Source: Nitratireductor arenosus (GTDB taxonomy: Bacteria; Pseudomonadota; Alphaproteobacteria; Rhizobiales; Rhizobiaceae). Taken from it: a stretch of 64,000 nucleotides of DNA. The position numbers and the translations under genes are program-made. This document shows positions 1-64,000 of the stretch, piece by piece. Position 1 is the first letter of the stretch, and the number at the start of each line of letters is the position of its first letter. Under the pieces are notes generated by a model that was not told where the DNA came from, searched no databases, and saw only the letters and a program-made list of their open reading frames with translations. Location of the stretch: positions 310,001-374,000 of the forward strand of contig NZ_WPHG01000001.1 in assembly GCF_009742725.1 (NCBI RefSeq). The letters run 5' to 3'.

Positions 1-170
1 ACCTGCCATTCCTCGCCGAACGCGCCTTCCGGCAGGTTCGGGCGCTGCCGCAGGCCGAGATCGAGCGCGACGAAATAGAATGACGAGCCGATCCAGGCGA
101 TGCCCGTGACCACATGCAGCCATCGCATCGCGAAGCTCAGCCAATCCCAGAAAATCGCAAGATCGTACAT
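1..170 (-). CDS. puuD: Urate hydroxylase PuuD, N-terminal part (cut by window edge)
   Basis: The 56 visible codons start at an ATG at 168-170 and run off the left edge. The peptide begins MYDLAIFWDWLSFAMRWLHV and continues TGIAWIGSSFYFVALDLGL, the hallmark start of the membrane urate hydroxylase PuuD (first transmembrane helix, then a conserved histidine-tryptophan-rich stretch). PuuD oxidises urate to 5-hydroxyisourate at the inner membrane; the full protein usually also has a C-terminal cytochrome c domain, not visible here. It is divergent from the LysR gene and fills the step between xanthine dehydrogenase and UraH encoded further right. Identification rests on the N-terminus only. Confidence 0.85.
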   Translation of the reverse strand, partial: MYDLAIFWDWLSFAMRWLHVVTGIAWIGSSFYFVALDLGLRQRPNLPEGAFGEEWQ

Positions 171-242
171 CGACACACGCCCTCCTCGTCGGCGTGACTT
201 TACGGCCTCGGCCACAAACGAAAAGAGGCACAGTCACCGAGC

Positions 243-263
243 ACTTTCAAAAAAATCTGGAAA
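243..263. promoter_or_regulatory. Candidate LysR-type operator between puuD and lysR
   Basis: TTTC (245-248) and GAAA (260-263) are separated by 11 bases, the T-N11-A geometry of LysR sites. The flank ACTTTCAAA (243-251) recurs at 6683-6691 in the puuE/uraH intergenic region, suggesting one regulator acts at both places. The site lies between the divergent puuD and lysR starts. Confidence 0.45.
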
Positions 264-308
264 ATAATAGTCTCCGCCGTGTCATCCAGATCATGCCGGG
301 GGCATTTC

Positions 309-1223
309 ATGGCCTATCTCGACAATGTCGCCGTTTTCGTTCGCGTGGTGGAGCTCGGCAACCTCTCCGCGGCGGGACGCGACATGCGCATTTCGCCGGC
401 CGTCGCCTCCAACCGCATCAAGGAGCTTGAAAAACATCTCGGCGTGCGTCTGTTCAACCGCACCACGCGCCAGCTGACCCCGACCGAGCAGGGCCGGGTC
501 TTTTATGACGGTGCCAAGAAAGTACTCGACGCGGTCGCCGACGCCGAGGCGGCCGTCAGCGCCCTGTCGGGCCAGCCGCGCGGCACCATCCGTGTCACAG
601 CGCCGCTCGGCCTCGGCCGGCGCCTGCTCGCCTCCGGTATTCCCGAATTCCGTGACCGCTACCCCGACATCGAGGTGCGGCTCAGGCTGTCCGACCACGA
701 TGTCGACATGATGCGCGAGGGCATCGACGTCGCCTTCCGCCTTGGCGTCCTCGAAGATTCCAGCCTGCGCATGCGCGGCGTGCTCGAATGCGAGCGGGTA
801 TTGGTCGCGGCGCCGTCCTATCTGGACAAGCGCGGCGAGCCGAAAAGCCCGGACGATCTTCTGGCGCATGATTGTCTGATGCTGCGCTATCCGGGCGCGC
901 GCGAACATTTCTGGACGGTGCGCACGTCCGACGGCCCGCGTAAGCTGGACGTGCGCGGCCCCTACGATTCCGACGACGGCGACGTGCTGACCGGCTGGGC
1001 GCTCGCCGGCCATGGCATCGTCATGAAACCGCGCTTCGAGGTTGAGCCGTTTCTGCGCGAGCATCGGCTGAAAACTATCATGACCGACACGCCGCCGATC
1101 CCGGTTCAACTCGCCGCCGTCTATCCGCACAAGAAATATCAGGATCCCAAGGTCCGCCTGCTGCTCGACTTCATGGCCGAACGCTGCCAGCGTATGATCC
1201 GCGACATTCTCGACGGTCACTGA
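309..1223 (+). CDS. LysR-family transcriptional regulator, probable purine-catabolism regulator
   Basis: This 304-residue protein has a winged HTH in residues 1-60 (the stretch NLSAAGRDMRISPAVASNRI is typical of LysR recognition helices) and a periplasmic-binding-protein-like effector domain after about residue 88. I chose the ATG at 309 because it gives the canonical LysR N-terminus MAYLDNVAVFVRVVELGN; an upstream ATG at 279 would add ten atypical residues. It is divergent from puuD and next to the xdh genes, so control of purine catabolism is the likely role. The effector is unknown; urate or an intermediate is an inference. A TTTC-N11-GAAA element at 245-263 fits a LysR T-N11-A site. Confidence 0.9.
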   Translation: MAYLDNVAVFVRVVELGNLSAAGRDMRISPAVASNRIKELEKHLGVRLFNRTTRQLTPTEQGRVFYDGAKKVLDAVADAEAAVSALSGQPRGTIRVTAPLGLGRRLLASGIPEFRDRYPDIEVRLRLSDHDVDMMREGIDVAFRLGVLEDSSLRMRGVLECERVLVAAPSYLDKRGEPKSPDDLLAHDCLMLRYPGAREHFWTVRTSDGPRKLDVRGPYDSDDGDVLTGWALAGHGIVMKPRFEVEPFLREHRLKTIMTDTPPIPVQLAAVYPHKKYQDPKVRLLLDFMAERCQRMIRDILDGH

Positions 1224-1252
1224 CCGCCGGTTGGCTTCAGGGGAGGTAGCTC

Positions 1253-1522
1253 ATCGCCCGCATCATCGCGAAAGCGGCGCTTTTCGGCCTGCTCGGGCTC
1301 GTCGTCCTGCCCGTCTTCGTTTTTGTCGGCGTGCTCGCGCTTGGCTATGCGCTCGATCCTTCCTGCGGCACGCCGGGCGCATCGGGGGGCTGTGAAATGG
1401 GCGCCGCCGCCTCGGCCATCGCCTCGGCGATCCCCGGCTTTATGCTGTTCTTCCTGGTTTCGCTGCTGATCAGCGTGAGGCGGAGGAAGAAGGCTGAAAC
1501 GCCGCCACAAGAGCCGTCATGA
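1253..1522 (+). CDS. Small two-helix membrane protein, start codon unusual or uncertain
   Basis: The open frame begins after a TAG at 1247-1249 and ends at a TGA at 1520-1522. It encodes up to 89 residues with two hydrophobic segments: AALFGLLGLVVLPVFVFVGV, then IASAIPGFMLFFLVSLLISV followed by basic RRRKK. A cysteine pair sits between them. No ATG, GTG or TTG occurs before the GTG at 1331, which would delete most of helix 1. A GGGAGG motif at 1241-1246 sits correctly ahead of an ATC at 1253, so an ATC start (or a base change from ATG) is the best reading. The end overlaps the end of the convergent xdhC by 53 bases. I do not recognise the family. Confidence 0.5.
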   Translation: MARIIAKAALFGLLGLVVLPVFVFVGVLALGYALDPSCGTPGASGGCEMGAAASAIASAIPGFMLFFLVSLLISVRRRKKAETPPQEPS

Positions 1523-2321
1523 TCTCCGCAGCGGCCAGCGCGGCAATGACGGCGGGACGCTTGTCGCGCACGCCGTCGCCGCCGATCGGGGTCACCAGCC
1601 GCGAAAATTCGGCTTCGCTGCCACCAGCCGTTTTCAGGAACCAACTCCTGAAGGTCGCCTTCTTGGTCGCCGAGCCGATCATGCCGACATAGGCGGCGTC
1701 GCCGCGCTTCAGCGCCTCGGACACAATCAGGAAGTCGAGCGCATGGTCATGCGTCAAAACGACGAAGGCCGCGCCGGCCGGCGCCGCACGCACGAGTTCC
1801 TCCGGCACGGCGGTCAGGCGGGTCTCGACCCCTTCGGGAAAGCCGACAATAGCGTCGGCCCGGGTCTCCGCCACCGTCGCGCGCACCGGCAAAAGCACGA
1901 GCGCCTCTGCCAGCGCCCGGCCGACATGGCCGCCGCCGAACGCCAGCACGCGCGGCAAGGTTTCGTCCTCGGCCCGGGCTTTGGCGAGAAGCCTGTCGCG
2001 CAAGGCCGCGCCGACCCGCTCGATCGACAGGCCGACCCGGCCGCCGCAGCATTGCCCGATTTCGGGGCCGAGCGGGATGTCGAGCACCTTCGCCGGTTCC
2101 GCTTTGGAGGCCGGAGCCGCGCGCAGCAGCGCCCGCGCCTCATCGATCGCCATGAATTCGAGCTGGCCGCCGCCGATCGTGCCGAAAATAGTGTCCGGCG
2201 CAACCAGCATCCACGCGCCCTCCTCGCGCGGCGTCGATCCCTTCGCCGCCGTCACTTCGACCTTCGCCGCCGCCGGATAGGCATCGAGAAAGGATTGCAG
2301 GATTCCGGTCGTTTTCGTCAT
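1470..2321 (-). CDS. xdhC: Xanthine dehydrogenase accessory protein XdhC
   Basis: This 283-residue protein handles molybdenum cofactor for xanthine dehydrogenase: family members bind Moco, protect it and promote its sulfuration before insertion into XdhB. Family signatures are VEVTAAKGSTPREEGAWMLV near the N-terminus, the GTIGGGQLEF segment, a paired cysteine GQCCGGRVGL, and a Rossmann-like GGGHVGRALAEAL. The ATG at 2319-2321 gives MTKTTGILQSFLDAY, matching the usual start. It is the last gene of the leftward set uraH-xdhA-xdhB-xdhC, 44 bases after xdhB. Function is secure from sequence and neighbours. Confidence 0.93.
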   Translation of the reverse strand: MTKTTGILQSFLDAYPAAAKVEVTAAKGSTPREEGAWMLVAPDTIFGTIGGGQLEFMAIDEARALLRAAPASKAEPAKVLDIPLGPEIGQCCGGRVGLSIERVGAALRDRLLAKARAEDETLPRVLAFGGGHVGRALAEALVLLPVRATVAETRADAIVGFPEGVETRLTAVPEELVRAAPAGAAFVVLTHDHALDFLIVSEALKRGDAAYVGMIGSATKKATFRSWFLKTAGGSEAEFSRLVTPIGGDGVRDKRPAVIAALAAAEIMTALVAAFQPSSSASR

Positions 2322-2365
2322 GGTCGCAATTCTAACCCGAGATGCCCCTGCCGGCGATCCCCGGG

Positions 2366-4711
2366 CTAGGCTCCGGTTTGGGCGCGCACGCGCTCGACCG
2401 CCATCAACACCCGTTCGGGCGTTGCCGGCGCGTCGAGACGCGGGCAGACCGTGTGATCGCCGACGGCAGCCACCGCGTCCGACAGGGCGTGCAAAACGCA
2501 CATCGCCAGCATGAAGGGCGGCTCGCCGACCGCCTTGGAGCGATGCACGGTCGGCTCGTGCGCCTCCGGCCAGTCGGCCAACGTAACGTTGAAGATTTTC
2601 GGCCGGTCGGACGCAAGCGGGATCTTGTAGGTCGAGGGCGCATGCGTCCTCAGCCTGCCCTTGTCGTCCCAGACGAGTTCCTCCGTCGTCAGCCAACCCA
2701 TGCCCTGGATGAAGCCGCCCTCGATCTGGCCGATATCGATCGCCCGGTTCAGCGATCGTCCGGTCTCGTGCAGGATATCGGTCCGCTCAACCACATATTC
2801 GCCGGTCAACGTGTCGATCGAGACTTCCGCGCAGGCCGCACCATAGGCGAAATAATAGAACGGATGGCCTTCACCCTTGTCGCGGTCCCAGCGCACCTTC
2901 GGTGTCTTGTAGAAGCCGGTCGCCGAAAGCTGGACACGGGCCATATAGGCTTGCTGGGTCAGCTCGCCGAAGGCGATTTCCTGATTGCCGACCCTGACCC
3001 GATTGGGCAGGAACTCGATTTGCTCGTGCGGCACGCCGTATTTTTCGGCGGCGAAATCGCACAGCCGGTCGCGGATCGTGCGCGCGGCGGCCTGCGCGGC
3101 CATGCCGTTGAGGTCGGAACCCGAAGAGGCCGCCGTCGCCGAGGTGTTGGGCACCTTACCGGTCGTGGTCGCGGTGATCTTCACCTGGTCGATGTCGATC
3201 TGGAACTCCTCGGCCACGATCTGCGCGATCTTGACATAGAGCCCTTGCCCCATCTCGGTGCCGCCATGGTTGAGATGCACCGAACCGTCGGCATAGACAT
3301 GCACCAGCGCGCCGGCCTGGTTGAAATGGGTGGCGGTGAAGGAAATGCCGAATTTCAACGGCGTCAGCGCCAGGCCGCGCTTGATAACCGACGAGCCGGC
3401 GTTGAAATCGGCGATCGCGCGCCGCCGGCCCTGATAGTCGGCGCTCTCCTCGAGCTCGTCGACGAGCCGGTGGATGATGTTGTCCTCCACCGTCTGGTGA
3501 TAGGGCGTGACGTTGCGGTCCGTGGTGCCGTAAAAATTCTTCCTGCGGATATCCAGCGGGTCCTTGCCAAGCGCGAAGGCGATCTCGTCGACCACGCGCT
3601 CGCACCCGATCATGCCCTGCGGACCGCCGAACCCCCGAAAAGCGGTGTTGGAAACGGTATTGGTGTAGAGCGGCGCCGACTGGGCGCGCACGGCCGGGTA
3701 ATAATAGGTGTTGTCGCAATGAAATAGCGCCCGGTCGGTCACCGGGCCGGACAGGTCGGAGGAAAACCCGCAACGGGCGGCATAGAAATAGTCGACGCCC
3801 AGTATCGTGCCCTCGTCGTCGAAACCGACCTCGTAGTCGATGACGAAATCGTGCCGCTTGCCGGTCGCGGTCATGTCGTCGTCGCGGTCGGGCCTGATTT
3901 TGACCGCCCGGCCGAGCTTCTTGGCCGCCACCGCGGCGAGCGCGGCGAACTGGTTGCCCTGTGTTTCCTTGCCGCCGAACCCGCCGCCCATGCGCCGGAT
4001 TTCGACGGTGACGGCATGCGAGGGCACCCCAAGCACATGCGCCACCATGTGCTGCACTTCGCTCGGATGCTGGGTCGAGGAAAAGACGGTGACGTCCATG
4101 TCCTCGCCCGGCACGGCCAGCGCGATCTGGCCCTCGAGATAGAAATGGTCCTGGCCGCCAAGCCGCATCGTGCCCTTGATGCGCCGCGGCGCCGCCTCGA
4201 TCGCGGCCGCGGCGTCGCCGCGCTTGAGCGTCAGCGGATCAGTGACCAGCTTGCCCGCCCGGCGATCCATGTCCCACACATCGGTGACGAACGGTTTTTC
4301 GTCATAGTCGATCTTCGCCAGCCGGCAGGCGCGCCGGGCCTGTTCCCGGCTCTCGGCAATCACCGCGAATACCGGCTGGCCGAAAAACTGCACGATGCCG
4401 GTGGCGAGCACCGGTTCGTCGGCGCGGCCCGTCGGGCTGATATCGTTGGAGCCGGGCATGTCGTGCCCGGTCAAGACGTCGATCACGCCGGGCGCGGCGC
4501 GAACGGCGGACAGATCGATCGAGCGGATCGTACCGTGCGCCACGGTCGACAGGCCGAGGCAGGCGTGCAACAGCCCCGCGGGCTCGGGCATATCGTCGAT
4601 ATAGACTGCCGTGCCGGTGACATGCTTGTGAGCGGAATCGTGGCGCTGGTCGGTGGCGACGCCGCCCAGAATGCGGGTCGCTTTGAGGTCGGCCGTGGCG
4701 TGCTTGTTCAT
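2366..4711 (-). CDS. xdhB: Xanthine dehydrogenase, molybdopterin-binding subunit XdhB
   Basis: The 781-residue large subunit carries the molybdopterin active site that hydroxylates hypoxanthine and xanthine to urate. Visible landmarks include an N-terminal RHDSAHKHVTGTAVYIDDMP stretch, GQDHFYLEGQIALAVP, GGGFGGKETQ, AFRGFGGPQG, GGTEMGQGLYVKIAQ, and a C-terminal KAVGEPPFMLA that contains the catalytic glutamate. Length is normal for bacterial XdhB. I chose the ATG at 4709-4711 (MNKHATADLK) over longer frames because it lies 16 bases after the end of xdhA and gives the family-like N-terminus. It pairs with XdhA as an alpha2beta2 enzyme in the cytoplasm. Confidence 0.96.
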   Translation of the reverse strand: MNKHATADLKATRILGGVATDQRHDSAHKHVTGTAVYIDDMPEPAGLLHACLGLSTVAHGTIRSIDLSAVRAAPGVIDVLTGHDMPGSNDISPTGRADEPVLATGIVQFFGQPVFAVIAESREQARRACRLAKIDYDEKPFVTDVWDMDRRAGKLVTDPLTLKRGDAAAAIEAAPRRIKGTMRLGGQDHFYLEGQIALAVPGEDMDVTVFSSTQHPSEVQHMVAHVLGVPSHAVTVEIRRMGGGFGGKETQGNQFAALAAVAAKKLGRAVKIRPDRDDDMTATGKRHDFVIDYEVGFDDEGTILGVDYFYAARCGFSSDLSGPVTDRALFHCDNTYYYPAVRAQSAPLYTNTVSNTAFRGFGGPQGMIGCERVVDEIAFALGKDPLDIRRKNFYGTTDRNVTPYHQTVEDNIIHRLVDELEESADYQGRRRAIADFNAGSSVIKRGLALTPLKFGISFTATHFNQAGALVHVYADGSVHLNHGGTEMGQGLYVKIAQIVAEEFQIDIDQVKITATTTGKVPNTSATAASSGSDLNGMAAQAAARTIRDRLCDFAAEKYGVPHEQIEFLPNRVRVGNQEIAFGELTQQAYMARVQLSATGFYKTPKVRWDRDKGEGHPFYYFAYGAACAEVSIDTLTGEYVVERTDILHETGRSLNRAIDIGQIEGGFIQGMGWLTTEELVWDDKGRLRTHAPSTYKIPLASDRPKIFNVTLADWPEAHEPTVHRSKAVGEPPFMLAMCVLHALSDAVAAVGDHTVCPRLDAPATPERVLMAVERVRAQTGA

Positions 4712-4727
4712 CGGTCTCTCCCTTGGC

Positions 4728-6200
4728 CTAGGCCGCCTCGTAACGCGACACTTGCACCGACACGCCGCTCGTCGTTTCCAGATGGAACCGACGAAGCAGA
4801 TTGCGGGCGGCCAGCATGCGATAATCGGCCGAGGCGCGCATGTCGCTGATCGGCGCGAAGTCCTTCCCATAGGCGTCGAGCGCGGCCTCCACCGTCTCGC
4901 TCGACCATGGCTTTCCGGTGAGCGCGGCCTCCACCGCCGCGGCGCGTTTGGGCGTCGCAGCCATGCCGCCATAGGCGATCCGCACCGCCGCCACCGTGCC
5001 GTCGGCGGCGAGCGTCAGATGGAACGCGCCGAGCGCGGCGGTGATGTCCTCGTCGCGCCGCTTGGTCAGCTTGTAGACGGCGTAGTGCGTGCCTTCGTCG
5101 GGCACCGGTACGTCGATGCGTTCGACGAATTCGCCCGGCCGCCGGTCCTGCTTGCCGTAGTCGATGAAGAAATCCTCGAGCGCGATGGTGCGCCGGCTTT
5201 CGCCCTTGCGGAGGGTCAACGTAGCGCCGAGCGCGATCAGCGGCGGAGGCGTGTCGCCGATCGGCGAGCCGTTGGCGATATTGCCGCCGATCGTGCCCAT
5301 ATTGCGCACCTGCTCGCCGCCGATCCGGTCGATCAGCGGACCGAAAGCAGGGATCCGGCGCGACAGGGCCGAAAACGCTTCGGTGTAGGACACGCAGGCG
5401 CCGATCGAGATGACGCCGTCTGTTTCCGAGGTGGCATGCAGTTCGTCCAGATGGGCGATGAACACCGCCGGCGCGATCTCGCGCATGAACTTGGTCACCC
5501 ACAGTCCGACATCGGTCGCGCCGGCCACGATCGTCGCCGTGGGCTCTGCCTCCAGAACCGCGGCCAGATCCTCGACGCTGGCCGGAATGACGAGACGCTG
5601 TCCATCCTGGCCGATCTCCACGCGCGCGCCGTCCTTGAACGCGTTCAGCGCGGCTTCCACACGCGCCCGTTCGCCGGCCAGCACGTCGCTGTCGACGCGG
5701 CCATAGCTGGAAATCGCGAGCGCGGCCTTGACGATCGGCTGGTAGCCCGTGCAGCGGCACAGATTGCCCTGCAGCGCCTTTTCGATATCGGCCTCCGTCG
5801 GGTCGGCGCGACGCATCCACAAGGCGTAAAGCGACATGACGAAGCCCGGCGTGCAGAAACCGCATTGCGAGCCGTGGAAATCGACCATCGCCTGCTGCAC
5901 GGGATGCAACGCGCCGTCCTGTCCCTTCAGGTGCTCCACCGTGACGACGTGACACCCGTGCACGGAGCCGAGGAAACGGATGCAGGCATTGACGCTTTCA
6001 TAGATCAGGCCGTCCGGGGTCAGGCGGCCGACCAGCACCGTGCAGGCGCCGCAATCGCCTTCAGCGCAGCCTTCCTTGGTGCCCCTGAGCGAACGCCTGA
6101 GGCGCAGGTAATCAAGCAGGGTCTCGTCGGCGCGCACGTCCGACAGCGCGGTTTCGACGCCGTTGAGCATGAAGCGGATTTGGGAGCGGATTTCAGTCAT
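4728..6200 (-). CDS. xdhA: Xanthine dehydrogenase, FAD/iron-sulfur subunit XdhA
   Basis: This 490-residue subunit passes electrons from the molybdenum centre to NAD through two [2Fe-2S] clusters and FAD. The N-terminal ferredoxin domain shows CAEGDCGACTVL, and the second cluster domain shows QCGFCTPGFVMSLYAL and GNLCRCTGYQP. The FAD domain starts near residue 190 with ATIVAGATDVGLWVTK and includes NMGTIGGNIANGSPIGD. The C-terminal CO-dehydrogenase-like flavoprotein domain is complete. It starts 3 bases after the uraH stop and is 16 bases before xdhB, so the three are co-transcribed. No cluster cysteine is missing. Confidence 0.96.
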   Translation of the reverse strand: MTEIRSQIRFMLNGVETALSDVRADETLLDYLRLRRSLRGTKEGCAEGDCGACTVLVGRLTPDGLIYESVNACIRFLGSVHGCHVVTVEHLKGQDGALHPVQQAMVDFHGSQCGFCTPGFVMSLYALWMRRADPTEADIEKALQGNLCRCTGYQPIVKAALAISSYGRVDSDVLAGERARVEAALNAFKDGARVEIGQDGQRLVIPASVEDLAAVLEAEPTATIVAGATDVGLWVTKFMREIAPAVFIAHLDELHATSETDGVISIGACVSYTEAFSALSRRIPAFGPLIDRIGGEQVRNMGTIGGNIANGSPIGDTPPPLIALGATLTLRKGESRRTIALEDFFIDYGKQDRRPGEFVERIDVPVPDEGTHYAVYKLTKRRDEDITAALGAFHLTLAADGTVAAVRIAYGGMAATPKRAAAVEAALTGKPWSSETVEAALDAYGKDFAPISDMRASADYRMLAARNLLRRFHLETTSGVSVQVSRYEAA

Positions 6201-6203
6201 CGT

Positions 6204-6566
6204 TCAACTGCCCCTGTAGGTCGAGTAGCCGTAGGGCGAGAGCAGCAACGGCACATGATAATGGCTCGTCTCGGCCATGCCGAAACGCAACGGGATCTCG
6301 TCGAGAAAGGCCGGCTCCGGCAGCTCCGCACCGTTGGCGCGCAAATAGTCGCCGGCAAAAAACACCAGTTCGTACTGGCCGGTCGCGAACGCGTCGCCGG
6401 CCAGCATCGGCGTGTCGCAGCGTCCGTCAGCATTGGTCGAGACGGTTTTGAGATGGGTCCGGCGTTCGCCCTCGATGCGGTAGAGCGTGATCGACAGGCC
6501 GGCTGCCGGCTTGCCGGTCGCCGTGTCGAGCACATGCGTTGTCAAACGTCCTTCACTTGCCGCCAT
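6204..6566 (-). CDS. uraH: 5-hydroxyisourate hydrolase (transthyretin-like)
   Basis: The 120-residue protein hydrolyses 5-hydroxyisourate, the product of PuuD, to OHCU. It has the family N-terminal signature [19 protein letters not shown] and ends with the diagnostic tetrapeptide YRGS preceded by [15 protein letters not shown]. The ATG at 6564-6566 ([14 protein letters not shown]) is preferred; an in-frame upstream start would add an arginine-rich stretch foreign to the family. It is the first gene of the leftward purine operon, 211 bases from the divergent puuE fusion. Catalytic histidines at both ends of the chain (THVLD and HYHVP) are present. Confidence 0.94.
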
Positions 6567-6673
6567 TCCTCGCCGTCCTCTCCCATCGCCGCGAACTCGC
6601 CGGAGCTTTGACCCCAGCATTGCGATTGTGCAGCAAATCGCGGTCGCGCATAAGGTTCAACCGGCGGAAGCGC

Positions 6674-6691
6674 TTTGAAAAGACTTTCAAA
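6674..6691. promoter_or_regulatory. Inverted repeat in the puuE/uraH divergent promoter region
   Basis: TTTGAAA (6674-6680) and TTTCAAA (6685-6691) form a perfect 7-base inverted repeat with a 4-base spacer, followed by a T-run. The right arm belongs to ACTTTCAAA, which is repeated at 243-251 next to the LysR gene. The stem is AT-rich and weak as RNA, so a protein-binding site is more likely than a terminator. The rest of the 211-base intergenic region shows no other clear element. Confidence 0.4.
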
Positions 6692-6777
6692 TTTTTTTGG
6701 GGCAATCACGCCACGGCCCTTTGATACTCTGAACATGAAGAGCTGAAATTTCCGTCCGGAAGGTAGACAGTATAGCG

Positions 6778-8220
6778 ATGCGGCCGACACGATATCCACG
6801 CGACATGCGCGGCTACGGCGCGAACCCGCCCGACCCGAAATGGCCGGACGGCGCCCATGTGTGCGTCCAGTTTGTCGTCAATTACGAGGAGGGCGGCGAA
6901 AACTGCGTTCTGCACGGCGACGCGGCCTCTGAAGCCTTTTTGTCGGAAATCGTCGGCGCGGCGCCATGGGCCGGCATGCGCCACTGGAACATGGAATCGA
7001 TCTACGAATATGGCGCGCGGGTCGGTTTCTGGCGCCTGCACCGTCTGTTCACCCAGGCAAAGGTGCCGGTCACCGTTTACGGCGTCGCCTCCGCGCTCTC
7101 CCGTTCGCCCGACCAGGTGGCGGCCATGCGCGAGGCCGACTGGGAGATCGCCACGCACGGGCTGCGCTGGATCGATTATCGCGACCATGCGCCCAAAGAC
7201 GAGCGCGCGGATCTCGACGAGGCGGTCAGGCTGCACACCGAGGTGGTCGGCGAGCGCCCCGCGGGCATCTATCTCGGCCGCACTTCGGTCAATTCGGTCA
7301 GGCTCGCGGCGGAAGAAGGCGGTTTTGCCTATGTTTCCGACACCTATGACGACGAACTGCCCTATTGGCTCGACCATGACGGCCAGGGCAACGCGATCGC
7401 GCCGCAACTCGTCATCCCCTATACGCTCGACGCCAACGACATGCGTTTCGCCACGCCGCAGGGCTTCAATTCCGGCGACCAGTTCTTCGCCTATCTCAAG
7501 GATGCCTTCGATACGCTGTACGAGGAGGGCCGCAACGGCCGGCCCGGGATGCTCAACATAGGCCTGCATTGCCGGCTGATCGGTCGGCCCGGCCGCGCCG
7601 CGGCGCTGAAACGCTTTATCGACTATGTCGCCAATCACGAGCGGGTCTGGATCGCGCGGCGCATCGACATCGCCCGCCACTGGGCCGAGCACCATCCCTA
7701 CCAGGCGCCGGCGCTGCGGCCCTCGCGCATGGGCGGCCCCGAGTTCGTCGAGCGGTTCGGCTCGATCTTCGAGCACTCGCCCTGGATCGCCGAACGCGCC
7801 TTCATGCTCGAGCTCGGCCCGGCGCACGACACGGCCGGCGGCCTGCACAACGCACTGTGCCGCATGTTCCGCTCCGCCAGCAAGGACGAACGCCTCGGCG
7901 TTTTGACCGCGCACCCCGACCTTGCCGGCAAGCTCGCCCAGGCCAAGCGGCTGACGGCCGAATCCAGCAAGGAACAGGCCTCGGCCGGGCTCGACGCGCT
8001 GACCGACACCGAGCGCGCCCGCTTTACCGAGCTCAACACCGCCTATGTCGAGAAGTTCGGCTTCCCGTTCATCATCGCCGTCAAGGGGCTGACCAAGGAC
8101 AAGATCCTGGCTGTGTTCGAGGCGCGCGTCGACAATGATCGCGCGACCGAATTCGCCACCGCCTGCACACAGGTGGAGCGCATCGCGCTGCTGAGGCTGA
8201 GGGACCTTCTGCCGCTATGA
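6778..8220 (+). CDS. puuE: Bifunctional allantoinase PuuE / OHCU decarboxylase
   Basis: This 480-residue fusion joins two non-consecutive purine enzymes. Residues 1-310 are the polysaccharide-deacetylase-fold allantoinase PuuE (RDMRGYGANPPDPKWPDGAH, VNYEEGGE, EIATHGLRWIDY), which opens allantoin to allantoate without a metal. Residues about 318-480 are OHCU decarboxylase (TAHPDLAGKLA with the catalytic-type histidine 379, and KFGFPFIIAVKG), which makes S-allantoin. This arrangement is common in alphaproteobacteria. Channelling of S-allantoin between the halves is plausible but inferred. The ATG at 6778 follows an AAGGTAG ribosome site. The next gene begins at or just after its stop. Confidence 0.95.
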   Translation: MRPTRYPRDMRGYGANPPDPKWPDGAHVCVQFVVNYEEGGENCVLHGDAASEAFLSEIVGAAPWAGMRHWNMESIYEYGARVGFWRLHRLFTQAKVPVTVYGVASALSRSPDQVAAMREADWEIATHGLRWIDYRDHAPKDERADLDEAVRLHTEVVGERPAGIYLGRTSVNSVRLAAEEGGFAYVSDTYDDELPYWLDHDGQGNAIAPQLVIPYTLDANDMRFATPQGFNSGDQFFAYLKDAFDTLYEEGRNGRPGMLNIGLHCRLIGRPGRAAALKRFIDYVANHERVWIARRIDIARHWAEHHPYQAPALRPSRMGGPEFVERFGSIFEHSPWIAERAFMLELGPAHDTAGGLHNALCRMFRSASKDERLGVLTAHPDLAGKLAQAKRLTAESSKEQASAGLDALTDTERARFTELNTAYVEKFGFPFIIAVKGLTKDKILAVFEARVDNDRATEFATACTQVERIALLRLRDLLPL

Positions 8221-8231
8221 GGGATGTCACG

Positions 8232-9068
8232 ATGAGCAACCGCCCCTATTATGCGCCGCGTGGCGGCCTGCCCCCGCAAACCGACTTGCTGACCGGCCGT
8301 GCGGTGTTCACCGACGCCTACGCGGTGATCCCGAAAGGCGTGATGAGCGACATCGTCACCAGCCTGCTGCCGTTCTGGGACGAGACCCGCTGCTGGGTTC
8401 TGTCGCGGCCGATGTCGGGTTTTTCGGAGACGTTTTCACAATATATCATGGAGGTCGCGCCGGGCGGCGGCAGCGACCGCCCCGAGCCCGACGCCGGCGC
8501 CGAGGGCGCCCTGTTCGTCGTCGAGGGCGAACTGACCGTCACCGTCGGCGGCGACCGCCACACGCTCGGCCCCGGCTGGTTCGGCTACCTGCCGCCCGAT
8601 TGCGGCTGGAGCGCGCGCAACCAAAGCGGCGCGCCGGTGCGGTTCCACTGGATCCGCAAAGCCTATGAGCGCGTCGAGGGGATCGACGTGCCCGAGGCGT
8701 TTTTCGCCGACGAGGCCGCGATCGCCCCGACACCAATGCCCGACACCAATGGGGTGTGGGCCACCACGCGTTTCGTCGATCCGGCCGACATGCGCCACGA
8801 CATGCACGTCACCATCGTCACGCTCGAGCCGGGCGGGGTTATTCCCTTCGCCGAGACCCATGTCATGGAGCACGGGCTCTACGTGCTGGAGGGCAAGGCG
8901 GTCTATCGGCTGAACCAGGACTGGGTCGAGGTCGAGGCGGGCGACTATATGTGGCTGCGCGCCTTCTGCCCCCAGGCCTGTTACGCCGGCGGGCCGGGCA
9001 AGTTCCGCTATCTGCTCTACAAGGACGTCAACCGCCACATGGCTCTCGGCGGGATCGCGCCGCGATGA
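8232..9068 (+). CDS. allE: (S)-ureidoglycine aminohydrolase, bicupin
   Basis: The 278-residue protein has two cupin repeats. The second carries a complete manganese site: E208, H210 and H214 in ETHVMEH and Q248 in CPQACY, the residues used by (S)-ureidoglycine aminohydrolase to release ammonia and form S-ureidoglycolate. The N-terminus NRPYYAPRGGLPPQTDLLTG is typical. I prefer the ATG at 8232, with GAGGG 8 bases upstream; an in-frame ATG at 8217 overlaps the puuE stop and would add five residues. The allA start overlaps its stop by ATGA. It acts between allantoate amidohydrolase (not in this window) and AllA. Confidence 0.92.
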   Translation: MSNRPYYAPRGGLPPQTDLLTGRAVFTDAYAVIPKGVMSDIVTSLLPFWDETRCWVLSRPMSGFSETFSQYIMEVAPGGGSDRPEPDAGAEGALFVVEGELTVTVGGDRHTLGPGWFGYLPPDCGWSARNQSGAPVRFHWIRKAYERVEGIDVPEAFFADEAAIAPTPMPDTNGVWATTRFVDPADMRHDMHVTIVTLEPGGVIPFAETHVMEHGLYVLEGKAVYRLNQDWVEVEAGDYMWLRAFCPQACYAGGPGKFRYLLYKDVNRHMALGGIAPR

Positions 9069-9574
9069 CGCGCGCCGTCACCGCCCAGCCGCTGACCCGC
9101 GAGGCCTTCACCGCCTTCGGCGACGTGCTCGACACCGACTGGCCGAACCATTTTTCGATCAACAACGGCAAGTGCGAACGCTATCACGATCTCGCCCGGG
9201 TCGAGGCCACAGGCCCGAACGCGCGCGTTCTCGTCTCGATCTTCAAGGCCACGCCCTACGCCTTTCCCCTGAAGCTCGGCATGGTCGAGCGCCATCCGTT
9301 CGGCAGCCAGGCCTTCATGCCGCTGTCGCCGGCGCCGTTTCTCGTCGTGGTGTGTGCCGACGGGCCCGAGGGACCCGGCGCGCCGCATGCCTTCGTGACC
9401 GCGCCCGGCCAGGGCGTCAATTACCGCCGCAACACCTGGCATGCCGTGCTGACGCCGATCGGCGCGCCGCAGGACTTCCTGGTCGTCGATCGCGGCGGCG
9501 ACGGCTCCAACCTGGAGGAATTCTTCTTCGACGCGCCGTGGGAAGTGCGTCTGCCGGAGGCTCGAAACCGATGA
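9065..9574 (+). CDS. allA: Ureidoglycolate lyase AllA
   Basis: A 169-residue cupin-like enzyme that splits S-ureidoglycolate into glyoxylate and urea, the final carbon-releasing step of the pathway. Family landmarks are FTAFGDVL at the start, INNGKCERYHDLA, ERHPFGSQAFMPL, and NYRRNTWHAVLTPI with the conserved histidine, then DFLVVDRGG. It begins inside the stop codon of allE (ATGA) and its own stop overlaps the ATG of the next gene in the same way, so all four rightward genes look translationally coupled. Confidence 0.94.
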   Translation: MTRAVTAQPLTREAFTAFGDVLDTDWPNHFSINNGKCERYHDLARVEATGPNARVLVSIFKATPYAFPLKLGMVERHPFGSQAFMPLSPAPFLVVVCADGPEGPGAPHAFVTAPGQGVNYRRNTWHAVLTPIGAPQDFLVVDRGGDGSNLEEFFFDAPWEVRLPEARNR

Positions 9575-10164
9575 ACGACGCCGCGCTGATCGCGCGCCTG
9601 CTCGACGTGATCGAGCAGGACATCATGCCCAAAACGGCCGCTGGCGTGCGTGCCGGCAACAAGCTGTTCGGCGCGGCGATCTTAAGGAAATCCGACCTCT
9701 CGGTGGTCGTCGCCGAGACCAACAACGAGATCGAAAACCCGCTCTGGCACGGCGAGGTGCACGCGCTGAAGCGGTTTTACGAATTGCCGCAGGACCGGCG
9801 TCCCGATACCGCCGACTGCATCTTCGTGGCCACGCACGAACCCTGTTCGCTGTGCCTGTCGGCGATCACCTGGACCGGTTTCGACAATTTCTACTTCCTG
9901 TTCAGCCACGAGGATTCGCGCGATTCCTTCGCCATCCCGCACGATTTGAAGATTCTGAAGGAGGTCTTCACGCTCGATCCCGGCGGCTACAATGCGAAAA
10001 ACGCCTACTGGACCGGCCACGCGATCCGCCGGCTGGTCGAGGCCTCGCCCGAGACCGAACGCACTGTTCTGCAAGTGCGCATCGCCGCCATCGCCGCCGG
10101 CTACGACGCGCTTTCGGCGGCCTATCAGTCCGGCAAATCCGGCAACGACATTCCGCTGAACTGA
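9571..10164 (+). CDS. Cytidine-deaminase-fold zinc hydrolase in the purine operon
   Basis: The 197-residue protein has the zinc signature of the CDA superfamily: H and E in WHGEVHALKRF and two cysteines in PCSLC, with a C-terminal helical extension. It is coupled to allA through an ATGA overlap and ends the rightward purine operon. Guanine deaminases of this superfamily would supply xanthine to XdhAB, making guanine deamination an attractive guess. The sequence between the zinc motifs and the HEDSRDSFAIPHDLKILKE stretch is not one I can tie to a characterised guanine deaminase. The substrate is therefore open; a base, nucleoside or ureide-like amine are alternatives. Confidence 0.8.
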   Translation: MNDAALIARLLDVIEQDIMPKTAAGVRAGNKLFGAAILRKSDLSVVVAETNNEIENPLWHGEVHALKRFYELPQDRRPDTADCIFVATHEPCSLCLSAITWTGFDNFYFLFSHEDSRDSFAIPHDLKILKEVFTLDPGGYNAKNAYWTGHAIRRLVEASPETERTVLQVRIAAIAAGYDALSAAYQSGKSGNDIPLN

Positions 10165-10179
10165 CGCGTGACGCCGGCG

Positions 10180-10614
10180 CTACTTCGAGACGCCGAGCAC
10201 GTGATAGATGTCGCGGTCGAGCATCCAGTCCTCGCCCACCTTCTTCCAGACATGCAGGTAGCGGCCGTGGACCGTCCGCCCGCCGGCTTTGACGCTGGTT
10301 TCGCCGATCTCGACCGCCGTCGACGGTCCGACCTGGTCGATCTCGAGTATTCTGACTTCGAGCGCGCCCACACCCTGGCCGAACGCCGACGCATAGTGCG
10401 CCGCGATCGGTTCGCGGCCGACCAGCGCCTTGCTCTGCGGCGGCAGCAGGGCGCCCCGTTCGGTATAGAAGCCAGCGATACCTTGCGCGTCTTTCGCGTT
10501 GTAGGCGGCCTGGAACGCTTCGATGCGCGCGACAATCGGATTGTCCTGCGCGGCCACCGGCATTGGGGCGAGGACCACAAGCAGATAGACGGCGATCAGT
10601 TTCGGATACGGCAT
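10180..10614 (-). CDS. Secreted SnoaL-like (NTF2-fold) protein
   Basis: A 144-residue protein with a Sec signal peptide (MPYPKLIAVYLLVVLAPMPV, cleavage after AAA-like residues near 22) and a SnoaL/SgcJ-type domain: IEAFQAAYNAKDAQGIAGFY, the GREPIAAHY segment, and a C-terminal HVWKKVGEDWMLDRDIYH. This fold occurs in small hydrolases, isomerases and binding proteins, so no reaction is assigned. The ATG at 10612-10614 is preceded by GGGGGAAG on its strand and produces the signal peptide. It converges on the purine operon and is divergent from the CocE/NonD hydrolase. Confidence 0.8.
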   Translation of the reverse strand: MPYPKLIAVYLLVVLAPMPVAAQDNPIVARIEAFQAAYNAKDAQGIAGFYTERGALLPPQSKALVGREPIAAHYASAFGQGVGALEVRILEIDQVGPSTAVEIGETSVKAGGRTVHGRYLHVWKKVGEDWMLDRDIYHVLGVSK

Positions 10615-10790
10615 CGCTTCCCCCTGGACACCCCGGTGATCATGCGGCGAGGGTTCGAAGATTTCAATTCCCCGGCCACGCCAACCGGCCGCGCCTTGCC
10701 CCATGCGAGACAGAGCTTGCGCAAAAAGCCTGGCGCATGCCTTCCTTAACAACGGCCTTTTTGGCAGGCGAGGCGTGGAGCGAAGCAGGC

Positions 10791-12800
10791 ATGAAGACAG
10801 TCACCGAATTTCCCCGCAAGGTCGTCGAGTTTGCCGATATAGGCATTTTCATGCCTGACGGCTGCCGGCTGTCGGCGCGCGTGTGGGTGCCCGAGGACGC
10901 CGAGGCCGATCCGGTTCCGGCGATCCTGGAACACCTGCCCTATCGCAAGCGCGACGGCACCACCGCGCGCGACTGCCTGACCCATCCGTATCTCGCCGGC
11001 CACGGTTATGCCTGCCTGCGCGTCGACATGCGCGGCACCGGTGATTCCGAAGGCCTGATGGCGGACGAATACACCGAACAGGAACTCGCCGACGCCTGCG
11101 CGGTGATCGCCTGGGCGGCCGCGCAACCCTGGTGCAGCGGCGATGTCGGCATGATGGGAATCTCCTGGGGCGGCTTCAACGCCCTGCAAGTCGCCGCGCT
11201 CCAGCCGCCGGCGCTGAAGGCGATCGTCACGCTGTGTTCGACCGACGACCGTTACGCCGACGACATCCACTACAAGGGCGGCCTGCTTTTGAACGAAAAT
11301 CAGGGTTGGGGCGCGACCATGCTGTCTTATTCGTCGCGCCCGCCCGACCCCGCCCTCGTCGGCGAAAACTGGCGCGCCATGTGGCTCGACCGGCTCGACA
11401 ACGAGCCGTTCCTGCCGGCGATCTGGCTCAACCACCAGACCCGCGACGCCTATTGGAAACACGGCTCGGTCTGCGAGGATTATTCCGCCATCAGGGCCGC
11501 CACCCTTGTCGTCGGTGGCTGGGGCGACGCCTACAAGAATGCGGTGTCGCGACTCGTTGGCGGCATCGAAAACGCACCGGTGAAGGGCATTGTCGGCCCG
11601 TGGATCCACAAATATCCGCATTTCGCTATTCCCGAACCCGCCATCGGCTTCCTGCAGGAAGCATTGCGCTGGTGGGATCGCTGGCTGAAGGGGCGTGACA
11701 CCGGCGTCGAGGACGATCCGGCGATGCGTCTTTACCTGATGGATTCGGTGCCGCCGCGCGACTGGTACGACGAGCGGCCCGGCCGCTGGATCGCGGAGCC
11801 GCATTGGCCTTCGCCGGCGATCGCAACCCGCGATCTGTTTCTCGACGGGACGGGCGGGCTCGCGGACGATGCCCCGCCGGCCTTCGAGGCGAAAATCGCC
11901 TCGCCACAGGATTGCGGATTGTTCGGCGGCAAATACTGCGCGATCTGGCTCGGTCCCGACCTGCCCGGCGACCAGCGCCACGACGACGCGCGCGCGCTCT
12001 GCTTCGACGGCCGGCCGGTCGATGCGGCGTTCGACATCGTCGGCACGCCGGTCGTCTCGCTGACCCTTTCTGCCGATCGACCGCGCGCCATGGTCGCGGT
12101 CAGGCTGTGCGACATCCAGCCCGACGGCGCGTCGACCCGCATCACCTACGGCGTTCTCAATCTATGCCATCGCACCTCGCACGAACGCCCCGAGGACATC
12201 CTTCCCGGTGAGCCCATGGCTACCACGCTGCGGCTCGACGACATCGCATATTCGCTCAAGCCCGGCCACCGGCTGCGCCTGGCGATCTCAAGCGCCTACT
12301 GGCCGCTGGTCTGGCCGTCGCCAGAACCGGTCGAACTCACCCTGAATGAGGGCAGGCTTACCCTGCCGGTGCGCACGCCCGGCACCGGCAACGAGATCGA
12401 GTTCCGCGAGCCCGAAGGCGCACCGGCGTGGTCGGCCGACACGCTGCGCGCACCGTCCAACAACCGCAGGGTAGAGCGCGATCCGGAGACGGGAACCGTG
12501 AGCGTGGTCATCGAGGACGATTTCGGCGCCTTTCGCGACCGCGTCCATGGCCTGGAGGCGGGAAGCGTCGCCCGTGAAAAATGGTCGATACGCCCAGACG
12601 ACGCGTTATCCGCGCGCGGCGAAACCCATTGGACCGAGACGCTGCGCCGCGGCGACTGGTCGGTGCGCACGGAGACGTTCACGACCATGCACGCGGATCG
12701 CGGGCATTTCTTTTTGTCAGGGCACATCGAGGCATTTGAGGATGAGGAGTTGCGCTTTTCGCAAAGTTTTGCCAATAAAATCAACCGCGATTTCATCTAA
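10791..12800 (+). CDS. CocE/NonD-family serine hydrolase
   Basis: This 669-residue protein has the X-Pro dipeptidyl-peptidase S15 fold. The N-terminal alpha/beta-hydrolase domain contains DGCRLSARVWVP, RVDMRGTGDSEG and the nucleophile motif GISWGG with Ser125; the C-terminal half is the XPP/CocE jelly-roll domain (from about residue 380). Members hydrolyse esters, amides or beta-lactam-like substrates. The ATG at 10791 is chosen because the hydrolase domain starts soon after; upstream in-frame codons look non-coding. It precedes a Dpp/Opp-type ABC importer by 152 bases, suggesting it cleaves an imported amide or ester. There is no signal peptide, so it acts in the cytoplasm. Confidence 0.88.
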   Translation: MKTVTEFPRKVVEFADIGIFMPDGCRLSARVWVPEDAEADPVPAILEHLPYRKRDGTTARDCLTHPYLAGHGYACLRVDMRGTGDSEGLMADEYTEQELADACAVIAWAAAQPWCSGDVGMMGISWGGFNALQVAALQPPALKAIVTLCSTDDRYADDIHYKGGLLLNENQGWGATMLSYSSRPPDPALVGENWRAMWLDRLDNEPFLPAIWLNHQTRDAYWKHGSVCEDYSAIRAATLVVGGWGDAYKNAVSRLVGGIENAPVKGIVGPWIHKYPHFAIPEPAIGFLQEALRWWDRWLKGRDTGVEDDPAMRLYLMDSVPPRDWYDERPGRWIAEPHWPSPAIATRDLFLDGTGGLADDAPPAFEAKIASPQDCGLFGGKYCAIWLGPDLPGDQRHDDARALCFDGRPVDAAFDIVGTPVVSLTLSADRPRAMVAVRLCDIQPDGASTRITYGVLNLCHRTSHERPEDILPGEPMATTLRLDDIAYSLKPGHRLRLAISSAYWPLVWPSPEPVELTLNEGRLTLPVRTPGTGNEIEFREPEGAPAWSADTLRAPSNNRRVERDPETGTVSVVIEDDFGAFRDRVHGLEAGSVAREKWSIRPDDALSARGETHWTETLRRGDWSVRTETFTTMHADRGHFFLSGHIEAFEDEELRFSQSFANKINRDFI

Positions 12801-12814
12801 CGGAATAGTCACCC

Positions 12815-12837
12815 GTAAATGGCGCCTCGCCATTTAC
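12815..12837. terminator. Perfect stem-loop between hydrolase and ABC importer genes
   Basis: GTAAATGGCG (12815-12824) and CGCCATTTAC (12828-12837) are exact inverted copies separated by CCT. No T-run follows, so it may be a weak terminator, a processing or stability hairpin, or an operator for the ABC operon that starts 116 bases downstream. Confidence 0.5.
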
Positions 12838-12952
12838 GCCAGGGAATGTCGCATTCGGTCTTGCGGTATGCGCAGCGATAGCGCCAATATTCCTATCAAA
12901 TAGAGGTCGGACAATCGGCCCGCGGGAAACCAAACAGAGTGAGGAGCATGCC

Positions 12953-14542
12953 ATGTCGGAAGAACTCAAATATCTGAGCCATCGCGTCGCTGTCGGCAAA
13001 CTTAGCCGACGTGACTTTCTGGGCCGCGCCGCCGCGCTCGGCGTCACGGCATCCTTCGCCAATACGCTGCTTGGCGGCGCGGCAAAGGCCGCCGGTCCGC
13101 AGAAAGGCGGCATCATCAAGGCCGGCATGCAGGGCGGCGAGGCGACCAACAGTCTCGATCCGGCGAGCTTCCTGTCGCAGGTACCGTTCACCTTCGGCAA
13201 AAGCTGGGGCGAATATCTCGTCGCGCTGACGCCGGATGGCGGGCTCGAGAACCGTATCGCCGAGGAAGTCGGCGCGTCCGACGACGCCAAGGTGTGGACC
13301 TTCAAGATCCGCGACGGCATCGAGTTCCACAACGGCAAATCGGTCACGGCCGACGACGTGCTCGCCACGCTCGAGCGCCACTCCAACGAGGATTCCAAGT
13401 CCGGCGCGCTCGGCATCATGAAGGGCATTGAGTCCATGAAGGTCGACGGCAACGACGTCGTCGTCACGCTCAAGGAGGCCAATGCCGATCTGCCCTACTT
13501 GATGGCCGATTATCATTTGATCATCCAGCCGAACGGCGGCAAGGACAAGCCGGACGCCGGCATCTCGGCCGGTCCTTACAAGGTTACGGTCAACGAACCC
13601 GGCGTGCGCCATGGCGGCGAGCGGTTCGCCAATTACTGGCAAGGCGACAAGATGGGCTTCGCCGACCAGATCGAGATCATCGTCATCAACGACGCCACCG
13701 CGCGCACCGCCGCGATGCAGGGCGGCCAGGTGCACCTGATCAATCGCGTCGAGCCGAAGATCGTCGACCTGGTCAAGCGCGTGCCGGGCGTGACCATCCA
13801 GAACGTGTCGGGCCGGGGTCACTACGTCTTCATCATGCATTGCAACACAGCGCCCTTCGACAACAACGATTTGCGGATGGCGTTGAAATACGCGATGAAC
13901 CGCGAGGAAATGGTGGAGAAGATCCTGCGCGGCTACGGCTCGGTCGGCAATGATTTCCCGATCAACGCGGCCTATCCGCTGTTCTCCGACGATGTCGAGC
14001 AGCGTCCCTACGACCCGGACAAGGCCGCCTTTCATTTCAAGAAATCCGGCCATGACGGCCCGGTGCTGCTACGAACCTCCGACGTCGCCTTCCCCGGCGC
14101 GGTCGACGCCGCACAACTCTATCAACAGAGCTGCGCCAAGGCCGGCATCACCATCGATGTCAAGCGCGAGCCTGGCGACGGCTACTGGTCGGAGGTGTGG
14201 AACAAGCAACCCTTCTGCGAATCCTATTGGGGCGGCCGTCCGACGCAGGACCAGATGTATTCCACCGCCTACATCTCGACCGCAGACTGGAATGACACTC
14301 GCTTCCTGCGGCCGGAATTCGACAAGCTTATCATGGAAGCGCGCGCCCAGCTCGACGAGACCAAGCGCAAGGCCATGTATCGCGACGCCGCGGTCATGGT
14401 CCGCGACGAGGGCGGCCTGATCCTGCCGATGTTCAACGACTTCATCGACGCCTCGACCGACAAGATCGACGGCTGGGAACCCCACCCGGCGGCCGAACTG
14501 ATGGACGGCTACGCCCTTGCAAAGTGTTGGCTAACGGCCTGA
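12953..14542 (+). CDS. Dpp/Opp-type ABC importer, substrate-binding protein (Tat-exported)
   Basis: A 529-residue family 5 extracellular solute-binding protein. The N-terminus contains a twin-arginine signal, LSRRDFLGRAA (arginines 19 and 20), followed by a hydrophobic stretch ending in AAKAAG. The mature protein shows the SBP_bac_5 pattern: ATNSLDPASF, WTFKIRDGIEFHNGKSVTADD, and FDNNDLRMALKYAMNREEMV. It delivers a peptide-like or other cationic or amidic solute to the permeases encoded just downstream. Tat export of such proteins is common in rhizobia. Substrate cannot be deduced; the flanking CocE hydrolase and phosphodiesterase are the only hints. Confidence 0.92.
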   Translation: MSEELKYLSHRVAVGKLSRRDFLGRAAALGVTASFANTLLGGAAKAAGPQKGGIIKAGMQGGEATNSLDPASFLSQVPFTFGKSWGEYLVALTPDGGLENRIAEEVGASDDAKVWTFKIRDGIEFHNGKSVTADDVLATLERHSNEDSKSGALGIMKGIESMKVDGNDVVVTLKEANADLPYLMADYHLIIQPNGGKDKPDAGISAGPYKVTVNEPGVRHGGERFANYWQGDKMGFADQIEIIVINDATARTAAMQGGQVHLINRVEPKIVDLVKRVPGVTIQNVSGRGHYVFIMHCNTAPFDNNDLRMALKYAMNREEMVEKILRGYGSVGNDFPINAAYPLFSDDVEQRPYDPDKAAFHFKKSGHDGPVLLRTSDVAFPGAVDAAQLYQQSCAKAGITIDVKREPGDGYWSEVWNKQPFCESYWGGRPTQDQMYSTAYISTADWNDTRFLRPEFDKLIMEARAQLDETKRKAMYRDAAVMVRDEGGLILPMFNDFIDASTDKIDGWEPHPAAELMDGYALAKCWLTA

Positions 14543-14557
14543 GAGGGCCGTTGACCA

Positions 14558-15517
14558 ATGGGCTCATCCATCGCAACTCTCATCGCCCAGCGCATCGCGC
14601 TGGGCGTCGTTCTCCTCCTGGCCGTCTCGGTCCTCATCTTCGTCGGCACCCAAATTCTTCCCGGCGACGTTGCCCAGTCGATCCTCGGCAATCAAGCGAC
14701 CCCTGAGGCGCTTGCCAATCTGCGTAAGGAACTGGGCCTGAACGACCCTGCCGTCGTACGTTATTTCGCCTGGCTCGGTGGCGTTCTGACCGGCGACCTC
14801 GGCACCGCGCTGACGACGCGCCAGGACATCGCCACCACGCTGATGCCACGGCTATGGAACACGCTGTTCCTCGCCTTTTGGGCAGCGGTCGTATCGGTCC
14901 CGCTCGCCATCATCCTGGGTCTGCTCGCGGTTCGCTATCGCAACGGCCCGATCGACAAGGCGATCTCCGGTTTCGCGCTCGCCTCCACCTCGCTGCCGGA
15001 ATTCTTCGTCGGGTATCTGCTGATCTTCTTCGTTGCCGTGAAGTTGCAATGGTTTCCGTCGATCTCCACCGTCTATGACGGCATGCCCTTGCTCGACAAG
15101 CTGCGGGCGATCGTCCTGCCGACTACCGTTCTGGTCCTGGTCGTGCTCGCGCACATGATGCGCATGACGCGCGCCGCGATCCTCAACGTCATGCAGTCGG
15201 CCTATATCGAAACCGCCGAACTCAAGGGGCTATCAGCCTTCGACATCATCCGCAAACATGCCTTTCCCAACGCGATCGCGCCGATCGTCAATGTGGTCAT
15301 GCTTAACCTCGCGTTCCTGGTGGTCGGCGTTGTCGTGGTGGAGGTTATCTTCGTCTATCCGGGCCTCGGCCAATATCTCGTCGACCATGTCGCCAAGCGC
15401 GACGTGCCGGTGGTGCAGGCGGTCGGACTGATCTTCGCCGCCGTCTATATCAGTCTGAACATCATCGCGGATATCACGGCGATCCTCGCCAATCCGCGCC
15501 TCAGGCACCCGAAGTGA
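14558..15517 (+). CDS. ABC importer permease, DppB-like
   Basis: A 319-residue inner-membrane permease with six predicted helices. It has the DppB-type N-terminus (IAQRIALGVVLLLAVSVLIF, then LPGDVAQSILGNQATPEALA) and the EAA-type cytoplasmic loop ETAELKGLSAFDIIRKHAFP that contacts the ATPase. It lies 15 bases after the binding-protein gene and 10 bases before the second permease. Length and topology are normal for the family. Confidence 0.92.
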   Translation: MGSSIATLIAQRIALGVVLLLAVSVLIFVGTQILPGDVAQSILGNQATPEALANLRKELGLNDPAVVRYFAWLGGVLTGDLGTALTTRQDIATTLMPRLWNTLFLAFWAAVVSVPLAIILGLLAVRYRNGPIDKAISGFALASTSLPEFFVGYLLIFFVAVKLQWFPSISTVYDGMPLLDKLRAIVLPTTVLVLVVLAHMMRMTRAAILNVMQSAYIETAELKGLSAFDIIRKHAFPNAIAPIVNVVMLNLAFLVVGVVVVEVIFVYPGLGQYLVDHVAKRDVPVVQAVGLIFAAVYISLNIIADITAILANPRLRHPK

Positions 15518-15527
15518 GGGCGGCGTC

Positions 15528-16352
15528 ATGTTCAACCTGACACGCATTCCCTTCGCCGCCGCCCTCGGGCTGGTCTTCACGCTGCTGTTCGTGTTCGTCG
15601 CGGTCTTCGCACCACTGATCGCGCCGTACCCGTTGTCGCAAATCGTCGGCGACGTATGGGAACCGATGTCGTCCACCCATCTGCTGGGAACCGACAATCT
15701 CGGCCGCGATCTGCTGTCGCGCATGATCTTCGGCGCCCGCACGACCATCTTCATCGCGGTGATGGCGACGGCGGTCTCCTTCATCACCGGTTCGGTGCTC
15801 GGTTTCACGGCCGCCGTCGTCGGCGGCTGGTTCGACACCATCATGTCACGTTTCGTCGATCTTTTGATGTCGATCCCGACACTGATCTTCGGCCTCGTCG
15901 TCCTGTCGGTCCTGCCCTCGACCATCCTCACGCTCGTCCTGGTCATGGGTATCCTGGACTCCACGCGGGTCTACCGGCTGTCGCGCGCCGTCGCCGTCGA
16001 CATCAACGTGATGGACTTCGTCGAGGCCGCGAAACTGCGCGGCGAACGCATGGGCTGGATCATCTTCCGCGAGATCCTTCCCAACGCGCTTTCGCCGCTG
16101 GTCTCCGAACTCGGTCTGCGCTTCATCTATGCCGTGCTCTTCCTGTCGGCGCTGTCGTTCCTCGGCCTTGGCGTCCAGCCGCCCGAGGCTGACTGGGGCG
16201 GCATGGTCAAGGAGAACAAGGAAGGCATCGTGTTCGGCATCCCCGCGGCGCTGATTCCGGCGGCCGCGATCGCTGTGCTGGCGATCTCCGTCAACCTGGT
16301 CGCCGACTGGGTGCTGAACCGGACGACGAGCCTCAAGGGAGGACGTGGCTGA
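15528..16352 (+). CDS. ABC importer permease, DppC-like
   Basis: The 274-residue partner permease has the DppC-type opening, a periplasmic segment HLLGTDNLGRDLLSRMIFGA characteristic of the family, and the coupling loop EAAKLRGERMGWIIFREILP. Its stop codon shares one base with the start of the fused ATPase gene (TGATG), indicating tight translational coupling. Together with the DppB-like protein it forms the membrane channel. Confidence 0.92.
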   Translation: MFNLTRIPFAAALGLVFTLLFVFVAVFAPLIAPYPLSQIVGDVWEPMSSTHLLGTDNLGRDLLSRMIFGARTTIFIAVMATAVSFITGSVLGFTAAVVGGWFDTIMSRFVDLLMSIPTLIFGLVVLSVLPSTILTLVLVMGILDSTRVYRLSRAVAVDINVMDFVEAAKLRGERMGWIIFREILPNALSPLVSELGLRFIYAVLFLSALSFLGLGVQPPEADWGGMVKENKEGIVFGIPAALIPAAAIAVLAISVNLVADWVLNRTTSLKGGRG

Positions 16353-18016
16353 TGGCCCGGACGCAGGCGAAACCGACCACAGACGGGGCCCTGCTTCAGA
16401 TCCGCAATCTGCGCATCGAAGCGACGGTCTATCCGCCCGGCGAGGCCCCGCGCGACATCACCATCGTCGACGACGTGTCGCTGAAGCTCGAAAAGGGCAA
16501 GGTGCTCGGCCTGATTGGCGAATCGGGCGCCGGCAAGTCGACCATCGGCCTGTCGGCCATGGGTTATGGCCGCGGCGGTGTCAGGATCACTGGCGGCGAG
16601 GTTATCATCAACGGGCGCGACATCCTGAAAGGCGGTCTCCGGGGGCTGCGCAGGCTGCGCGGACGCGAAGTATGTTATGTCGCCCAGTCGGCGGCGGCAG
16701 CGTTCAATCCGGCCCACAAGCTGATGGATCAGGTGGTAGAGGCCGCGTTGCTGCACGGCACGGCATCGCGCGCCGAGGCTGAGAAGCGCGCGGTCAACCT
16801 GTTCCGTAAGCTCAGCCTGCCCAATCCCGAGACGATCGGCGAGCGCTATCCCCACCAGGTTTCGGGAGGCCAACTCCAGCGTGTGATGACGGCGATGGCG
16901 CTCTGCCCGGAGCCGGACCTGATCGTCTTCGACGAGCCGACGACCGCGCTCGACGTCACCACCCAGATCGACGTGCTGGCCGCCATCAAGGACGCCATCC
17001 AGGACACCGGAGTCGCCGCACTCTACATCACCCACGACCTCGCCGTCGTCGCCCAGGTCTCCGACGAGATCATGGTGCTGCGAAACGGCAAGCTGGTCGA
17101 ATGGGGCGACACGCAGCAGATCATCACCGAGCCGCGGCGCGAATACACCAACCAGCTCGTCTCCGTGCACCAGATCGCGCATCAGGAGAAGGAAGCGGTC
17201 GGCGAACCGCTTTTGAAGGTCGAAAACGTCACCGCCGCCTATGGCGGCGGCATGGTGGACGTGTTGAAGAACGTCTCGGTCGAGATCAGGCCGGGCCAGA
17301 CGCTGGCCGTGGTCGGCGAATCGGGATCCGGCAAGTCGACACTGGCGCGCGCCATCACCGGCCTGCTGCCACCGCGGCAAGGCTCAATCACTTTCGACGA
17401 CCGCGAGCTGCCGGCGAGGCTTGCCAGCCGCACCCGCGACGATCTGCGCGAATTGCAGATGATCTACCAGATGGCCGACGTGGCGATGAACCCGCGCCAG
17501 ACCGTCGGCACGATCATCGGCCGGCCGCTCGAATTCTATTTCGGCATGCGCGGCGCCGAACGCGATAAGCGCGTGGGCGAACTTCTCGAGGAAATCGAGA
17601 TGGGGACCGGCTTTCTCGACCGCTATCCGGCCGAGCTTTCCGGCGGCCAGAAGCAGCGCGTATGCATTGCGCGGGCTCTGGCGGCCAAGCCAAAACTCAT
17701 CATCTGCGACGAGGTGACCAGCGCGCTCGACCCGCTGGTCGCCAACGGCATCCTCAAACTGCTGTTGAACCTGCAGGAGATCGAGCACGTCGCCTACCTG
17801 TTCATCACCCACGATCTGGCGACGGTGAAGTCGATCGCCGATTCGATCGCGGTGATGTATCGCGGCGAGGTGGTGCGCTACGGCCCGAAATCGCAGGTGC
17901 TCGCCCCGCCCTTCGACGACTATACCGACCTGCTTCTGTCCTCGGTGCCCGAGATGGAGGTCGGCTGGCTGGAAAAGGCGATCGCCGGCCGCAAGATGCA
18001 AAGCGCGGGAAACTGA
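16352..18016 (+). CDS. Fused DppD-DppF ABC ATPase
   Basis: At 554 residues this protein holds two complete nucleotide-binding domains. The first has Walker A GESGAGKS (56-63), signature SGGQLQRV and Walker B LIVFDEPT; the second has Walker A GESGSGKS (322-329), signature SGGQKQRV and a Walker B reading LIICDEVT. Each half ends like DppD and DppF respectively, so the protein replaces two separate ATPases. Such tandem fusions (GsiA/YejF-like) are known. All catalytic motifs look intact in both halves. It powers import by the upstream permeases. Confidence 0.93.
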   Translation: MARTQAKPTTDGALLQIRNLRIEATVYPPGEAPRDITIVDDVSLKLEKGKVLGLIGESGAGKSTIGLSAMGYGRGGVRITGGEVIINGRDILKGGLRGLRRLRGREVCYVAQSAAAAFNPAHKLMDQVVEAALLHGTASRAEAEKRAVNLFRKLSLPNPETIGERYPHQVSGGQLQRVMTAMALCPEPDLIVFDEPTTALDVTTQIDVLAAIKDAIQDTGVAALYITHDLAVVAQVSDEIMVLRNGKLVEWGDTQQIITEPRREYTNQLVSVHQIAHQEKEAVGEPLLKVENVTAAYGGGMVDVLKNVSVEIRPGQTLAVVGESGSGKSTLARAITGLLPPRQGSITFDDRELPARLASRTRDDLRELQMIYQMADVAMNPRQTVGTIIGRPLEFYFGMRGAERDKRVGELLEEIEMGTGFLDRYPAELSGGQKQRVCIARALAAKPKLIICDEVTSALDPLVANGILKLLLNLQEIEHVAYLFITHDLATVKSIADSIAVMYRGEVVRYGPKSQVLAPPFDDYTDLLLSSVPEMEVGWLEKAIAGRKMQSAGN

Positions 18017-18113
18017 CCCCACCGACCGGGCGGAAACGTGGCGGCGACGGCCGGAGTGCGTTCCGGCGCGCTCTGCCGACCGGCCCGGCCAACACAATGA
18101 CGAAAGCGCTACC

Positions 18114-18959
18114 ATGCCTGTTTCATCAAAGCTTCTGCTGATCATTCTCGACGGCGTGCCGTGGCGCAATTGGCGGCGCCTGTTCGGCAATCTCGAAGGA
18201 TGGGTGCAGTCCGGCGAGGCGCGGGTGTGGAAGATGCGTGCCGTGCTGCCGTCGATGTCGGCCTGTTGCTACGCCTCGATCCACACCGGCGTGCCGCCGC
18301 AGGTGCATGGCATCCTGTCCAACGAGGTGCGCTTCCGCGTCGCCCAGCCCGACATTTTTTCCGAGGTGACCAAGGCCGGCGGCAAGACCGGGGCTGTCAC
18401 CCATTCCTACTGGTCGGAGTTCTTCAACCGTCATCCCTTCGATTTCGTCGGCGACATCGAATATGACGAACCGGGCGGGCCGATCAGCCACGGCCGTTTC
18501 CACACCATGACCGGCTACGGCCACGACAACCAGATGACGCCGTCGGACGCCGATTTGTTCGCGACGCTGTCGATGCTCGCCGCCCGCCACGGCATCGATT
18601 ACGGCATCCTGCACACCTGCACGCTGGATTCGATGGGCCATCGTTTCGGTCACGACAACACGCCCATGGATCATGCCTGCGCGGTCATGGACGGCATGCT
18701 GGCCGCCTTCCTGCCGCGCTGGCTGGACGCCGGCTACGAGGTGATCGTCACTGCCGACCACGGCCAGACCGACCGCGGCCACCATGGCGGGCGCGAGGAT
18801 CTGCAGCAGGATTTCGCGCTTTATTATTTCGGACCGGCCGCCGGGCCCGACGACGACATGCTGCTCGACCAGCTCCAGCTCGCACCGACCATCCTGACGC
18901 GGCTCGGCGTGCCGGTCCCCGAAACGATGAGCGCCCGGCCGTTCCTGCGCGCCGGCTGA
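18114..18959 (+). CDS. Alkaline-phosphatase-superfamily phosphodiesterase/pyrophosphatase
   Basis: A 281-residue member of the nucleotide pyrophosphatase/phosphodiesterase branch. Metal-site features are LLLIILDGVPWRNWR at the start, a nucleophile region LPSMSACCYASIHTGVPP, DSMGHRFGHD, and TADHGQTDRGHHGG near the end. It is short for the family and lacks a signal peptide, implying a cytosolic enzyme that acts on an imported phosphodiester or phosphonate. It follows the ABC ATPase by 97 bases in the same direction and may share its transcript. Substrate is unknown; a phosphocholine-type ester would fit the carnitine genes beyond, but that is speculation. Confidence 0.8.
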   Translation: MPVSSKLLLIILDGVPWRNWRRLFGNLEGWVQSGEARVWKMRAVLPSMSACCYASIHTGVPPQVHGILSNEVRFRVAQPDIFSEVTKAGGKTGAVTHSYWSEFFNRHPFDFVGDIEYDEPGGPISHGRFHTMTGYGHDNQMTPSDADLFATLSMLAARHGIDYGILHTCTLDSMGHRFGHDNTPMDHACAVMDGMLAAFLPRWLDAGYEVIVTADHGQTDRGHHGGREDLQQDFALYYFGPAAGPDDDMLLDQLQLAPTILTRLGVPVPETMSARPFLRAG

Positions 18960-18962
18960 TAG

Positions 18963-19943
18963 TCAGCGCCCGCCGCGCATCGCCGAGGGCGGGCGACCGA
19001 ACGCCGCGGCAAAGGCCCGGCTGAAGGCGGAGGCAGAGGAAAACCCGCTCCGCGCGGCAATGTCGGCCATCGGCTCGGCCGTGTCGAGCACCAGCCGCCG
19101 CGCCGCCGCCAAGCGCAGCCGCAGATAATAGGCGCCGGGCGTTTCGCCGACCGCGTCGGCGAACAGCGTTTCCAGCCGGCGCGCGCTGACCCCACAACGC
19201 CGCGCCAGCGCCGAGACCGGCAACGGCCGGTCGACATGGCTTTCCATCAGGCGGATCGCCTGGGCCACGCGCGCATCGTAACCGTCGAGCCGGCCGAGCG
19301 AGACCAGCGGCTGGGCGTCCGTCGCCGCCCGCGCCTGGTCGTAGATGAACACGCTCGCCACATCGAGCGCGACTGCCATGCCGAGCCTCGAGCGCACCAG
19401 ATGCAGCATCAGGTCGAAGGTCGGCGAGGCGCCTCCGGCCGTAAACACCGGCCCGTCGATCACATACCGGTCGGGACGCACCTCGCAACCGGGAAAACGC
19501 GCGGAAAAATCCTCAAGGTCCTCCCAATGGGTGGTCGCCGCCCGTCCCTCCAACAGGCCGGCCGCGCCGAGCAGCCACGATCCCGCCTCGATGCCGCCCA
19601 CCGCGCGTGCCTGCCGGGCGGCGCGCCGCACCCCGGCGATCAGTCCCGACGTGGCGGCAAGCCTGGTGCCAAAGCCGCCGACCACGATCAGGGCGTCGCT
19701 GCGGCGCGCGGGGTCGAAGCGGCCGGCCACGGCAACCGGCAGGCCGCAGGTGGTGACCGGCGCGTCTCCGTCGGCCGACACGATGGTCCAGTCGAACAGC
19801 GTCTCGCCGGCGATGCGGTTTGCCGCCCGCAGCGGATCGATCGCCGAGGCCACGCACATGATCGAGGCGCCGGAAAAAACCAGAAAGGTGAGCGCGAGCG
19901 GCGCCCGTTCTGGCTGGAAGATCGAAGCGGCTTCGTTTTTCAT
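18963..19943 (-). CDS. cdhR: GlxA-type AraC regulator, probable carnitine-catabolism activator CdhR
   Basis: The 326-residue protein combines a DJ-1/PfpI-like sensor domain (residues about 15-185, with GGIEAGSWLLGAAGLLEGR, where the usual nucleophile cysteine is absent) and an AraC-type double HTH (about 215-320, ALARRCGVSARRLETLF and DIAARSGFSSASAFSRAF). This architecture is that of GlxA/ArgR/CdhR regulators of amino-acid-like and betaine catabolism. It is divergent from the dehydrocarnitine cleavage gene, matching CdhR in pseudomonads and rhizobia. The ATG at 19941-19943 gives MKNEAASIFQPERAP; longer frames lack family-like sequence. Confidence 0.85.
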   Translation of the reverse strand: MKNEAASIFQPERAPLALTFLVFSGASIMCVASAIDPLRAANRIAGETLFDWTIVSADGDAPVTTCGLPVAVAGRFDPARRSDALIVVGGFGTRLAATSGLIAGVRRAARQARAVGGIEAGSWLLGAAGLLEGRAATTHWEDLEDFSARFPGCEVRPDRYVIDGPVFTAGGASPTFDLMLHLVRSRLGMAVALDVASVFIYDQARAATDAQPLVSLGRLDGYDARVAQAIRLMESHVDRPLPVSALARRCGVSARRLETLFADAVGETPGAYYLRLRLAAARRLVLDTAEPMADIAARSGFSSASAFSRAFAAAFGRPPSAMRGGR

Positions 19944-19981
19944 CAATAACAATTCGTAAATCGTGAAGCATCTCTCTGCAA

Positions 19982-20000
19982 GGCGGGCGATGCTCCCGCC
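19982..20000. promoter_or_regulatory. Inverted repeat upstream of the carnitine operon
   Basis: GGCGGG (19982-19987) and CCCGCC (19995-20000) flank a 7-base loop, 29 bases before the first carnitine gene and beyond the regulator start. It could be a leader hairpin or a binding site. A strong ribosome site CCGGAGG follows at 20016-20022. Confidence 0.3.
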
Positions 20001-20028
20001 CGGATCGGACGCGAACCGGAGGATCGCC

Positions 20029-20946
20029 ATGCCCCTTACGATGAACCGCGAGGTCTTCGTCACCTGTGCCGTCACCGGCTCGGGCGGCACGCAGGACCGC
20101 AGCCCGCACGTGCCGCGTTCGCCCAAGGCGATCGCCGCATCGGCGATCGCAGCGGCCAAGGCCGGCGCCGCGATCGTGCATTGCCATGTACGCGACCCCA
20201 AAACCGGCGCGCCGCGCCGCGACGTCGCGCTCTACCGCGAAGTGACCGAACGCATCCGCGACGCCGAAGTGGACGTGGTCCTCAACCTGACCGCCGGCAT
20301 GGGCGGCGACATGGTGTTCGGCCCGACCGACAAGCCGCTGCCGCTCAAGGAAAACGGCACCGACATGGCCGGCGCGGCCGAGCGCGTCGAGCATGTGCGC
20401 CAATGTCTGCCGGAAATCTGCACCCTCGACTGCGGCACGATGAATTTTGCCGAGGCCGATTACGTCATGACCAATACGCCCGGCATGCTGCGCGCCATGG
20501 GCGGCCTGATGACCGAGATCGGCGTCAAGCCGGAGATCGAGGCGTTCGACACCGGCCATCTGTGGTTCGCCAAACAGCTTGTCGAAGAGGGTATTTTGAA
20601 GCCCGACGCGCTGGTGCAATTGTGCATGGGGGTGCCGTGGGGCGCGCCCGACGATCTCAACACGTTCATGGCGATGGTCAACAACGTGCCGCGGGACTGG
20701 ACCTTTTCCGCCTTTGCGCTCGGCCGCAATCAGATGGCCTATGTCGCCGCCTCGGTGCTCGCCGGCGGCCATGTACGCGTCGGGCTCGAGGACAATCTCT
20801 GGCTCGAAAAAGGCGTCTTGGCGACGAACGCGCAACTGGTCGAGCGCGCCGTGTCGATCGTCGAGGCGATGGGCGCGCGCATTCTCGGACCCGAAGAGGT
20901 GCGACAGAAACTCGGCCTGGAAAAACGCCCGCCGCTGGCAGCCTAG
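20029..20946 (+). CDS. cdhC: 3-dehydrocarnitine cleavage enzyme (BKACE family, DUF849)
   Basis: A 305-residue zinc enzyme of the beta-keto acid cleavage family. It would convert 3-dehydrocarnitine plus acetyl-CoA into acetoacetate and betainyl-CoA. The zinc histidines are H51 and H53 in IVHCHVRDPKTGAP, with a C-terminal glutamate in VRVGLEDNLWLEKG and the family segment GVPWGAPDDLNTFMAMV. The ATG at 20029 has CCGGAGG at ideal spacing; another in-frame ATG lies at 20041. Placement directly before carnitine dehydrogenase and opposite a CdhR-type regulator selects the dehydrocarnitine activity among the many BKACE substrates. Confidence 0.88.
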   Translation: MPLTMNREVFVTCAVTGSGGTQDRSPHVPRSPKAIAASAIAAAKAGAAIVHCHVRDPKTGAPRRDVALYREVTERIRDAEVDVVLNLTAGMGGDMVFGPTDKPLPLKENGTDMAGAAERVEHVRQCLPEICTLDCGTMNFAEADYVMTNTPGMLRAMGGLMTEIGVKPEIEAFDTGHLWFAKQLVEEGILKPDALVQLCMGVPWGAPDDLNTFMAMVNNVPRDWTFSAFALGRNQMAYVAASVLAGGHVRVGLEDNLWLEKGVLATNAQLVERAVSIVEAMGARILGPEEVRQKLGLEKRPPLAA

Positions 20947-21008
20947 TCCCGGACTTGAGAAGCTGGGGGCAAGGGCGCGCGCAGCCTTCGTGAACCGGAG
21001 AGGTTTTC

Positions 21009-22046
21009 ATGACCATCACAAGAGCCGCATGTATCGGCGGGGGCGTCATCGGCGCCGGCTGGGTGGCCCGGCTGGTCCTCAACGGCATCGACGTCGCCGT
21101 TTTCGATCCCGACCCGCAGGCCGAGCGCAAGGTCGGCGCAGTGCTTGCCGGCGCGCGCCGGGCCTATGAGCGCATGGCCGGACAAGACCTGCCGAATGAA
21201 GGCGGGATCCGCTACGCGGCAAGCATCGCCGACGCCGTCGACGGCGCGACGCTGATCCAGGAAAGCGTGCCCGAACGGCTGGAGCTTAAACACGCGGTAC
21301 TGGCCGAGATCGACGCTCATGCCGAAGCCGACGCCATCGTCGGCTCCTCCACCTCCGGCATCAAGCCGAGCGATATGCAGACGGCGATGCGGCGTCCCGA
21401 GCGCCTCGTCGTCGCCCATCCCTTCAACCCCGTCTACCTGCTGCCGCTGGTGGAAATCGTCGGCGGTGAAAAGACCGCTCCCGAGCATGTCGAGCGCGCT
21501 CGCGCGCTCTATGCCTCGATCGGCATGAAGCCGGTCGTCGTGCGCAAGGAAATCGAGGCCTTCGTCGCCGACCGGCTCCTGGAAGCGATCTGGCGCGAAT
21601 CGCTGTGGCTGATCAAGGACGGCATCTGCACCACCGAGGAACTGGACGACATCGTGCGGTACGGCTTCGGCCTGCGCTACGCCCAGATGGGCGTGTTCGA
21701 GACCTATCGGATCGCCGGCGGCGAGGCCGGCATGCGCCATTTCATGGCCCAGTTCGGGCCCTGCCTCTCGTGGCCCTGGACCAGATTGATGGACGTGCCG
21801 GAGTTCAACGACGAGCTGGTCGATCTGATCGCCGACCAGTCCGACGCCCAGTCGGGGCAATGGTCGATCCGCGACCTCGAACGGATCCGCGACGACAATC
21901 TGGTCGCGGTGATGGAGGCGCTGTCGCGCCAGAACCGGGGCAAGGGCTGGGGCGCGGGCGCGCTGCACAAGGACTATCTGGAACGCCTCGCCGGAGCCGC
22001 AGGGTCGGACAAGGCTGCGCGTGACGGCAACGGGAGCGAGACATGA
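21009..22046 (+). CDS. cdhA: L-carnitine dehydrogenase
   Basis: This 345-residue enzyme oxidises L-carnitine to 3-dehydrocarnitine with NAD. It is a 3-hydroxyacyl-CoA-dehydrogenase-fold protein: Rossmann motif GGGVIGAGW (10-18), GSSTSGIKPSDMQ, and HPFNPVYLLPLVEIVGG with the catalytic histidine. The C-terminal segment SDAQSGQWSIRDLERIRDDN is characteristic of carnitine dehydrogenases. In several rhizobia this enzyme is fused to a thioesterase domain for betainyl-CoA; here the protein ends without one. It follows cdhC after 62 bases with a GAGAGG ribosome site. Confidence 0.92.
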   Translation: MTITRAACIGGGVIGAGWVARLVLNGIDVAVFDPDPQAERKVGAVLAGARRAYERMAGQDLPNEGGIRYAASIADAVDGATLIQESVPERLELKHAVLAEIDAHAEADAIVGSSTSGIKPSDMQTAMRRPERLVVAHPFNPVYLLPLVEIVGGEKTAPEHVERARALYASIGMKPVVVRKEIEAFVADRLLEAIWRESLWLIKDGICTTEELDDIVRYGFGLRYAQMGVFETYRIAGGEAGMRHFMAQFGPCLSWPWTRLMDVPEFNDELVDLIADQSDAQSGQWSIRDLERIRDDNLVAVMEALSRQNRGKGWGAGALHKDYLERLAGAAGSDKAARDGNGSET

Positions 22047-22085
22047 AAAGGCGCGATCCCACCACGCCGGACGGGAGGTAAAGGC

Positions 22086-23249
22086 ATGCATTTCGGCCTG
22101 AGCGAGGAACAGACGCTGATCGTGGAGACGACACGCGCCTTCGTCGAGAACGAGCTTTACCCGCACGAGCAGGCGGTGGAGCGCAGCGGCCACCTGCCGA
22201 TGGAGCTAATCCGCGAGGTGCAGAAAAAGGCGATCGCCGCTGGGCTCTACGCGGCCAACATGCCGGCGGAGGTCGGCGGCGCCGGGCTCGATACGCCGAC
22301 ATGGCTGCTTTATGAAAAGGAACTCGGCCGAGCCAATTACGCCCTGCACTGGACCTGCGTGGCCAGGCCCTCCAACATCCTGCTCGCCGGCACCGACGCG
22401 CAGAAGGAAAAATATCTCTATCCCTGCATCCGCGGCGAAACCTGGGATTGCCTGGCCATGACCGAACCCGGCGCCGGCTCCGACCTGCGCGGCATGAAGG
22501 CGAGCGCGGTGGAGAAGGGCGGCGACTGGGTCTTGAACGGCACCAAGCACTTCATTTCCCATGCCGACATCGCCGGCTTCGCCATCGTCTTCATGGCGAC
22601 CGGCGAGGAGGAGACCCCGCGCGGCAAGCGTAAGAAGATCACCGCCTTTTTCGTCGACAAGGGCACGCCGGGCTTCATCGTGCGCGACGGCTACCGCAAC
22701 GTCTCGCATCGCGGCTATACCAACGCCGTGCTGGAATTCGACGATTGCCGCCTGCCGAGGGACCAGGTGCTGGGCGAGGTGCATCGCGGTTTCGAGGTCG
22801 CCAATTCCTGGCTCGGCGCGACCCGGCTCCAGGTCGGCGCGACCTGCCTCGGCCGGGCCGACCGGGCGCTCGTCCACGCCATCGACTACGCCGCCCAGCG
22901 CGAGCAGTTCGGCCAGCAGATCGGCAAGTTCCAGGGTGTGTCCTTCAAGCTTGCCGACATGGCGACCGAACTGAAAGCGGCTGAGCTGATGGTCATGGAA
23001 GCCGGCTGGAAATACGACGCCGGCACGGTTACCGACCAGGACATGGCGATGGCCAAGCTCAAGGCGACCGAAATGCTCGCCTTCGTCGCCGACGAGGCGA
23101 TCCAGATCCATGGCGGCATGGGACTGATGGACGACCTGCCGCTCGAGCGCATCTGGCGCGACGCCCGCGTCGAGCGTATCTGGGAGGGCACCAGCGAGAT
23201 TCAACGCCACATTATTTCGCGCGCGCTGCTGCGGGCCGTGGGAGGATAG
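22086..23249 (+). CDS. bcoC: Acyl-CoA dehydrogenase, probable gamma-butyrobetainyl-CoA dehydrogenase
   Basis: A 387-residue flavoprotein with the standard three-domain fold. Landmarks include CLAMTEPGAGSDLRGMKA, the middle beta domain, an AAQREQFGQQIGKFQ helix, and the C-terminal DARVERIWEGTSEIQRHIIS. Catalytic base position is within QIHGGMGLMDDLPLERIWRD. In the rhizobial gamma-butyrobetaine route an enzyme of this type oxidises butyrobetainyl-CoA to crotonobetainyl-CoA, which the downstream hydratase converts to carnitinyl-CoA. The specific substrate is inferred from the operon. Confidence 0.85.
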   Translation: MHFGLSEEQTLIVETTRAFVENELYPHEQAVERSGHLPMELIREVQKKAIAAGLYAANMPAEVGGAGLDTPTWLLYEKELGRANYALHWTCVARPSNILLAGTDAQKEKYLYPCIRGETWDCLAMTEPGAGSDLRGMKASAVEKGGDWVLNGTKHFISHADIAGFAIVFMATGEEETPRGKRKKITAFFVDKGTPGFIVRDGYRNVSHRGYTNAVLEFDDCRLPRDQVLGEVHRGFEVANSWLGATRLQVGATCLGRADRALVHAIDYAAQREQFGQQIGKFQGVSFKLADMATELKAAELMVMEAGWKYDAGTVTDQDMAMAKLKATEMLAFVADEAIQIHGGMGLMDDLPLERIWRDARVERIWEGTSEIQRHIISRALLRAVGG

Positions 23250-23258
23250 GACGACACA

Positions 23259-23996
23259 ATGGCCGGCACGAGGATTCGCGAGGCCGACCTCTATGCGCCG
23301 GTCAAACGGCTCCTGGAGGCCCAGGGTTACGCCGTCAAGGGCGAGATCGGCGCCGCCGACGTGGTTGCGGTGCGCGGCGACGAGCCCCCGGTGATCGTGG
23401 AGCTCAAGGCCGGGTTTTCGCTGTCCCTGTTTCATCAGGCGATCGACCGCCAGGCGATCACCGACGCCGTCTATGTCGCCATTGCGCGCGGACCCGGCCG
23501 CGCCTTTCTGCGCGCGCTCACCGCCAACACGAAACTGTGCCGGCGCCTCGGGCTCGGACTGATCACCGTGCGACTGAAGGACGAATTCGTCGAGGTCCAC
23601 TGCGATCCCGAACCCTACCGGCCCCGGCAATCGGCGCCGCGGCGCGCGCGGCTGTTGCGCGAATATCACCGCCGCGTCGGCGACCCCAATACCGGCGGCA
23701 CGATCCGCCGCAATCTGGTGACGGCCTACCGCCAGGACGCGCTGCGCTGCCTGCGCGTGCTTGCCGAAAACGGGCCGACAAAGGCCTCCGAGGTCGCCAG
23801 GCTTGCCAGTGTCGAGCAGGCGCGGCGGCTGATGGCGGACGACCATTATGGCTGGTTCGACCGCGTCCGCACCGGCATTTACGACCTGAGCCCGAAGGGC
23901 CGCGCCGCGCTCGCCGACTATGCCGACGAGATCGGCAGGATCGCCGCGCCGCCGCCCGAGACGGCCGGGCAGAGCACGGGAGCGTCCGGTTCATGA
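23259..23996 (+). CDS. DUF2161-like protein with PD-(D/E)xK nuclease core
   Basis: The 245-residue protein begins TRIREADLYAPVKRLLEAQG and contains the nuclease-core pattern D34 (GEIGAADVVAV) and E48-x-K50 (PPVIVELKAGF), as in the DUF2161 family of predicted PD-(D/E)xK phosphodiesterases. A C-terminal region (about 150-225) resembles a winged helix: DALRCLRVLAENGPTKASEV and GIYDLSPKGRAAL. It sits inside the carnitine operon, 9 bases after the dehydrogenase and overlapping the ligase by ATGA. No nuclease role in betaine catabolism is known; DNA binding or repair are possibilities. The metal residues look complete, so it is probably active. Confidence 0.75.
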   Translation: MAGTRIREADLYAPVKRLLEAQGYAVKGEIGAADVVAVRGDEPPVIVELKAGFSLSLFHQAIDRQAITDAVYVAIARGPGRAFLRALTANTKLCRRLGLGLITVRLKDEFVEVHCDPEPYRPRQSAPRRARLLREYHRRVGDPNTGGTIRRNLVTAYRQDALRCLRVLAENGPTKASEVARLASVEQARRLMADDHYGWFDRVRTGIYDLSPKGRAALADYADEIGRIAAPPPETAGQSTGASGS

Positions 23997-26101
23997 GCGC
24001 ACGCCGCGATTTCTCGCGCCTGCTGCGCCCGCGCTCGATCGCCGTCATCGGCGGCGGCTTCTTCGGCTCCAACGTCGTGCGCCAGTCGCTCAAGATGGGC
24101 TTTGCCGGCGACATCTGGCCCGTGCATCCGGTCAAGAAGGCGGTGGAAGGCGTTCCGGCCTTTGCCTCCGTCGCCGACCTGCCGGGCGCGCCCGACGCCG
24201 CCTTTGTCGGCGTGAACCGCCACCTGACCGTCGACATGGTCGGCGCACTTGCCGCGCGGGGGGCCGGTGGCGCGGTCTGCTTCGCGTCGGGCTTTCTGGA
24301 AGCCGGCACCGAGGACGCCGACGGCGCGCGCCTGCAAGAGGCGCTCATCGCCGCCGCCGGTGCGATGCCGATCGTCGGGCCGAACTGCTACGGCCTGATC
24401 AACTATGCCGACGGCGCCCTGTTGTGGCCCGACCAGCATGGCGGCGCCCGGCTCGCCGAGGGCGGCCGCGGCGCTGCGATCGTCACCCAGTCCTCCAACA
24501 TCGCCATCAACATGACGATGCAGCAACGCGGCCTGCCGCTCGCCTATGTCATGACCGCCGGCAACCAGGCCCAGACCGGCCTGTCGGAAATCGGCCTCGG
24601 CTTGATCGAGGACGAGCGTGTCTCCTGCCTGGGATTGCATGTCGAAGGCTTCGATTCGGTGGCCGGCTTCGAGCGTCTGGCGGCGCGGGCGCGCGAGCTC
24701 GGCAAACCGATCGTGGCGATGAAGGTCGGCCGCTCGGCCGCCGCCCGCGCGGCGACCGTCTCGCACACGGCCTCGCTCGCCGGCTCCGACGCGGCCGCCG
24801 AAGCATTTTTTGCGCGGATCGGCATTGCCCGCGTCCATTCGATCCCGGCCTTTCTCGAAACACTCAAGCTCTTGCATGCGGTGGGGCCTCTTTCCGGCCC
24901 GCGCCTGTCGTCGATGAGCTGCTCGGGCGGCGAAGCCTCGATAATGGCCGACGCCGCCGAAGGCCGGCCGGTCGGCTTCCCGCCGCTTGCCGAACCGCAT
25001 CGCAAGCGCGTCAAGCAGACGCTCGGCCCGTTGGTCGCGGTCGCCAACCCGCTCGACTACCACACCTTCATCTGGAACGACCGCGAGGCGATGACGGCGA
25101 CGTTTTCGGCCATGATCGCCGGCGGGTTCGATCTCAACATGCTGGTGCTCGACTTTCCGCGCCGCGACCGCTGCGCGGACGAGGACTGGGGACCGACGGT
25201 CGACGCCTTCGCCACGGCCCTCGCGGCCAACGCGGCCAGCGGCGCGATCGTCGCCTCGCTGCCGGAAAACCTGCCTGAGGATTATTGCGCGAGCCTTTTG
25301 GCGCGTGGCATCGCGCCACTGTGCGGCATAGCTGAGGCGCTGGACGCGGCCGAAGCCGCGGCGGCGATTGGCGAGGCCTGGAAGCGCCCGCTTCCGCCAC
25401 CGGTCGCCCAGGCGGCCCCTGCGCGCCTCTGCCCACCGGGACCGTTCGGCGGCATGGCCGACGAGGCAGCGGCGAAATCGCTTCTCGCCGAAGCGGGCCT
25501 GGCGATACCGGCCGGCCGCGTGGTGGCGAGCGCTGAGGAAGCCTCCTTCGCCGCCACCGGGATCGGCTTTCCCGTGGCGCTCAAGGCGCTCGGCATCGCC
25601 CATAAATCCGAGCGCGGCGCGGTGCGCCTCGGGTTGACGGACGGTGCGGCCGTACACGACGCCGCGACCGCGCTGCTGGCCCTTTCCGACCGGCTCTATG
25701 TCGAGCGCATGGTCGACGGCGGCATCGCCGAACTGATCGTCGGCGTCACCCGCGACCCGCTGTTCGGCCCGGTGATGACGGTCGGCTCCGGCGGCGTGCT
25801 GGTCGAGCTCCTGCGCGACACCGAAACGCTTCTGCTGCCGCCGACAGGCGCCGAGATCGAGACGGCGCTGCGCGGGCTGGAGCTTTTTCCGCTGCTCGAC
25901 GGCTATCGCGGCCGGCCCAGGGCCGATCTCAAGGCAGCCATCGACATCATCGCCGGCGTCGCGGACTTCGCCGGGACCCACGCCGCCACACTTGATGAAC
26001 TCGACATAAACCCGCTGATCGTGTGCGCCGAGGGCCAGGGGGCCTGGATCGCCGACGCGCTGATCGTGTTCACCCTGCCCTCCCCTGAAAGGGAAGGCTG
26101 A
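23993..26101 (+). CDS. ADP-forming acyl-CoA ligase, probable gamma-butyrobetaine/carnitine CoA ligase
   Basis: A 702-residue NDP-forming acetate-CoA-ligase-family enzyme. The N-terminal CoA-binding domain begins LLRPRSIAVIGGG; a phospho-histidine site lies in ATVSHTASLAGSD; the C-terminal ATP-grasp domain includes ALKALGIAHKSERGAVRL and ELIVGVTRDPLFGPVMTVG. In Sinorhizobium the equivalent reaction is encoded by two bco genes; here alpha and beta parts are one polypeptide. It activates a betaine acid with ATP and CoA for the acyl-CoA dehydrogenase. Start overlaps the DUF2161 stop (ATGA). Substrate is assigned from context. Confidence 0.85.
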   Translation: MSARRDFSRLLRPRSIAVIGGGFFGSNVVRQSLKMGFAGDIWPVHPVKKAVEGVPAFASVADLPGAPDAAFVGVNRHLTVDMVGALAARGAGGAVCFASGFLEAGTEDADGARLQEALIAAAGAMPIVGPNCYGLINYADGALLWPDQHGGARLAEGGRGAAIVTQSSNIAINMTMQQRGLPLAYVMTAGNQAQTGLSEIGLGLIEDERVSCLGLHVEGFDSVAGFERLAARARELGKPIVAMKVGRSAAARAATVSHTASLAGSDAAAEAFFARIGIARVHSIPAFLETLKLLHAVGPLSGPRLSSMSCSGGEASIMADAAEGRPVGFPPLAEPHRKRVKQTLGPLVAVANPLDYHTFIWNDREAMTATFSAMIAGGFDLNMLVLDFPRRDRCADEDWGPTVDAFATALAANAASGAIVASLPENLPEDYCASLLARGIAPLCGIAEALDAAEAAAAIGEAWKRPLPPPVAQAAPARLCPPGPFGGMADEAAAKSLLAEAGLAIPAGRVVASAEEASFAATGIGFPVALKALGIAHKSERGAVRLGLTDGAAVHDAATALLALSDRLYVERMVDGGIAELIVGVTRDPLFGPVMTVGSGGVLVELLRDTETLLLPPTGAEIETALRGLELFPLLDGYRGRPRADLKAAIDIIAGVADFAGTHAATLDELDINPLIVCAEGQGAWIADALIVFTLPSPEREG

Positions 26102-26116
26102 AAGCCGGAGAAAACC

Positions 26117-26899
26117 ATGTCCGATATCGTCAAGACCAGAAGCGAAGGCGCGATCCTGGAAATCACGCTCGACCGCCCCAAGGCCAACGCCATCGACCTG
26201 GCCACCTCGCGGCTGATGGGCGAAACCTTCAAGGCGTTCCGCGACGACGACGCGCTGCGCGTGGCGATCGTGAAGACGGCGGGCGACAAATTCTTCTCCG
26301 CCGGCTGGGATCTCAAGGCGGCCGCGAGCGGCGACGCGGTCGACGGCGATTACGGCGTCGGCGGGTTCGGCGGCCTGCAGGAACTGCTCGACATGAACAA
26401 ACCGGTGCTCGCCTGCGTCAACGGCATGGCGGTCGGCGGCGGTTTCGAACTAGCGCTGTCCTGCGACCTGATCTACGCCTCGGACCGTTCCTCCTTCGCA
26501 CTGCCCGAGATCCGTGCCGGCACGCTGGCCGACGCCGCCACCATCAAGCTGCCGAAGCGCATCCCCTATCACGTGGCGATGGACATGCTTTTGACCGGCC
26601 GCTGGATGGATGTCGAGGAAGCGCATCGCTGGGGGCTGGTCAACGAGGTGCTGGCGGCCGACCGGCTGGAGGAGCGGGTCTGGGAGGTGGCGCGCCTGCT
26701 TGCCTCCGGCCCGCCGCTGGTCTTCGCCGCCATCAAGGAGGTGGCGCGCGCGGCCGAGGCGATGAATTTCCAGGACGCTATGAACCGCGTCACCAAGCGC
26801 AAGTTCCGCACCGTCGACACGCTTTACGCCTCCGACGACAACATGGAAGGGTTCCGCGCCTTCGCCGAAAAGCGCGACCCAGTGTGGAAGGGACGGTAG
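26117..26899 (+). CDS. caiD: Crotonobetainyl-CoA hydratase / carnitinyl-CoA dehydratase
   Basis: A 260-residue enoyl-CoA hydratase (crotonase) family member closely resembling CaiD in its segments ITLDRPKANAIDLATS, FFSAGWDLKAAA, GGFGGLQELLDMNKPVLACV, and the C-terminal end KRDPVWKGR. The oxyanion-hole segments NGMAVGGGFELALSCD are intact. It hydrates crotonobetainyl-CoA to L-carnitinyl-CoA, linking the acyl-CoA dehydrogenase to carnitine dehydrogenase. It begins 15 bases after the ligase gene and ends 11 bases before the alpha/beta hydrolase, so it belongs to the same operon. Confidence 0.9.
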   Translation: MSDIVKTRSEGAILEITLDRPKANAIDLATSRLMGETFKAFRDDDALRVAIVKTAGDKFFSAGWDLKAAASGDAVDGDYGVGGFGGLQELLDMNKPVLACVNGMAVGGGFELALSCDLIYASDRSSFALPEIRAGTLADAATIKLPKRIPYHVAMDMLLTGRWMDVEEAHRWGLVNEVLAADRLEERVWEVARLLASGPPLVFAAIKEVARAAEAMNFQDAMNRVTKRKFRTVDTLYASDDNMEGFRAFAEKRDPVWKGR

Positions 26900-26910
26900 A
26901 GGAGGGGGCC

Positions 26911-27852
26911 ATGACCGATTACGCCGAAATCATCGACGCGGAGACGTGGGTCTTTATCGAGCGGACCAATTCCTTCTACCCACCCGATACGGTCGACTAC
27001 ACCGTCGACCAGCAGCGTGCGATCTACGACCGCATGTGCCGTGAGTTCCATGCGGGCTACCCCGACGGCGTCAGCGCGCAGACGACTGCCATCGAGACGC
27101 CGACCCATGCGATCCCGATCCGCCTCTATCGCGCCGCCGCGCCGGACCCCGCGGCGATGGTGCTTTATTTCCACGGCGGAGGTTTCATCCTCGGCGGACT
27201 GGAAAGTCATGACGACGTTTGCGCCGAATTGAGCCAACGCACCGGCTACGACGTCGTCTCGGTCGACTATCGGCTTTCGCCCGAGCACCTCTACCCGGCT
27301 TCGCACGAGGACGGTTATTCCGCCCTCGAATGGGCCGCGCGGACTTATCGATGCCCGATCCTGCTCGCCGGCGATTCAGCCGGCGGCAACATCGCCGCCG
27401 CCGCCGCCGGGCGATACCGCCAGCATCCGCGCGCGCCGGCCGGCCAGGTGCTGATCTATCCCGGCTTCGGCGGCGACCACACCAGGGGCTCCTACATCAC
27501 CCATGCAAACGCGCCGATGCTGTCGACGCGCGACATGGCGTTTTACCAGCAGATGCGCACGGGCGGGTTGGACGTCTCGCGCGATGCCGGCTTCGCGCCG
27601 CTGCGCGACACCGACTTTTCCGGCCTGCCGCCGACCGTGATCGTGACGGCCGAATGCGACCCACTCGCCTCCGACGGACCCGATTACCGCGACCGCATTG
27701 TCGAGGCCGGCGGCAAGGCTTATTGCCGCGAGGAAAAGGGTCTGGTGCACGGCTATCTGCGCGGCCGCCACACCGTCGACCGGGCGCGGCGGAGTTTCTC
27801 GCGCATCGTCTATGCCCTCAAGGCGCTCGGCAGGGGCGAATGGCCCTATTGA
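26911..27852 (+). CDS. HSL-family alpha/beta hydrolase in the carnitine operon
   Basis: The 313-residue hydrolase has the hormone-sensitive-lipase signature: oxyanion motif FHGGGF with H88, nucleophile GDSAGG with S156, the acid region VTAECDPLASD, and a C-terminal histidine in GLVHGYLRGR. The ATG at 26911 has GGAGGGGG directly ahead. It closes the carnitine operon. The pathway needs release of carnitine from carnitinyl-CoA and of betaine from betainyl-CoA, and no dedicated thioesterase is present here; this hydrolase could supply one of these, or hydrolyse carnitine esters. That role is inference. Confidence 0.82.
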   Translation: MTDYAEIIDAETWVFIERTNSFYPPDTVDYTVDQQRAIYDRMCREFHAGYPDGVSAQTTAIETPTHAIPIRLYRAAAPDPAAMVLYFHGGGFILGGLESHDDVCAELSQRTGYDVVSVDYRLSPEHLYPASHEDGYSALEWAARTYRCPILLAGDSAGGNIAAAAAGRYRQHPRAPAGQVLIYPGFGGDHTRGSYITHANAPMLSTRDMAFYQQMRTGGLDVSRDAGFAPLRDTDFSGLPPTVIVTAECDPLASDGPDYRDRIVEAGGKAYCREEKGLVHGYLRGRHTVDRARRSFSRIVYALKALGRGEWPY

Positions 27853-27905
27853 GGCACCACATCTAGGGCTTCATCAAAAGGCCGGCGCGTTCTAAACCGG
27901 TCTTC

Positions 27906-28421
27906 ATGAACAGCGAATCCCTGCCCATCCTGCCGCTCGGCGCCGATGTCGAGCCGGCCGTCCTCGACCTCAACAACCGCCATGCGGTCGAGTTGTCCTT
28001 TCTCGAGCCGGAACGTCTCGCCCGGATGATCGGCGACGCGTTTTGCGCGCGGCGGATCGGTCAGGTCGAGGCTTTCCTGATCGCCTTCGACCAGGATGCC
28101 GATTATGACAGTCCCAATTTCCAGTGGTTCAAGGCGCGCTACTCGCACTTCGTCTATGTCGACCGGGTGGCCGTCGATCCGGCCGCGCGCGGCAAGGGCC
28201 ACGCCCGGCGGCTCTATCGCCATGTGTTCGACAGGGCCGCGACCGGCGGCTATCCGCTGGTCACCTGCGAGGTGAACGAACAACCGCCCAACCCGGCTTC
28301 CGACGCTTTTCATGCAGCGATGGGATTTGAGGCGATCGGCGCCGCCGCCCTGCCGGGCGGCGCGAAGTCGGTGCGTTATTTCGCCCGCCCGATCGGGGCG
28401 CCTCCGCCCGCTTCGACCTGA
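27906..28421 (+). CDS. GNAT-family N-acetyltransferase
   Basis: A 171-residue GCN5-related acetyltransferase. The acetyl-CoA-binding segment is [20 protein letters not shown] (motif A, R/Q-x-x-G-x-G/A), followed by [20 protein letters not shown] and the terminal [10 protein letters not shown] pattern. The start at 27906 leaves 53 bases after the hydrolase gene, with no clear terminator, so it may be a distal member of the carnitine transcript. Acceptor substrate unknown. Confidence 0.85.
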
Positions 28422-28437
28422 GGCTCAAGCCGCGCGG

Positions 28438-29638
<1,201 letters not shown>

Positions 29639-29646
<8 letters not shown>

Positions 29647-30451
29647 CTTTCGATCCTTTCTTCGCGCCGGAACCGGCCGCGCCCTTGTGGGCCGCCTCGG
29701 TGCGCGCCTTGAGGTCGCGCAACGTTTTCAGTTCCAGTGCGGTCGGCGCGGGCGTCTCGTCAACCCCGTCGGCGAATTTTACTGTCCAGCCGCAGGTTTC
29801 CTGCACCTGCTCGCGGCTGACGCCGGGATGCAGCGAGACGACGGTGAACTCCTTGGTCTCCGGGTCGGGTTCCCAGATCGCCAGATCGGTGATCAGCAGC
29901 GCCGGGCCCTCCGTGTCGATGCCGATGCGCTTGCGATGGTCGCCACCCTCGCCATGGCCGAAGGAAGTGTAGAAGTCGATCTTGTCGACCATGCCGCGCT
30001 TCGACTGGGCCATGGTGACGTAGATTTTCTGCGCCGAGCTCGCGATCTCCGGCGCGCCGCCGCCCCCGGGAAGCCGGGTCTTGGGATTGTCGTAGTCGCC
30101 GATCACCGTGGTGTTGATATTGCCGAACCGGTCGAGCTGGGCCGCGCCCAGGAAGCCGATGGTGATGCGCCCGCCCTGCAGCCAGTAGCGGAACATCTCC
30201 GGCACCGAGACCGTCGTCACCGCCGTCTCGCACAATTCCCCGTCACCGATCGACAGCGGCAGCACGTCGGGCGCGGTTCCGATCGTGCCCGATTCGTAGA
30301 TCAGCGTGATGTCCGGCGCATGGGTGAGGCGCGCCACGTTGCAGGCGGCCGACGGCGCGCCGATGCCCACGAAGCAGACGTCATCGCCCTTCAGCGCGCG
30401 GCTCGCCGCGATTGTCATCATCTCGTTGGGAGTGAAACCTCGGTCGCTCAT
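29639..30451 (-). CDS. pcaJ: 3-oxoadipate CoA-transferase, beta subunit
   Basis: The 270-residue subunit belongs to the CatJ/GctB branch of type I CoA-transferases. It shows FTPNEMMTIAASRALKGDDV, FVGIGAPSAACNVARL, the active-site-type ITLIYESGTIGTAPDVLPLS with a conserved glutamate, and a glycine-rich PGGGGAPEIASSA. It transfers CoA from succinyl-CoA to 3-oxoadipate with the alpha subunit. The ATG at 30449-30451 shares one base with the alpha-subunit stop. The C-terminus has an unusual lysine/alanine-rich tail (KGAAGSGAKKGSKDG) extending over the pcaF start. Confidence 0.9.
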
Positions 30452-31305
30452 CACACCGCCCCCAGCGTTGCGACACGGGCGGCGAAATCCTCCGGCGTCG
30501 CCTTGATTACGTTTTCGTCCATCCACGCCCGAAACAGCTCGCGGTCGGCGGCGATCTTGTCCCATTCCAGATAGGTGGCGTTGTCGCGCGGATAGTAGCC
30601 ATGCGTATAAGACGGATGCGCGCCGCCTGGCACCACCGAGACCGCGGTGATCGCCCAATGGGGTAGGATGGTCAGGTTTGGATGCAGGTCGGAAAAATCC
30701 TCCACCACCTCCTCGACCGTCACCACCGCGCGCTTGGCCGCCAGCACCGCTTCCTTCTGGATGCCGATAATGCCTTCGATCAGGACATTTCCCTTACGGT
30801 CGGCCTTCTGGGCGTGGATGAACGTCGCATCGGGCCGCACCGCCGGAACCGCGGCCAGCACCTCGCCGGAAAACGGACAGGTCACCTGTTTGATGTTGGC
30901 ATTGACGCGGGCGAGCTCGGCACCGAGATATCCGCGAAAGACCGCGCAGGGCAGCCCGGCCGCGCCGGCCTCGTAAGCATTGGCCATCGCCGCATGCGAA
31001 TGCTCTTCCAGCTCGATCGGGCGCGGATAGGCGTTCTCGACCGCGTCGCGCATCCGCCGCAGCAACCCGACACCGGGGTTGCCGGCGTAGGAAAACACAA
31101 GCTTCTTGGCCAAACCCATGCCGATCATCTGGTCGTAGACGACGTCGGGCGTCATGCGTACCAAAGTCAGGTCCTTGATCCCCTGCCGGATCGCCTCGTG
31201 CGCGGCAGCGGTCGGAATAAGGTGCGTAAAGCCTTCAAATGCGGCAGTATCGCCGTCACGCAGATTGTCGGCCACCGCCTGCTTCAAAGGCATAAAAGTC
31301 GCCAT
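30451..31305 (-). CDS. pcaI: 3-oxoadipate CoA-transferase, alpha subunit
   Basis: The 284-residue alpha subunit has the GctA/CatI-type pattern: an N-terminal AAFEGFTHLIPTAAAHEAIR, SYAGNPGVGLLRRMRDAVEN, and DRKGNVLIEGIIGIQKEAVL. It is the first gene of the leftward pcaI-pcaJ-pcaF operon, 59 bases from the divergent IclR regulator. A GTTCG-N5-CGAAC operator lies 18 bases ahead of its ATG. Together the three genes funnel protocatechuate- or catechol-derived 3-oxoadipate into the citric acid cycle. Confidence 0.9.
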   Translation of the reverse strand: MATFMPLKQAVADNLRDGDTAAFEGFTHLIPTAAAHEAIRQGIKDLTLVRMTPDVVYDQMIGMGLAKKLVFSYAGNPGVGLLRRMRDAVENAYPRPIELEEHSHAAMANAYEAGAAGLPCAVFRGYLGAELARVNANIKQVTCPFSGEVLAAVPAVRPDATFIHAQKADRKGNVLIEGIIGIQKEAVLAAKRAVVTVEEVVEDFSDLHPNLTILPHWAITAVSVVPGGAHPSYTHGYYPRDNATYLEWDKIAADRELFRAWMDENVIKATPEDFAARVATLGAV

Positions 31306-31322
31306 GTCGTATCCTCAGTAAA

Positions 31323-31337
31323 GTTCGTATTGCGAAC
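31323..31337. promoter_or_regulatory. IclR/PcaR-type operator between pcaI and the regulator
   Basis: GTTCG (31323-31327) and CGAAC (31333-31337) form a perfect inverted repeat with a 5-base spacer, matching the 15-base layout of PcaU/PobR/PcaR sites. It sits in the 59-base divergent interval, so one regulator could control both directions. Confidence 0.65.
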
Positions 31338-31346
31338 CTTAGTTTT

Positions 31347-31357
31347 GTATGCGATAC
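31347..31357. promoter_or_regulatory. Second small dyad in the pca divergent promoter
   Basis: GTAT (31347-31350) and ATAC (31354-31357) flank GCG, ten bases past the GTTCG operator and 8 bases before the regulator start. PcaU-type control regions often hold additional half-sites, so it may assist binding or be part of the regulator's own promoter. Confidence 0.3.
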
Positions 31358-31364
31358 TGGATAT

Positions 31365-32159
31365 ATGGATGCCTCGCCTGAGTCAATGCTCTCGGACCCC
31401 CAGTCGCGCGACCTCGTCGGTTCGCTGGGGCGCGGTCTGGCGGTGATGGAAATCCTGGCCGCGCATCCGGCCGGCATGACATTGACCGAGATGGCCGAAA
31501 AGGCCGGCATCACCCGTGCCGGCGCGCGCCGCTTCCTGCACACGCTGGTGGCCGCCGGTTACGCCACCCAGGATGGCCGTACCTTCCGACTGTCCTCTCG
31601 GCTGATCTCGGTCGCGCGCACCTGGCTCGGCAACGCGTCGCTGTGGTCGTTCGCCGAACCCTTCATGCGCGCCGTTTCGCAGCGTTTCGGCGAAGCCTGC
31701 TCGGCCGCCGTGCTGTCGGGCGAAAACGTGGTCTATGTCGCGCGCGTGCCCGGCCGCCATATTCTCAGCGTCGGCCTGCAGGTCGGCACCCGCCTGCCCG
31801 CCTTTTGCACCTCGATGGGCCGGGTCTTGCTGTCCGGCCTGCCCGACGACGAACTCGACCGGTTCCTGGCCGGCGCCGAGCTCAAGCCGCTGACGCCGAA
31901 AACCCGGACCGACCCGAAGGCGCTCGCCGCACTTATCCGTGCCGCCAAAGACGAGGGTTATGCGCTCATCGACGAGGAGCTCGAGCCGGGACTGCGCTCG
32001 ATCGCCGTTCCCGTGCGCGACGGCAACGGCGCTATCGTCGCAGCAATCAACGTTTCGACCCAGACCGCCCGGCTTTCGGTCGCCGAGCTGAAAAGCGAAG
32101 TTCTGCCCGCGCTCAACGACGCGACGACCAAGATCCGCGACTTTTTTGCGGTTCAGTAG
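31365..32159 (+). CDS. pcaR: IclR-family regulator, PcaR/PobR type
   Basis: A 264-residue regulator with an N-terminal winged HTH (residues about 20-75, LTEMAEKAGITRAGARRFLH) and an IclR effector domain (about 90-260, with FAEPFMRAVSQRFGEACSAAV and the conserved DEELEPGLRSIAVPVRD). This combination, and the divergent location opposite the 3-oxoadipate CoA-transferase genes, points to a PcaR-type activator responding to 3-oxoadipate. An ATG at 31386 is an alternative start that would remove seven residues. Symbol is by context. Confidence 0.85.
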   Translation: MDASPESMLSDPQSRDLVGSLGRGLAVMEILAAHPAGMTLTEMAEKAGITRAGARRFLHTLVAAGYATQDGRTFRLSSRLISVARTWLGNASLWSFAEPFMRAVSQRFGEACSAAVLSGENVVYVARVPGRHILSVGLQVGTRLPAFCTSMGRVLLSGLPDDELDRFLAGAELKPLTPKTRTDPKALAALIRAAKDEGYALIDEELEPGLRSIAVPVRDGNGAIVAAINVSTQTARLSVAELKSEVLPALNDATTKIRDFFAVQ

Positions 32160-32181
32160 GCCGCTTGCCGCACATCGGCGT

Positions 32182-34527
32182 TCAGAGCGCGGTCTCGACC
32201 TCCAGGCGCCGCCCGTCCAATCCGCGCCCGACAAAGCCGAGTTCCGGCCGGCCCCTGCCGCTCCATTTTTCCTCGACTGCCACGCGGACATGGTCGCGAT
32301 CCCAGGTGCCCCGGCACGACAACAGCGAGGCGTCGCGGTCGCGATAGCCCCAGCCGAGCCCGTCGTCGAAGAACAGCGCCCGTTCCGTAGCACCCTCGCC
32401 GGAACCGGCGAACAGGGTCAGATCGACCCGGGCGAAATCGTGCGGCGCGTGGTCCGGCCAGTCGATTGCAAGCGGCAGGATCGCGCCCGAGCGCACCAGC
32501 ACCGGCAGCCGGCCGAGCGGCGCATCGATAGAGACTCGCCGCCCACCGGCATGAACCGTCTCGCGGTGCAATTCGTGCCAGCCGCCCTCGACCCTCGGCA
32601 GATAGACATCCACCGCCCGCGCGCCTTCCTCGACCACCGGCGCGACCAGGACGTCCGGCCCGAGCATGAATGAGTCCGCCTCGGCCCTGCATTCCAGCTC
32701 GTCGAAATGATAAAACAGGGGTGTTATCAACGGCGTGCCGTCGCGGTGGGCGGCGTGGGCGAGGTGGTAGAGATAAGGCAGGAACCGGTAGCGCAACCTC
32801 AGCGCCTGGCGCACCGCGTCCGTCGCCTCGGCGTGCATCCACGGCAGCGTCGCCGGATCGTCGAGCTGCGGCTTCCATGAATTCATCACCGCGCGCGGAT
32901 GCAGCGACATCATCTCCACGAAACGCACCAGAAGCTCGGGACCGGGCCGCGGCCCGTCGAAACCGCCAATATCGTGGCCGGTGAACGGCATGCCCGACAG
33001 GCTCATCGACAGGCCCTGGCGCAGGTTCCATTTAAGCGTATGCCAGCTCGTGCGATTGTCGCCGGTCCAGGTTTCGCCGTAACGCGCGATCCCGATCGGC
33101 CCGGCCCGGCTGATCGTGTAGGGGCGTTCGACCGGCCGGTGCTCGCGCGTCGCCTCGAAGGTTGCGCGTGTCATCAACAGCGCATGCACCGGCCGCATGT
33201 CGATCGCCGGCAGGCGATGCCCGAATCCGTCGACAGTGGCGGTCTCGTCCCACAATTCGCACTCGTTGTTGTCGTTCCAGCCGGCGCCGAAGCCGGCGTC
33301 CAGAACCTGCGCGGTGATGCCGGCCTTCCACCACGCGACGGTCGCGGGGTTGGTGAAGTCGAGGCTCGAGCCGTCGCCGCCCCAGAACATCTCGACGGCG
33401 GGCTGGCCGTCGCTGCGCCGCACGAACCAGCCCTCGCCCGCCGCCCTCGGATAGGCCGGGTGTTCGGTCAGCAATACCGGCTTCACATTGGCCGCCGTGC
33501 GGAACCCCAGCGCGCCGAGACTTGCGAAGAAGCCGTCGCGGTCGGGAAATTTCTGCGCGTTCCAGGTGAAGACGTAGCGCCGTCCGTCAGCGCGCGTCGT
33601 GTAGCCCGAGCCGCAATGGATGGCGCTGATTGGGATAGCATCCGCGCGGCAGCGTTCGGCGAACCCGGTGATGACGGCCTGCGCGTCGGGCGCGTCGGCG
33701 TGATGCATGGTGGTGAAGGCGAAGCCCATCGACCAGCGCGGCGGAAAATGTGGCTGGCCGGTCAGCGCCATCAGCCTGGGAACGATGTCGCGCACTTTCG
33801 GGCCGGCGACGACGTACACCACCATGCCCTTCTCCTGCAGATCCACATGCCGGTAGTGCGGGTGGTAGTTTGAATGTTCGGCACCCAGGTCGAAGGTCGC
33901 CTCGGCGAGCGTATCGTAGAGCAGTCCCGCCGCCGCGCCGCCCGGCTTCTCGGCGATCACGAATGGAACATGTTTGTAGAGCGGGTCGGAGGTCTCGGCA
34001 TTGTAGCCGAGCGAATCCGTCTGCAGGCATCTGAGCCGGCGCCCGGTCCGGTCGAGCGGGCCGGTCTTGTCGCCGAGACCGTAATGGCTTTCGTCGGGAG
34101 ACCGCGTCTGGACATGGCGAAAGACGCCGCGCCCGGCAAACCATTGATAGGCGCCGGTCGGGCGATCGGCAACGACGCGCTGCCATTCCTCGGCCACGCG
34201 CCGTTCGACCGTCAGCGCAAGCGGTGCCGGCTGGACGACGACACGCCAGTCCCGCCCGAAATACGTCGTTTCGCTTTGCGCCTCATGACGCGCTTCGAGC
34301 GGCGCGAAGCCTTCGACGGACAGTCGGTTTCGCCCCGGCCAGGGCACGTCGCCGCCGGGCGCGATCATCCAGGTGCGGTCGACGGCAAACCCGTTCTCGG
34401 GAATGACGGCGATCCGCAGCAGCCAGTCCGACAAGGCCTCCACGCGCAGCGAAAACCCGGCATCGAGCGGAGCGACGAGACCCGAGGCGGTCGCAAGGGC
34501 GGGCCCGGTCGTGGTGAGAAAACTCAT
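32182..34527 (-). CDS. Glycoside hydrolase family 31 (alpha-glucosidase or alpha-xylosidase)
   Basis: The 781-residue enzyme contains an N-terminal galactose-mutarotase-like domain, a DUF-type lid, and the GH31 barrel. The nucleophile aspartate lies in FGAGWNDNNECELWDE; the acid/base aspartate in ETWTGDNRTSWHTLKWNL is followed by SLSGMPFTGHDIGGFDG. Complete by length, without a signal peptide, so it cleaves imported oligosaccharides in the cytoplasm. It is 133 bases after the sugar ABC ATPase and likely co-transcribed. Family 31 includes alpha-glucosidases, alpha-xylosidases and others; the nearby hexuronate and xylose genes make a plant-wall substrate attractive but unproven. Confidence 0.9.
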   Translation of the reverse strand: MSFLTTTGPALATASGLVAPLDAGFSLRVEALSDWLLRIAVIPENGFAVDRTWMIAPGGDVPWPGRNRLSVEGFAPLEARHEAQSETTYFGRDWRVVVQPAPLALTVERRVAEEWQRVVADRPTGAYQWFAGRGVFRHVQTRSPDESHYGLGDKTGPLDRTGRRLRCLQTDSLGYNAETSDPLYKHVPFVIAEKPGGAAAGLLYDTLAEATFDLGAEHSNYHPHYRHVDLQEKGMVVYVVAGPKVRDIVPRLMALTGQPHFPPRWSMGFAFTTMHHADAPDAQAVITGFAERCRADAIPISAIHCGSGYTTRADGRRYVFTWNAQKFPDRDGFFASLGALGFRTAANVKPVLLTEHPAYPRAAGEGWFVRRSDGQPAVEMFWGGDGSSLDFTNPATVAWWKAGITAQVLDAGFGAGWNDNNECELWDETATVDGFGHRLPAIDMRPVHALLMTRATFEATREHRPVERPYTISRAGPIGIARYGETWTGDNRTSWHTLKWNLRQGLSMSLSGMPFTGHDIGGFDGPRPGPELLVRFVEMMSLHPRAVMNSWKPQLDDPATLPWMHAEATDAVRQALRLRYRFLPYLYHLAHAAHRDGTPLITPLFYHFDELECRAEADSFMLGPDVLVAPVVEEGARAVDVYLPRVEGGWHELHRETVHAGGRRVSIDAPLGRLPVLVRSGAILPLAIDWPDHAPHDFARVDLTLFAGSGEGATERALFFDDGLGWGYRDRDASLLSCRGTWDRDHVRVAVEEKWSGRGRPELGFVGRGLDGRRLEVETAL

Positions 34528-34615
34528 GGCGCAAACATATCCTGGGTGAAGGAAAGCCCGAACGGGCGCTACGGGCGGCGGCGACGGTGCTTGCCGGCCT
34601 CTCCGCTTTGGCGGC

Positions 34616-34639
34616 GCGCAGGCATCGCCCCGCCTGCGC
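34616..34639. terminator. Stem-loop between the ABC ATPase and GH31 genes
   Basis: GCGCAGGC (34616-34623) and GCCTGCGC (34632-34639) are perfect inverted repeats with an 8-base loop, located 22 bases past the ATPase stop on the leftward transcript. No T-run follows. It may reduce read-through into the glycosidase gene or mark an RNA-processing point. Confidence 0.45.
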
Positions 34640-34660
34640 GACAGGGCGCAACGCTGCCCA

Positions 34661-35764
34661 TCACACCGCTTCTCCGACCACCAGCCGTTTCATGCCGAGG
34701 CCGTCCGACTTGCGAAACAGGTGGGTATAGTCCGGCCTGAACACGACATGGGTGGTCTCGCCGCGCCGGATCCCGGTCTGGCCGGCCAGATGCACGGTCA
34801 GCGGCGTTCCCGCGCCGGTCTCGCAATAAAGATAGGACTCGCCGCCGAGCTGCTCGACCGACTGCACGGTGACCGCATGGCCGGCCGCATCGCCGACAAT
34901 CAGATGATCGGGCCGGATGCCGAGCTCGGCCGCATCGCCCGGCTTCAGCCCGTCGGCGTTCACCGCGGCCCGGTAGTCGTTGCCGGCCGCGTCCGACACC
35001 ATCACCCCGTCAGCGCGGATCTCGCGCACGGTGACGTCGACGAAATTCATCCGCGGCGAGCCGATGAAGCCGGCGACGAAGCTGTTGGCCGGCTGGTTGT
35101 AGAGCTCCAGCGGCGTGCCGGCCTGTTCGATGCGCCCGTCGCGCAAAACCACGATCTTGTCGGCCATCGTCATCGCCTCGACCTGGTCGTGGGTGACATA
35201 GATCATCGTGTTGCCGAGCCGGCGATGCAGCCCGGCGATCTCGCCGCGCATGGTGACCCGCAATTCGGCGTCGAGATTGGACAGCGGCTCGTCGAACAGG
35301 AACACGCGCGGCTCGCGCACCACCGCCCGCCCGATCGCGACGCGTTGCCGTTGCCCGCCCGAAAGTTGTTTTGGGCGCCGCTCGAGATAGGGGCCGATCT
35401 GCAGCATGGTCGCCGCCGCCTCGACGCGACGCGCGATCTCCGGTTTGGGCGTGCGAATATTCTCCAGCCCGAAGGCCAGGTTCTGGCGCACTGTCATATG
35501 CGGGTAGAGCGCATAAGTCTGAAACACCATCGCCAGACCGCGTTCCGACGCCCGCTGCTCGTTGACGCGTTCCCCGTCGATGCGCAACTCGCCGCCGGAA
35601 ATCTCTTCCAGCCCGGCGATCATGCGCAGCAGCGTGGATTTCCCGCATCCTGACGGGCCGACGAAGACGCAGAATTCGCCATTGTCGATCGTCAGATCGA
35701 CGCCGTGAATGGCGCGGACGTCGCCGTAATCCTTGATCAGCCCGTCAAGTTGGAGAACCGCCAT
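34661..35764 (-). CDS. Sugar ABC importer ATPase (UgpC/MsmK type)
   Basis: A 367-residue ATPase of the CUT1 class. It has Walker [10 protein letters not shown], signature [15 protein letters not shown], Walker [17 protein letters not shown], the switch histidine in [14 protein letters not shown], and a C-terminal TOBE/regulatory domain from about residue 240. It energises the two permeases encoded just upstream. The transport operon reads binding protein, MalF-like, MalG-like, ATPase, then the glycosidase. Confidence 0.94.
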
Positions 35765-35793
35765 CGTTCACACCTCTTTCCCGGCCGTCGGCA

Positions 35794-36840
35794 TCATTTC
35801 ACCCCGGACTGGGCGATGCCGGTGGTGATGTATTTCTGCAGGAAGGCAAACACGATCGTGATCGGCAGCAGGGTCAGCACCGTCATCGCCAGCAAGTTCG
35901 ACCAGCTGGTCTGCAGGTCGCCCTGGAAGGAATTCAGTGCAAGCTGCAGCGTGAACTGCTCGGATCGGGTCAGCACGATCAGCGGCCACAGAAAATCGTT
36001 CCAGCGCCACATCACCGAAAAGATCACCAGAACGGCGAGCGCCGGCGCCGATAGCGGCAGCACGATGCGCCAATAAACCCGCCATTCGGACGCATGGTCC
36101 ATGCGCGCGGCATCCAGCAGATCGTCGGGGATAGTCAGCATATATTGGCGCAGCAGAAAGACCCCGGTCGGCGTCGCCACTGCCGGCCAGATCACCCCCC
36201 ACGGCGAATTGACCATGCCCAGTTCCGAAACCACGAGATAGATCGGCACGAGATTGATCGTCGGCGGGATCATCAGCGTGGCGATGATCAGGATGAAGAC
36301 GAAGGTCCGCCCCCGGAACCGGTATTTCGACAGCGCGAACGCCGCCATCGAATTGAACAGGATGGTGATGACCGTTGCGATCACGGTGATGAAGACCGAG
36401 TTCCAGAAATAGAGCGCGAAATTGAACCGCTCGAACAGGGCGGAATAGTTTTCCACCGCCAGCGCGAACTCGCGCTCCGGCACGCGGTCGTTGATGTTGA
36501 CCTGCAACCGCTCGCCCGGATTTTGCGGGTCGACCATCTGGCTCATCAGCCCGATGCGACGCACCTGCGCCAGAAGCTTGCCTTCGTGCTCGCCGCCCGT
36601 CACCCGAAAAAGCTGCAACGGCTCGTCGTAACCCTCGACCTCGACATGGATCGGCGCCAGCGGCAGCAGCGAGGGCGGATATTCCTGCAACGCGGATTCG
36701 GTCTTGAACGACGACAGCGCCATCCAGGCGACCGGCCCGAACATCAGGACGACGGCGAGCGCCAGATAGCCGAAGGTCAGCCAGTCGGTGAGGTCGAGCC
36801 GGCCGCGGCCGCGCGTGCGTGTCAGGAAGGAGCGCAACAT
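35794..36840 (-). CDS. Sugar ABC importer permease (MalG-like) with an enlarged periplasmic loop
   Basis: The 348-residue protein is longer than typical 280-residue MalG homologues because roughly 110 residues separate the first and second membrane helices (from SFKTESALQEYPPSLLPLAP to the next helix near NFALYFWNSVF). The remaining core is standard, with the EAA loop DAARMDHASEWRVYWRIVLP. Extended first loops occur in AglG-type and some oligosaccharide permeases and may contact the binding protein. It begins 3 bases after the MalF-like gene stop. Confidence 0.92.
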   Translation of the reverse strand: MLRSFLTRTRGRGRLDLTDWLTFGYLALAVVLMFGPVAWMALSSFKTESALQEYPPSLLPLAPIHVEVEGYDEPLQLFRVTGGEHEGKLLAQVRRIGLMSQMVDPQNPGERLQVNINDRVPEREFALAVENYSALFERFNFALYFWNSVFITVIATVITILFNSMAAFALSKYRFRGRTFVFILIIATLMIPPTINLVPIYLVVSELGMVNSPWGVIWPAVATPTGVFLLRQYMLTIPDDLLDAARMDHASEWRVYWRIVLPLSAPALAVLVIFSVMWRWNDFLWPLIVLTRSEQFTLQLALNSFQGDLQTSWSNLLAMTVLTLLPITIVFAFLQKYITTGIAQSGVK

Positions 36841-36843
36841 CGC

Positions 36844-37836
36844 CTAGTCCTCCCCGCGGCCGCGCGCGGCGCGCAATTGCAACAGCGTCAGCACCATCAG
36901 TACCGCCGCCATCAGCAGCGAGGCCGCAGCCGCCAGACCGTAAAGCTGCGGCCGGAAGGCGAAGCCGGTCTCGTAGATGAACTGCAAAAGCAACAGCGTC
37001 GCCGAGCCGGGGCCGCCGCCGGTCAGAACGAAGATCTCGTCGAAGGCCTGCACGGCGCGGATCAGCGACAGCACCAGCACCACCACCATGGTCGGCATCA
37101 GAAGCGGCATGGTGATCTTCGAAAACACCCGCCATTTCGACGCGCCATCCATTTCCGCCGCCTCGTAGACATCGGCCGGTATCGCCTGCAGCCCGGCAAG
37201 CAGGATCAGCGTGTAAAAGCCCATATGCGCCCAGATCGAGACGAACACGATCCAGAAAAACGCCCAGTCGGCCTCGACCAGCCAGTTGACGATCGGCAGG
37301 CCTTGCGCCTCAAGCCCGGCATTGAGCACGCCATAGCGCTGCAGCACCCATTTCCAGATCAGCGCCACCACGACGGGCGACAACAGCACCGGATAGAAGA
37401 ACACGCTGCGGAAAAAGCCGCGCAGCGGAATGTTGCGGTTCAAGATCAGCGCCGTGACCAGCGAAAACAGGATCATGAACCCGACCTGCAGCACCACAAA
37501 CCAGCTCGTATTGTGCACGGCGCGCCAGAAGATGTCGCGCTGGCAGCTATTGGGGTCGAGATAGTTTTCGCAGGCAAGCAGCGAGGAAAAATTCTCCAGC
37601 CCGACATAAGGCCGCTCGGACAAGAGGATGCGGTCGCTGCCGGAGGTGGCGTAGAAGAAGTTCAGGAAGATCGGCAGAAAAGTGAACAGGCCGAAAATCA
37701 GGAGATTGGGCAGCAGGAACACCCACGCGATCTTCTGCGCGCCGGTCATCTTTTGAATGGCCAGCATCGGTCGTTCGAACAGCTCGAAGGCTGCCCGGTA
37801 GAGGTAGGATGCTGCCGTCGTCACAGGTGCGAGCAT
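36844..37836 (-). CDS. Sugar ABC importer permease (MalF-like)
   Basis: The 330-residue permease has about six to seven helices, an N-terminal cytoplasmic extension (PMLAIQKMTGAQKIAWVFLL), a periplasmic loop with paired cysteines (ACENYLDPNSCQRD), and the coupling loop EAAEMDGASKWRVFSKITMP. It is the first permease after the binding-protein gene, separated by 127 bases that include a strong hairpin. The two cysteines may form a disulfide in the periplasm. Confidence 0.92.
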   Translation of the reverse strand: MLAPVTTAASYLYRAAFELFERPMLAIQKMTGAQKIAWVFLLPNLLIFGLFTFLPIFLNFFYATSGSDRILLSERPYVGLENFSSLLACENYLDPNSCQRDIFWRAVHNTSWFVVLQVGFMILFSLVTALILNRNIPLRGFFRSVFFYPVLLSPVVVALIWKWVLQRYGVLNAGLEAQGLPIVNWLVEADWAFFWIVFVSIWAHMGFYTLILLAGLQAIPADVYEAAEMDGASKWRVFSKITMPLLMPTMVVVLVLSLIRAVQAFDEIFVLTGGGPGSATLLLLQFIYETGFAFRPQLYGLAAAASLLMAAVLMVLTLLQLRAARGRGED

Positions 37837-37875
37837 CGCGTACGCCTCGTGGCATGGGTTCTTGGGCGCCGCCGC

Positions 37876-37895
37876 CCGCCCGTTTTTCCGGGCGG
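37876..37895. terminator. Stem-loop after the sugar-binding protein gene
   Basis: CCGCCCG (37876-37882) and CGGGCGG (37889-37895) flank a 6-base loop, in the gap between the binding-protein stop and the MalF-like start. Hairpins here typically stabilise the upstream mRNA and allow partial read-through, giving excess binding protein over permeases. Confidence 0.5.
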
Positions 37896-37963
37896 ACAGG
37901 GCGTTCCGTCGCCGGCCTCACCCAAGACGGGGCAAAGGTCGGCGAACGGGCCGTGCGATCGGG

Positions 37964-39235
37964 TTACTGGGCAGCCGCGACCGCTTCCTTCACGTCGGCG
38001 TCGATACGGTCCAGCGCTTCGTCCAAGGACAGTTCACCGACGATCGCCTGGGTGATGCGGGTCACCGTGGCGTTCATGATCGCGCGGTTGTTCTTGTAAC
38101 CCTGGAACTGGAAGGCGACCGGCGAGAAACCGGCAAGCGCGTTGCCGAACGCGGTCAGGGCCGCCTTTTCGGCATCGGTGGCGTTTTCGTAGTCGATGCC
38201 CTTGACCTGCAGCGCCTGGTTGGCGGGAATGTTCTTGGTCTTGGCCAGCACCTTGGCCTGCACGTCCTCGCGCGCGATGAAATCGAGCAGCTTGCCGAGT
38301 TCCTCCGGCGCCTTGGTATGCTTGAAGGCGGCGATCGCCGCCCCACCGGGAATGCCTGTGCAACCGCCCGGACCGCACGGCGCCGGCACGGCCAGCCAGT
38401 CGAAGGCGTCACCGATATCGCGGCCGAAACGGCCGATCTGCCAGGAGCCGGACAGATACATCACCAGCGAACCGTTGGTAAACTCCTTGGCGGCATCCTG
38501 ATAGGTCGCGCCGCCTGCGCCGGCCCACACTTCCTTGGCCACGGTGCCGTCCTCATTCCAGGCAACGAACTGCTCGGAAAAGGCGCGGAACCCGTCATCG
38601 ACCGTGATCGGATCGCCATTTTCGTCGAACAGCGCCGCCCCGTAGGAGATCGCCGGTCCGGCGTAGCGGTGGCCCGAGCGGTCGAGCGCCATCGGATAGG
38701 GGGTCTGGGTCGCCTCGGCCACCTTTTTGGCCGCCGCCGCCCACTCCTCATAGGTCGCGCCCTCGCCCGGCATGTCGACGCCGGCCTGATCGAACAGCGT
38801 CTTGTTGACGAAGGGGCCGGTCGCGGTCTGCTGGTCCATGATGGCGTAGATGCCCTTGTCGTCCGGCCCGTTGACCCGGGTCCAGGCGAGCGTCTTGCCG
38901 TATTGCTCTTCCAGCTTGGCGGCGTCGGCCACATAGGGCGTCACGTCGAGCATATATTTGGCCAGTCCGCCGAGATCGGTCACGCGGGCGAGATCCGGGC
39001 CTTCGCCCGAGGCGAGTTGCAGCGGCAGGCTCTCCACGATCGACTTGTAGGGCACAACGTCGACGGCGACGGTCGTGCCGGGATTTTCGGCCTCGAACGC
39101 CTTGAACTGTTCGGCCCAGGCGTCGCATTCCACGCCGTCCTGATAGCAGGCGAAGCGCAGTTCGGCCGCCGAGGCGGACGACGCCGCGACAAGCGCCGCG
39201 AAGGCAATTCCGGAAAGCAGATGTCTCGATTTCAT
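37964..39235 (-). CDS. Sugar ABC importer, extracellular binding protein (family 1)
   Basis: The 423-residue protein has a clear Sec signal peptide (MKSRHLLSGIAFAALVAASS, cleavage after ASA near residue 23). The mature part follows the SBP_bac_1 pattern: DAWAEQFKAFEAENPGTTVA, FVNKTLFDQAGVDMPGEGAT, and GGAAIAAFKHTKAPEELGKL. Four cysteines (two near the mature N-terminus, two in PAPCGPGGCTGIPGG) could pair. It is the first gene of the sugar-import operon. A long AT-rich dyad lies 75-96 bases upstream. Ligand is unknown; an oligosaccharide cleaved by the GH31 enzyme is likely. Confidence 0.92.
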   Translation of the reverse strand: MKSRHLLSGIAFAALVAASSASAAELRFACYQDGVECDAWAEQFKAFEAENPGTTVAVDVVPYKSIVESLPLQLASGEGPDLARVTDLGGLAKYMLDVTPYVADAAKLEEQYGKTLAWTRVNGPDDKGIYAIMDQQTATGPFVNKTLFDQAGVDMPGEGATYEEWAAAAKKVAEATQTPYPMALDRSGHRYAGPAISYGAALFDENGDPITVDDGFRAFSEQFVAWNEDGTVAKEVWAGAGGATYQDAAKEFTNGSLVMYLSGSWQIGRFGRDIGDAFDWLAVPAPCGPGGCTGIPGGAAIAAFKHTKAPEELGKLLDFIAREDVQAKVLAKTKNIPANQALQVKGIDYENATDAEKAALTAFGNALAGFSPVAFQFQGYKNNRAIMNATVTRITQAIVGELSLDEALDRIDADVKEAVAAAQ

Positions 39236-39309
39236 GACTTCCTCCCTGATCGATGCACGCTGAGTTGGACGGTCGGGGTCGCATGCCGCGATGCGTCGAG
39301 ATTGTACTC

Positions 39310-39331
39310 TTATATCTTATATAAGATACAA
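39310..39331. promoter_or_regulatory. 22-base near-perfect palindrome ahead of the sugar ABC operon
   Basis: Arms TTATATCTTAT (39310-39320) and ATAAGATACAA (39321-39331) are mirror copies with one mismatched pair (39312 and 39329). Its AT content contrasts sharply with the surroundings. It is placed upstream of the binding-protein gene and next to the end of the GntR gene, so it is a likely GntR operator. An outer ATTGTA (39301) / TACAAT (39327) pair overlaps it. Confidence 0.65.
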
Positions 39332-39356
39332 TCTGAGCACCTACCCCGTGCCGCTG

Positions 39357-40040
39357 TCAAGGTCCCGACGCGTTCAGGACCGTCTCGATATGGCCGACCA
39401 TTTCGGCCTCCGCTCGATCGGCATCCCGGGAGCGGATCGCCGCCAGTATACGCATATGATCGTCGAAGGCGCGCTGTGAGCGGCCGTGGATGGATGACAT
39501 CAAGATGAAGCGCTCGCGATCGACATGCGCCTTGACCGTCTGGGCAAGCTGCCAGGCGCCGGGCACCCCCGCCATGTCGGCCAGCACTTCGTGAAACAGT
39601 TCGTCGGCCTCGAAAAAAGAGACGTAGTCGTCGACGCGGGCCGCCGCTTCCTGGCGCGCCAGGACCGGCGCCAGTCGTTTTTCGTCCACGCCGGTCTGCG
39701 CCAGCCGCCGCGCGATCCGGCCTTCGATCGCCGCGCGGATGAAAAGCGCCTCCAGAAACCGGGTGCGGTCGCGCTCGGCCACGATCGAGCCGACCTGCGG
39801 ACGGGTCACGACCAGCCCCTCGCTGGCGAGTTGCTGCAGGGCGGCGCGCAAGGGTGTGCGCGAGACCAGACACAAGGCTGCGATATCGCTCTCGTGGATC
39901 GGCGTTCCGGCGGGAAGCCGGCTGTCGACGATGCGCTGGCGCAGGGCCAGATAGAGCTGCCTTGCGATCGGCTGCGCGCGATCGATCTCGATGCCGGCCA
40001 GCGCCGCGGCGAGATCGAAGCCGTGCGGGACATGTTTCAC
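39357..40040 (-). CDS. GntR-family regulator (FadR/FCD type)
   Basis: A 227-residue regulator with a winged HTH (about residues 20-90, including HESDIAALCLVSRTPLRAAL and EGLVVTRPQVGSIV) and a C-terminal helical FCD domain (about 98-220) with metal-ligand-type residues in FFEADELFHEVLADMAG and DDHMRILAAI. The GTG at 40038-40040 is chosen because it forms a GTGA overlap with the uxuB stop, indicating translational coupling. It is the last gene of uxuA-uxuB-gntR. It probably represses the uronate genes and the sugar importer through the dyads near 39320 and 42751; the inducer is presumably a sugar acid. Confidence 0.88.
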   Translation of the reverse strand: MKHVPHGFDLAAALAGIEIDRAQPIARQLYLALRQRIVDSRLPAGTPIHESDIAALCLVSRTPLRAALQQLASEGLVVTRPQVGSIVAERDRTRFLEALFIRAAIEGRIARRLAQTGVDEKRLAPVLARQEAAARVDDYVSFFEADELFHEVLADMAGVPGAWQLAQTVKAHVDRERFILMSSIHGRSQRAFDDHMRILAAIRSRDADRAEAEMVGHIETVLNASGP

Positions 40041-41518
40041 ACGCGGCACGGCATCGCCTCCCGCGCGATCGCCGCGTCGACTCCTTTTTCGAGGATGCGC
40101 ACCAGCCTGGTCTCGACCGCGTCGCGAAAGGGGCGGGCCTGCGCCAGCCGCCCCGGCATGAGCCCGTCGAGCTCGAAGACGGCATCGACGAGCCCGCCGG
40201 CATCGCCGCTTTTGCCGTCGGTCGCCGCCGCCAGCGCCGCCGCGCGCGGGTCGCGCAGCGCATAGGCCCGGCCATCTTCGGTGCGGCCGAGAACGAAGCG
40301 GAGCCACATCGCCGTGGCGAAGGCAAAACTGTCGAGCGGCCAGCCCGCCTCATACGCCGCGAGCGCCGGCTCGAAAATACGCTGCGGCAGTTTCTGCGTG
40401 CCGTCCATGGCAATCTGCTCCGTGCGGTGCGCGATCGCGGGATTGGCGAAGCGTTCCATCAGCCGCGCGGCATAGTCGGGCAACACGATCCCGGGAACCG
40501 GCTCCAGCGTGCGCGCGGCATCGCGCAAATGCCGTTCGACCAGCACTCGCATCGCACCGTGCGCCATCGCGTCGCGCACATGCACGTGGCCGGCGAGAAA
40601 ACCGGCATAGGCGATCATCGAATGCGCGCCGTTGAGCATGCGCAACTTCATCTTTTCGTAGGGCGCGACCGATGCCACGAACAAAGCCCCGCCGGCTTCC
40701 CAATCGGGACGACCGGCAGCGAAATCGTCCTCGATCACCCATTGCGAAAATGGTTCGGTCTCCACCGCGGCCTTGTCCACGCGCCCCGTCGCCCGCTCCG
40801 CCTCGGCCAGGGTTTCGTCGCTCGTGGCCGGCGTGATGCGGTCGACCATGGTCGAGGGAAACCGCACCGTCTCGGCGATCCAGTCGGCCAGGTCCCGGTC
40901 CAGCTCCCGCACGAACTCGAGCACCAGCCGCCGTACCAGACCGCCATTGTCCGGCAGGTTGTCGCAGGACAGCACGGTCAGGCCCGGCGCGCCGCGCGCC
41001 CGCCGCCGGACGAGCCCGGCGACCAGATAGCCGACGACGCTGGTTGGCCGTGCTGGCGTGGCAAGATCGGCGATAATCTCCGGCCGGGTGCGGTCGAGCC
41101 CTCCGCTCGCGGGATCGAAGCCATAACCCTTTTCGGTGACGGTTAGGCTGACGATGCGGGTCGACGGCGCGGCCAACGCGTCGAGCACCTGGGCGGGTTC
41201 GCGCGGCGCGGCCAGCACCGTGGCGATCGACCCGACGACACGCGCCGAAATCCCCTCGCCCGCGCGCACCAGCACGGTATAAAGACCCGATTGCGGATTG
41301 ATCGAATCGGCGACATCGCACGAACGCAGGCTGACGCCGGTAATCATCCACTCACCGCCCGAGCGGGCCAGCGCGTCGTCGGTATAGACCGCCTGGTGGG
41401 CGCGGTGGAAGGCCCCGACGCCGAGATGGACGATGCCCGCGCCGCGCTCCCGGCGCTCGAAGCCCGGCATGCGGACCGTGGCCGGAAGATCGTCAAGTGT
41501 GGTCAGCCGCGCGCTCAT
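40037..41518 (-). CDS. uxuB: Mannitol-dehydrogenase-family oxidoreductase, fructuronate reductase UxuB
   Basis: A 493-residue polyol-specific long-chain dehydrogenase. Signature segments are IVHLGVGAFHRAHQAVYTDD at the N-terminus, SLTVTEKGYG, LSCDNLPDNG, and the catalytic-lysine region APYEKMKLRMLNGAHSMIAY. It interconverts D-fructuronate and D-mannonate with NADH, as expected from its coupling to mannonate dehydratase (ATGA overlap at 41515-41518). Mannitol or other polyols are alternative substrates of the family, but the uxuA partner favours fructuronate. Confidence 0.9.
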   Translation of the reverse strand: MSARLTTLDDLPATVRMPGFERRERGAGIVHLGVGAFHRAHQAVYTDDALARSGGEWMITGVSLRSCDVADSINPQSGLYTVLVRAGEGISARVVGSIATVLAAPREPAQVLDALAAPSTRIVSLTVTEKGYGFDPASGGLDRTRPEIIADLATPARPTSVVGYLVAGLVRRRARGAPGLTVLSCDNLPDNGGLVRRLVLEFVRELDRDLADWIAETVRFPSTMVDRITPATSDETLAEAERATGRVDKAAVETEPFSQWVIEDDFAAGRPDWEAGGALFVASVAPYEKMKLRMLNGAHSMIAYAGFLAGHVHVRDAMAHGAMRVLVERHLRDAARTLEPVPGIVLPDYAARLMERFANPAIAHRTEQIAMDGTQKLPQRIFEPALAAYEAGWPLDSFAFATAMWLRFVLGRTEDGRAYALRDPRAAALAAATDGKSGDAGGLVDAVFELDGLMPGRLAQARPFRDAVETRLVRILEKGVDAAIAREAMPCRV

Positions 41519-42726
41519 GCGCCACCCTGGTCCCAGTCGAGGGCGGCCATCACACCACGGAGTTCCGCCAGCCCTTTGAGACGCCCGATCGCCGGATAGC
41601 CCGGCTGCGCGCCGCGCGTAAGGTCGTCGAGGATTTCCTGGCCGTGATCGGGCCGCATCGGGATCTCGGCGTCCGCCCGCCCCTCCTTGCGACGTCGGCT
41701 CTCCTCGGCAAGCAGCGCCGCGACGACCGCCACCATATCGGTCTGGCCGGCGAGGTGTCCGTCCTCGAGGAAGGAGCACGGCACCGTCTCGGCGTCGCGC
41801 CGCACGTTGCGCAGATGGGTGAAATGGATGCGCGGACCGAGCCGGGCCGCCATCGCAGGCAGGTTGTTGTCGGGCCGCGCGCCCAGCGACCCCGCGCAGA
41901 AGGTCACGCCGTTGGCGGGCAGGTCGACCGCATCGAGAACGACGCGGTAATCCGCCTCGGTCGACATCACCCGCGGCAGGCCGAGCAACGGGAACGGCGG
42001 GTCGTCGGGATGACAGCACAGCCGTAGCCCGAGCCGCTGCGCCAGCGGCGCCACCTCCGACAGAAAATCGATCAGGTTCTGCCGCAGCCGCGCGGCGTCG
42101 ATCCCGGTATAAAGCGTGAGCTGATGCGAAAGCTCCTCCAGCGACCAGTGCTCGACCGCGCCAGGTAGTCCGGCGGTGATGTTGGCGGCCAGACGCTCCG
42201 CACCGGCCTCGTCGAGCGCGCCGAACCGCGCCTTCGCGGTCTCCACGGTCTGGGCATCATAGTCGACGGCAGCACCCCGGCGCTTCAGCACATTGATGTC
42301 GAACGCCGCGAAATCGGCAAGGTCGAACCGCATCGTCGTGCCGCCATTTTCGAGCGGCCAGGCAAGTTCGGTGCGGGTCCAGTCGAGCACCGGCATGAAA
42401 TTGTAGCAGATCGTCGAGATGCCGGCCCGGGCCAGGTTTTCCAGGCTGCGCTTGTAGTGAACGAGATCGGCGCGCCAGTCGCCCGTCTGCGTCTTGATCG
42501 CCTCCGAAACCGGCAGGCTTTCCACCACCTCCCAGGCGAGATGGGTCATGCTTCCGTCGGGATGGAACGCCACCTCGCGCTGGCGCGCCTCGATCTCCTC
42601 GGCGTGCCAGACCGCCCCGGCCGGAATGTGGTGCAGCGCCGTCACGACGCAGGCCGCCCCCGCCTGACGGACATCCGCCAGCGAAACCTTGTCGTGTGGA
42701 CCGAACCAGCGCCACGCTTGACGCAC
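41515..42726 (-). CDS. uxuA: Mannonate dehydratase UxuA
   Basis: A 403-residue enzyme dehydrating D-mannonate to 2-keto-3-deoxygluconate. Family features are RQAWRWFGPHDKVSLADVRQ at the start, TICYNFMPVLDWTRTELAW, metal ligands in LRLCCHPDDPPFPLLGLPR and IHFTHLRNVRRD, and the C-terminal MRPDHGQEILDDL. The GTG at 42724-42726 is preferred over longer frames: GGAGG lies seven bases upstream and the protein begins with the usual motif. No uxaC isomerase or kdgK/eda is present, so the route is completed elsewhere. A dyad at 42743-42760 covers its promoter region. Confidence 0.93.
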   Translation of the reverse strand: MRQAWRWFGPHDKVSLADVRQAGAACVVTALHHIPAGAVWHAEEIEARQREVAFHPDGSMTHLAWEVVESLPVSEAIKTQTGDWRADLVHYKRSLENLARAGISTICYNFMPVLDWTRTELAWPLENGGTTMRFDLADFAAFDINVLKRRGAAVDYDAQTVETAKARFGALDEAGAERLAANITAGLPGAVEHWSLEELSHQLTLYTGIDAARLRQNLIDFLSEVAPLAQRLGLRLCCHPDDPPFPLLGLPRVMSTEADYRVVLDAVDLPANGVTFCAGSLGARPDNNLPAMAARLGPRIHFTHLRNVRRDAETVPCSFLEDGHLAGQTDMVAVVAALLAEESRRRKEGRADAEIPMRPDHGQEILDDLTRGAQPGYPAIGRLKGLAELRGVMAALDWDQGGA

Positions 42727-42742
42727 GCGCCTGCCTCCTTTT

Positions 42743-42760
42743 TGGTACACTAGTATCCCA
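42743..42760. promoter_or_regulatory. Imperfect dyad upstream of uxuA
   Basis: TGGTACACTAGTATCCCA is an 18-base imperfect palindrome centred on ACTAGT, with TGG/CCA ends like the TGGTA-N-TACCA sites of UxuR-type GntR regulators. It is 17 bases ahead of the uxuA GTG, a position suited to repression. Confidence 0.45.
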
Positions 42761-42874
42761 GTTTATCGCCTACGGATCAAGCCGCGATTCGGCCGCATTG
42801 CATAGGCTCGGCCTCTCCTGACAGAACCTGTCGGGTGTTCATGCTAAGAGAGACCGAAAACCACCTCCAAGGAC

Positions 42875-43993
42875 ATGCCGACACCGATGACGGAACCCAG
42901 CCCGCCACTGCTCAAGGACATTCTCGACCGCGAGCGCATGCACGGGATCGCGCAACGCATGGCGGCGTTGTGCCCGGACTTCGCCGCCGACAGCTTCATC
43001 GCCCACGTCACAGACGGGCTCGACGCGCTCGGCATCATGCAGCGTGTGCGCCGAATCGCCACCAGCCTGCATGCTGCCCTGCCAGGCGGCTTCGAGGAGA
43101 ACGTTCGGCTTCTCCAGGCCTTCGCGCCCGACGCCGGCCATCCGTTCGTCGCGATCGCCCTGTCGGACTATGTCGCGCTCCATGGCGCCGACCGCTTCGA
43201 GTCGTCGGTGACCGCTCTGAAGGAACTGACCCGCTACGGCTCATCTGAATATGCCGTCCGGCCGTTTCTCGACCGCGATTTGCACCGGACGCTGGCGGTG
43301 ATGGCGCAATGGGCGCACGATCCAAACGAGCATGTGCGTCGCCTCGCCAGCGAGGGCTGCCGGCCGCGCCTTCCCTGGTCTTTCCAGATCAAGGCGCTGA
43401 TCGCCGATCCGGCGCCCGTCGCCGCGATCCTCGACACACTGAAGGCCGATCCGAGCCTCTATGTGCGCAAATCCGTCGCCAACCATTTGAACGACATCGC
43501 CAAGGACCATCCCGACTGGGTGCTGGATCTGCTCCAGACATGGCCGCGCGACGACCCCCGCACGGCCTGGATCGTCAGGCACGGCCTGCGCACGCTGATC
43601 AAGCAAGGCAATAATCGCGCCCTCGCCCTGATCGGCGCCGGCGCCGCGCCAGTGGTCGATGTCGAACGCTTCGCCGTCACGCCGGCCGCGATCGTCCTCG
43701 GCGCGCCCGTCACGATCGAAGCTCGGCTGGTGTCGCGCGCCGACACCGGCCAGCGCCTCGTCGTCGACTATGCGATCCACTACGTCAAAAAGAGTGGCGC
43801 AACGTCCCGAAAAGTCTTCAAGCTCAAACAAGTCGAACTCGCGCCCGGCGACCGCGCCGAGATGGCAGCCGTCCGGATGGTGCGCGACTTCACCACCCGC
43901 AAACACCATGCCGGCCGCCACCGGGTCGAGCTTCTGGTCAATGGCCGGTCGCTCGCCGAGACGGTATTCGACCTCGCGCTGACAGCCGGCTGA
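42875..43993 (+). CDS. alkC: AlkC-like DNA glycosylase with C-terminal Ig-like domain
   Basis: The 372-residue protein has an N-terminal alpha-helical HEAT-like domain (about 1-255) of the AlkC/AlkD DNA alkylation-repair superfamily: PHDPNEHVRRLASEG-like repeats, RRLASEGCRPRLPWSFQIKA, and SLYVRKSVANHLNDIAKDHP. From about residue 257 it turns into a beta-rich segment (VERFAVTPAAIVLGAPVTIE to LLVNGRSLAETVFDL) consistent with the Ig-like domain of AlkC. AlkC removes 3-methyladenine and 3-methylcytosine. It is divergent from uxuA and convergent with xylA, and has no link to sugar use. The start is uncertain; ATG 42887 is an alternative. Confidence 0.85.
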   Translation: MPTPMTEPSPPLLKDILDRERMHGIAQRMAALCPDFAADSFIAHVTDGLDALGIMQRVRRIATSLHAALPGGFEENVRLLQAFAPDAGHPFVAIALSDYVALHGADRFESSVTALKELTRYGSSEYAVRPFLDRDLHRTLAVMAQWAHDPNEHVRRLASEGCRPRLPWSFQIKALIADPAPVAAILDTLKADPSLYVRKSVANHLNDIAKDHPDWVLDLLQTWPRDDPRTAWIVRHGLRTLIKQGNNRALALIGAGAAPVVDVERFAVTPAAIVLGAPVTIEARLVSRADTGQRLVVDYAIHYVKKSGATSRKVFKLKQVELAPGDRAEMAAVRMVRDFTTRKHHAGRHRVELLVNGRSLAETVFDLALTAG

Positions 43994-44017
43994 ACTGCGA
44001 CATCGCTGCGCCCGCGC

Positions 44018-45331
44018 TCACACGTAGCGGTTGACGACATTCTCCAGATATTCCTGGCGTCCGGAATGCGGGGCCGGCTCAATGCTGTCCTTCACCACCC
44101 GGTCGGCGATCGCCTCCAGCGTGCGCTCACCGGCAAGCATCGCGCGCGCCTCGGCCTGGTTCCAGCCGGCATAACGCTCTTCCAGGGGCCCGGCGAGCGC
44201 CTCGTCCTCGATCATCGCAGCCGCCGCCATAAGCCCGCGCGCGCAGCAATCCATCCCGCCAATATGTGCATGCAGCAGGTCGGCGGGGTCGAGCGACTGA
44301 CGCCGGAGCTTGGCGTCGAAATTGGTGCCGCCGCTGGCAAACCCGCCGCCGCGCAGGATCTGGTAATAGGCAAGCGCCATTTCCGGCACATTGTTGGGGA
44401 ACTGGTCGGTATCCCACCCCGACTGGTAGTCGTTGCGGTTCATGTCGATCGAGCCGAAAATGCCGAGCGCGTTGGCGAGCGCCAGCTCGTGTTCGAAGGA
44501 ATGGCCGGCCAGGATGGCGTGGCCCTGCTCGATATTGACCTTGACCTCGTTCTCCAGCCCGTAGCGTTTCAGGAACCCGTAGACGGTCGCGACATCGTAG
44601 TCGTATTGATGCTTGGTCGGCTCCTGCGGCTTCGGCTCGATCAAGATCGCGCCCTTGAAACCAATCCGGTGCTTGTAGTCGACCACCATCGACAAAAAAC
44701 GGCCGAGCTGGTCGAGCTCGCGCCGCATGTCGGTGTTGAGCAGCGTCTCGTAGCCCTCGCGCCCGCCCCACAGCACGTAGTTTTCCCCGCCGAGCTTGAA
44801 GGTCGCGTCGATACACGCCTTCACCGTCGCCGCCGCATAGGCGAACACGTCCGGATCGGGATTGGTGGCCGCGCCGGCCATGTAGCGCCGGTTGGAAAAC
44901 AGATTGGCCGTCCCCCAGAGCAGCTTCACCCCGGTCTCGTCCATCTTGCCGGCCAGGTAGTCGGTGATCTCGTCGAGCCGCGCCACGCTTTCGCCAAGCG
45001 TGGCGCCTTCCGGCCGCACGTCGTGATCGTGGAAGCAGAAATAGGGCGCGCCGAGAATCGAGAACATCTCGAAGGCGACATCGGCCTTGAGCCGCGCCTG
45101 GTTCATCGAGTCGGCCGGGAACCAGGGCCGCTCGAAGGTATCGCCGCCGAACGGGTCGTTGCCCGGCCAGACGAAATTATGCCAGTAGCAGACCGCGAAG
45201 CGCAGATGGTCCTCCAGCCGCTTGCCCATCACCACCCGGTCGGGATCGTAGAAGCGATAGGCGAGCGGATTGGTGCTGTCCGGTCCCTCGAATTTCACCT
45301 TGCCGATATCGCCGAAAAATCCGGTGCTCAT
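44018..45331 (-). CDS. xylA: Xylose isomerase
   Basis: A 437-residue class II xylose isomerase. Typical segments are [37 protein letters not shown] with the catalytic histidine, [20 protein letters not shown], and metal ligands in [21 protein letters not shown] and [20 protein letters not shown]. It isomerises D-xylose to D-xylulose. It is transcribed leftward and ends 24 bases from the convergent AlkC-like gene. The 140 bases upstream are shared with the divergent NTF2-like gene. Confidence 0.96.
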
Positions 45332-45471
45332 CTCGTCGCTCCTCTTGAACCCGCAGCGGCAGCGCGACGCAGCTGCTGAACCGCCCCGTTATGACCTGCC
45401 GGGTAATTGGTTTCATTCGCGGTCCGGTCCAAACCGTTACGCGTCAACCTCGCAACGTAAGGAACTGACCG

Positions 45472-45834
45472 ATGACCGAACTGAAGAAAATTGCCGACGC
45501 CTATATCGCCGCCTGGAACGCGACCGACGCCACCAACCGAGCAACGCGCATCGCGGCCGCCTTTACCGAGACAGTCAGCTATCGCGACCCGCTGATGGCT
45601 GGCGAAGGTCATGACGGTATTGCCGCGCTGATCGCCGGCGTGCAGGACCGGTTTGCCGGCTACCGCTTCGCGCTCAGGGGCGAACCAGATGGCTTCGCCG
45701 ATACAATCCGCTTCTCCTGGGGCCTCGGCCCCGATGGCGCGGAACCCCTCGTCGAAGGGACAGATATCTGCGAAATCGACGACGGGCGCCTTGCCCGCGT
45801 GACCGGCTTCCTCGACAAGGTGCCGGCGCAATAG
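45472..45834 (+). CDS. NTF2/SnoaL-like small protein between xylA and xylB
   Basis: A 120-residue cytoplasmic protein with the SnoaL-like pattern: MTELKKIADAYIAAWNATDA, AAAFTETVSYRDPLMAGEGH, and a C-terminal DICEIDDGRLARVTGFLDKV. The AAGGAA ribosome site six bases ahead of the ATG supports the start. It lies between divergent xylA and convergent xylB but no role in xylose use is known. Members of this fold bind small hydrophobic ligands or act as isomerases. Confidence 0.8.
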   Translation: MTELKKIADAYIAAWNATDATNRATRIAAAFTETVSYRDPLMAGEGHDGIAALIAGVQDRFAGYRFALRGEPDGFADTIRFSWGLGPDGAEPLVEGTDICEIDDGRLARVTGFLDKVPAQ

Positions 45835-45857
45835 GCCCGCAGAGGCGCGAGCCCGCG

Positions 45858-47309
45858 TCATCGCACGCCCCCGATCGCCGGGTAGAGCGCCCGGTAGCGG
45901 GCATAGCCATCCGCGTAGGCGCCGGCGAGCGCCGCGTCGGGTTCGACGGTCGCCGCCGTCGCCGGCGCCGTGCAGACAGCGAGCGGGTCGGCCCCCTCGG
46001 CCGCGATCAGGCCAAGCCGGGCGGCACCGAAGGCGGCGCCGAAATCTCCGTCGGCGGGCAGGTCGACGGGAAGGCCGAGGGCTGTCGCGATCGCCTTCAG
46101 CCAGTAGATAGAGCGCGATCCGCCGCCGATCGCCGTCACCCGCTCCAGGCGCGTACCGGCTTCCTTCAGCGCCTCCAGATTGTCGCGCAACGCGAACGCC
46201 ACGCCTTCCATTACGGCCCGCGTCAGCGCCGTACGGTCGCTCTCATGGCCGAGGCCGCAAAAGGCGCCGCGAATCGCGGCATCGTTGTGCGGCGTGCGCT
46301 CGCCCGACAGATAGGGCAGAAAGGATACGCTGCCCGGCGCCTGCAGCGCATCGCCGAGTTCGGCGCTCAGATCGCCCGCCGGCCGGCCGGTTATGCCGGC
46401 CAGCCAGTTGAGCGAATCCGTCGCCGACAGGATCACGCCCATCTGGTGCCAGGCGGCCGGCAGCGCATGGCAGAACGTGTGGACCGCGCTTTCGGGATTG
46501 GGTAGATACCGCTCATTGGCCGCGAACAGGACGCCCGACGTGCCCAGCGAGACGAAGGCGTCACCCACCCGCACCGCGCCCATGCCGCAGGCCGAGGCGG
46601 CGTTGTCGCCCGCCCCGCCGGCAACGATCACGTCCGCGCCCATGCCCCATTCCGCCGCCAATCCCGCGCGCAGCGTTCCGCAGCGTTCGGTGCCCTCGAC
46701 CAGCGCCGGCATGTGAGCGGCGTCAAGCCCGGTGGCGGCCAGCAAATCGTCCGACCAGCGCCGGTTTTCGACATCGAGCCAGGCGGTGCCGGCCGCGTCC
46801 GACATCTCGGAAAAATGCGCGCCGGTGAGCCACAGACGCAAATAGTCCTTCGGTAAAAGCACCTTGCGCACGCGCTCGAACAATCCTGGCTCGTGGTCCC
46901 GCAGCCAGGCGAGTTTCGGCGCAGTGAAACCGGGAAAGACGATGTTGCCGGTGATCTTGCGAAATCGCGGATCGGCGTCGAGTAGCGCCGCCTGCCGATG
47001 GCTGCGCGTGTCGTTCCACAGGATCGCGGGCCTTAGCGGCCGGTCGTCCGCGCCGAGCACGGTCGCCCCATGCATCTGGCCCGAAAGGCCGATGCCGCGC
47101 ACGGCGGCAAGCGCGGTTGCGTGGTCCGATTTCAGCCTGTCCAGCGCCTCTCGCGTCGCCGCGATCCACCAGTCCGCATCCTGCTCCGACCAGCCCGGGT
47201 GTGGCCGCGACACCGTAAGCGCCCCACTCGCCGATGCAACGATCGCCTGGGTCTCGTCGATCAGCAGCGCCTTGACCCCCGACGTGCCGAGGTCGAGCCC
47301 GAGATACAT
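45858..47309 (-). CDS. xylB: Xylulokinase
   Basis: A 483-residue FGGY-family sugar kinase. It has YLGLDLGTSGVKALLIDE at the N-terminus, the substrate segment GLSGQMHGATVL with the catalytic-type residues, MSDAAGTAWLDVENRRWSDD, and the second ATP motif RVTAIGGGSRSIYWLKAIAT. It phosphorylates D-xylulose to feed the pentose phosphate pathway. It has its own control region with a perfect CTGGTC dyad at 47371-47383 and is separated from xylA by the NTF2-like gene read in the opposite direction. Confidence 0.95.
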   Translation of the reverse strand: MYLGLDLGTSGVKALLIDETQAIVASASGALTVSRPHPGWSEQDADWWIAATREALDRLKSDHATALAAVRGIGLSGQMHGATVLGADDRPLRPAILWNDTRSHRQAALLDADPRFRKITGNIVFPGFTAPKLAWLRDHEPGLFERVRKVLLPKDYLRLWLTGAHFSEMSDAAGTAWLDVENRRWSDDLLAATGLDAAHMPALVEGTERCGTLRAGLAAEWGMGADVIVAGGAGDNAASACGMGAVRVGDAFVSLGTSGVLFAANERYLPNPESAVHTFCHALPAAWHQMGVILSATDSLNWLAGITGRPAGDLSAELGDALQAPGSVSFLPYLSGERTPHNDAAIRGAFCGLGHESDRTALTRAVMEGVAFALRDNLEALKEAGTRLERVTAIGGGSRSIYWLKAIATALGLPVDLPADGDFGAAFGAARLGLIAAEGADPLAVCTAPATAATVEPDAALAGAYADGYARYRALYPAIGGVR

Positions 47310-47370
47310 GCGTCCGTCCTCCCGCCGACGCCGTGCCCCAAAGGCAGCAACGTCGTTTTCGCGCGCCTAT

Positions 47371-47383
47371 CTGGTCCGACCAG
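47371..47383. promoter_or_regulatory. Perfect dyad upstream of xylB with an additional half-site
   Basis: CTGGTC (47371-47376), one central base, and GACCAG (47378-47383) form a perfect palindrome. A further CTGGTC half-site occurs at 47426-47431. Both lie between the TTC38-like gene and xylB, so they are candidate operators of a xylose regulator not encoded in the window. Confidence 0.5.
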
Positions 47384-47472
47384 TTGCGCCCCGCACAGTC
47401 ATAGCAAATCTGCCAGCGATGAAAACTGGTCAAACGTCGATTCGCGCTATTTTTTTCGTGTCTCGGAAAAAA

Positions 47473-48804
47473 TCAAGGGCCCGCTGCCGGCAAAGCCTGG
47501 GCGCGACGCAGCAGAAGATCGGAAAACGGGCTTTGCGGCCGGAGCGCATGTCGTTCCACCGCCAGGGCGCTAGCAAGCGCGCGCTCCCCGCCGCGCAGAG
47601 CCGCCTCCACCAGCGTCAGGTCGAGCACGTCGCGCTGGGCGTGGCTGCCGCCGAAACGGTGCGCAATCGCGCGGATCGGTTTCAGGAGCCCGATCGCCGT
47701 CGGGTAGTCGCCATCGGCGAAGGCCCTGATCGCCAGGCTGGCGGGATGGCCGACGTCGCGCGTGAAGGCAGCGTTGTCGCCGCCGCTTTCGATCGCCGCG
47801 CGTTGCGCCGCAACCAGACTTGCGGCGAGATCGCCGCGCCCGGCGCCGGCGAAGGCCATCATCGCATGCACGTCGTTGAAAGCGTAGTTGGCAGCGTCGG
47901 CAAAAGGCGCCCACAGTTCCGCCAGACGCGTCCATCGCCCGCCGGTTTCGATGCCGCGCAGGTGAAGCCTCCACAGAATCGCCGAGGCGTCGACCATGTT
48001 GAGCGCGACGGCGCTCACCCCGCCATTGATCGGCCCGTCATAGAGCGCGAGCACTTCGTCGATGTCGCCAAGATCGAAATGAAACAATGCTAGATGCCAC
48101 CAATTATGCACCTGGAAAAAACTCTCCGCCGTCCAATTATCGGGATTGGCCCGCATCCAGGCGATCCCGTCGGCCTGACGGCTCTGCATCTCCATGACAT
48201 GCGCCACCGCGTGCTGGCCCCAGCCGTCGCGCGGCTCCAACTCCACCGCCCGGCGACCGCTCGCCTCCGCGCGCGCGTAATCACCGGTCTCCTCCAGCCC
48301 GAAGGCGTGTGCGCTCAGAATGGCATGATAACCGGGCATCGCCGCGTCCCAGACGGGCAAAGCGCGGGCGACACGGTCGCGCAGCATGCGCGCGTTTCCG
48401 GTGAAGAAGTCGATCTGATGGCCGGCCTGGAGCGCGAGCGCGTCGCGCGGCAGATCGATGGTCAGGTCCTCCAGCAGGAGTCCCGCCCGGTGCCATCGGC
48501 CCTCCGACAAAGCGCCAAGCGCGGCGACATGGCCGGCCTCGCGCGCCGTCATCGGCAGCGCGCCAGCTGTCTCGTAACAGCGTCGTGCGATCCTGGTGGC
48601 GTCCGGCTCGGTGGCAAGACCGTAGAGCCAGCCCTTCAGCACATGCGCCATGACGAAACCCGGACTGGCGGCAAGCGCACGCTCGACCGCGCCGATCGGA
48701 TCGCCGGCGAAACGCTGCAGTGCCGCAAGTCCCGTCTCGTAATCCTCGGCGCTGTCGGCGCTCGCACCCGACAGCGCGAAGCCGAGCCGGTCGTGGATGG
48801 TCAT
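47473..48804 (-). CDS. TTC38-like tetratricopeptide-repeat protein
   Basis: The 443-residue protein consists of helical repeats resembling the tetratricopeptide repeat protein 38 family. Diagnostic stretches are SPGFVMAHVLKGWLYGLATE, LPMTAREAGHVAALGALSEG, GWGQHAVAHVMEMQSRQADG, and VHNWWHLALFHFDLGDIDEV, rich in conserved histidines. Function of this family in bacteria is unknown. No signal peptide is seen. The ATG at 48802-48804 gives MTIHDRLGFALSGASADSAE, a family-like start, and follows the LysE stop by ten bases, so the two genes form an operon. Confidence 0.82.
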   Translation of the reverse strand: MTIHDRLGFALSGASADSAEDYETGLAALQRFAGDPIGAVERALAASPGFVMAHVLKGWLYGLATEPDATRIARRCYETAGALPMTAREAGHVAALGALSEGRWHRAGLLLEDLTIDLPRDALALQAGHQIDFFTGNARMLRDRVARALPVWDAAMPGYHAILSAHAFGLEETGDYARAEASGRRAVELEPRDGWGQHAVAHVMEMQSRQADGIAWMRANPDNWTAESFFQVHNWWHLALFHFDLGDIDEVLALYDGPINGGVSAVALNMVDASAILWRLHLRGIETGGRWTRLAELWAPFADAANYAFNDVHAMMAFAGAGRGDLAASLVAAQRAAIESGGDNAAFTRDVGHPASLAIRAFADGDYPTAIGLLKPIRAIAHRFGGSHAQRDVLDLTLVEAALRGGERALASALAVERHALRPQSPFSDLLLRRAQALPAAGP

Positions 48805-48814
48805 CGCCGGCGCC

Positions 48815-49438
48815 CTACTGGCCTGACCGCGACACCGCCGTGGCGATGCCGGCCCCGACCAGCAGCGTGCCGCCGGTCCGGTTGAAGATCGACACGATGC
48901 GCGGGTTGCCGACCACGGCACGCGCCCGCGAGGCGGCCAGCGCATAGCCAAGCGCATTGGCGAAGGCCAGTGCCAGGAACGTTGTCTCGAAGATCGCCAT
49001 CTGCAGCCAGAAATCCCCCTGCCGGTCGAGGAACTGCGGCAGGAAGGCGACGAAGAAGGTGATGCTTTTGGGGTTGAGCGCCGTCACCAGCCAGGCATGG
49101 CCGAGCATCTTGCCCGCCGCCGTCGCATCGCGGCGCGGCTGCGCATCGAGAACTGCCCCGGCGCGAAACAGCTTGACGCCGAGATAGACCAGATAGGCCG
49201 CGCCGGCCCATTTCACGATCGTGAAGATGGTGGCTGACGCCATTAGCAATGCGCCGATGCCCAGCATCGACAGCGTCATCGCCGTGAAATCGCCGAGCGC
49301 CACGCCGAACGCCATCGGCAGCGCCGCACGCCACCCCTGGCCGAGCGCGTAGGACACCACCAGCAGGATGGTGGGTCCGGGAATGATGAGCAAAACCGCC
49401 GAAGCGGCCGCGAAGGCAAGCCATGTTTCGAAGATCAC
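48815..49438 (-). CDS. LysE/RhtB-family amino-acid exporter
   Basis: A 207-residue membrane protein with six hydrophobic segments. Conserved parts are IPGPTILLVVSYALGQGWRA after helix 1, GVALGDFTAMTLSMLGIGAL, AGAAYLVYLGVKLFRAG, and ALNPKSITFFVAFLPQFLD. It exports amino acids or related small solutes; the particular substrate is unknown. It heads a leftward pair with the TTC38-like gene. No divergent LysR/Lrp-type regulator adjoins it; instead a noncoding region with an sRNA candidate lies upstream. Confidence 0.9.
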   Translation of the reverse strand: MIFETWLAFAAASAVLLIIPGPTILLVVSYALGQGWRAALPMAFGVALGDFTAMTLSMLGIGALLMASATIFTIVKWAGAAYLVYLGVKLFRAGAVLDAQPRRDATAAGKMLGHAWLVTALNPKSITFFVAFLPQFLDRQGDFWLQMAIFETTFLALAFANALGYALAASRARAVVGNPRIVSIFNRTGGTLLVGAGIATAVSRSGQ

Positions 49439-49589
49439 TGTTTGCTCCTGTCCAGGTACGATAGCAATTCACGGCTTGGAACGGCTGTAAAGAGCCGTGC
49501 GCCGCTTTGCCGCCACCCACCCGGCGGCGGGCCCGCGAATACCCGGACATGCACCCTCGCCTGGACCAGTCAATTTCGGGTTTCGGCAC

Positions 49590-49618
49590 TTGTGGACCGA
49601 GCGCGCCCCAAACATATT
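49590..49618 (+). promoter_or_regulatory. Sigma-70 type promoter for a candidate small RNA
   Basis: TTGTGG (49590-49595) and CATATT (49613-49618) are spaced by exactly 17 bases, close to the alphaproteobacterial housekeeping pattern (CTTG... and a TAT-containing -10). Predicted initiation is at about 49625, at the base of the first RNA stem described in the next entry. Confidence 0.6.
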
Positions 49619-49624
49619 AGAAAA

Positions 49625-49736
49625 TGCTCATCGGGTCTTCACCTCCCGTTTCGGACCTATGAGCGTTCCCCTCTGGAGGTTTCGCCCAAAGGGCGCTTCC
49701 ATGCTTCGGGCCGGATCGCAAGATCCGGCCTTTTTT
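49625..49736 (+). ncRNA. Candidate trans-acting small RNA with CU-rich loop and terminator
   Basis: About 112 bases lie between a promoter and a strong intrinsic terminator, with no convincing reading frame. Stem 1 pairs GCTCAT (49626-49631) with ATGAGC (49659-49664) and GGTC (49634-49637) with GACC (49654-49657), exposing CACCTCCC (49640-49647), an anti-Shine-Dalgarno sequence. Stem 2 pairs CGCCC (49683-49687) with GGGCG (49691-49695). The terminator is stem 3. This three-hairpin plan with CU-rich loops recalls rhizobial alpha-r sRNAs that repress transport mRNAs. I cannot assign a family by eye. The region 49439-49589 before it and 49737-49846 after it show nothing else. Confidence 0.65.
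49709..49736 (+). terminator. Strong rho-independent terminator
   Basis: GGCCGGATC (49709-49717) and GATCCGGCC (49722-49730) form a perfect 9-base stem with a GCAA tetraloop, followed immediately by six T residues. This is the best intrinsic terminator in the window. It ends the candidate small RNA, since no protein gene reads into it from the left. Confidence 0.85.
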
Positions 49737-49846
49737 GTCCGCCCGAGACCGCGTCCCCTGCAACGGTCATGCACGCCCCGACGGGAGGGGTTGGCAGCCC
49801 GCATCATTTCCCGCACTTTTCATGGCGATCACGGGAGGGATCGACA

Positions 49847-50500
49847 ATGTTGCGGAATAGGCGGGAGGCGGGCCGTCTGCTCGCCGCCGAAATCTCGACG
49901 ATGGCACCGGATCGGCCGGTAGTGCTGGCCCTGCCGCGCGGCGGCGTTCCAGTCGCGGCGGAAATCGCCAGGGTCCTGAACGCCGCGCTCGACATTCTCG
50001 TCGTTCGCAAGGTCGGCGCTCCCGACAATCCGGAACTGGCGCTGGCCGCGCTGGTCGACGGCGACCCTCCCGATCTGGTGGCCAATGACGAAACCGTCGC
50101 GGCCTACGGGCTCGACCCCGCCGAGCTCGAAGCGCTTGCCCGACGCGAACGGCCGGAACTCGAGCGTCGGCGGCAGACCTATCGCGGCACGCGCGAACCG
50201 CTCGACGTCGCCGGCCGCACGGTGATCCTCGTCGATGACGGTATCGCCACCGGCACCACGGTAAAAGCCGCGCTCCGCGCCCTGGCCCGCCGCCGCCCGG
50301 CGCGTGTGATCCTGGCAGTTCCCGTCGCCCCGCCGGACGTGATCGCTGTGCTGGCCCGCGAAGCCGGCACGATCGTGTGTCCGCTACGGCCCGTTCCGTT
50401 CCGGGCCTTAAGCCTGCATTATCGCGATTTCCCGCAGCTTTCCGACCGCGAGGTCCTGGAGATTCTGGCCGAGGCCGGGCCGGCGGATACAGTGCGTTAG
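49847..50500 (+). CDS. Phosphoribosyltransferase-fold protein
   Basis: A 217-residue protein with the type I PRTase fold: [20 protein letters not shown] at the start, [20 protein letters not shown], and the PRPP-binding loop [20 protein letters not shown]. Homologues are often annotated only as phosphoribosyltransferase and are sometimes fused to dienelactone-hydrolase domains. The ATG at 49847 has GGGAGGG upstream. A longer frame starting at 49442 would run through the terminator and is rejected. Substrate unknown. It stands alone between the sRNA candidate and ctaB. Confidence 0.85.
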
Positions 50501-50537
50501 AGCTTTGCGAAACGTCGCATCCGCTGTCGGCATCTTC

Positions 50538-50551
50538 GTTGCAATTGCAAC
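50538..50551. promoter_or_regulatory. Perfect 14-base palindrome upstream of ctaB
   Basis: GTTGCAATTGCAAC reads identically on both strands and lies 41 bases ahead of the ctaB ATG and 38 bases after the phosphoribosyltransferase stop. The form suits a homodimeric regulator such as a LacI-type or similar protein; none is encoded nearby. Confidence 0.45.
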
Positions 50552-50592
50552 CGGAGATGGCTACGCTGGCTTGTCCATGGAAGGCGTCGCGC

Positions 50593-51528
50593 ATGCCGGT
50601 GAGCCACGAACCCCTCGGCGACGAACGCCTCCTGTTCGGGCGAGCGACGCTGAAAGATCTGTTGGCGCTGATCAAGCCGCGCGTCATGGCGCTTGCGGTC
50701 TTCACAGCCCTTGTCGGACTTCTCGTCGCACCGGGCGCGCTGCCCCCCGTTCAGGTGGTCGTTGCGATCTGCGCCATCGCCATCGGCGCCGGCGGCGCCG
50801 GCGCGCTCAACATGTGGTACGACGCCGACATCGACGCGGCCATGGCGCGCACCAGCCAGCGCCCCGTTCCACGCGGACGGATCGCACCGGCGGCCGCACT
50901 CGCGCTCGGCCTGTTTCTATCCGTCTGCGGAACCTTGCTTCTGGCCGCGGCCGCCAACGGGCTCGCAGCGATGCTGCTCGCCTTCACGATCTTTTTCTAT
51001 GCCGTCGTCTACACAATCTGGCTCAAGCGCCGAACGCCGCAGAATATCGTCATCGGCGGCGCGGCCGGGGCACTGCCGCCGGTGATCGGCTGGGCCGCCG
51101 CCACCGGTTCGGTCGGCGCAGACGCGGTTGTGCTGTTCATGATTATCTTCTTGTGGACCCCGCCGCATTTCTGGGCATTAGCCCTGCTGCGCGAGCATGA
51201 TTACGCGCGGGCCGGCATACCGATGATGCCGAACGTGGCGGGATCGGCATCCACCCGCCGGCAAATTTTTGCCTATGCGGTCGCCACCGCACTGGTCGGT
51301 GTGCTCCCCTGGCCACTCGGCTTTGCCGGCCCCGCGTTCGGGCTGGGCGCGGCCGTGCTCGGCGCCGGCTTCGTCCGTCAGGCATGGCTTACGCTCCAGC
51401 CCCGCCAGGCATCGGGCGCGACGCGGCCCGAACGCCGGTTGTTTGCCTACTCGATCCTCTACCTGTTCGCCTTGTTCGCATTGCTGCTCGCGGATACGCT
51501 CGTCATCCGCGCTCTGTTCGCCGGCTGA
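50593..51528 (+). CDS. ctaB: Heme o synthase (protoheme IX farnesyltransferase)
   Basis: A 311-residue UbiA-family prenyltransferase that adds a farnesyl group to heme B, making heme O, the precursor of heme A. Eight or nine membrane helices are visible, with [20 protein letters not shown] near the start and the active-site motif [20 protein letters not shown], plus [20 protein letters not shown]. The ATG at 50593 gives the typical short cytosolic N-terminus. It is close to, but not inside, the cytochrome oxidase operon; no ctaA or ctaG is present, so this may be a copy dedicated to the alternative oxidase. Confidence 0.93.
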
Positions 51529-51609
51529 GCCGAACGGGCGCGCGGGCGCCATCCGCAAAACCCGGCCGCGCTGAGACGCTCGGGCGCAAGGTTCTCGGGG
51601 GAATATCGT

Positions 51610-52005
51610 TCAGGGTTTCGGGTCGGCCTGGAGATAAGCGATGACGTTGGCGATATCCTCGTCATCCTTCAAACCGGGAAAAGCCATTTTGCCCTTGGGG
51701 ATGACGTCTTTCGGGTTGCGCAAATAAGCGGCGAGATTTTCCTCGTCCCAGACCAGGCCGCCGGCGCCGGCTTCCTTCATGTTGGCCGAATAGCGCGGCT
51801 GGAAGTCCTCCAGCGAACCGGCAGTGCGGCCCACGGCTCCGACCAGATGCGGGCCCACCTTGTTCTTCTCGTTCTCCGCATCGTGGCAGGCCCTGCACTT
51901 GTTGAACACTTTCTTTCCGGCCGCCGCGTCGGCCGCGATCGCCGCCGGCGACATCATCACCACAAGGCCGAAACAAGTCCCGGCAAGCAAGATCTTCAAG
52001 GTCAT
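51610..52005 (-). CDS. Periplasmic class I c-type cytochrome
   Basis: A 131-residue protein with a Sec signal peptide (MTLKILLAGTCFGLVVMMSP, cleavage after AIA near residue 25). The mature part carries one heme-attachment motif, CRACH, within KKVFNKCRACHDAENEKNKV, and an axial methionine in IPKGKMAFPGLKDDED, typical of cytochrome c2/c550. An in-frame ATG nine bases upstream is possible but crowds the GGAGG site. It probably donates electrons to the terminal oxidase encoded downstream at 53450-57941. It converges with ctaB. Confidence 0.92.
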   Translation of the reverse strand: MTLKILLAGTCFGLVVMMSPAAIAADAAAGKKVFNKCRACHDAENEKNKVGPHLVGAVGRTAGSLEDFQPRYSANMKEAGAGGLVWDEENLAAYLRNPKDVIPKGKMAFPGLKDDEDIANVIAYLQADPKP

Positions 52006-52143
52006 GGCGGGCATTCCTCCTCAGTTGATTGTCAGTTCGGCCGAAACGACGGGTTAACCGGTGGTCGATGCCGTCCGACACGATCGTCTTCGGCCAAGTC
52101 CGCGCAACGGCGCGGAGGTGCCAAGCGATTTCTGGCAAGCGGC

Positions 52144-52224
52144 TCACAATCCCCCCATGCCGAATCCGATCAGGAGAAGGATTGCTAGGCTGATCCCGAT
52201 CAACAGCAGCAGTCTGCGGTCCAT
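52144..52224 (-). CDS. 26-residue membrane microprotein
   Basis: A short frame on the minus strand begins with ATG at 52222-52224 and ends with TGA at 52144-52146. It encodes MDRRLLLLIGISLAILLLIG followed by FGMGGL: a basic start, one 18-residue hydrophobic helix and a short glycine tail. A GGAGG site lies about seven bases upstream. It precedes the cytochrome c gene on the same strand by 138 bases. Single-helix microproteins often accompany respiratory oxidases, so a structural or assembly role is plausible, but I recognise no named family. Confidence 0.6.
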   Translation of the reverse strand: MDRRLLLLIGISLAILLLIGFGMGGL

Positions 52225-52440
52225 CGCCGACCTCCAGAGCCGTCATCGCATCGTGCAAGGTTAGCCAAGATCGGCGATGCGCGCCAGCGCAACCGCGCCC
52301 CCGGCCAAACAAAAGGCCGCGACAAAATGCCCACTTGCGGTTATGCTGGCTGAGTCAGGTCGCGGATTTCGTGTGACCAGAACCGTCAGAAGACGGCACC
52401 ACGAACCGCACCCCCGGGACACGATCCAAGAGGAGTGGTC
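52225..52440. other. Intergenic region without a clear gene
   Basis: With 52006-52143 this is the non-coding part of a 435-base interval. A hydrophobic frame on the minus strand ending at 52261 has no usable start codon. The AAGAGGAG ribosome site of the DUF2189 gene lies at the right end. Divergent promoters for the microprotein and the DUF2189 gene should be here, but none is distinct. Confidence 0.4.
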
Positions 52441-53271
52441 ATGGCGAGTTTTCACGTCTTTGCAGGATCCCAGAAAACGATAGCGCATCCCAAGGTGCGG
52501 CATATGAGCGTCGGAGACGTGTTCGACGCCCTGCGGCTCGGTTTTGAGGATTTTTGGGAAAAGCCGTCGCATTACGTCTTTCTGTGCCTGATCTATCCCG
52601 TCACCGGCATCATCCTGCTGACTTGGGCTTCGGGCGGCAACGCGCTGCAATTGCTGTTTCCGCTGATGTCCGGTTTCGCGCTTCTGGGCCCCTTCGCGGC
52701 GATCGGGCTTTATGAAATCAGCCGTCGCCGCGAGCTTGGGCTCGACACGTCGTGGTCGCATGCGCTGGAAGTGCGCAAATCGCCCGCCATACCGGCCATC
52801 ATCGCGGTCGGCGCCCTTCTCGTGGTTCTGTTCCTGACCTGGCTCTATACCGCGCAGTCGCTGTATGTCTGGCTGTTCGGCACGGCCGAGCCCGTCTCGG
52901 TCCCGGCCTTCCTGACCGGTCTTTTGACCACCCAGCAAGGTTGGGCGCTGATCATCGTCGGCAATCTCGTCGGCTTCCTGTTCGCGCTTGTGGTGCTGAG
53001 CACCACGGTAATCGCCTTCCCGCTCCTGCTCGAACGTGATGTCGGAGCCTATGCGGCGATCGAAACTTCCGCGCGCGCGGTGCTGGCCAATCCGGTCCCC
53101 ATGATGCTGTGGGGTCTGATCGTGGCGATCGGGCTGCTCGCCGGCTCGCTGCCGCTTCTCGCCGGCCTTGCGGTTACCATTCCCGTGCTCGGCCACGCCA
53201 CCTGGCACATCTACCGCAAGGCGATCGTGCCTGCAGGAACGCGTCGGGCCTCATCCTCGGCAGCGAAGTAA
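52441..53271 (+). CDS. DUF2189-family membrane protein
   Basis: A 276-residue integral membrane protein of the DUF2189 family with about six helices. It begins with a soluble segment (IAHPKVRHMSVGDVFDALRL) and includes LGFEDFWEKPSHYVFLCLIY, the family pattern GPFAAIGLYEISRRRELGLD, and a final helix before GHATWHIYRKAIVP. Members are frequently encoded beside cytochrome oxidase genes, and the same holds here, yet the function is unknown. The ATG at 52441 has GAGGAG at good distance; GTG at 52435 is an alternative. Confidence 0.88.
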   Translation: MASFHVFAGSQKTIAHPKVRHMSVGDVFDALRLGFEDFWEKPSHYVFLCLIYPVTGIILLTWASGGNALQLLFPLMSGFALLGPFAAIGLYEISRRRELGLDTSWSHALEVRKSPAIPAIIAVGALLVVLFLTWLYTAQSLYVWLFGTAEPVSVPAFLTGLLTTQQGWALIIVGNLVGFLFALVVLSTTVIAFPLLLERDVGAYAAIETSARAVLANPVPMMLWGLIVAIGLLAGSLPLLAGLAVTIPVLGHATWHIYRKAIVPAGTRRASSSAAK

Positions 53272-53292
53272 GACCGCAGACGCCTCTCTCCC

Positions 53293-53324
53293 GTCGGCTG
53301 CCCGAAACAGATCTGGCAGCCGAC
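53293..53324. terminator. Hairpin between convergent DUF2189 and oxidase genes
   Basis: GTCGGCTGCC (53293-53302) and GGCAGCCGAC (53315-53324) are perfect inverted repeats with a 12-base loop, 22 bases after the DUF2189 stop. They lie between convergent transcription units and could end both, although no T-run is present. Confidence 0.5.
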
Positions 53325-53449
53325 ATTCGCTTGGTCGCAAGGTTGGGCCGCTCCAGGGGCCGCGTCGCGCCTCTGCCGAGATCGCACTGTCCCGCCCAAC
53401 CGCGACGGCCGGGTTTCATACTGTTGCGTTCTCGGAGTTTTTGCGCGCG

Positions 53450-53827
53450 CTATCCACCGCCGGAAAAGAAGGTCATTCTGGTGAAAACCGTATGATCGGA
53501 CTCGATCACCATGATGGCCACGAACACCAGCACGGCGATCGGCGGCAGGATGATCGCCCAGGAAAGCGCCGCCCGTTCCCATATCATATGCATGAAAACC
53601 GCCATGATCAGCCCCGCCTTGAGAACCATGAAAAGCAGGATCAGGCCCCAGCGCAACAGGCCTTCGAGGTGGATATAGTCGACCATATAGGAACAGGCGC
53701 TCAAGACGAACAGCCAGCCCCAGACGAGCAGATAGAGGCGGATCGGATGCTGCTGGCCATCGCCATGGCCGGCGACGGCGGCCTCGCCCGGTTGCGTTTC
53801 ATGTGCATGCGCGGATGACGAAGACAT
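53450..53827 (-). CDS. Cytochrome oxidase subunit IV-like protein
   Basis: A 125-residue protein with a histidine-rich soluble N-terminus (SSSSAHAHETQPGEAAVAGH) and three hydrophobic helices, the last being SWAIILPPIAVLVFVAIMVI. The HMIWERAALSWAII loop matches prokaryotic subunit IV (CyoD/COX4_pro) proteins, which stabilise the CuB site. It is the last gene of the oxidase operon, nine bases after the subunit III gene. Confidence 0.85.
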   Translation of the reverse strand: MSSSSAHAHETQPGEAAVAGHGDGQQHPIRLYLLVWGWLFVLSACSYMVDYIHLEGLLRWGLILLFMVLKAGLIMAVFMHMIWERAALSWAIILPPIAVLVFVAIMVIESDHTVFTRMTFFSGGG

Positions 53828-53836
53828 GAGCGTCCC

Positions 53837-54547
53837 TCACCAAAGATAGAAGAATGCGAAAATGAAAACCCAGACCAGATCGACGAAGTGCCAGTACAGG
53901 CCCATGATCTCGACCTGCTCGTAATCGCCGCGCCGACTGGTGAAGAAGCCGCGCTCGCCGCGATCGTAATCGCCGCGCCAGACCTTTCTGGCGACGATCA
54001 GCAGGAAGATGACGCCGATCGTGACATGGGTGCCGTGAAAGCCGGTGATCATGAAAAACGACGAGCCGAACTGCGCCGCGCCCCATGGATTGCCCCACGG
54101 CCGAACGCCTTCCTGGATCAGCTTGGTCCATTCAAACGCCTGCATGCCGACGAAGGTCGCGCCCATCAGCGCGGTGAACAGCATCAAGATCACCGTCATG
54201 CGCCGGTTGCGGCGGTAGGCGAAATTGACGGCCATCGCCATCGTACCGCTCGACGAGATCAGCACGAAGGTCATGATCGCGATCAGGATCAGCGGAATAT
54301 CGGCGCCGAACATATGCAGGGCGAATACCTCGCTCGAGTTCGGCCAGGGCACCGTCGTCGACATCCGCGCCGTCATATAAGACAACAGGAAACAGCCGAA
54401 CACGAACGTGTCGGACAACAGAAATATCCACATCATCGACTTGCCCCAGCTCGCAGTCTTGAAAGCGCGCTGGTCGGATGCCCAGTCCGAGGCGATGCCC
54501 TTGAGGCCATCGGGCCGGTCGGGTGCGGTATGTGCGGTATCGGCCAT
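53837..54547 (-). CDS. coxO: Cytochrome c oxidase subunit III (CoxO-like)
   Basis: A 236-residue subunit with about six membrane helices. Family segments are KSMMWIFLLSDTFVFGCFLL, MQAFEWTKLIQEGVRPWGNP, and FFMITGFHGTHVTIGVIFLL, ending with LYWHFVDLVWVFIFAFFYLW. This subunit lines the proton-entry region of the oxidase. It lies ten bases after a second, divergent subunit III gene, an arrangement seen in the coxMNOP alternative oxidase of Bradyrhizobium. Confidence 0.9.
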   Translation of the reverse strand: MADTAHTAPDRPDGLKGIASDWASDQRAFKTASWGKSMMWIFLLSDTFVFGCFLLSYMTARMSTTVPWPNSSEVFALHMFGADIPLILIAIMTFVLISSSGTMAMAVNFAYRRNRRMTVILMLFTALMGATFVGMQAFEWTKLIQEGVRPWGNPWGAAQFGSSFFMITGFHGTHVTIGVIFLLIVARKVWRGDYDRGERGFFTSRRGDYEQVEIMGLYWHFVDLVWVFIFAFFYLW

Positions 54548-54557
54548 TATCCACCCC

Positions 54558-55262
54558 TCAAATCAGAAACTGACGGCACACTGCGATGAAATCGTTCGCC
54601 CAGCCGGCGAGCAGCACGAACACGCCCAGCCAGATCAGAAGCAGGAAGTGCCAGTACATGGCGCAAAGTTCGATGCCCAGGCGCGTGTTTTCATCGTTGC
54701 TGCCCCGCATGCTGCGCGCGCTGACGCGCGCAAGGCCGACGATGCCGGCGACGATATGCAGCCCGTGCATGCCGGTGATCAGGTAGAAAAAGCTGCTGGC
54801 GGGATTGCCGTCGAGCAGATAGCCGTCCGCCGTCAGGTCGCGCCAGGCCATCAACTGTCCGGCCAGAAAGGCGACTGTGGTCAGCGCGGCCGTGACCAGC
54901 GCCAGTCGCACCGTGGTGCCATGACCCTGGCGCGACGCCGCGACGGCGATTTGCAGCGCGATGCTGGCCATGACGAGGATCGCGGTGTTGAGCCACAGAA
55001 CCGAAGGCAGCGGCGTGGCCTGCCAGTCGGCATAGTCCATGCGCATGAAATAGGCGCTGGCAAACAGCGCGAACAGCGCGCCGACCACGGCCAGGAAGAT
55101 GCCGAGCGCGATCTTCGCCGTCGGCATGCCGGTCACGTCGGTGTCGGGAAACGCCGCCGGCACGCCCTGTTCCAGCCAGGGTTTCGACATCAGCCGCTGA
55201 TGCGACAGCCACCAGCCGGCGACGCCGAGAACCACGAGCAGGAAGACCAGGATGACGCTCAT
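54558..55262 (-). CDS. coxP: Second cytochrome c oxidase subunit III-like protein (CoxP-like)
   Basis: The 234-residue protein also belongs to the subunit III family, with seven hydrophobic segments, SSFFYLITGMHGLHIVAGIV and LCAMYWHFLLLIWLGVFVLL. It differs clearly from its neighbour: the N-terminal hydrophobic segment MSVILVFLLVVLGVAGWWLS and a soluble MSKPWLEQGVPAAFPDTDV are unlike standard subunit III. Its ATG overlaps the end of the subunit I gene by four bases (TGA/ATG). Two subunit III proteins in one operon mark the coxMNOP type; whether both join one complex is not known here. Confidence 0.87.
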   Translation of the reverse strand: MSVILVFLLVVLGVAGWWLSHQRLMSKPWLEQGVPAAFPDTDVTGMPTAKIALGIFLAVVGALFALFASAYFMRMDYADWQATPLPSVLWLNTAILVMASIALQIAVAASRQGHGTTVRLALVTAALTTVAFLAGQLMAWRDLTADGYLLDGNPASSFFYLITGMHGLHIVAGIVGLARVSARSMRGSNDENTRLGIELCAMYWHFLLLIWLGVFVLLAGWANDFIAVCRQFLI

Positions 55263-57037
55263 GCCGGCCCCGCCGCTTGCGCCGTACGCGGCCCGGGATC
55301 GTTCTGGGCGATGAAGTCCTCCGGCGCGCCTGGCACGGAATAATCATAGGCCCAACGATAGACCACCGGCAGCGTATCGCCCCAATTGCCGTGCGGCGGC
55401 GGCGTGGTCGGCGTCTGCCATTCCAGCGATGTCGCCCGCCAGGGATTGCCGCCGGCGTCGCGGCCGAATTTCAGGCTCCAGAACAAATTGAACAGGAAAA
55501 CGAGCTGGGCAAAGCCGACGACCAGCGCGGCAATGGTGATGAACGCGTTCAGCGTATGCACGGATTCGGGGATGAAGGCGGTGCCGCTAATATCGGGATA
55601 GCGCCGCGGCACGCCGACCAGCCCGACATAATGCATCGGAAAGAAGATCGCGTAGGCGCCCAGAAACGTGACCCAGAAATGGAACTGGCCCATCGCCTCG
55701 TTGAGCATGCGACCGGTGATCTTCGGGTACCAGTGATAGATCGCGCCAAAAATCACCAGGATCGGCGCCACGCCCATGACCATATGGAAATGCGCGACCA
55801 CAAACATCGTATCGGACAAGGGCACGTCGACGACAACATTGCCGAGGAACAGACCGGTCAGCCCGCCATTGACGAAGGTGACGATGAAGGCGAGCGCAAA
55901 CAGCATCGGAAGGGTGAGATGGATGTCGCCGCGCCACAATGTCAGCACCCAGTTATAGACCTTGAGCGCGGTCGGAACGGCGATGATCAGCGTGGTGGTG
56001 GCGAAGAAGAAACCGAACCAGGGATGCATGCCCGATACATACATGTGGTGTGCCCACACGACGAAAGACAAGGCGCCGATGATGACGATCGCCCACACCA
56101 TCATCCGGTAGCCGAAGATATTCTTGCGGGCATGGGTACTGATCAGGTCGGAGACGATGCCGAAGGCAGGCAGCGCGACGATATAGACCTCCGGATGGCC
56201 AAAGAACCAGAACAGATGCTGGAACAGGATCGGGCTGCCGCCGCCATATTCGAGCTGCTGGCCGAGCTCGACCAGCGCCGGCATGAAGAAGCTGGTACCC
56301 AAAAGCCGGTCGAACAGCATCATCACGCAGGCCACGAACAGGGCCGGAAAGGCCAGAAGCGCCATCACGGTCGCGGTAAAGATGCCCCACACCGTCAGCG
56401 GCATGCGCATCAGCGTCATACCGCGCGCACGCCCCTGCAGCACGGTGACGACATAGTTCAGCCCGCCCATGGTGAAGCCGATGATGAACAGGATCAGCGA
56501 GACCAGCATCAAGATGATGCCCCAGGCCTGGCCACCCGGCGTGCCCGAAAGAATCGCCTGCGGCGGATAGAGCGTCCAGCCGGCGCCTGTCGGCCCGCCC
56601 GGCGCGAAAAAGCTCACAACCAGAACGAGCACGGCCAACAGGTAGATCCAGTAGGACAGCATGTTGGCATAGGGAAACACCATGTCGCGCGCGCCCACCA
56701 TCAGCGGGATTAAGTAATTGCCGAACCCGCCGAGAAACAGCGCCGTCAACAGGTAGATCACCATGATCATGCCGTGCATGGTGATGAACTGGTAATAGGC
56801 TTCCGGGGTGATGAAATCGAAGGTGCCGGGAAAACCGAGCTGCAGGCGCATCAGCCACGACAGCACGAGTGCGACCATGCCGATCGCGATCGCGGTGCCG
56901 GAATACTGGATGGCGATGACCTTGGCGTCCTGCGAAAAGACATAGGTCGTCCACCAGCTTTTCGGATGGTAGAGTTCGACATCGGCGACTTCCGCGGCCG
57001 GAACGGTATTGTCGGCATGGGGCGTGATATCGACCAT
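55259..57037 (-). CDS. coxN: Cytochrome c oxidase subunit I (alternative aa3 type)
   Basis: A 592-residue catalytic subunit with at least twelve helices. Heme and copper ligands appear in YQFITMHGMIMVIYLL, LFWFFGHPEVYIVALPAFGI (CuB histidine, D-channel glutamate and cross-linked tyrosine of the HPEVY motif), VVWAHHMYVSGMHPWF, and VVAHFHMVMGVAPIL. The HPEVY motif places it in the A1 group of proton-pumping oxidases. It overlaps the subunit III-like gene and follows subunit II by 76 bases. It reduces oxygen with electrons from cytochrome c. Confidence 0.95.
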   Translation of the reverse strand: MVDITPHADNTVPAAEVADVELYHPKSWWTTYVFSQDAKVIAIQYSGTAIAIGMVALVLSWLMRLQLGFPGTFDFITPEAYYQFITMHGMIMVIYLLTALFLGGFGNYLIPLMVGARDMVFPYANMLSYWIYLLAVLVLVVSFFAPGGPTGAGWTLYPPQAILSGTPGGQAWGIILMLVSLILFIIGFTMGGLNYVVTVLQGRARGMTLMRMPLTVWGIFTATVMALLAFPALFVACVMMLFDRLLGTSFFMPALVELGQQLEYGGGSPILFQHLFWFFGHPEVYIVALPAFGIVSDLISTHARKNIFGYRMMVWAIVIIGALSFVVWAHHMYVSGMHPWFGFFFATTTLIIAVPTALKVYNWVLTLWRGDIHLTLPMLFALAFIVTFVNGGLTGLFLGNVVVDVPLSDTMFVVAHFHMVMGVAPILVIFGAIYHWYPKITGRMLNEAMGQFHFWVTFLGAYAIFFPMHYVGLVGVPRRYPDISGTAFIPESVHTLNAFITIAALVVGFAQLVFLFNLFWSLKFGRDAGGNPWRATSLEWQTPTTPPPHGNWGDTLPVVYRWAYDYSVPGAPEDFIAQNDPGPRTAQAAGPA

Positions 57038-57113
57038 TCATCCACCTCCCGTCAGTGCGGCGCGCCCGTTTCCGGCGGGACCGACGCAAAATCCTATGCA
57101 GCCGCCTCCCCGC

Positions 57114-57941
57114 TCACGGCCGCACATCCCCGGCGGCGCTGACCTTTTCCGGCGCCGTCAGTTGCGCGAAGGTCGACTGGTCCTGCAGCCAGGCCCGATA
57201 GTCTTCCTCCGTGTCGACCATGACGATGCCACGCATATAGCCGTGGCCGGTGCCGCACAGTTCCGCGCAAAGCACCTCGAACGTTCCCGTGCGTGTCGGC
57301 GTGAACCAGAAATAGGTGATCGTGCCCGGCACCATATCCATCTTGGCGCGGAACTCCGGCACGTAGAAATCGTGCAGCACGTCGATCGAACGCAACAGCA
57401 TCTTGACCGGTTTGCCGATCGGCAGGTGCAGATCCCCCGCCTCGACCACGACGTCGTCTTGTCCGTTCGGGTCGTCGGGATTGACGCCGAGCGGGTTCTC
57501 GAAACTGATGAGACGGCTGTTGGACGTACCCAGCCTGCCGTCGGCGCCGGGCAGGCGGTAACTCCACTGCCATTGCTGGCCGACGACCTCGACCTCGACG
57601 GCGTCGTCGGGCACCGTGACGAATTGGTACCAGACGAACAGGCCGGGTGCGAGCATGACCGCGACGCCCAAGGCGGTGACGACCGTCAGCCAGGTCTCCA
57701 GTTTCTTGCTTTCCGGCTCGTAAGCCGCCTTCCGGCCTTCCTTGTGGCGGAACTTGAACACGCAATAGGCCATGAACAGCACAACGGCCGCGAACACCGC
57801 GCCGGTTATCCAGAAGGTGATGACGAGCGTGGTGTCGATATAGCCCCAGTTCGAGGCAATAGGCGTCCACCACCACGGGCTCAGGATGTGAAACAGAACC
57901 GAGCCGGCGACTATAAGAACGAGTACAAGCGCGACCGCCAT
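57114..57941 (-). CDS. coxM: Cytochrome c oxidase subunit II
   Basis: A 275-residue subunit with two N-terminal helices (VALVLVLIVAGSVLFHILSP and VITFWITGAVFAAVVLFMAY) and a periplasmic cupredoxin domain. The dinuclear CuA site is present in CAELCGTGHGYMRGIVMVDT, with the first histidine in IDVLHDFYVPEFRAKMDMVP. There is no fused cytochrome c domain, consistent with a separate donor such as the CRACH cytochrome at 51610. It is the first gene of the leftward operon subunit II, I, III, III, IV. Confidence 0.94.
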   Translation of the reverse strand: MAVALVLVLIVAGSVLFHILSPWWWTPIASNWGYIDTTLVITFWITGAVFAAVVLFMAYCVFKFRHKEGRKAAYEPESKKLETWLTVVTALGVAVMLAPGLFVWYQFVTVPDDAVEVEVVGQQWQWSYRLPGADGRLGTSNSRLISFENPLGVNPDDPNGQDDVVVEAGDLHLPIGKPVKMLLRSIDVLHDFYVPEFRAKMDMVPGTITYFWFTPTRTGTFEVLCAELCGTGHGYMRGIVMVDTEEDYRAWLQDQSTFAQLTAPEKVSAAGDVRP

Positions 57942-58110
57942 TCACCGTTCCTCCCGGCATCCCTTCGCCGCTGACGCGCCGAACCCGGATGTCACCTCAC
58001 CATAACCTAATATTCCACGCCGACACCACATTATCGCGGGGCGCGGCTCGTCCGGCGGGGTCCGCAAGGCCTTTCCGGTCGCCGGCAAGCGCCCGGCGAC
58101 GTAACGTCAA

Positions 58111-58129
58111 GTCATTGATTGACAATGAC
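58111..58129. promoter_or_regulatory. Inverted repeat upstream of the oxidase operon
   Basis: GTCATTG (58111-58117) and CAATGAC (58123-58129) are perfect inverted copies with an ATTGA spacer, 170 bases ahead of the subunit II start. It resembles but does not match an FNR/FixK box. A second perfect pair, AATGTC (58173-58178) and GACATT (58188-58193), lies closer to the neighbouring gene. One or both may control oxidase expression. Confidence 0.4.
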
Positions 58130-58237
58130 GAACCCGGAAGTGGCTGACGCGCGGCAATTGGACCTGCGTCAAAATGTCATCCCTGTGGACATTCCTCCGA
58201 GCCGAACTGCGCTTACGCGGACAGCCCCGGGATCGCC

Positions 58238-58831
58238 TCAGTCGCCCAACCGCCAACATCCGATCGTCTCGTACTCGGTAAGCCACAACTTACTATGAAT
58301 GAGGGAAAAAGCGCGCACGGTGAACCGGATCGGCTCGATCTCCCCGGTCGACATCGGCTTGGCGCCATAAAACAGCGTCATATGCGGCATGAAGCGGCGG
58401 GCCGCACGCAAGCCGTTTCCGCTCATCGCGATACCCAGCCTTTCATGGAGCGTAAACACGGGACCATCTTCGCCGAGCAGCACAAATGGCCGGCGGGGTG
58501 GGCCGTCAAGGCTGGCGGCGGCGCGCAAGGTGACGTCGAACGGAGGCATCGTGACGGCTTGTCCTGCCTGCCGTGCGGCATAAACGAACTTCTCGCGCAA
58601 GCGCCGGTAATCGCCGACATGATGCAAGGAGATGTGCAGGCGTTCCGCGCGTAGCGGTTTCTCCGGCAGCCGGGCTTCCTCGACGAACCGGCTTGCCAGG
58701 CGCCTAGCCACGGCGGCCGTTTGCATATCTGGAAAGATCGCGAAGAAAAGCCGCTCCGGCCGTTTCGGCCTGGCGGGAAAATCTTGAACGAAGTCGAACG
58801 CGCATTGAACAGGGGCCGACGACACGGGCAT
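58238..58831 (-). CDS. 2'-5' RNA ligase / 2H phosphoesterase family protein
   Basis: A 197-residue member of the 2H phosphoesterase superfamily. The two catalytic motifs are HISLHH (about residue 83) and HMTLFY (about 154), with the family start RPERLFFAIFPDMQTAAVA. ThpR-type enzymes hydrolyse or ligate RNA ends with 2',3'-cyclic phosphates. It is shorter motif-to-motif than eukaryotic homologues but complete. The ATG at 58829-58831 is chosen tentatively; a GTG at 58886-58888 would add 19 residues. It is a single gene transcribed away from the PucR regulator. Confidence 0.82.
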   Translation of the reverse strand: MPVSSAPVQCAFDFVQDFPARPKRPERLFFAIFPDMQTAAVARRLASRFVEEARLPEKPLRAERLHISLHHVGDYRRLREKFVYAARQAGQAVTMPPFDVTLRAAASLDGPPRRPFVLLGEDGPVFTLHERLGIAMSGNGLRAARRFMPHMTLFYGAKPMSTGEIEPIRFTVRAFSLIHSKLWLTEYETIGCWRLGD

Positions 58832-59009
58832 TGCCTCCACGTCCCGCCCGATCTTATTCCCGAACCGCGTGAACCCTCGCGCGGGCACGGCCCCTTCGCC
58901 ACTCGCAACGAACTAGAACATATAAAGAACAAACACAAGGCCGCCAGTCACTTTTCATCGACCGTCCGCATCGGCGCCGCCCGTGAGTGTGATTGCCCCG
59001 GGCCCCGGC

Positions 59010-60614
59010 TCACGAAACCAGGGGCAGTAATTTCAACGCCAGGTGATAGTGCAGCCGCAATTTCGGTTGCAGAGCCTTCTCGCCGGTCATCTCGGTGATC
59101 TGGGAGATGCGGTAGCGCACCGTATTGTGGTGGATGTGGAGCAGTCTCGCCGTCTCGCGGTAATTGCCGTTGCAATCCAGAAAGACCCGGAAGGTCTCGA
59201 TCAGGTCGACCCTGTGCGTCTCGTCATGATCGATCAGCGTGCCCAGCCATTCGTGAACGAAGCGATGTACGTCCGGCTGCATCGCGCTTTTGGAAAACAA
59301 GCGGTAGAAGCCGGTCTCGTCATAAAGATGCACGCCGCCGGCGCTGCTTGTGTTGCGGCCATGTTCGAGCGCCTGCTCTGCCTGTTCGTAGGCGCGATAA
59401 AAATGCTCCACCGCCGTGACCTGGCTGACGCCCGCCGACCAGACCACCTCCTGCGCGCCGATCTTCATGAGCCTGGTATCGACCTGCTCCTTGAATGTCT
59501 CCGGCTGGCACAATCGCTCGTCGTCCTCCGGAATCAGAATGACGACGCGGTTGTTGTGTATGACACCGGTGATTGTCTCGCCATGTTTCGAAAAATGCAC
59601 CCGCAAGGCGTTGGAAAGCGCGCGGAAGCGATCGGTGCCAATGTCGTGAAAAGCGATCACGACACCGACATAACGCGCATGCAGGCGCTTGCCCATCGCA
59701 CTGTAGCGGGCCGCCAGCGTCGCGCGGGTCTGGCTGCCCATGCTGCGGTCGATCAGCGACAGGACGAATTCGTTCTGCCGCTCGAAGATGACGCTCTGAT
59801 CGGCCCGAATCTGCCGGACCTTCAGCGATATCAGAACTTTCGCGTAGCTCAGATGGTCCAGTTCCTCATCGGTCAGTTTGCGGTTCCTCTCCACAACGAC
59901 GAGCGTGCCGATCATGCCGTTCGCATGTTCGTAGGGTGTGAAGACGATGCTGGTACGCCGGCCTGTCCGGCGGGTGAGCGCGTTCTTGACGTCGATCGTC
60001 TCGCTGGCCCAGCCCTCCTCCTCCAAAAGCGCGAGCGCATCCTGCATGTCCGGCTCGAGATTGGTCGGCGCGCTCAGCGCCAGACCGTCCATCGGGCTGA
60101 TCACCATCACCGGATTGGCCAGCAGCGCGTTGAGGTCGCCGAGCAGATCCTGGAGCGCCGAATCCGCCAGCATCGCTTGGCTGAGGCGGCCGCCGAACAG
60201 CTCGGGCTGGACCACCTTCCCGGCCTTCGCCTCGAAGAATTTCGACATGACCGGCGTGATAATCTCGACCCATGCCACACCCTCGGGAACCACGATAATG
60301 GGAAAGTCGAGCGCATCGGCGCAGTCGATCATCTTCTGCGGCACACGCTTCATATAGCGGTTCAGCTTGAGCCCGAGTCCCGACGCGCCGTGCTCGACCA
60401 GTTCGTGAACGAACTGGTCGAGCCTGTGGCGCAATTGAAGCAGCGGATAGGTCGACGTCAGGGCCAATTCCTGGCCGCGCAGCCACCGAACGGCGTCGGG
60501 CGCGTCGAGCACCGTCGCGGTTTCGACGACGCGATCGAGCCCCTTCTTGCCGGCGAGCAACGACCCGTCCTGCATCGCGGGCAACGTCAGAACCTGCCCG
60601 ACGGTCAACGCCAT
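59010..60614 (-). CDS. PucR-family transcriptional regulator
   Basis: A 534-residue regulator. The N-terminal PucR sensor domain spans about 5-125 (TVGQVLTLPAMQDGSLLAGK, ELALTSTYPLLQLRHRLDQF), the middle is a CdaR/GGDEF-like domain, and the C-terminal PucR HTH (about 470-530) is CNGNYRETARLLHIHHNTVR. The ATG at 60612-60614 (MALTVGQVLT) is typical; upstream frame residues are discarded. It is divergent from an M20 peptidase and TRAP transporter, so it most likely controls them. PucR itself governs purine use, but the genes here suggest an amide or peptide effector. Confidence 0.88.
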   Translation of the reverse strand: MALTVGQVLTLPAMQDGSLLAGKKGLDRVVETATVLDAPDAVRWLRGQELALTSTYPLLQLRHRLDQFVHELVEHGASGLGLKLNRYMKRVPQKMIDCADALDFPIIVVPEGVAWVEIITPVMSKFFEAKAGKVVQPELFGGRLSQAMLADSALQDLLGDLNALLANPVMVISPMDGLALSAPTNLEPDMQDALALLEEEGWASETIDVKNALTRRTGRRTSIVFTPYEHANGMIGTLVVVERNRKLTDEELDHLSYAKVLISLKVRQIRADQSVIFERQNEFVLSLIDRSMGSQTRATLAARYSAMGKRLHARYVGVVIAFHDIGTDRFRALSNALRVHFSKHGETITGVIHNNRVVILIPEDDERLCQPETFKEQVDTRLMKIGAQEVVWSAGVSQVTAVEHFYRAYEQAEQALEHGRNTSSAGGVHLYDETGFYRLFSKSAMQPDVHRFVHEWLGTLIDHDETHRVDLIETFRVFLDCNGNYRETARLLHIHHNTVRYRISQITEMTGEKALQPKLRLHYHLALKLLPLVS

Positions 60615-60671
60615 TATGTCCGCTCCCTTTCGATATCCTCGCCTCGGCGGGGCCGATCTTATCGACTCAAA

Positions 60672-60690
60672 TTTGTATTTTAGATACAAA
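60672..60690. promoter_or_regulatory. AT-rich perfect dyad between pucR-like gene and M20 operon
   Basis: TTTGTAT (60672-60678) and ATACAAA (60684-60690) are exact inverted repeats separated by TTTAG. A wider pair ATCGAC (60661-60666) and GTCGAT (60701-60706) encloses it. This sits 58 bases from the regulator start and 89 bases from the peptidase start, suiting a shared operator. Confidence 0.6.
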
Positions 60691-60778
60691 AAAATTAGCA
60701 GTCGATTCATGCCCGTGGTCAATAGTTTTTCGCCCGCGAGCCGATAGGGTTCCCGTCGGTTTTAGGGAGAACGAACTG

Positions 60779-61951
60779 GTGAAGAACAACGACCTCGCGG
60801 TGGCGGAGGCGCCGTGTGATGCGCTTTCCTTTCTTCAGCAGGTCGTTGGCTGCAACACCGTTTCGCCGCCCGGCAACGAGATCGTGCTGGCCCGTATCAT
60901 CGAGGCGCGGCTGGCCGAAGCGGGCATTCCCGCCCGGATTTTCCAGCAGAACGAACACCAGGCGAACCTGGTCGCGACGCTGAAGGGCGGCGCCCCCGGG
61001 CCGCGCCTTGTCCTCAGCGGACATCTCGACACGGTGCCGATCGGCGACGCGGCCTGGAAACACGATCCCTTTTCCGCGACGGTCGAGGACGGTCGCGTCT
61101 ACGGCCGCGGTACGGCCGACATGAAAGGCGGCCTGCTGGCGCTGCTTTACGCCTTCATGCAGCAAAAGGACATCGCGCCCGACCGGTGGCGCGGCGAACT
61201 GGTCTTCGCCGCCACCTATGCAGAAGAGGTCGGCGCACTCGGCGCGGCAACCATGGTGCGCGAGCGGCAGATCCCCGAATTCGACGCAATGATCATCGCC
61301 GAGCCGACAAGCAACGGGCTGGTGATCGCGCATAAGGGCGTTCTGTGGCTGCGCGTGACCAGCTTCGGCAGGACGGCGCACGGCTCGATGCCGGCGGCCG
61401 GCACCAATGCCGTCGACAAGCTGCATCTGTTCTACGAGCGCCTGAAATCACTGGAACTCGGCGTCTCCACGACGCCGCTTCTGTCGGATCCGACCTTTGC
61501 CGTCACCACTTTCAACGGCGGCAGCAACACCAATGTCATTCCCGACCTGTGCCGGATGACGATCGACATCCGCACCGTGCCGGGACAGGACCACCGCGCC
61601 ATCGTCGCCCGCATCGAGGCGATGGCCGCCGCGCTCGCCGCGGAGGATCCCGATGCGCGTTTCGCAATCGAATCCACGCTCGACCTGCCCGGCCTGCTGA
61701 CCGACGAAACGTCCAGGATCGTCGCCGACTGTCGGTCGGTCCTGGCCGAACGGGGCGCGGACGCCGTACGCGGCGCGCAATATTTCACCGATGCCTCCGC
61801 ATTCGCCGCCCATGGCGGCGACATCGTCATCCTCGGTCCCGGCGAACCGGAACAGGCGCACCAGACCGACGAACACCTCGCCATCGACGCCTATTTCGGC
61901 GCGATCGAGATCTACCGCCGGATCATCGGGCGGTTTTTGAGCAAGCGTTAA
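60779..61951 (+). CDS. M20-family metallohydrolase (ArgE/DapE/ACY1 type)
   Basis: A 390-residue zinc hydrolase. Metal and catalytic residues are H82 in LSGHLDTVPIGD, D114 in GRGTADMKGG, the glutamate pair E149-E150 in ATYAEEVGALGA, and a late histidine in EQAHQTDEHLAID; the dimerisation domain lies between (about 185-290, GRTAHGSMPAAGTNAVDKL). It cleaves an N-acyl or amide bond. The start is GTG at 60779 with AGGGAGA upstream. It is followed by a TRAP importer after 18 bases, so it likely processes the imported N-acyl compound. Exact substrate unknown. Confidence 0.9.
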   Translation: MKNNDLAVAEAPCDALSFLQQVVGCNTVSPPGNEIVLARIIEARLAEAGIPARIFQQNEHQANLVATLKGGAPGPRLVLSGHLDTVPIGDAAWKHDPFSATVEDGRVYGRGTADMKGGLLALLYAFMQQKDIAPDRWRGELVFAATYAEEVGALGAATMVRERQIPEFDAMIIAEPTSNGLVIAHKGVLWLRVTSFGRTAHGSMPAAGTNAVDKLHLFYERLKSLELGVSTTPLLSDPTFAVTTFNGGSNTNVIPDLCRMTIDIRTVPGQDHRAIVARIEAMAAALAAEDPDARFAIESTLDLPGLLTDETSRIVADCRSVLAERGADAVRGAQYFTDASAFAAHGGDIVILGPGEPEQAHQTDEHLAIDAYFGAIEIYRRIIGRFLSKR

Positions 61952-61969
61952 CAGGAGGAAAGGGAGACC

Positions 61970-62962
61970 ATGACCTGTATTGCAAAGACCAAGGCCGCAC
62001 TCGCCGCGGCATTGCTGAGCGCCGGAACCATGCTCGGGGCCGGGATCGCCCACGCCGAAACGACTTTGAAGGTGGGGCACGTTTTCGCCGCCGACCACCC
62101 CTGGCAGATCGCGCTCGAGGGCCTGTCCAGGGACGTGGCCGCGGCAACCGACGGCGAAGTCGTCATCCAGGTCTATCCGAGTTCGCAGCTCGGCGGCGAC
62201 CGTGAAGTCGCCGAAGGGCTTCAGCTCGGTACCGTCGAGATGGGGTTGTTCGGCACCGGCGCGTTACAGGTGCTCGACAAGCGGCTGATCATCGAGGAAC
62301 TGCCCTATGCCTGGCCGACCCGCGAGAAGGCCTACGCCGCCGTCGACGGCGAGCTGGGCGAAGCGCTGGCCGAGATTCTGGCGACCAAGAACATCAATAC
62401 GCTCAGCTGGTGGGAAAGCGGCTATCGCCACATCACCAACTCGGCCCGCCCGATCGAAACGCCGGCGGACCTGAAGGGCATCAAGCTGCGCGTGCCCGAG
62501 GCCGAGCTGCGCCTCGACACCTTCCGCGAACTCGGCGCGCTGCCGACGCCGATGGCGTTTTCCGAGGTGTTCACCTCCCTGCAGCAGAACGTCGTCGACG
62601 GCCAGGAAAACCCGCTGGCGACGATCTACGCCTCGAAATTCTACGAAGTGCAGGAAAACCTGGCGCTGTCGGGCCATATCTGGGGCTCGGCGATCCTGAC
62701 GATTTCCAAGCAGGCCTGGGACAAGCTCACCGACGAGCAGAAGACCATCCTGCGCGAGAAGGCGGAAATCTGGAAGGAGAAGGAACGCGAGATGATCCGC
62801 AAGAGCGACGAGGAAGTGCTCGCCAAGCTCGAAGCCGAAGGCATGAAGGTCACGCGGCCGGACCCCGCCGCGTTCCAGGAAATGGTCCAGCCCGTTTGGG
62901 ACAAGTATGAGAGCGTCTTCGGCGAAGACCTCCTCGCAATCGTTCGTAAATACTCGAACTAA
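61970..62962 (+). CDS. TRAP transporter substrate-binding protein (DctP family)
   Basis: A 330-residue periplasmic protein with a Sec signal peptide (KTKAALAAALLSAGTMLGAG, cleavage after AHA near residue 29). The DctP fold is evident in LKVGHVFAADHPWQIALEGL, VYPSSQLGGDREVAEGLQLG, and the ligand-arginine region LKGIKLRVPEAELRLDTFRE, followed by AFSEVFTSLQQNVVDGQENP. It has a GGAGG ribosome site. Ligands of this family are mostly organic acids; the arginine supports a carboxylate, consistent with an N-acyl amino acid for the M20 enzyme. Confidence 0.93.
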   Translation: MTCIAKTKAALAAALLSAGTMLGAGIAHAETTLKVGHVFAADHPWQIALEGLSRDVAAATDGEVVIQVYPSSQLGGDREVAEGLQLGTVEMGLFGTGALQVLDKRLIIEELPYAWPTREKAYAAVDGELGEALAEILATKNINTLSWWESGYRHITNSARPIETPADLKGIKLRVPEAELRLDTFRELGALPTPMAFSEVFTSLQQNVVDGQENPLATIYASKFYEVQENLALSGHIWGSAILTISKQAWDKLTDEQKTILREKAEIWKEKEREMIRKSDEEVLAKLEAEGMKVTRPDPAAFQEMVQPVWDKYESVFGEDLLAIVRKYSN

Positions 62963-63016
62963 GTGAGCACGCCGACGGGCCGGTCCTGCTTACGGGGTCG
63001 GCCCACGGTGTCGCGG

Positions 63017-63526
63017 ATGGGATTGGCGATGGGTCAGCCTTTGAATGCTCTCAAGCAAGTCGTCCTCAAGCTCGTGCATTGGCTGCTGATGCTGATGCTG
63101 CTGACGATGACCGGCGTGATGTTCGCCCAGGTCATCTGGCGCTACCTTCTGCAGTCGCCGCTGGTCTGGTCCGAGGAACTCGCACTGCTGTTGATGGTCT
63201 GGATGACGTTCCTAGGCTCGGCGCTGATGCTGGAGCGCAAGGAGCATGTCGCAATCGACTTGTTCGTTGAATGGCTGCCGCCGGCCCTGAACCGCCTGGC
63301 GGAGGTCGCGGGCGCACTCGTGATGCTCGCGTTCAATTGCGCCCTGACCTACGGCGCGTTCGTGATCGCCGAGACCGCGCGCGAATCGATCATGCCCGGC
63401 CTGAAGATTTCCGGCGCCTGGCAATATATCGGCGTTCTGATCGGCGGCGGGCTGCTGGTTCTGGTTTCCATCGAGGCCCTGGTACGGGCGGTGCGCGGCA
63501 CCCAAGCGCGGGAGAAGCAGTCATGA
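63017..63526 (+). CDS. TRAP transporter small permease (DctQ-like)
   Basis: A 169-residue four-helix membrane protein. Typical features are VMFAQVIWRYLLQSPLVWSE, then ELALLLMVWMTFLGSALMLE, RKEHVAIDLFVEWLPPALNR, and a last helix ending at VRAVRGTQ. The start is uncertain: GTG 62963, ATG 63017 and ATG 63029 share the frame and no strong ribosome site distinguishes them; 63017 is used. Its stop overlaps the large permease start by ATGA. Confidence 0.88.
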   Translation: MGLAMGQPLNALKQVVLKLVHWLLMLMLLTMTGVMFAQVIWRYLLQSPLVWSEELALLLMVWMTFLGSALMLERKEHVAIDLFVEWLPPALNRLAEVAGALVMLAFNCALTYGAFVIAETARESIMPGLKISGAWQYIGVLIGGGLLVLVSIEALVRAVRGTQAREKQS

Positions 63527-64000
63527 GCATCGTCCTGTTCATCCTTCTGCTGGGACTGATCGTCATCAACGTCCCGATCGCGTTTGCGATCGGCTTTGCC
63601 TGCCTGACCTATGTCCTGTTCAAGGACATCAACATCGCCCTGGTCGCGCAACGCTCGGCGACCGGAATCTACTCCTATCCATTCCTGGCGCTCCCCATGT
63701 TCGTCTTCGCCGGTGTGCTGATGGAGCATGGCGGCATCACTCAGCGCATGATGCGACTCGCCAACGCCGTCATCGGACATATTTCGGGCGGGCTCGCGGC
63801 GGTCACGGTCGCCGGCAGCGCGCTGTTCGGCGCCCTCTCCGGCTCGGCGATCGGCGACACAGCCGCGATCGGCTCGATCATGATCCCAGCCATGAAGGCC
63901 AAGCGCTACGCGGCCGGATTCGCCGCCGCGCTTCAGGGCTGCAGCGGCGTGCTCGCCTCGCTCATTCCGCCAAGCCTGACTATGGTCATTCTCGGCGCGA
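63523..64000 (+). CDS. TRAP transporter large permease (DctM-like), N-terminal part
   Basis: The 159 visible codons begin at ATG 63523 and are cut by the right edge. They encode DctM-type segments: VLFILLLGLIVINVPIAFAI, YSYPFLALPMFVFAGVLMEH, GGITQRMMRLANAVIGHISG, and GSALFGALSGSAIGDTAAIG, with the conserved ALSGSAIGDTAAIGSIM substrate loop. It is the ion-coupled channel that completes the SBP-small-large TRAP set. The remaining part should lie beyond the window. Confidence 0.92.
   Translation, partial: MSIVLFILLLGLIVINVPIAFAIGFACLTYVLFKDINIALVAQRSATGIYSYPFLALPMFVFAGVLMEHGGITQRMMRLANAVIGHISGGLAAVTVAGSALFGALSGSAIGDTAAIGSIMIPAMKAKRYAAGFAAALQGCSGVLASLIPPSLTMVILGA

Follow-up and report, generated by a model that had tools for sequence, protein, structure and literature searches.

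A probable second AbcR (alpha-r15) small RNA in Nitratireductor arenosus, with a replaced upstream box and a drifted pairing loop

The window analysed here, a 64,000-nt stretch of the genome of Nitratireductor arenosus (contig NZ_WPHG01000001.1, positions 310,001 to 374,000 of the forward strand), contains at 49626-49736 on the plus strand a short segment which a preliminary description had taken for an unannotated riboregulator of the alpha-r/AbcR type. The question raised by this locus is which RNA is encoded here, what might control it, and what it might act on. The segment almost certainly encodes a riboregulator that belongs to the AbcR (alpha-r15) family, as the second, diverged copy in this genome; it is a newly found member of a known family, and the points of interest are its replaced control box and its drifted loop.

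The Rfam search that had been suggested at the outset returned the family ar15 (RF02345, AbcR1/AbcR2) end to end, covering 49626-49736(+) and model positions 1-112 of 112, with a score of 37.0 bits (E 4e-6 in the 411 nt searched, 1.2e-5 genome-wide). The length of approximately 111 nt is set by this match and agrees with the transcript of about 112 bases that had been predicted. The score is below the curated ar15 cut-off of 40 bits, which is a curation threshold and no biological trait, and a search of the window at the Rfam gathering cut-offs gave no match; in an open-threshold search, ar15 alone among the five matches listed at E <= 10 approaches its own cut-off. The whole genome (4.8 Mb) contains two ar15 matches at E <= 1, i.e., the window copy (copy B) and a copy at C8:38084-38199 (copy A, 41.9 bits). 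At E <= 0.01, ar15 was found in 92 of 121 family genomes versus none of 14 control genomes; the control genomes gave matches in three cases at E <= 0.1 and in eight at E <= 1, none of them above the cut-off. AbcR genes also occur in tandem arrays, with four consecutive ar15 matches in one genome (G126, C11:655844-656570) and three in another (G073, C1:771577-772107); a further genome (G017) has six matches in total.

The other copy in the N. arenosus genome is located directly downstream of LysR-type and thioredoxin-reductase-like genes and has a perfect LsrB box at -101 from GTTCC; excerpts of a published account (PMC7486931) place trxB, vtlR and abcR1 of A. tumefaciens in a like arrangement. 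The assignment of the window copy to the alpha-r/AbcR riboregulators is borne out by its ar15 match together with this published AbcR setting of the other copy. The window copy itself is not located beside trxB/lsrB, the location of AbcR1-type copies. All four genomes of the genus contain exactly two ar15 matches at E <= 0.1, and the second copies of the other three genomes all score above 40 bits (40.2 in G002 and 47.1 in G001, both at the same locus as the window copy, and 48.9 in G003, at another locus); the second copy is found at the same locus in three of the four. Its neighbours in N. arenosus (G000) and in G002 are LysE and phosphoribosyltransferase genes. In G001 it is flanked by a LysE gene and a cytochrome c gene, and the 16 kb examined there contain neither the phosphoribosyltransferase nor the UbiA-family gene (49847-51528 in the window). 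The second copy of G003 is located between a methyltransferase gene and an MFS gene. Judged by the phosphoribosyltransferase, the best named relative is a Mesorhizobium MAG (62% identity).

The segment 49622-49736 folds with a minimum free energy of -53 kcal/mol, compared to a mean of -35.4 for 200 shuffled sequences (z -5.28, none equal). The three stems, the exposed loop and the nine-base-pair terminator with six T residues of the preliminary description were all recovered in this analysis. Stem-loop 1 (49626-49664) contains the first anti-Shine-Dalgarno stretch, aSD1, as the loop CACCTCCC at 49640-49647 (CTCCTCCC in the other copy of this genome), with a predicted mean unpaired probability of 0.82. 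Compared to UCCUCCC and to motif M1 (CUCCCA), the core CCUCCC is retained and exposed, and its flanks are altered to A-CCUCCC-G, such that M1 reads CUCCCG. The second stretch, aSD2 (TTCCCCTC, 49666-49673), is located between stem-loops 1 and 2, with a predicted mean unpaired probability of 0.70; the letters at 49665-49673 are identical to the motif UUCCCCUC as given for S. meliloti in excerpts of PMC8844928, and to the M2 motif GUUCCC. Stem-loop 2 extends over 49674-49701 in the minimum-free-energy fold. The last of the three hairpins is a Rho-independent terminator with a T run, as in AbcR RNAs (49708-49736; inverted repeat of ten pairs at 49708-49731 with a perfect nine-pair core, and the six T present); it is the one terminator-like site within 49440-49850, versus 0.3 expected. 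The stretch 5' of the terminator is weakly A/U-rich (4/7 A/U by a by-eye count), and the U tail is present.

The four second copies of the genus share the loop core CCTCCC without exception, and GTTC(C/T)CCTCTGGAGGT varies little between them; aSD2 reads TTCCCCTC in three of them and TTCTCCTC, with one letter changed, in G002. The arms of stem 1 vary, yet they fold in each copy, and 3, 5, 0 and 5 of 200 shuffled sequences folded as well (G000, G002, G001 and G003, respectively); since the four copies are related, this is taken as support for stem 1 and not as a test of covariation. In the covariance analysis that had been suggested, RNAalifold with 14 family members recovered the terminator, whereas stem 1 was absent and aSD1 and the 5' side of stem 2 formed a pairing which, if real, would hide aSD1. 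The loss of stem 1 is put down to its misalignment by MAFFT, and the folds of single sequences were used instead.

A promoter-like element, CTTGTG-N17-ACATAT (49589-49617, plus strand), agrees in 8/12 letters with the published alphaproteobacterial PabcR1 consensus CTTGAC-N17-CTATAT, and the element of the other copy, CTTGCG-N17-ACATAT, likewise in 8/12; the best site has 8 or 9 of 12 letters at all seven copies tested, and the match is therefore non-discriminating. The element has the 17-base spacing of the preliminary description but is weaker than proposed there, and no promoter was found by an E. coli-type sigma-70 scan. With the RpoH1 consensus CTTGAA-N16-CCTATAT, the type of promoter used by S. 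meliloti AbcR2, the window copy agrees in 8/13 letters, and the second copies of G003 and G096 in 11/13 (seven copies tested). The segment had also been described as free of protein frames. Two open frames, 49442-50500 and 49497-49922, do extend over the sRNA, and neither looks coding, since the former is interrupted by stops in G002 and the latter differs evenly between G000 and G002 (31, 34 and 39 differences at codon positions 1, 2 and 3, about 140 each; 40 gap letters); the corresponding differences in the phosphoribosyltransferase gene next door are 15, 15 and 57 of 218 per codon position.

At the position where the other copy has its LsrB/VtlR box, the window copy has the box CTGGACCA (49561-49568, plus strand), a candidate activator site. 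The LsrB box (consensus GCAT-N3-TG-N3-T, approximately 100 nt 5' of GTTCC, as described in excerpts of PMC8844928) is absent upstream of all four second copies; its best match in the window has two of seven fixed letters wrong and is located at -79. The box CTGGACCA is the longest word common to the four upstream regions (at -104, -104, -104 and -110 from GTTCC); when the sequences of G001 and G003 were shuffled, no common word of seven or eight letters was obtained in any of 5000 trials. For a sample of 101 AbcR copies, chosen by the presence of GTTCCCCTCTGGAGG within two changes, with CTCCC before and a T run after, the LsrB box (-115 to -98) was found in 46 and CTGGACCA (-125 to -95) in six, and both together in none. 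Two of these six copies are outside the genus, in G131 (L146) and in G096 (L176), and two or more CTGGACCA were obtained in 1 of 2000 trials when the 93 copies outside the genus were shuffled; G131 had first come up when 394 genomes were searched for a pattern including CTGGACC (5/394 matched, four being those of the genus) and is therefore no independent draw, whereas G096 is independent. A stretch of 12 letters, TCTGGACCAACC, is common to the second copies of G096 and G003. A literature search on this box as a rhizobial promoter element gave an unrelated paper on cowpea and nothing else.

The position and conservation of CTGGACCA suggest that it may bind an activator other than LsrB, and copy B would then answer another signal than the canonical copy. 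In S. meliloti, LsrB is reported to be indispensable for AbcR1 (excerpts of PMC8844928), in conflict with the report of no lsrB effect on AbcR in strain 1021 (excerpts of PMC7486931), and for Brucella, the driver of the other AbcR copy was in 2017 "yet to be described", in the words of an excerpt of PMC5461406.

The first pairing loop of the window copy is CACCTCCCG (read in its context, TCACCTCCCG), and that of the canonical copy is CTCCTCCCA; the loop of G002 is TTACCTCCCG, and G001 and G003 retain CTCCTCCCA. Eight loop letters, UCACCUCC, are identical to part of the 3' end of the 16S rRNA. In a target prediction by complementarity, sites TGGGAGGA-N3-10-ATG precede solute-binding-protein genes in 9 of 23 cases in the genome, sites AGGGAGGA-N3-10-ATG in 14 of 32, and sites CGGGAGGT-N3-10-ATG, the complement of the window loop, in 1 of 11 (two of these sites were known beforehand, and a 12th, the sRNA's own complementary strand, was omitted). 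Specificity of the canonical 8-letter seed TGGGAGGA for binding-protein genes was tried and rejected, for the control AGGGAGGA is as rich (14/32 vs 9/23); the part that counts is GGGAGGA, which is common to both and exactly complementary to UCCUCCC, the core of the canonical AbcR loop. Pooled sites [T/A]GGGAGGA-N3-10-ATG precede binding-protein genes in 23/55 cases vs 1/11 for CGGGAGGT (Fisher one-sided p = 0.037, with small numbers and with motifs picked after some of the matches were known; the comparison is between these two kinds of site). The Pfam scan covers all but two of the 23 TGGGAGGA sites and all but one of the ten aSD2 sites (frames below 50 codons), and all but one of the 32 AGGGAGGA sites (L276, 70 codons); L252 is an ABC ATPase.

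The canonical loop fits the ribosome sites of many transporter genes, which the window copy thus fits one letter less well. Exact complements of aSD2 were found before ATG at ten sites, of which none precedes a binding-protein gene and one precedes a TRAP DctQ gene. Transporter genes, which the preliminary description had pointed to as possible targets, are present in the window (SBP_bac_5 at 12953, plus strand; SBP_bac_1 at 39235, minus strand; TRAP DctP at 61970, plus strand). The identity of aSD2 with the S. meliloti motif favours an action on transporter mRNAs, which the window copy may block.

The longest complement noticed for the sRNA loop is a perfect one of 10 nt to the cox1 ribosome site ACGGGAGGTG (57037-57060, leader on the minus strand), which belongs to the oxidase cluster next to the sRNA, at a distance of 7.4 kb. 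The 9-nt complement ACGGGAGGT is found before ATG at three gene starts genome-wide, two of them within the window, in a count made post hoc, after cox1. A search for coevolution of the loop with the cox1 ribosome site was negative, as cox1 keeps ACGGGAGGTG in G000, G002 and G001 (the three examined) though the loop of G001 is canonical, and the complement is therefore present whatever the loop. A wider reading would be that the second AbcR copies of the genus and of at least one further genus (G096) form one group under one activator at CTGGACCA, that the loops of G000 and G002 are shifted toward the ribosome's own anti-Shine-Dalgarno sequence (UCACCUCC in G000), and that the window copy tunes respiration and not uptake, since the shift leaves complements of 9-10 nt to very few gene starts, cox1 being one; we regard this reading as rather doubtful.

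The favoured reading, a functional second AbcR copy, has to be weighed against the possibility of an AbcR duplicate in decay, with its expression or action lost. The score below the cut-off, the changed M1, the weak promoter and the one changed letter of aSD2 in G002 could be signs of such a decay; however, three of the four genus genomes still have the copy at this locus, stem 1 folds despite its altered letters, the terminator is intact, and CTGGACCA is retained while much of the remaining upstream region has drifted, so that decay appears improbable. A reduced activity is another matter: AbcR2 of A. tumefaciens is weakly active, which has been connected with its lack of M1 (excerpts of PMC7486931), and with its changed M1 copy B may, on this precedent, act weakly.

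A cis-acting leader, transcribed from here and with the terminator as attenuator of the phosphoribosyltransferase gene at 49847, would be consistent with the common strand, with the distance of about 110 nt between terminator and gene, and with the ribosome site ACGGGAGG being complementary to the loop CCTCCCGT (an 8-nt complement in G000 and G002). We consider it very unlikely that copy B is such a leader, because in G001 the sRNA is retained here while the phosphoribosyltransferase gene is missing, and the second copy of G003 is located elsewhere; moreover, the body of the segment is an ar15 RNA.

Slightly less probable again is another anti-Shine-Dalgarno sRNA, SorX or NfeR1 (alpha-r14), that merely resembles AbcR. 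SorX is the next-best Rfam family and matches over the whole length, but with 19.7 bits versus a cut-off of 46.6 (E 0.024), whereas ar15 fits end to end, and ar14 is absent among the matches listed at E <= 10 (one weaker overlapping match of the ar15 clan is omitted there without a name). NfeR1 is alike in directing anti-Shine-Dalgarno motifs at transporter mRNAs (excerpts of PMC8844928) and differs in having three identical ones. That the hairpins arose by chance, or that a protein-coding stretch has been overlooked here, a view for which the two crossing frames could be adduced, can hardly be maintained in view of the fold, the ar15 match, the conservation and the lack of a codon-position bias.

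The window copy is, with high probability, a trans-acting second copy of AbcR (alpha-r15) that would repress translation by masking ribosome sites and be expressed from its own promoter by an activator other than LsrB. Like AbcR1/AbcR2 of S. meliloti, A. tumefaciens and B. abortus, it has the length, the three hairpins, the terminator, the anti-Shine-Dalgarno core in the first loop and GUUCCCCUC between stems 1 and 2, and the genome likewise contains two copies. Unlike these, it is not located beside lsrB/vtlR, has CTGGACCA instead of an LsrB box and the loop CACCTCCCG for CTCCTCCCA, and scores just below the Rfam cut-off. Second copies that escape LsrB/VtlR control have been reported too, namely AbcR2 of S. 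meliloti and AbcR1 of B. abortus (excerpts of PMC8844928 and PMC7486931).

In the mechanism proposed from these features, transcription would probably extend from about 49625 to 49736, starting from the sRNA's own promoter, and the RNA would probably be stabilised by Hfq. By base pairing of its two C-rich, single-stranded stretches (aSD1 in loop 1, aSD2 between stems 1 and 2) with ribosome-binding sites, it would reduce the translation of target mRNAs, and an activator reading CTGGACCA in place of LsrB would couple this repression to another signal. In related systems, according to published excerpts, two independent anti-Shine-Dalgarno motifs act on ribosome sites and silence transport and metabolic mRNAs in S. 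meliloti (PMC8844928), where AbcR1 is Hfq-dependent and acts on livK (PMC3712013), and two six-letter motifs, M1 and M2, are active in Brucella (PMC5461406).

The AbcR work cited here, as far as these excerpts represent it, is mainly on copies driven by LsrB/VtlR. A conserved box that replaces the LsrB box could serve as bait, in laboratory strains, for the question of what activates second AbcR copies, and with the changed loop nature provides a test of the extent to which the flanks of an anti-Shine-Dalgarno core set the target list.
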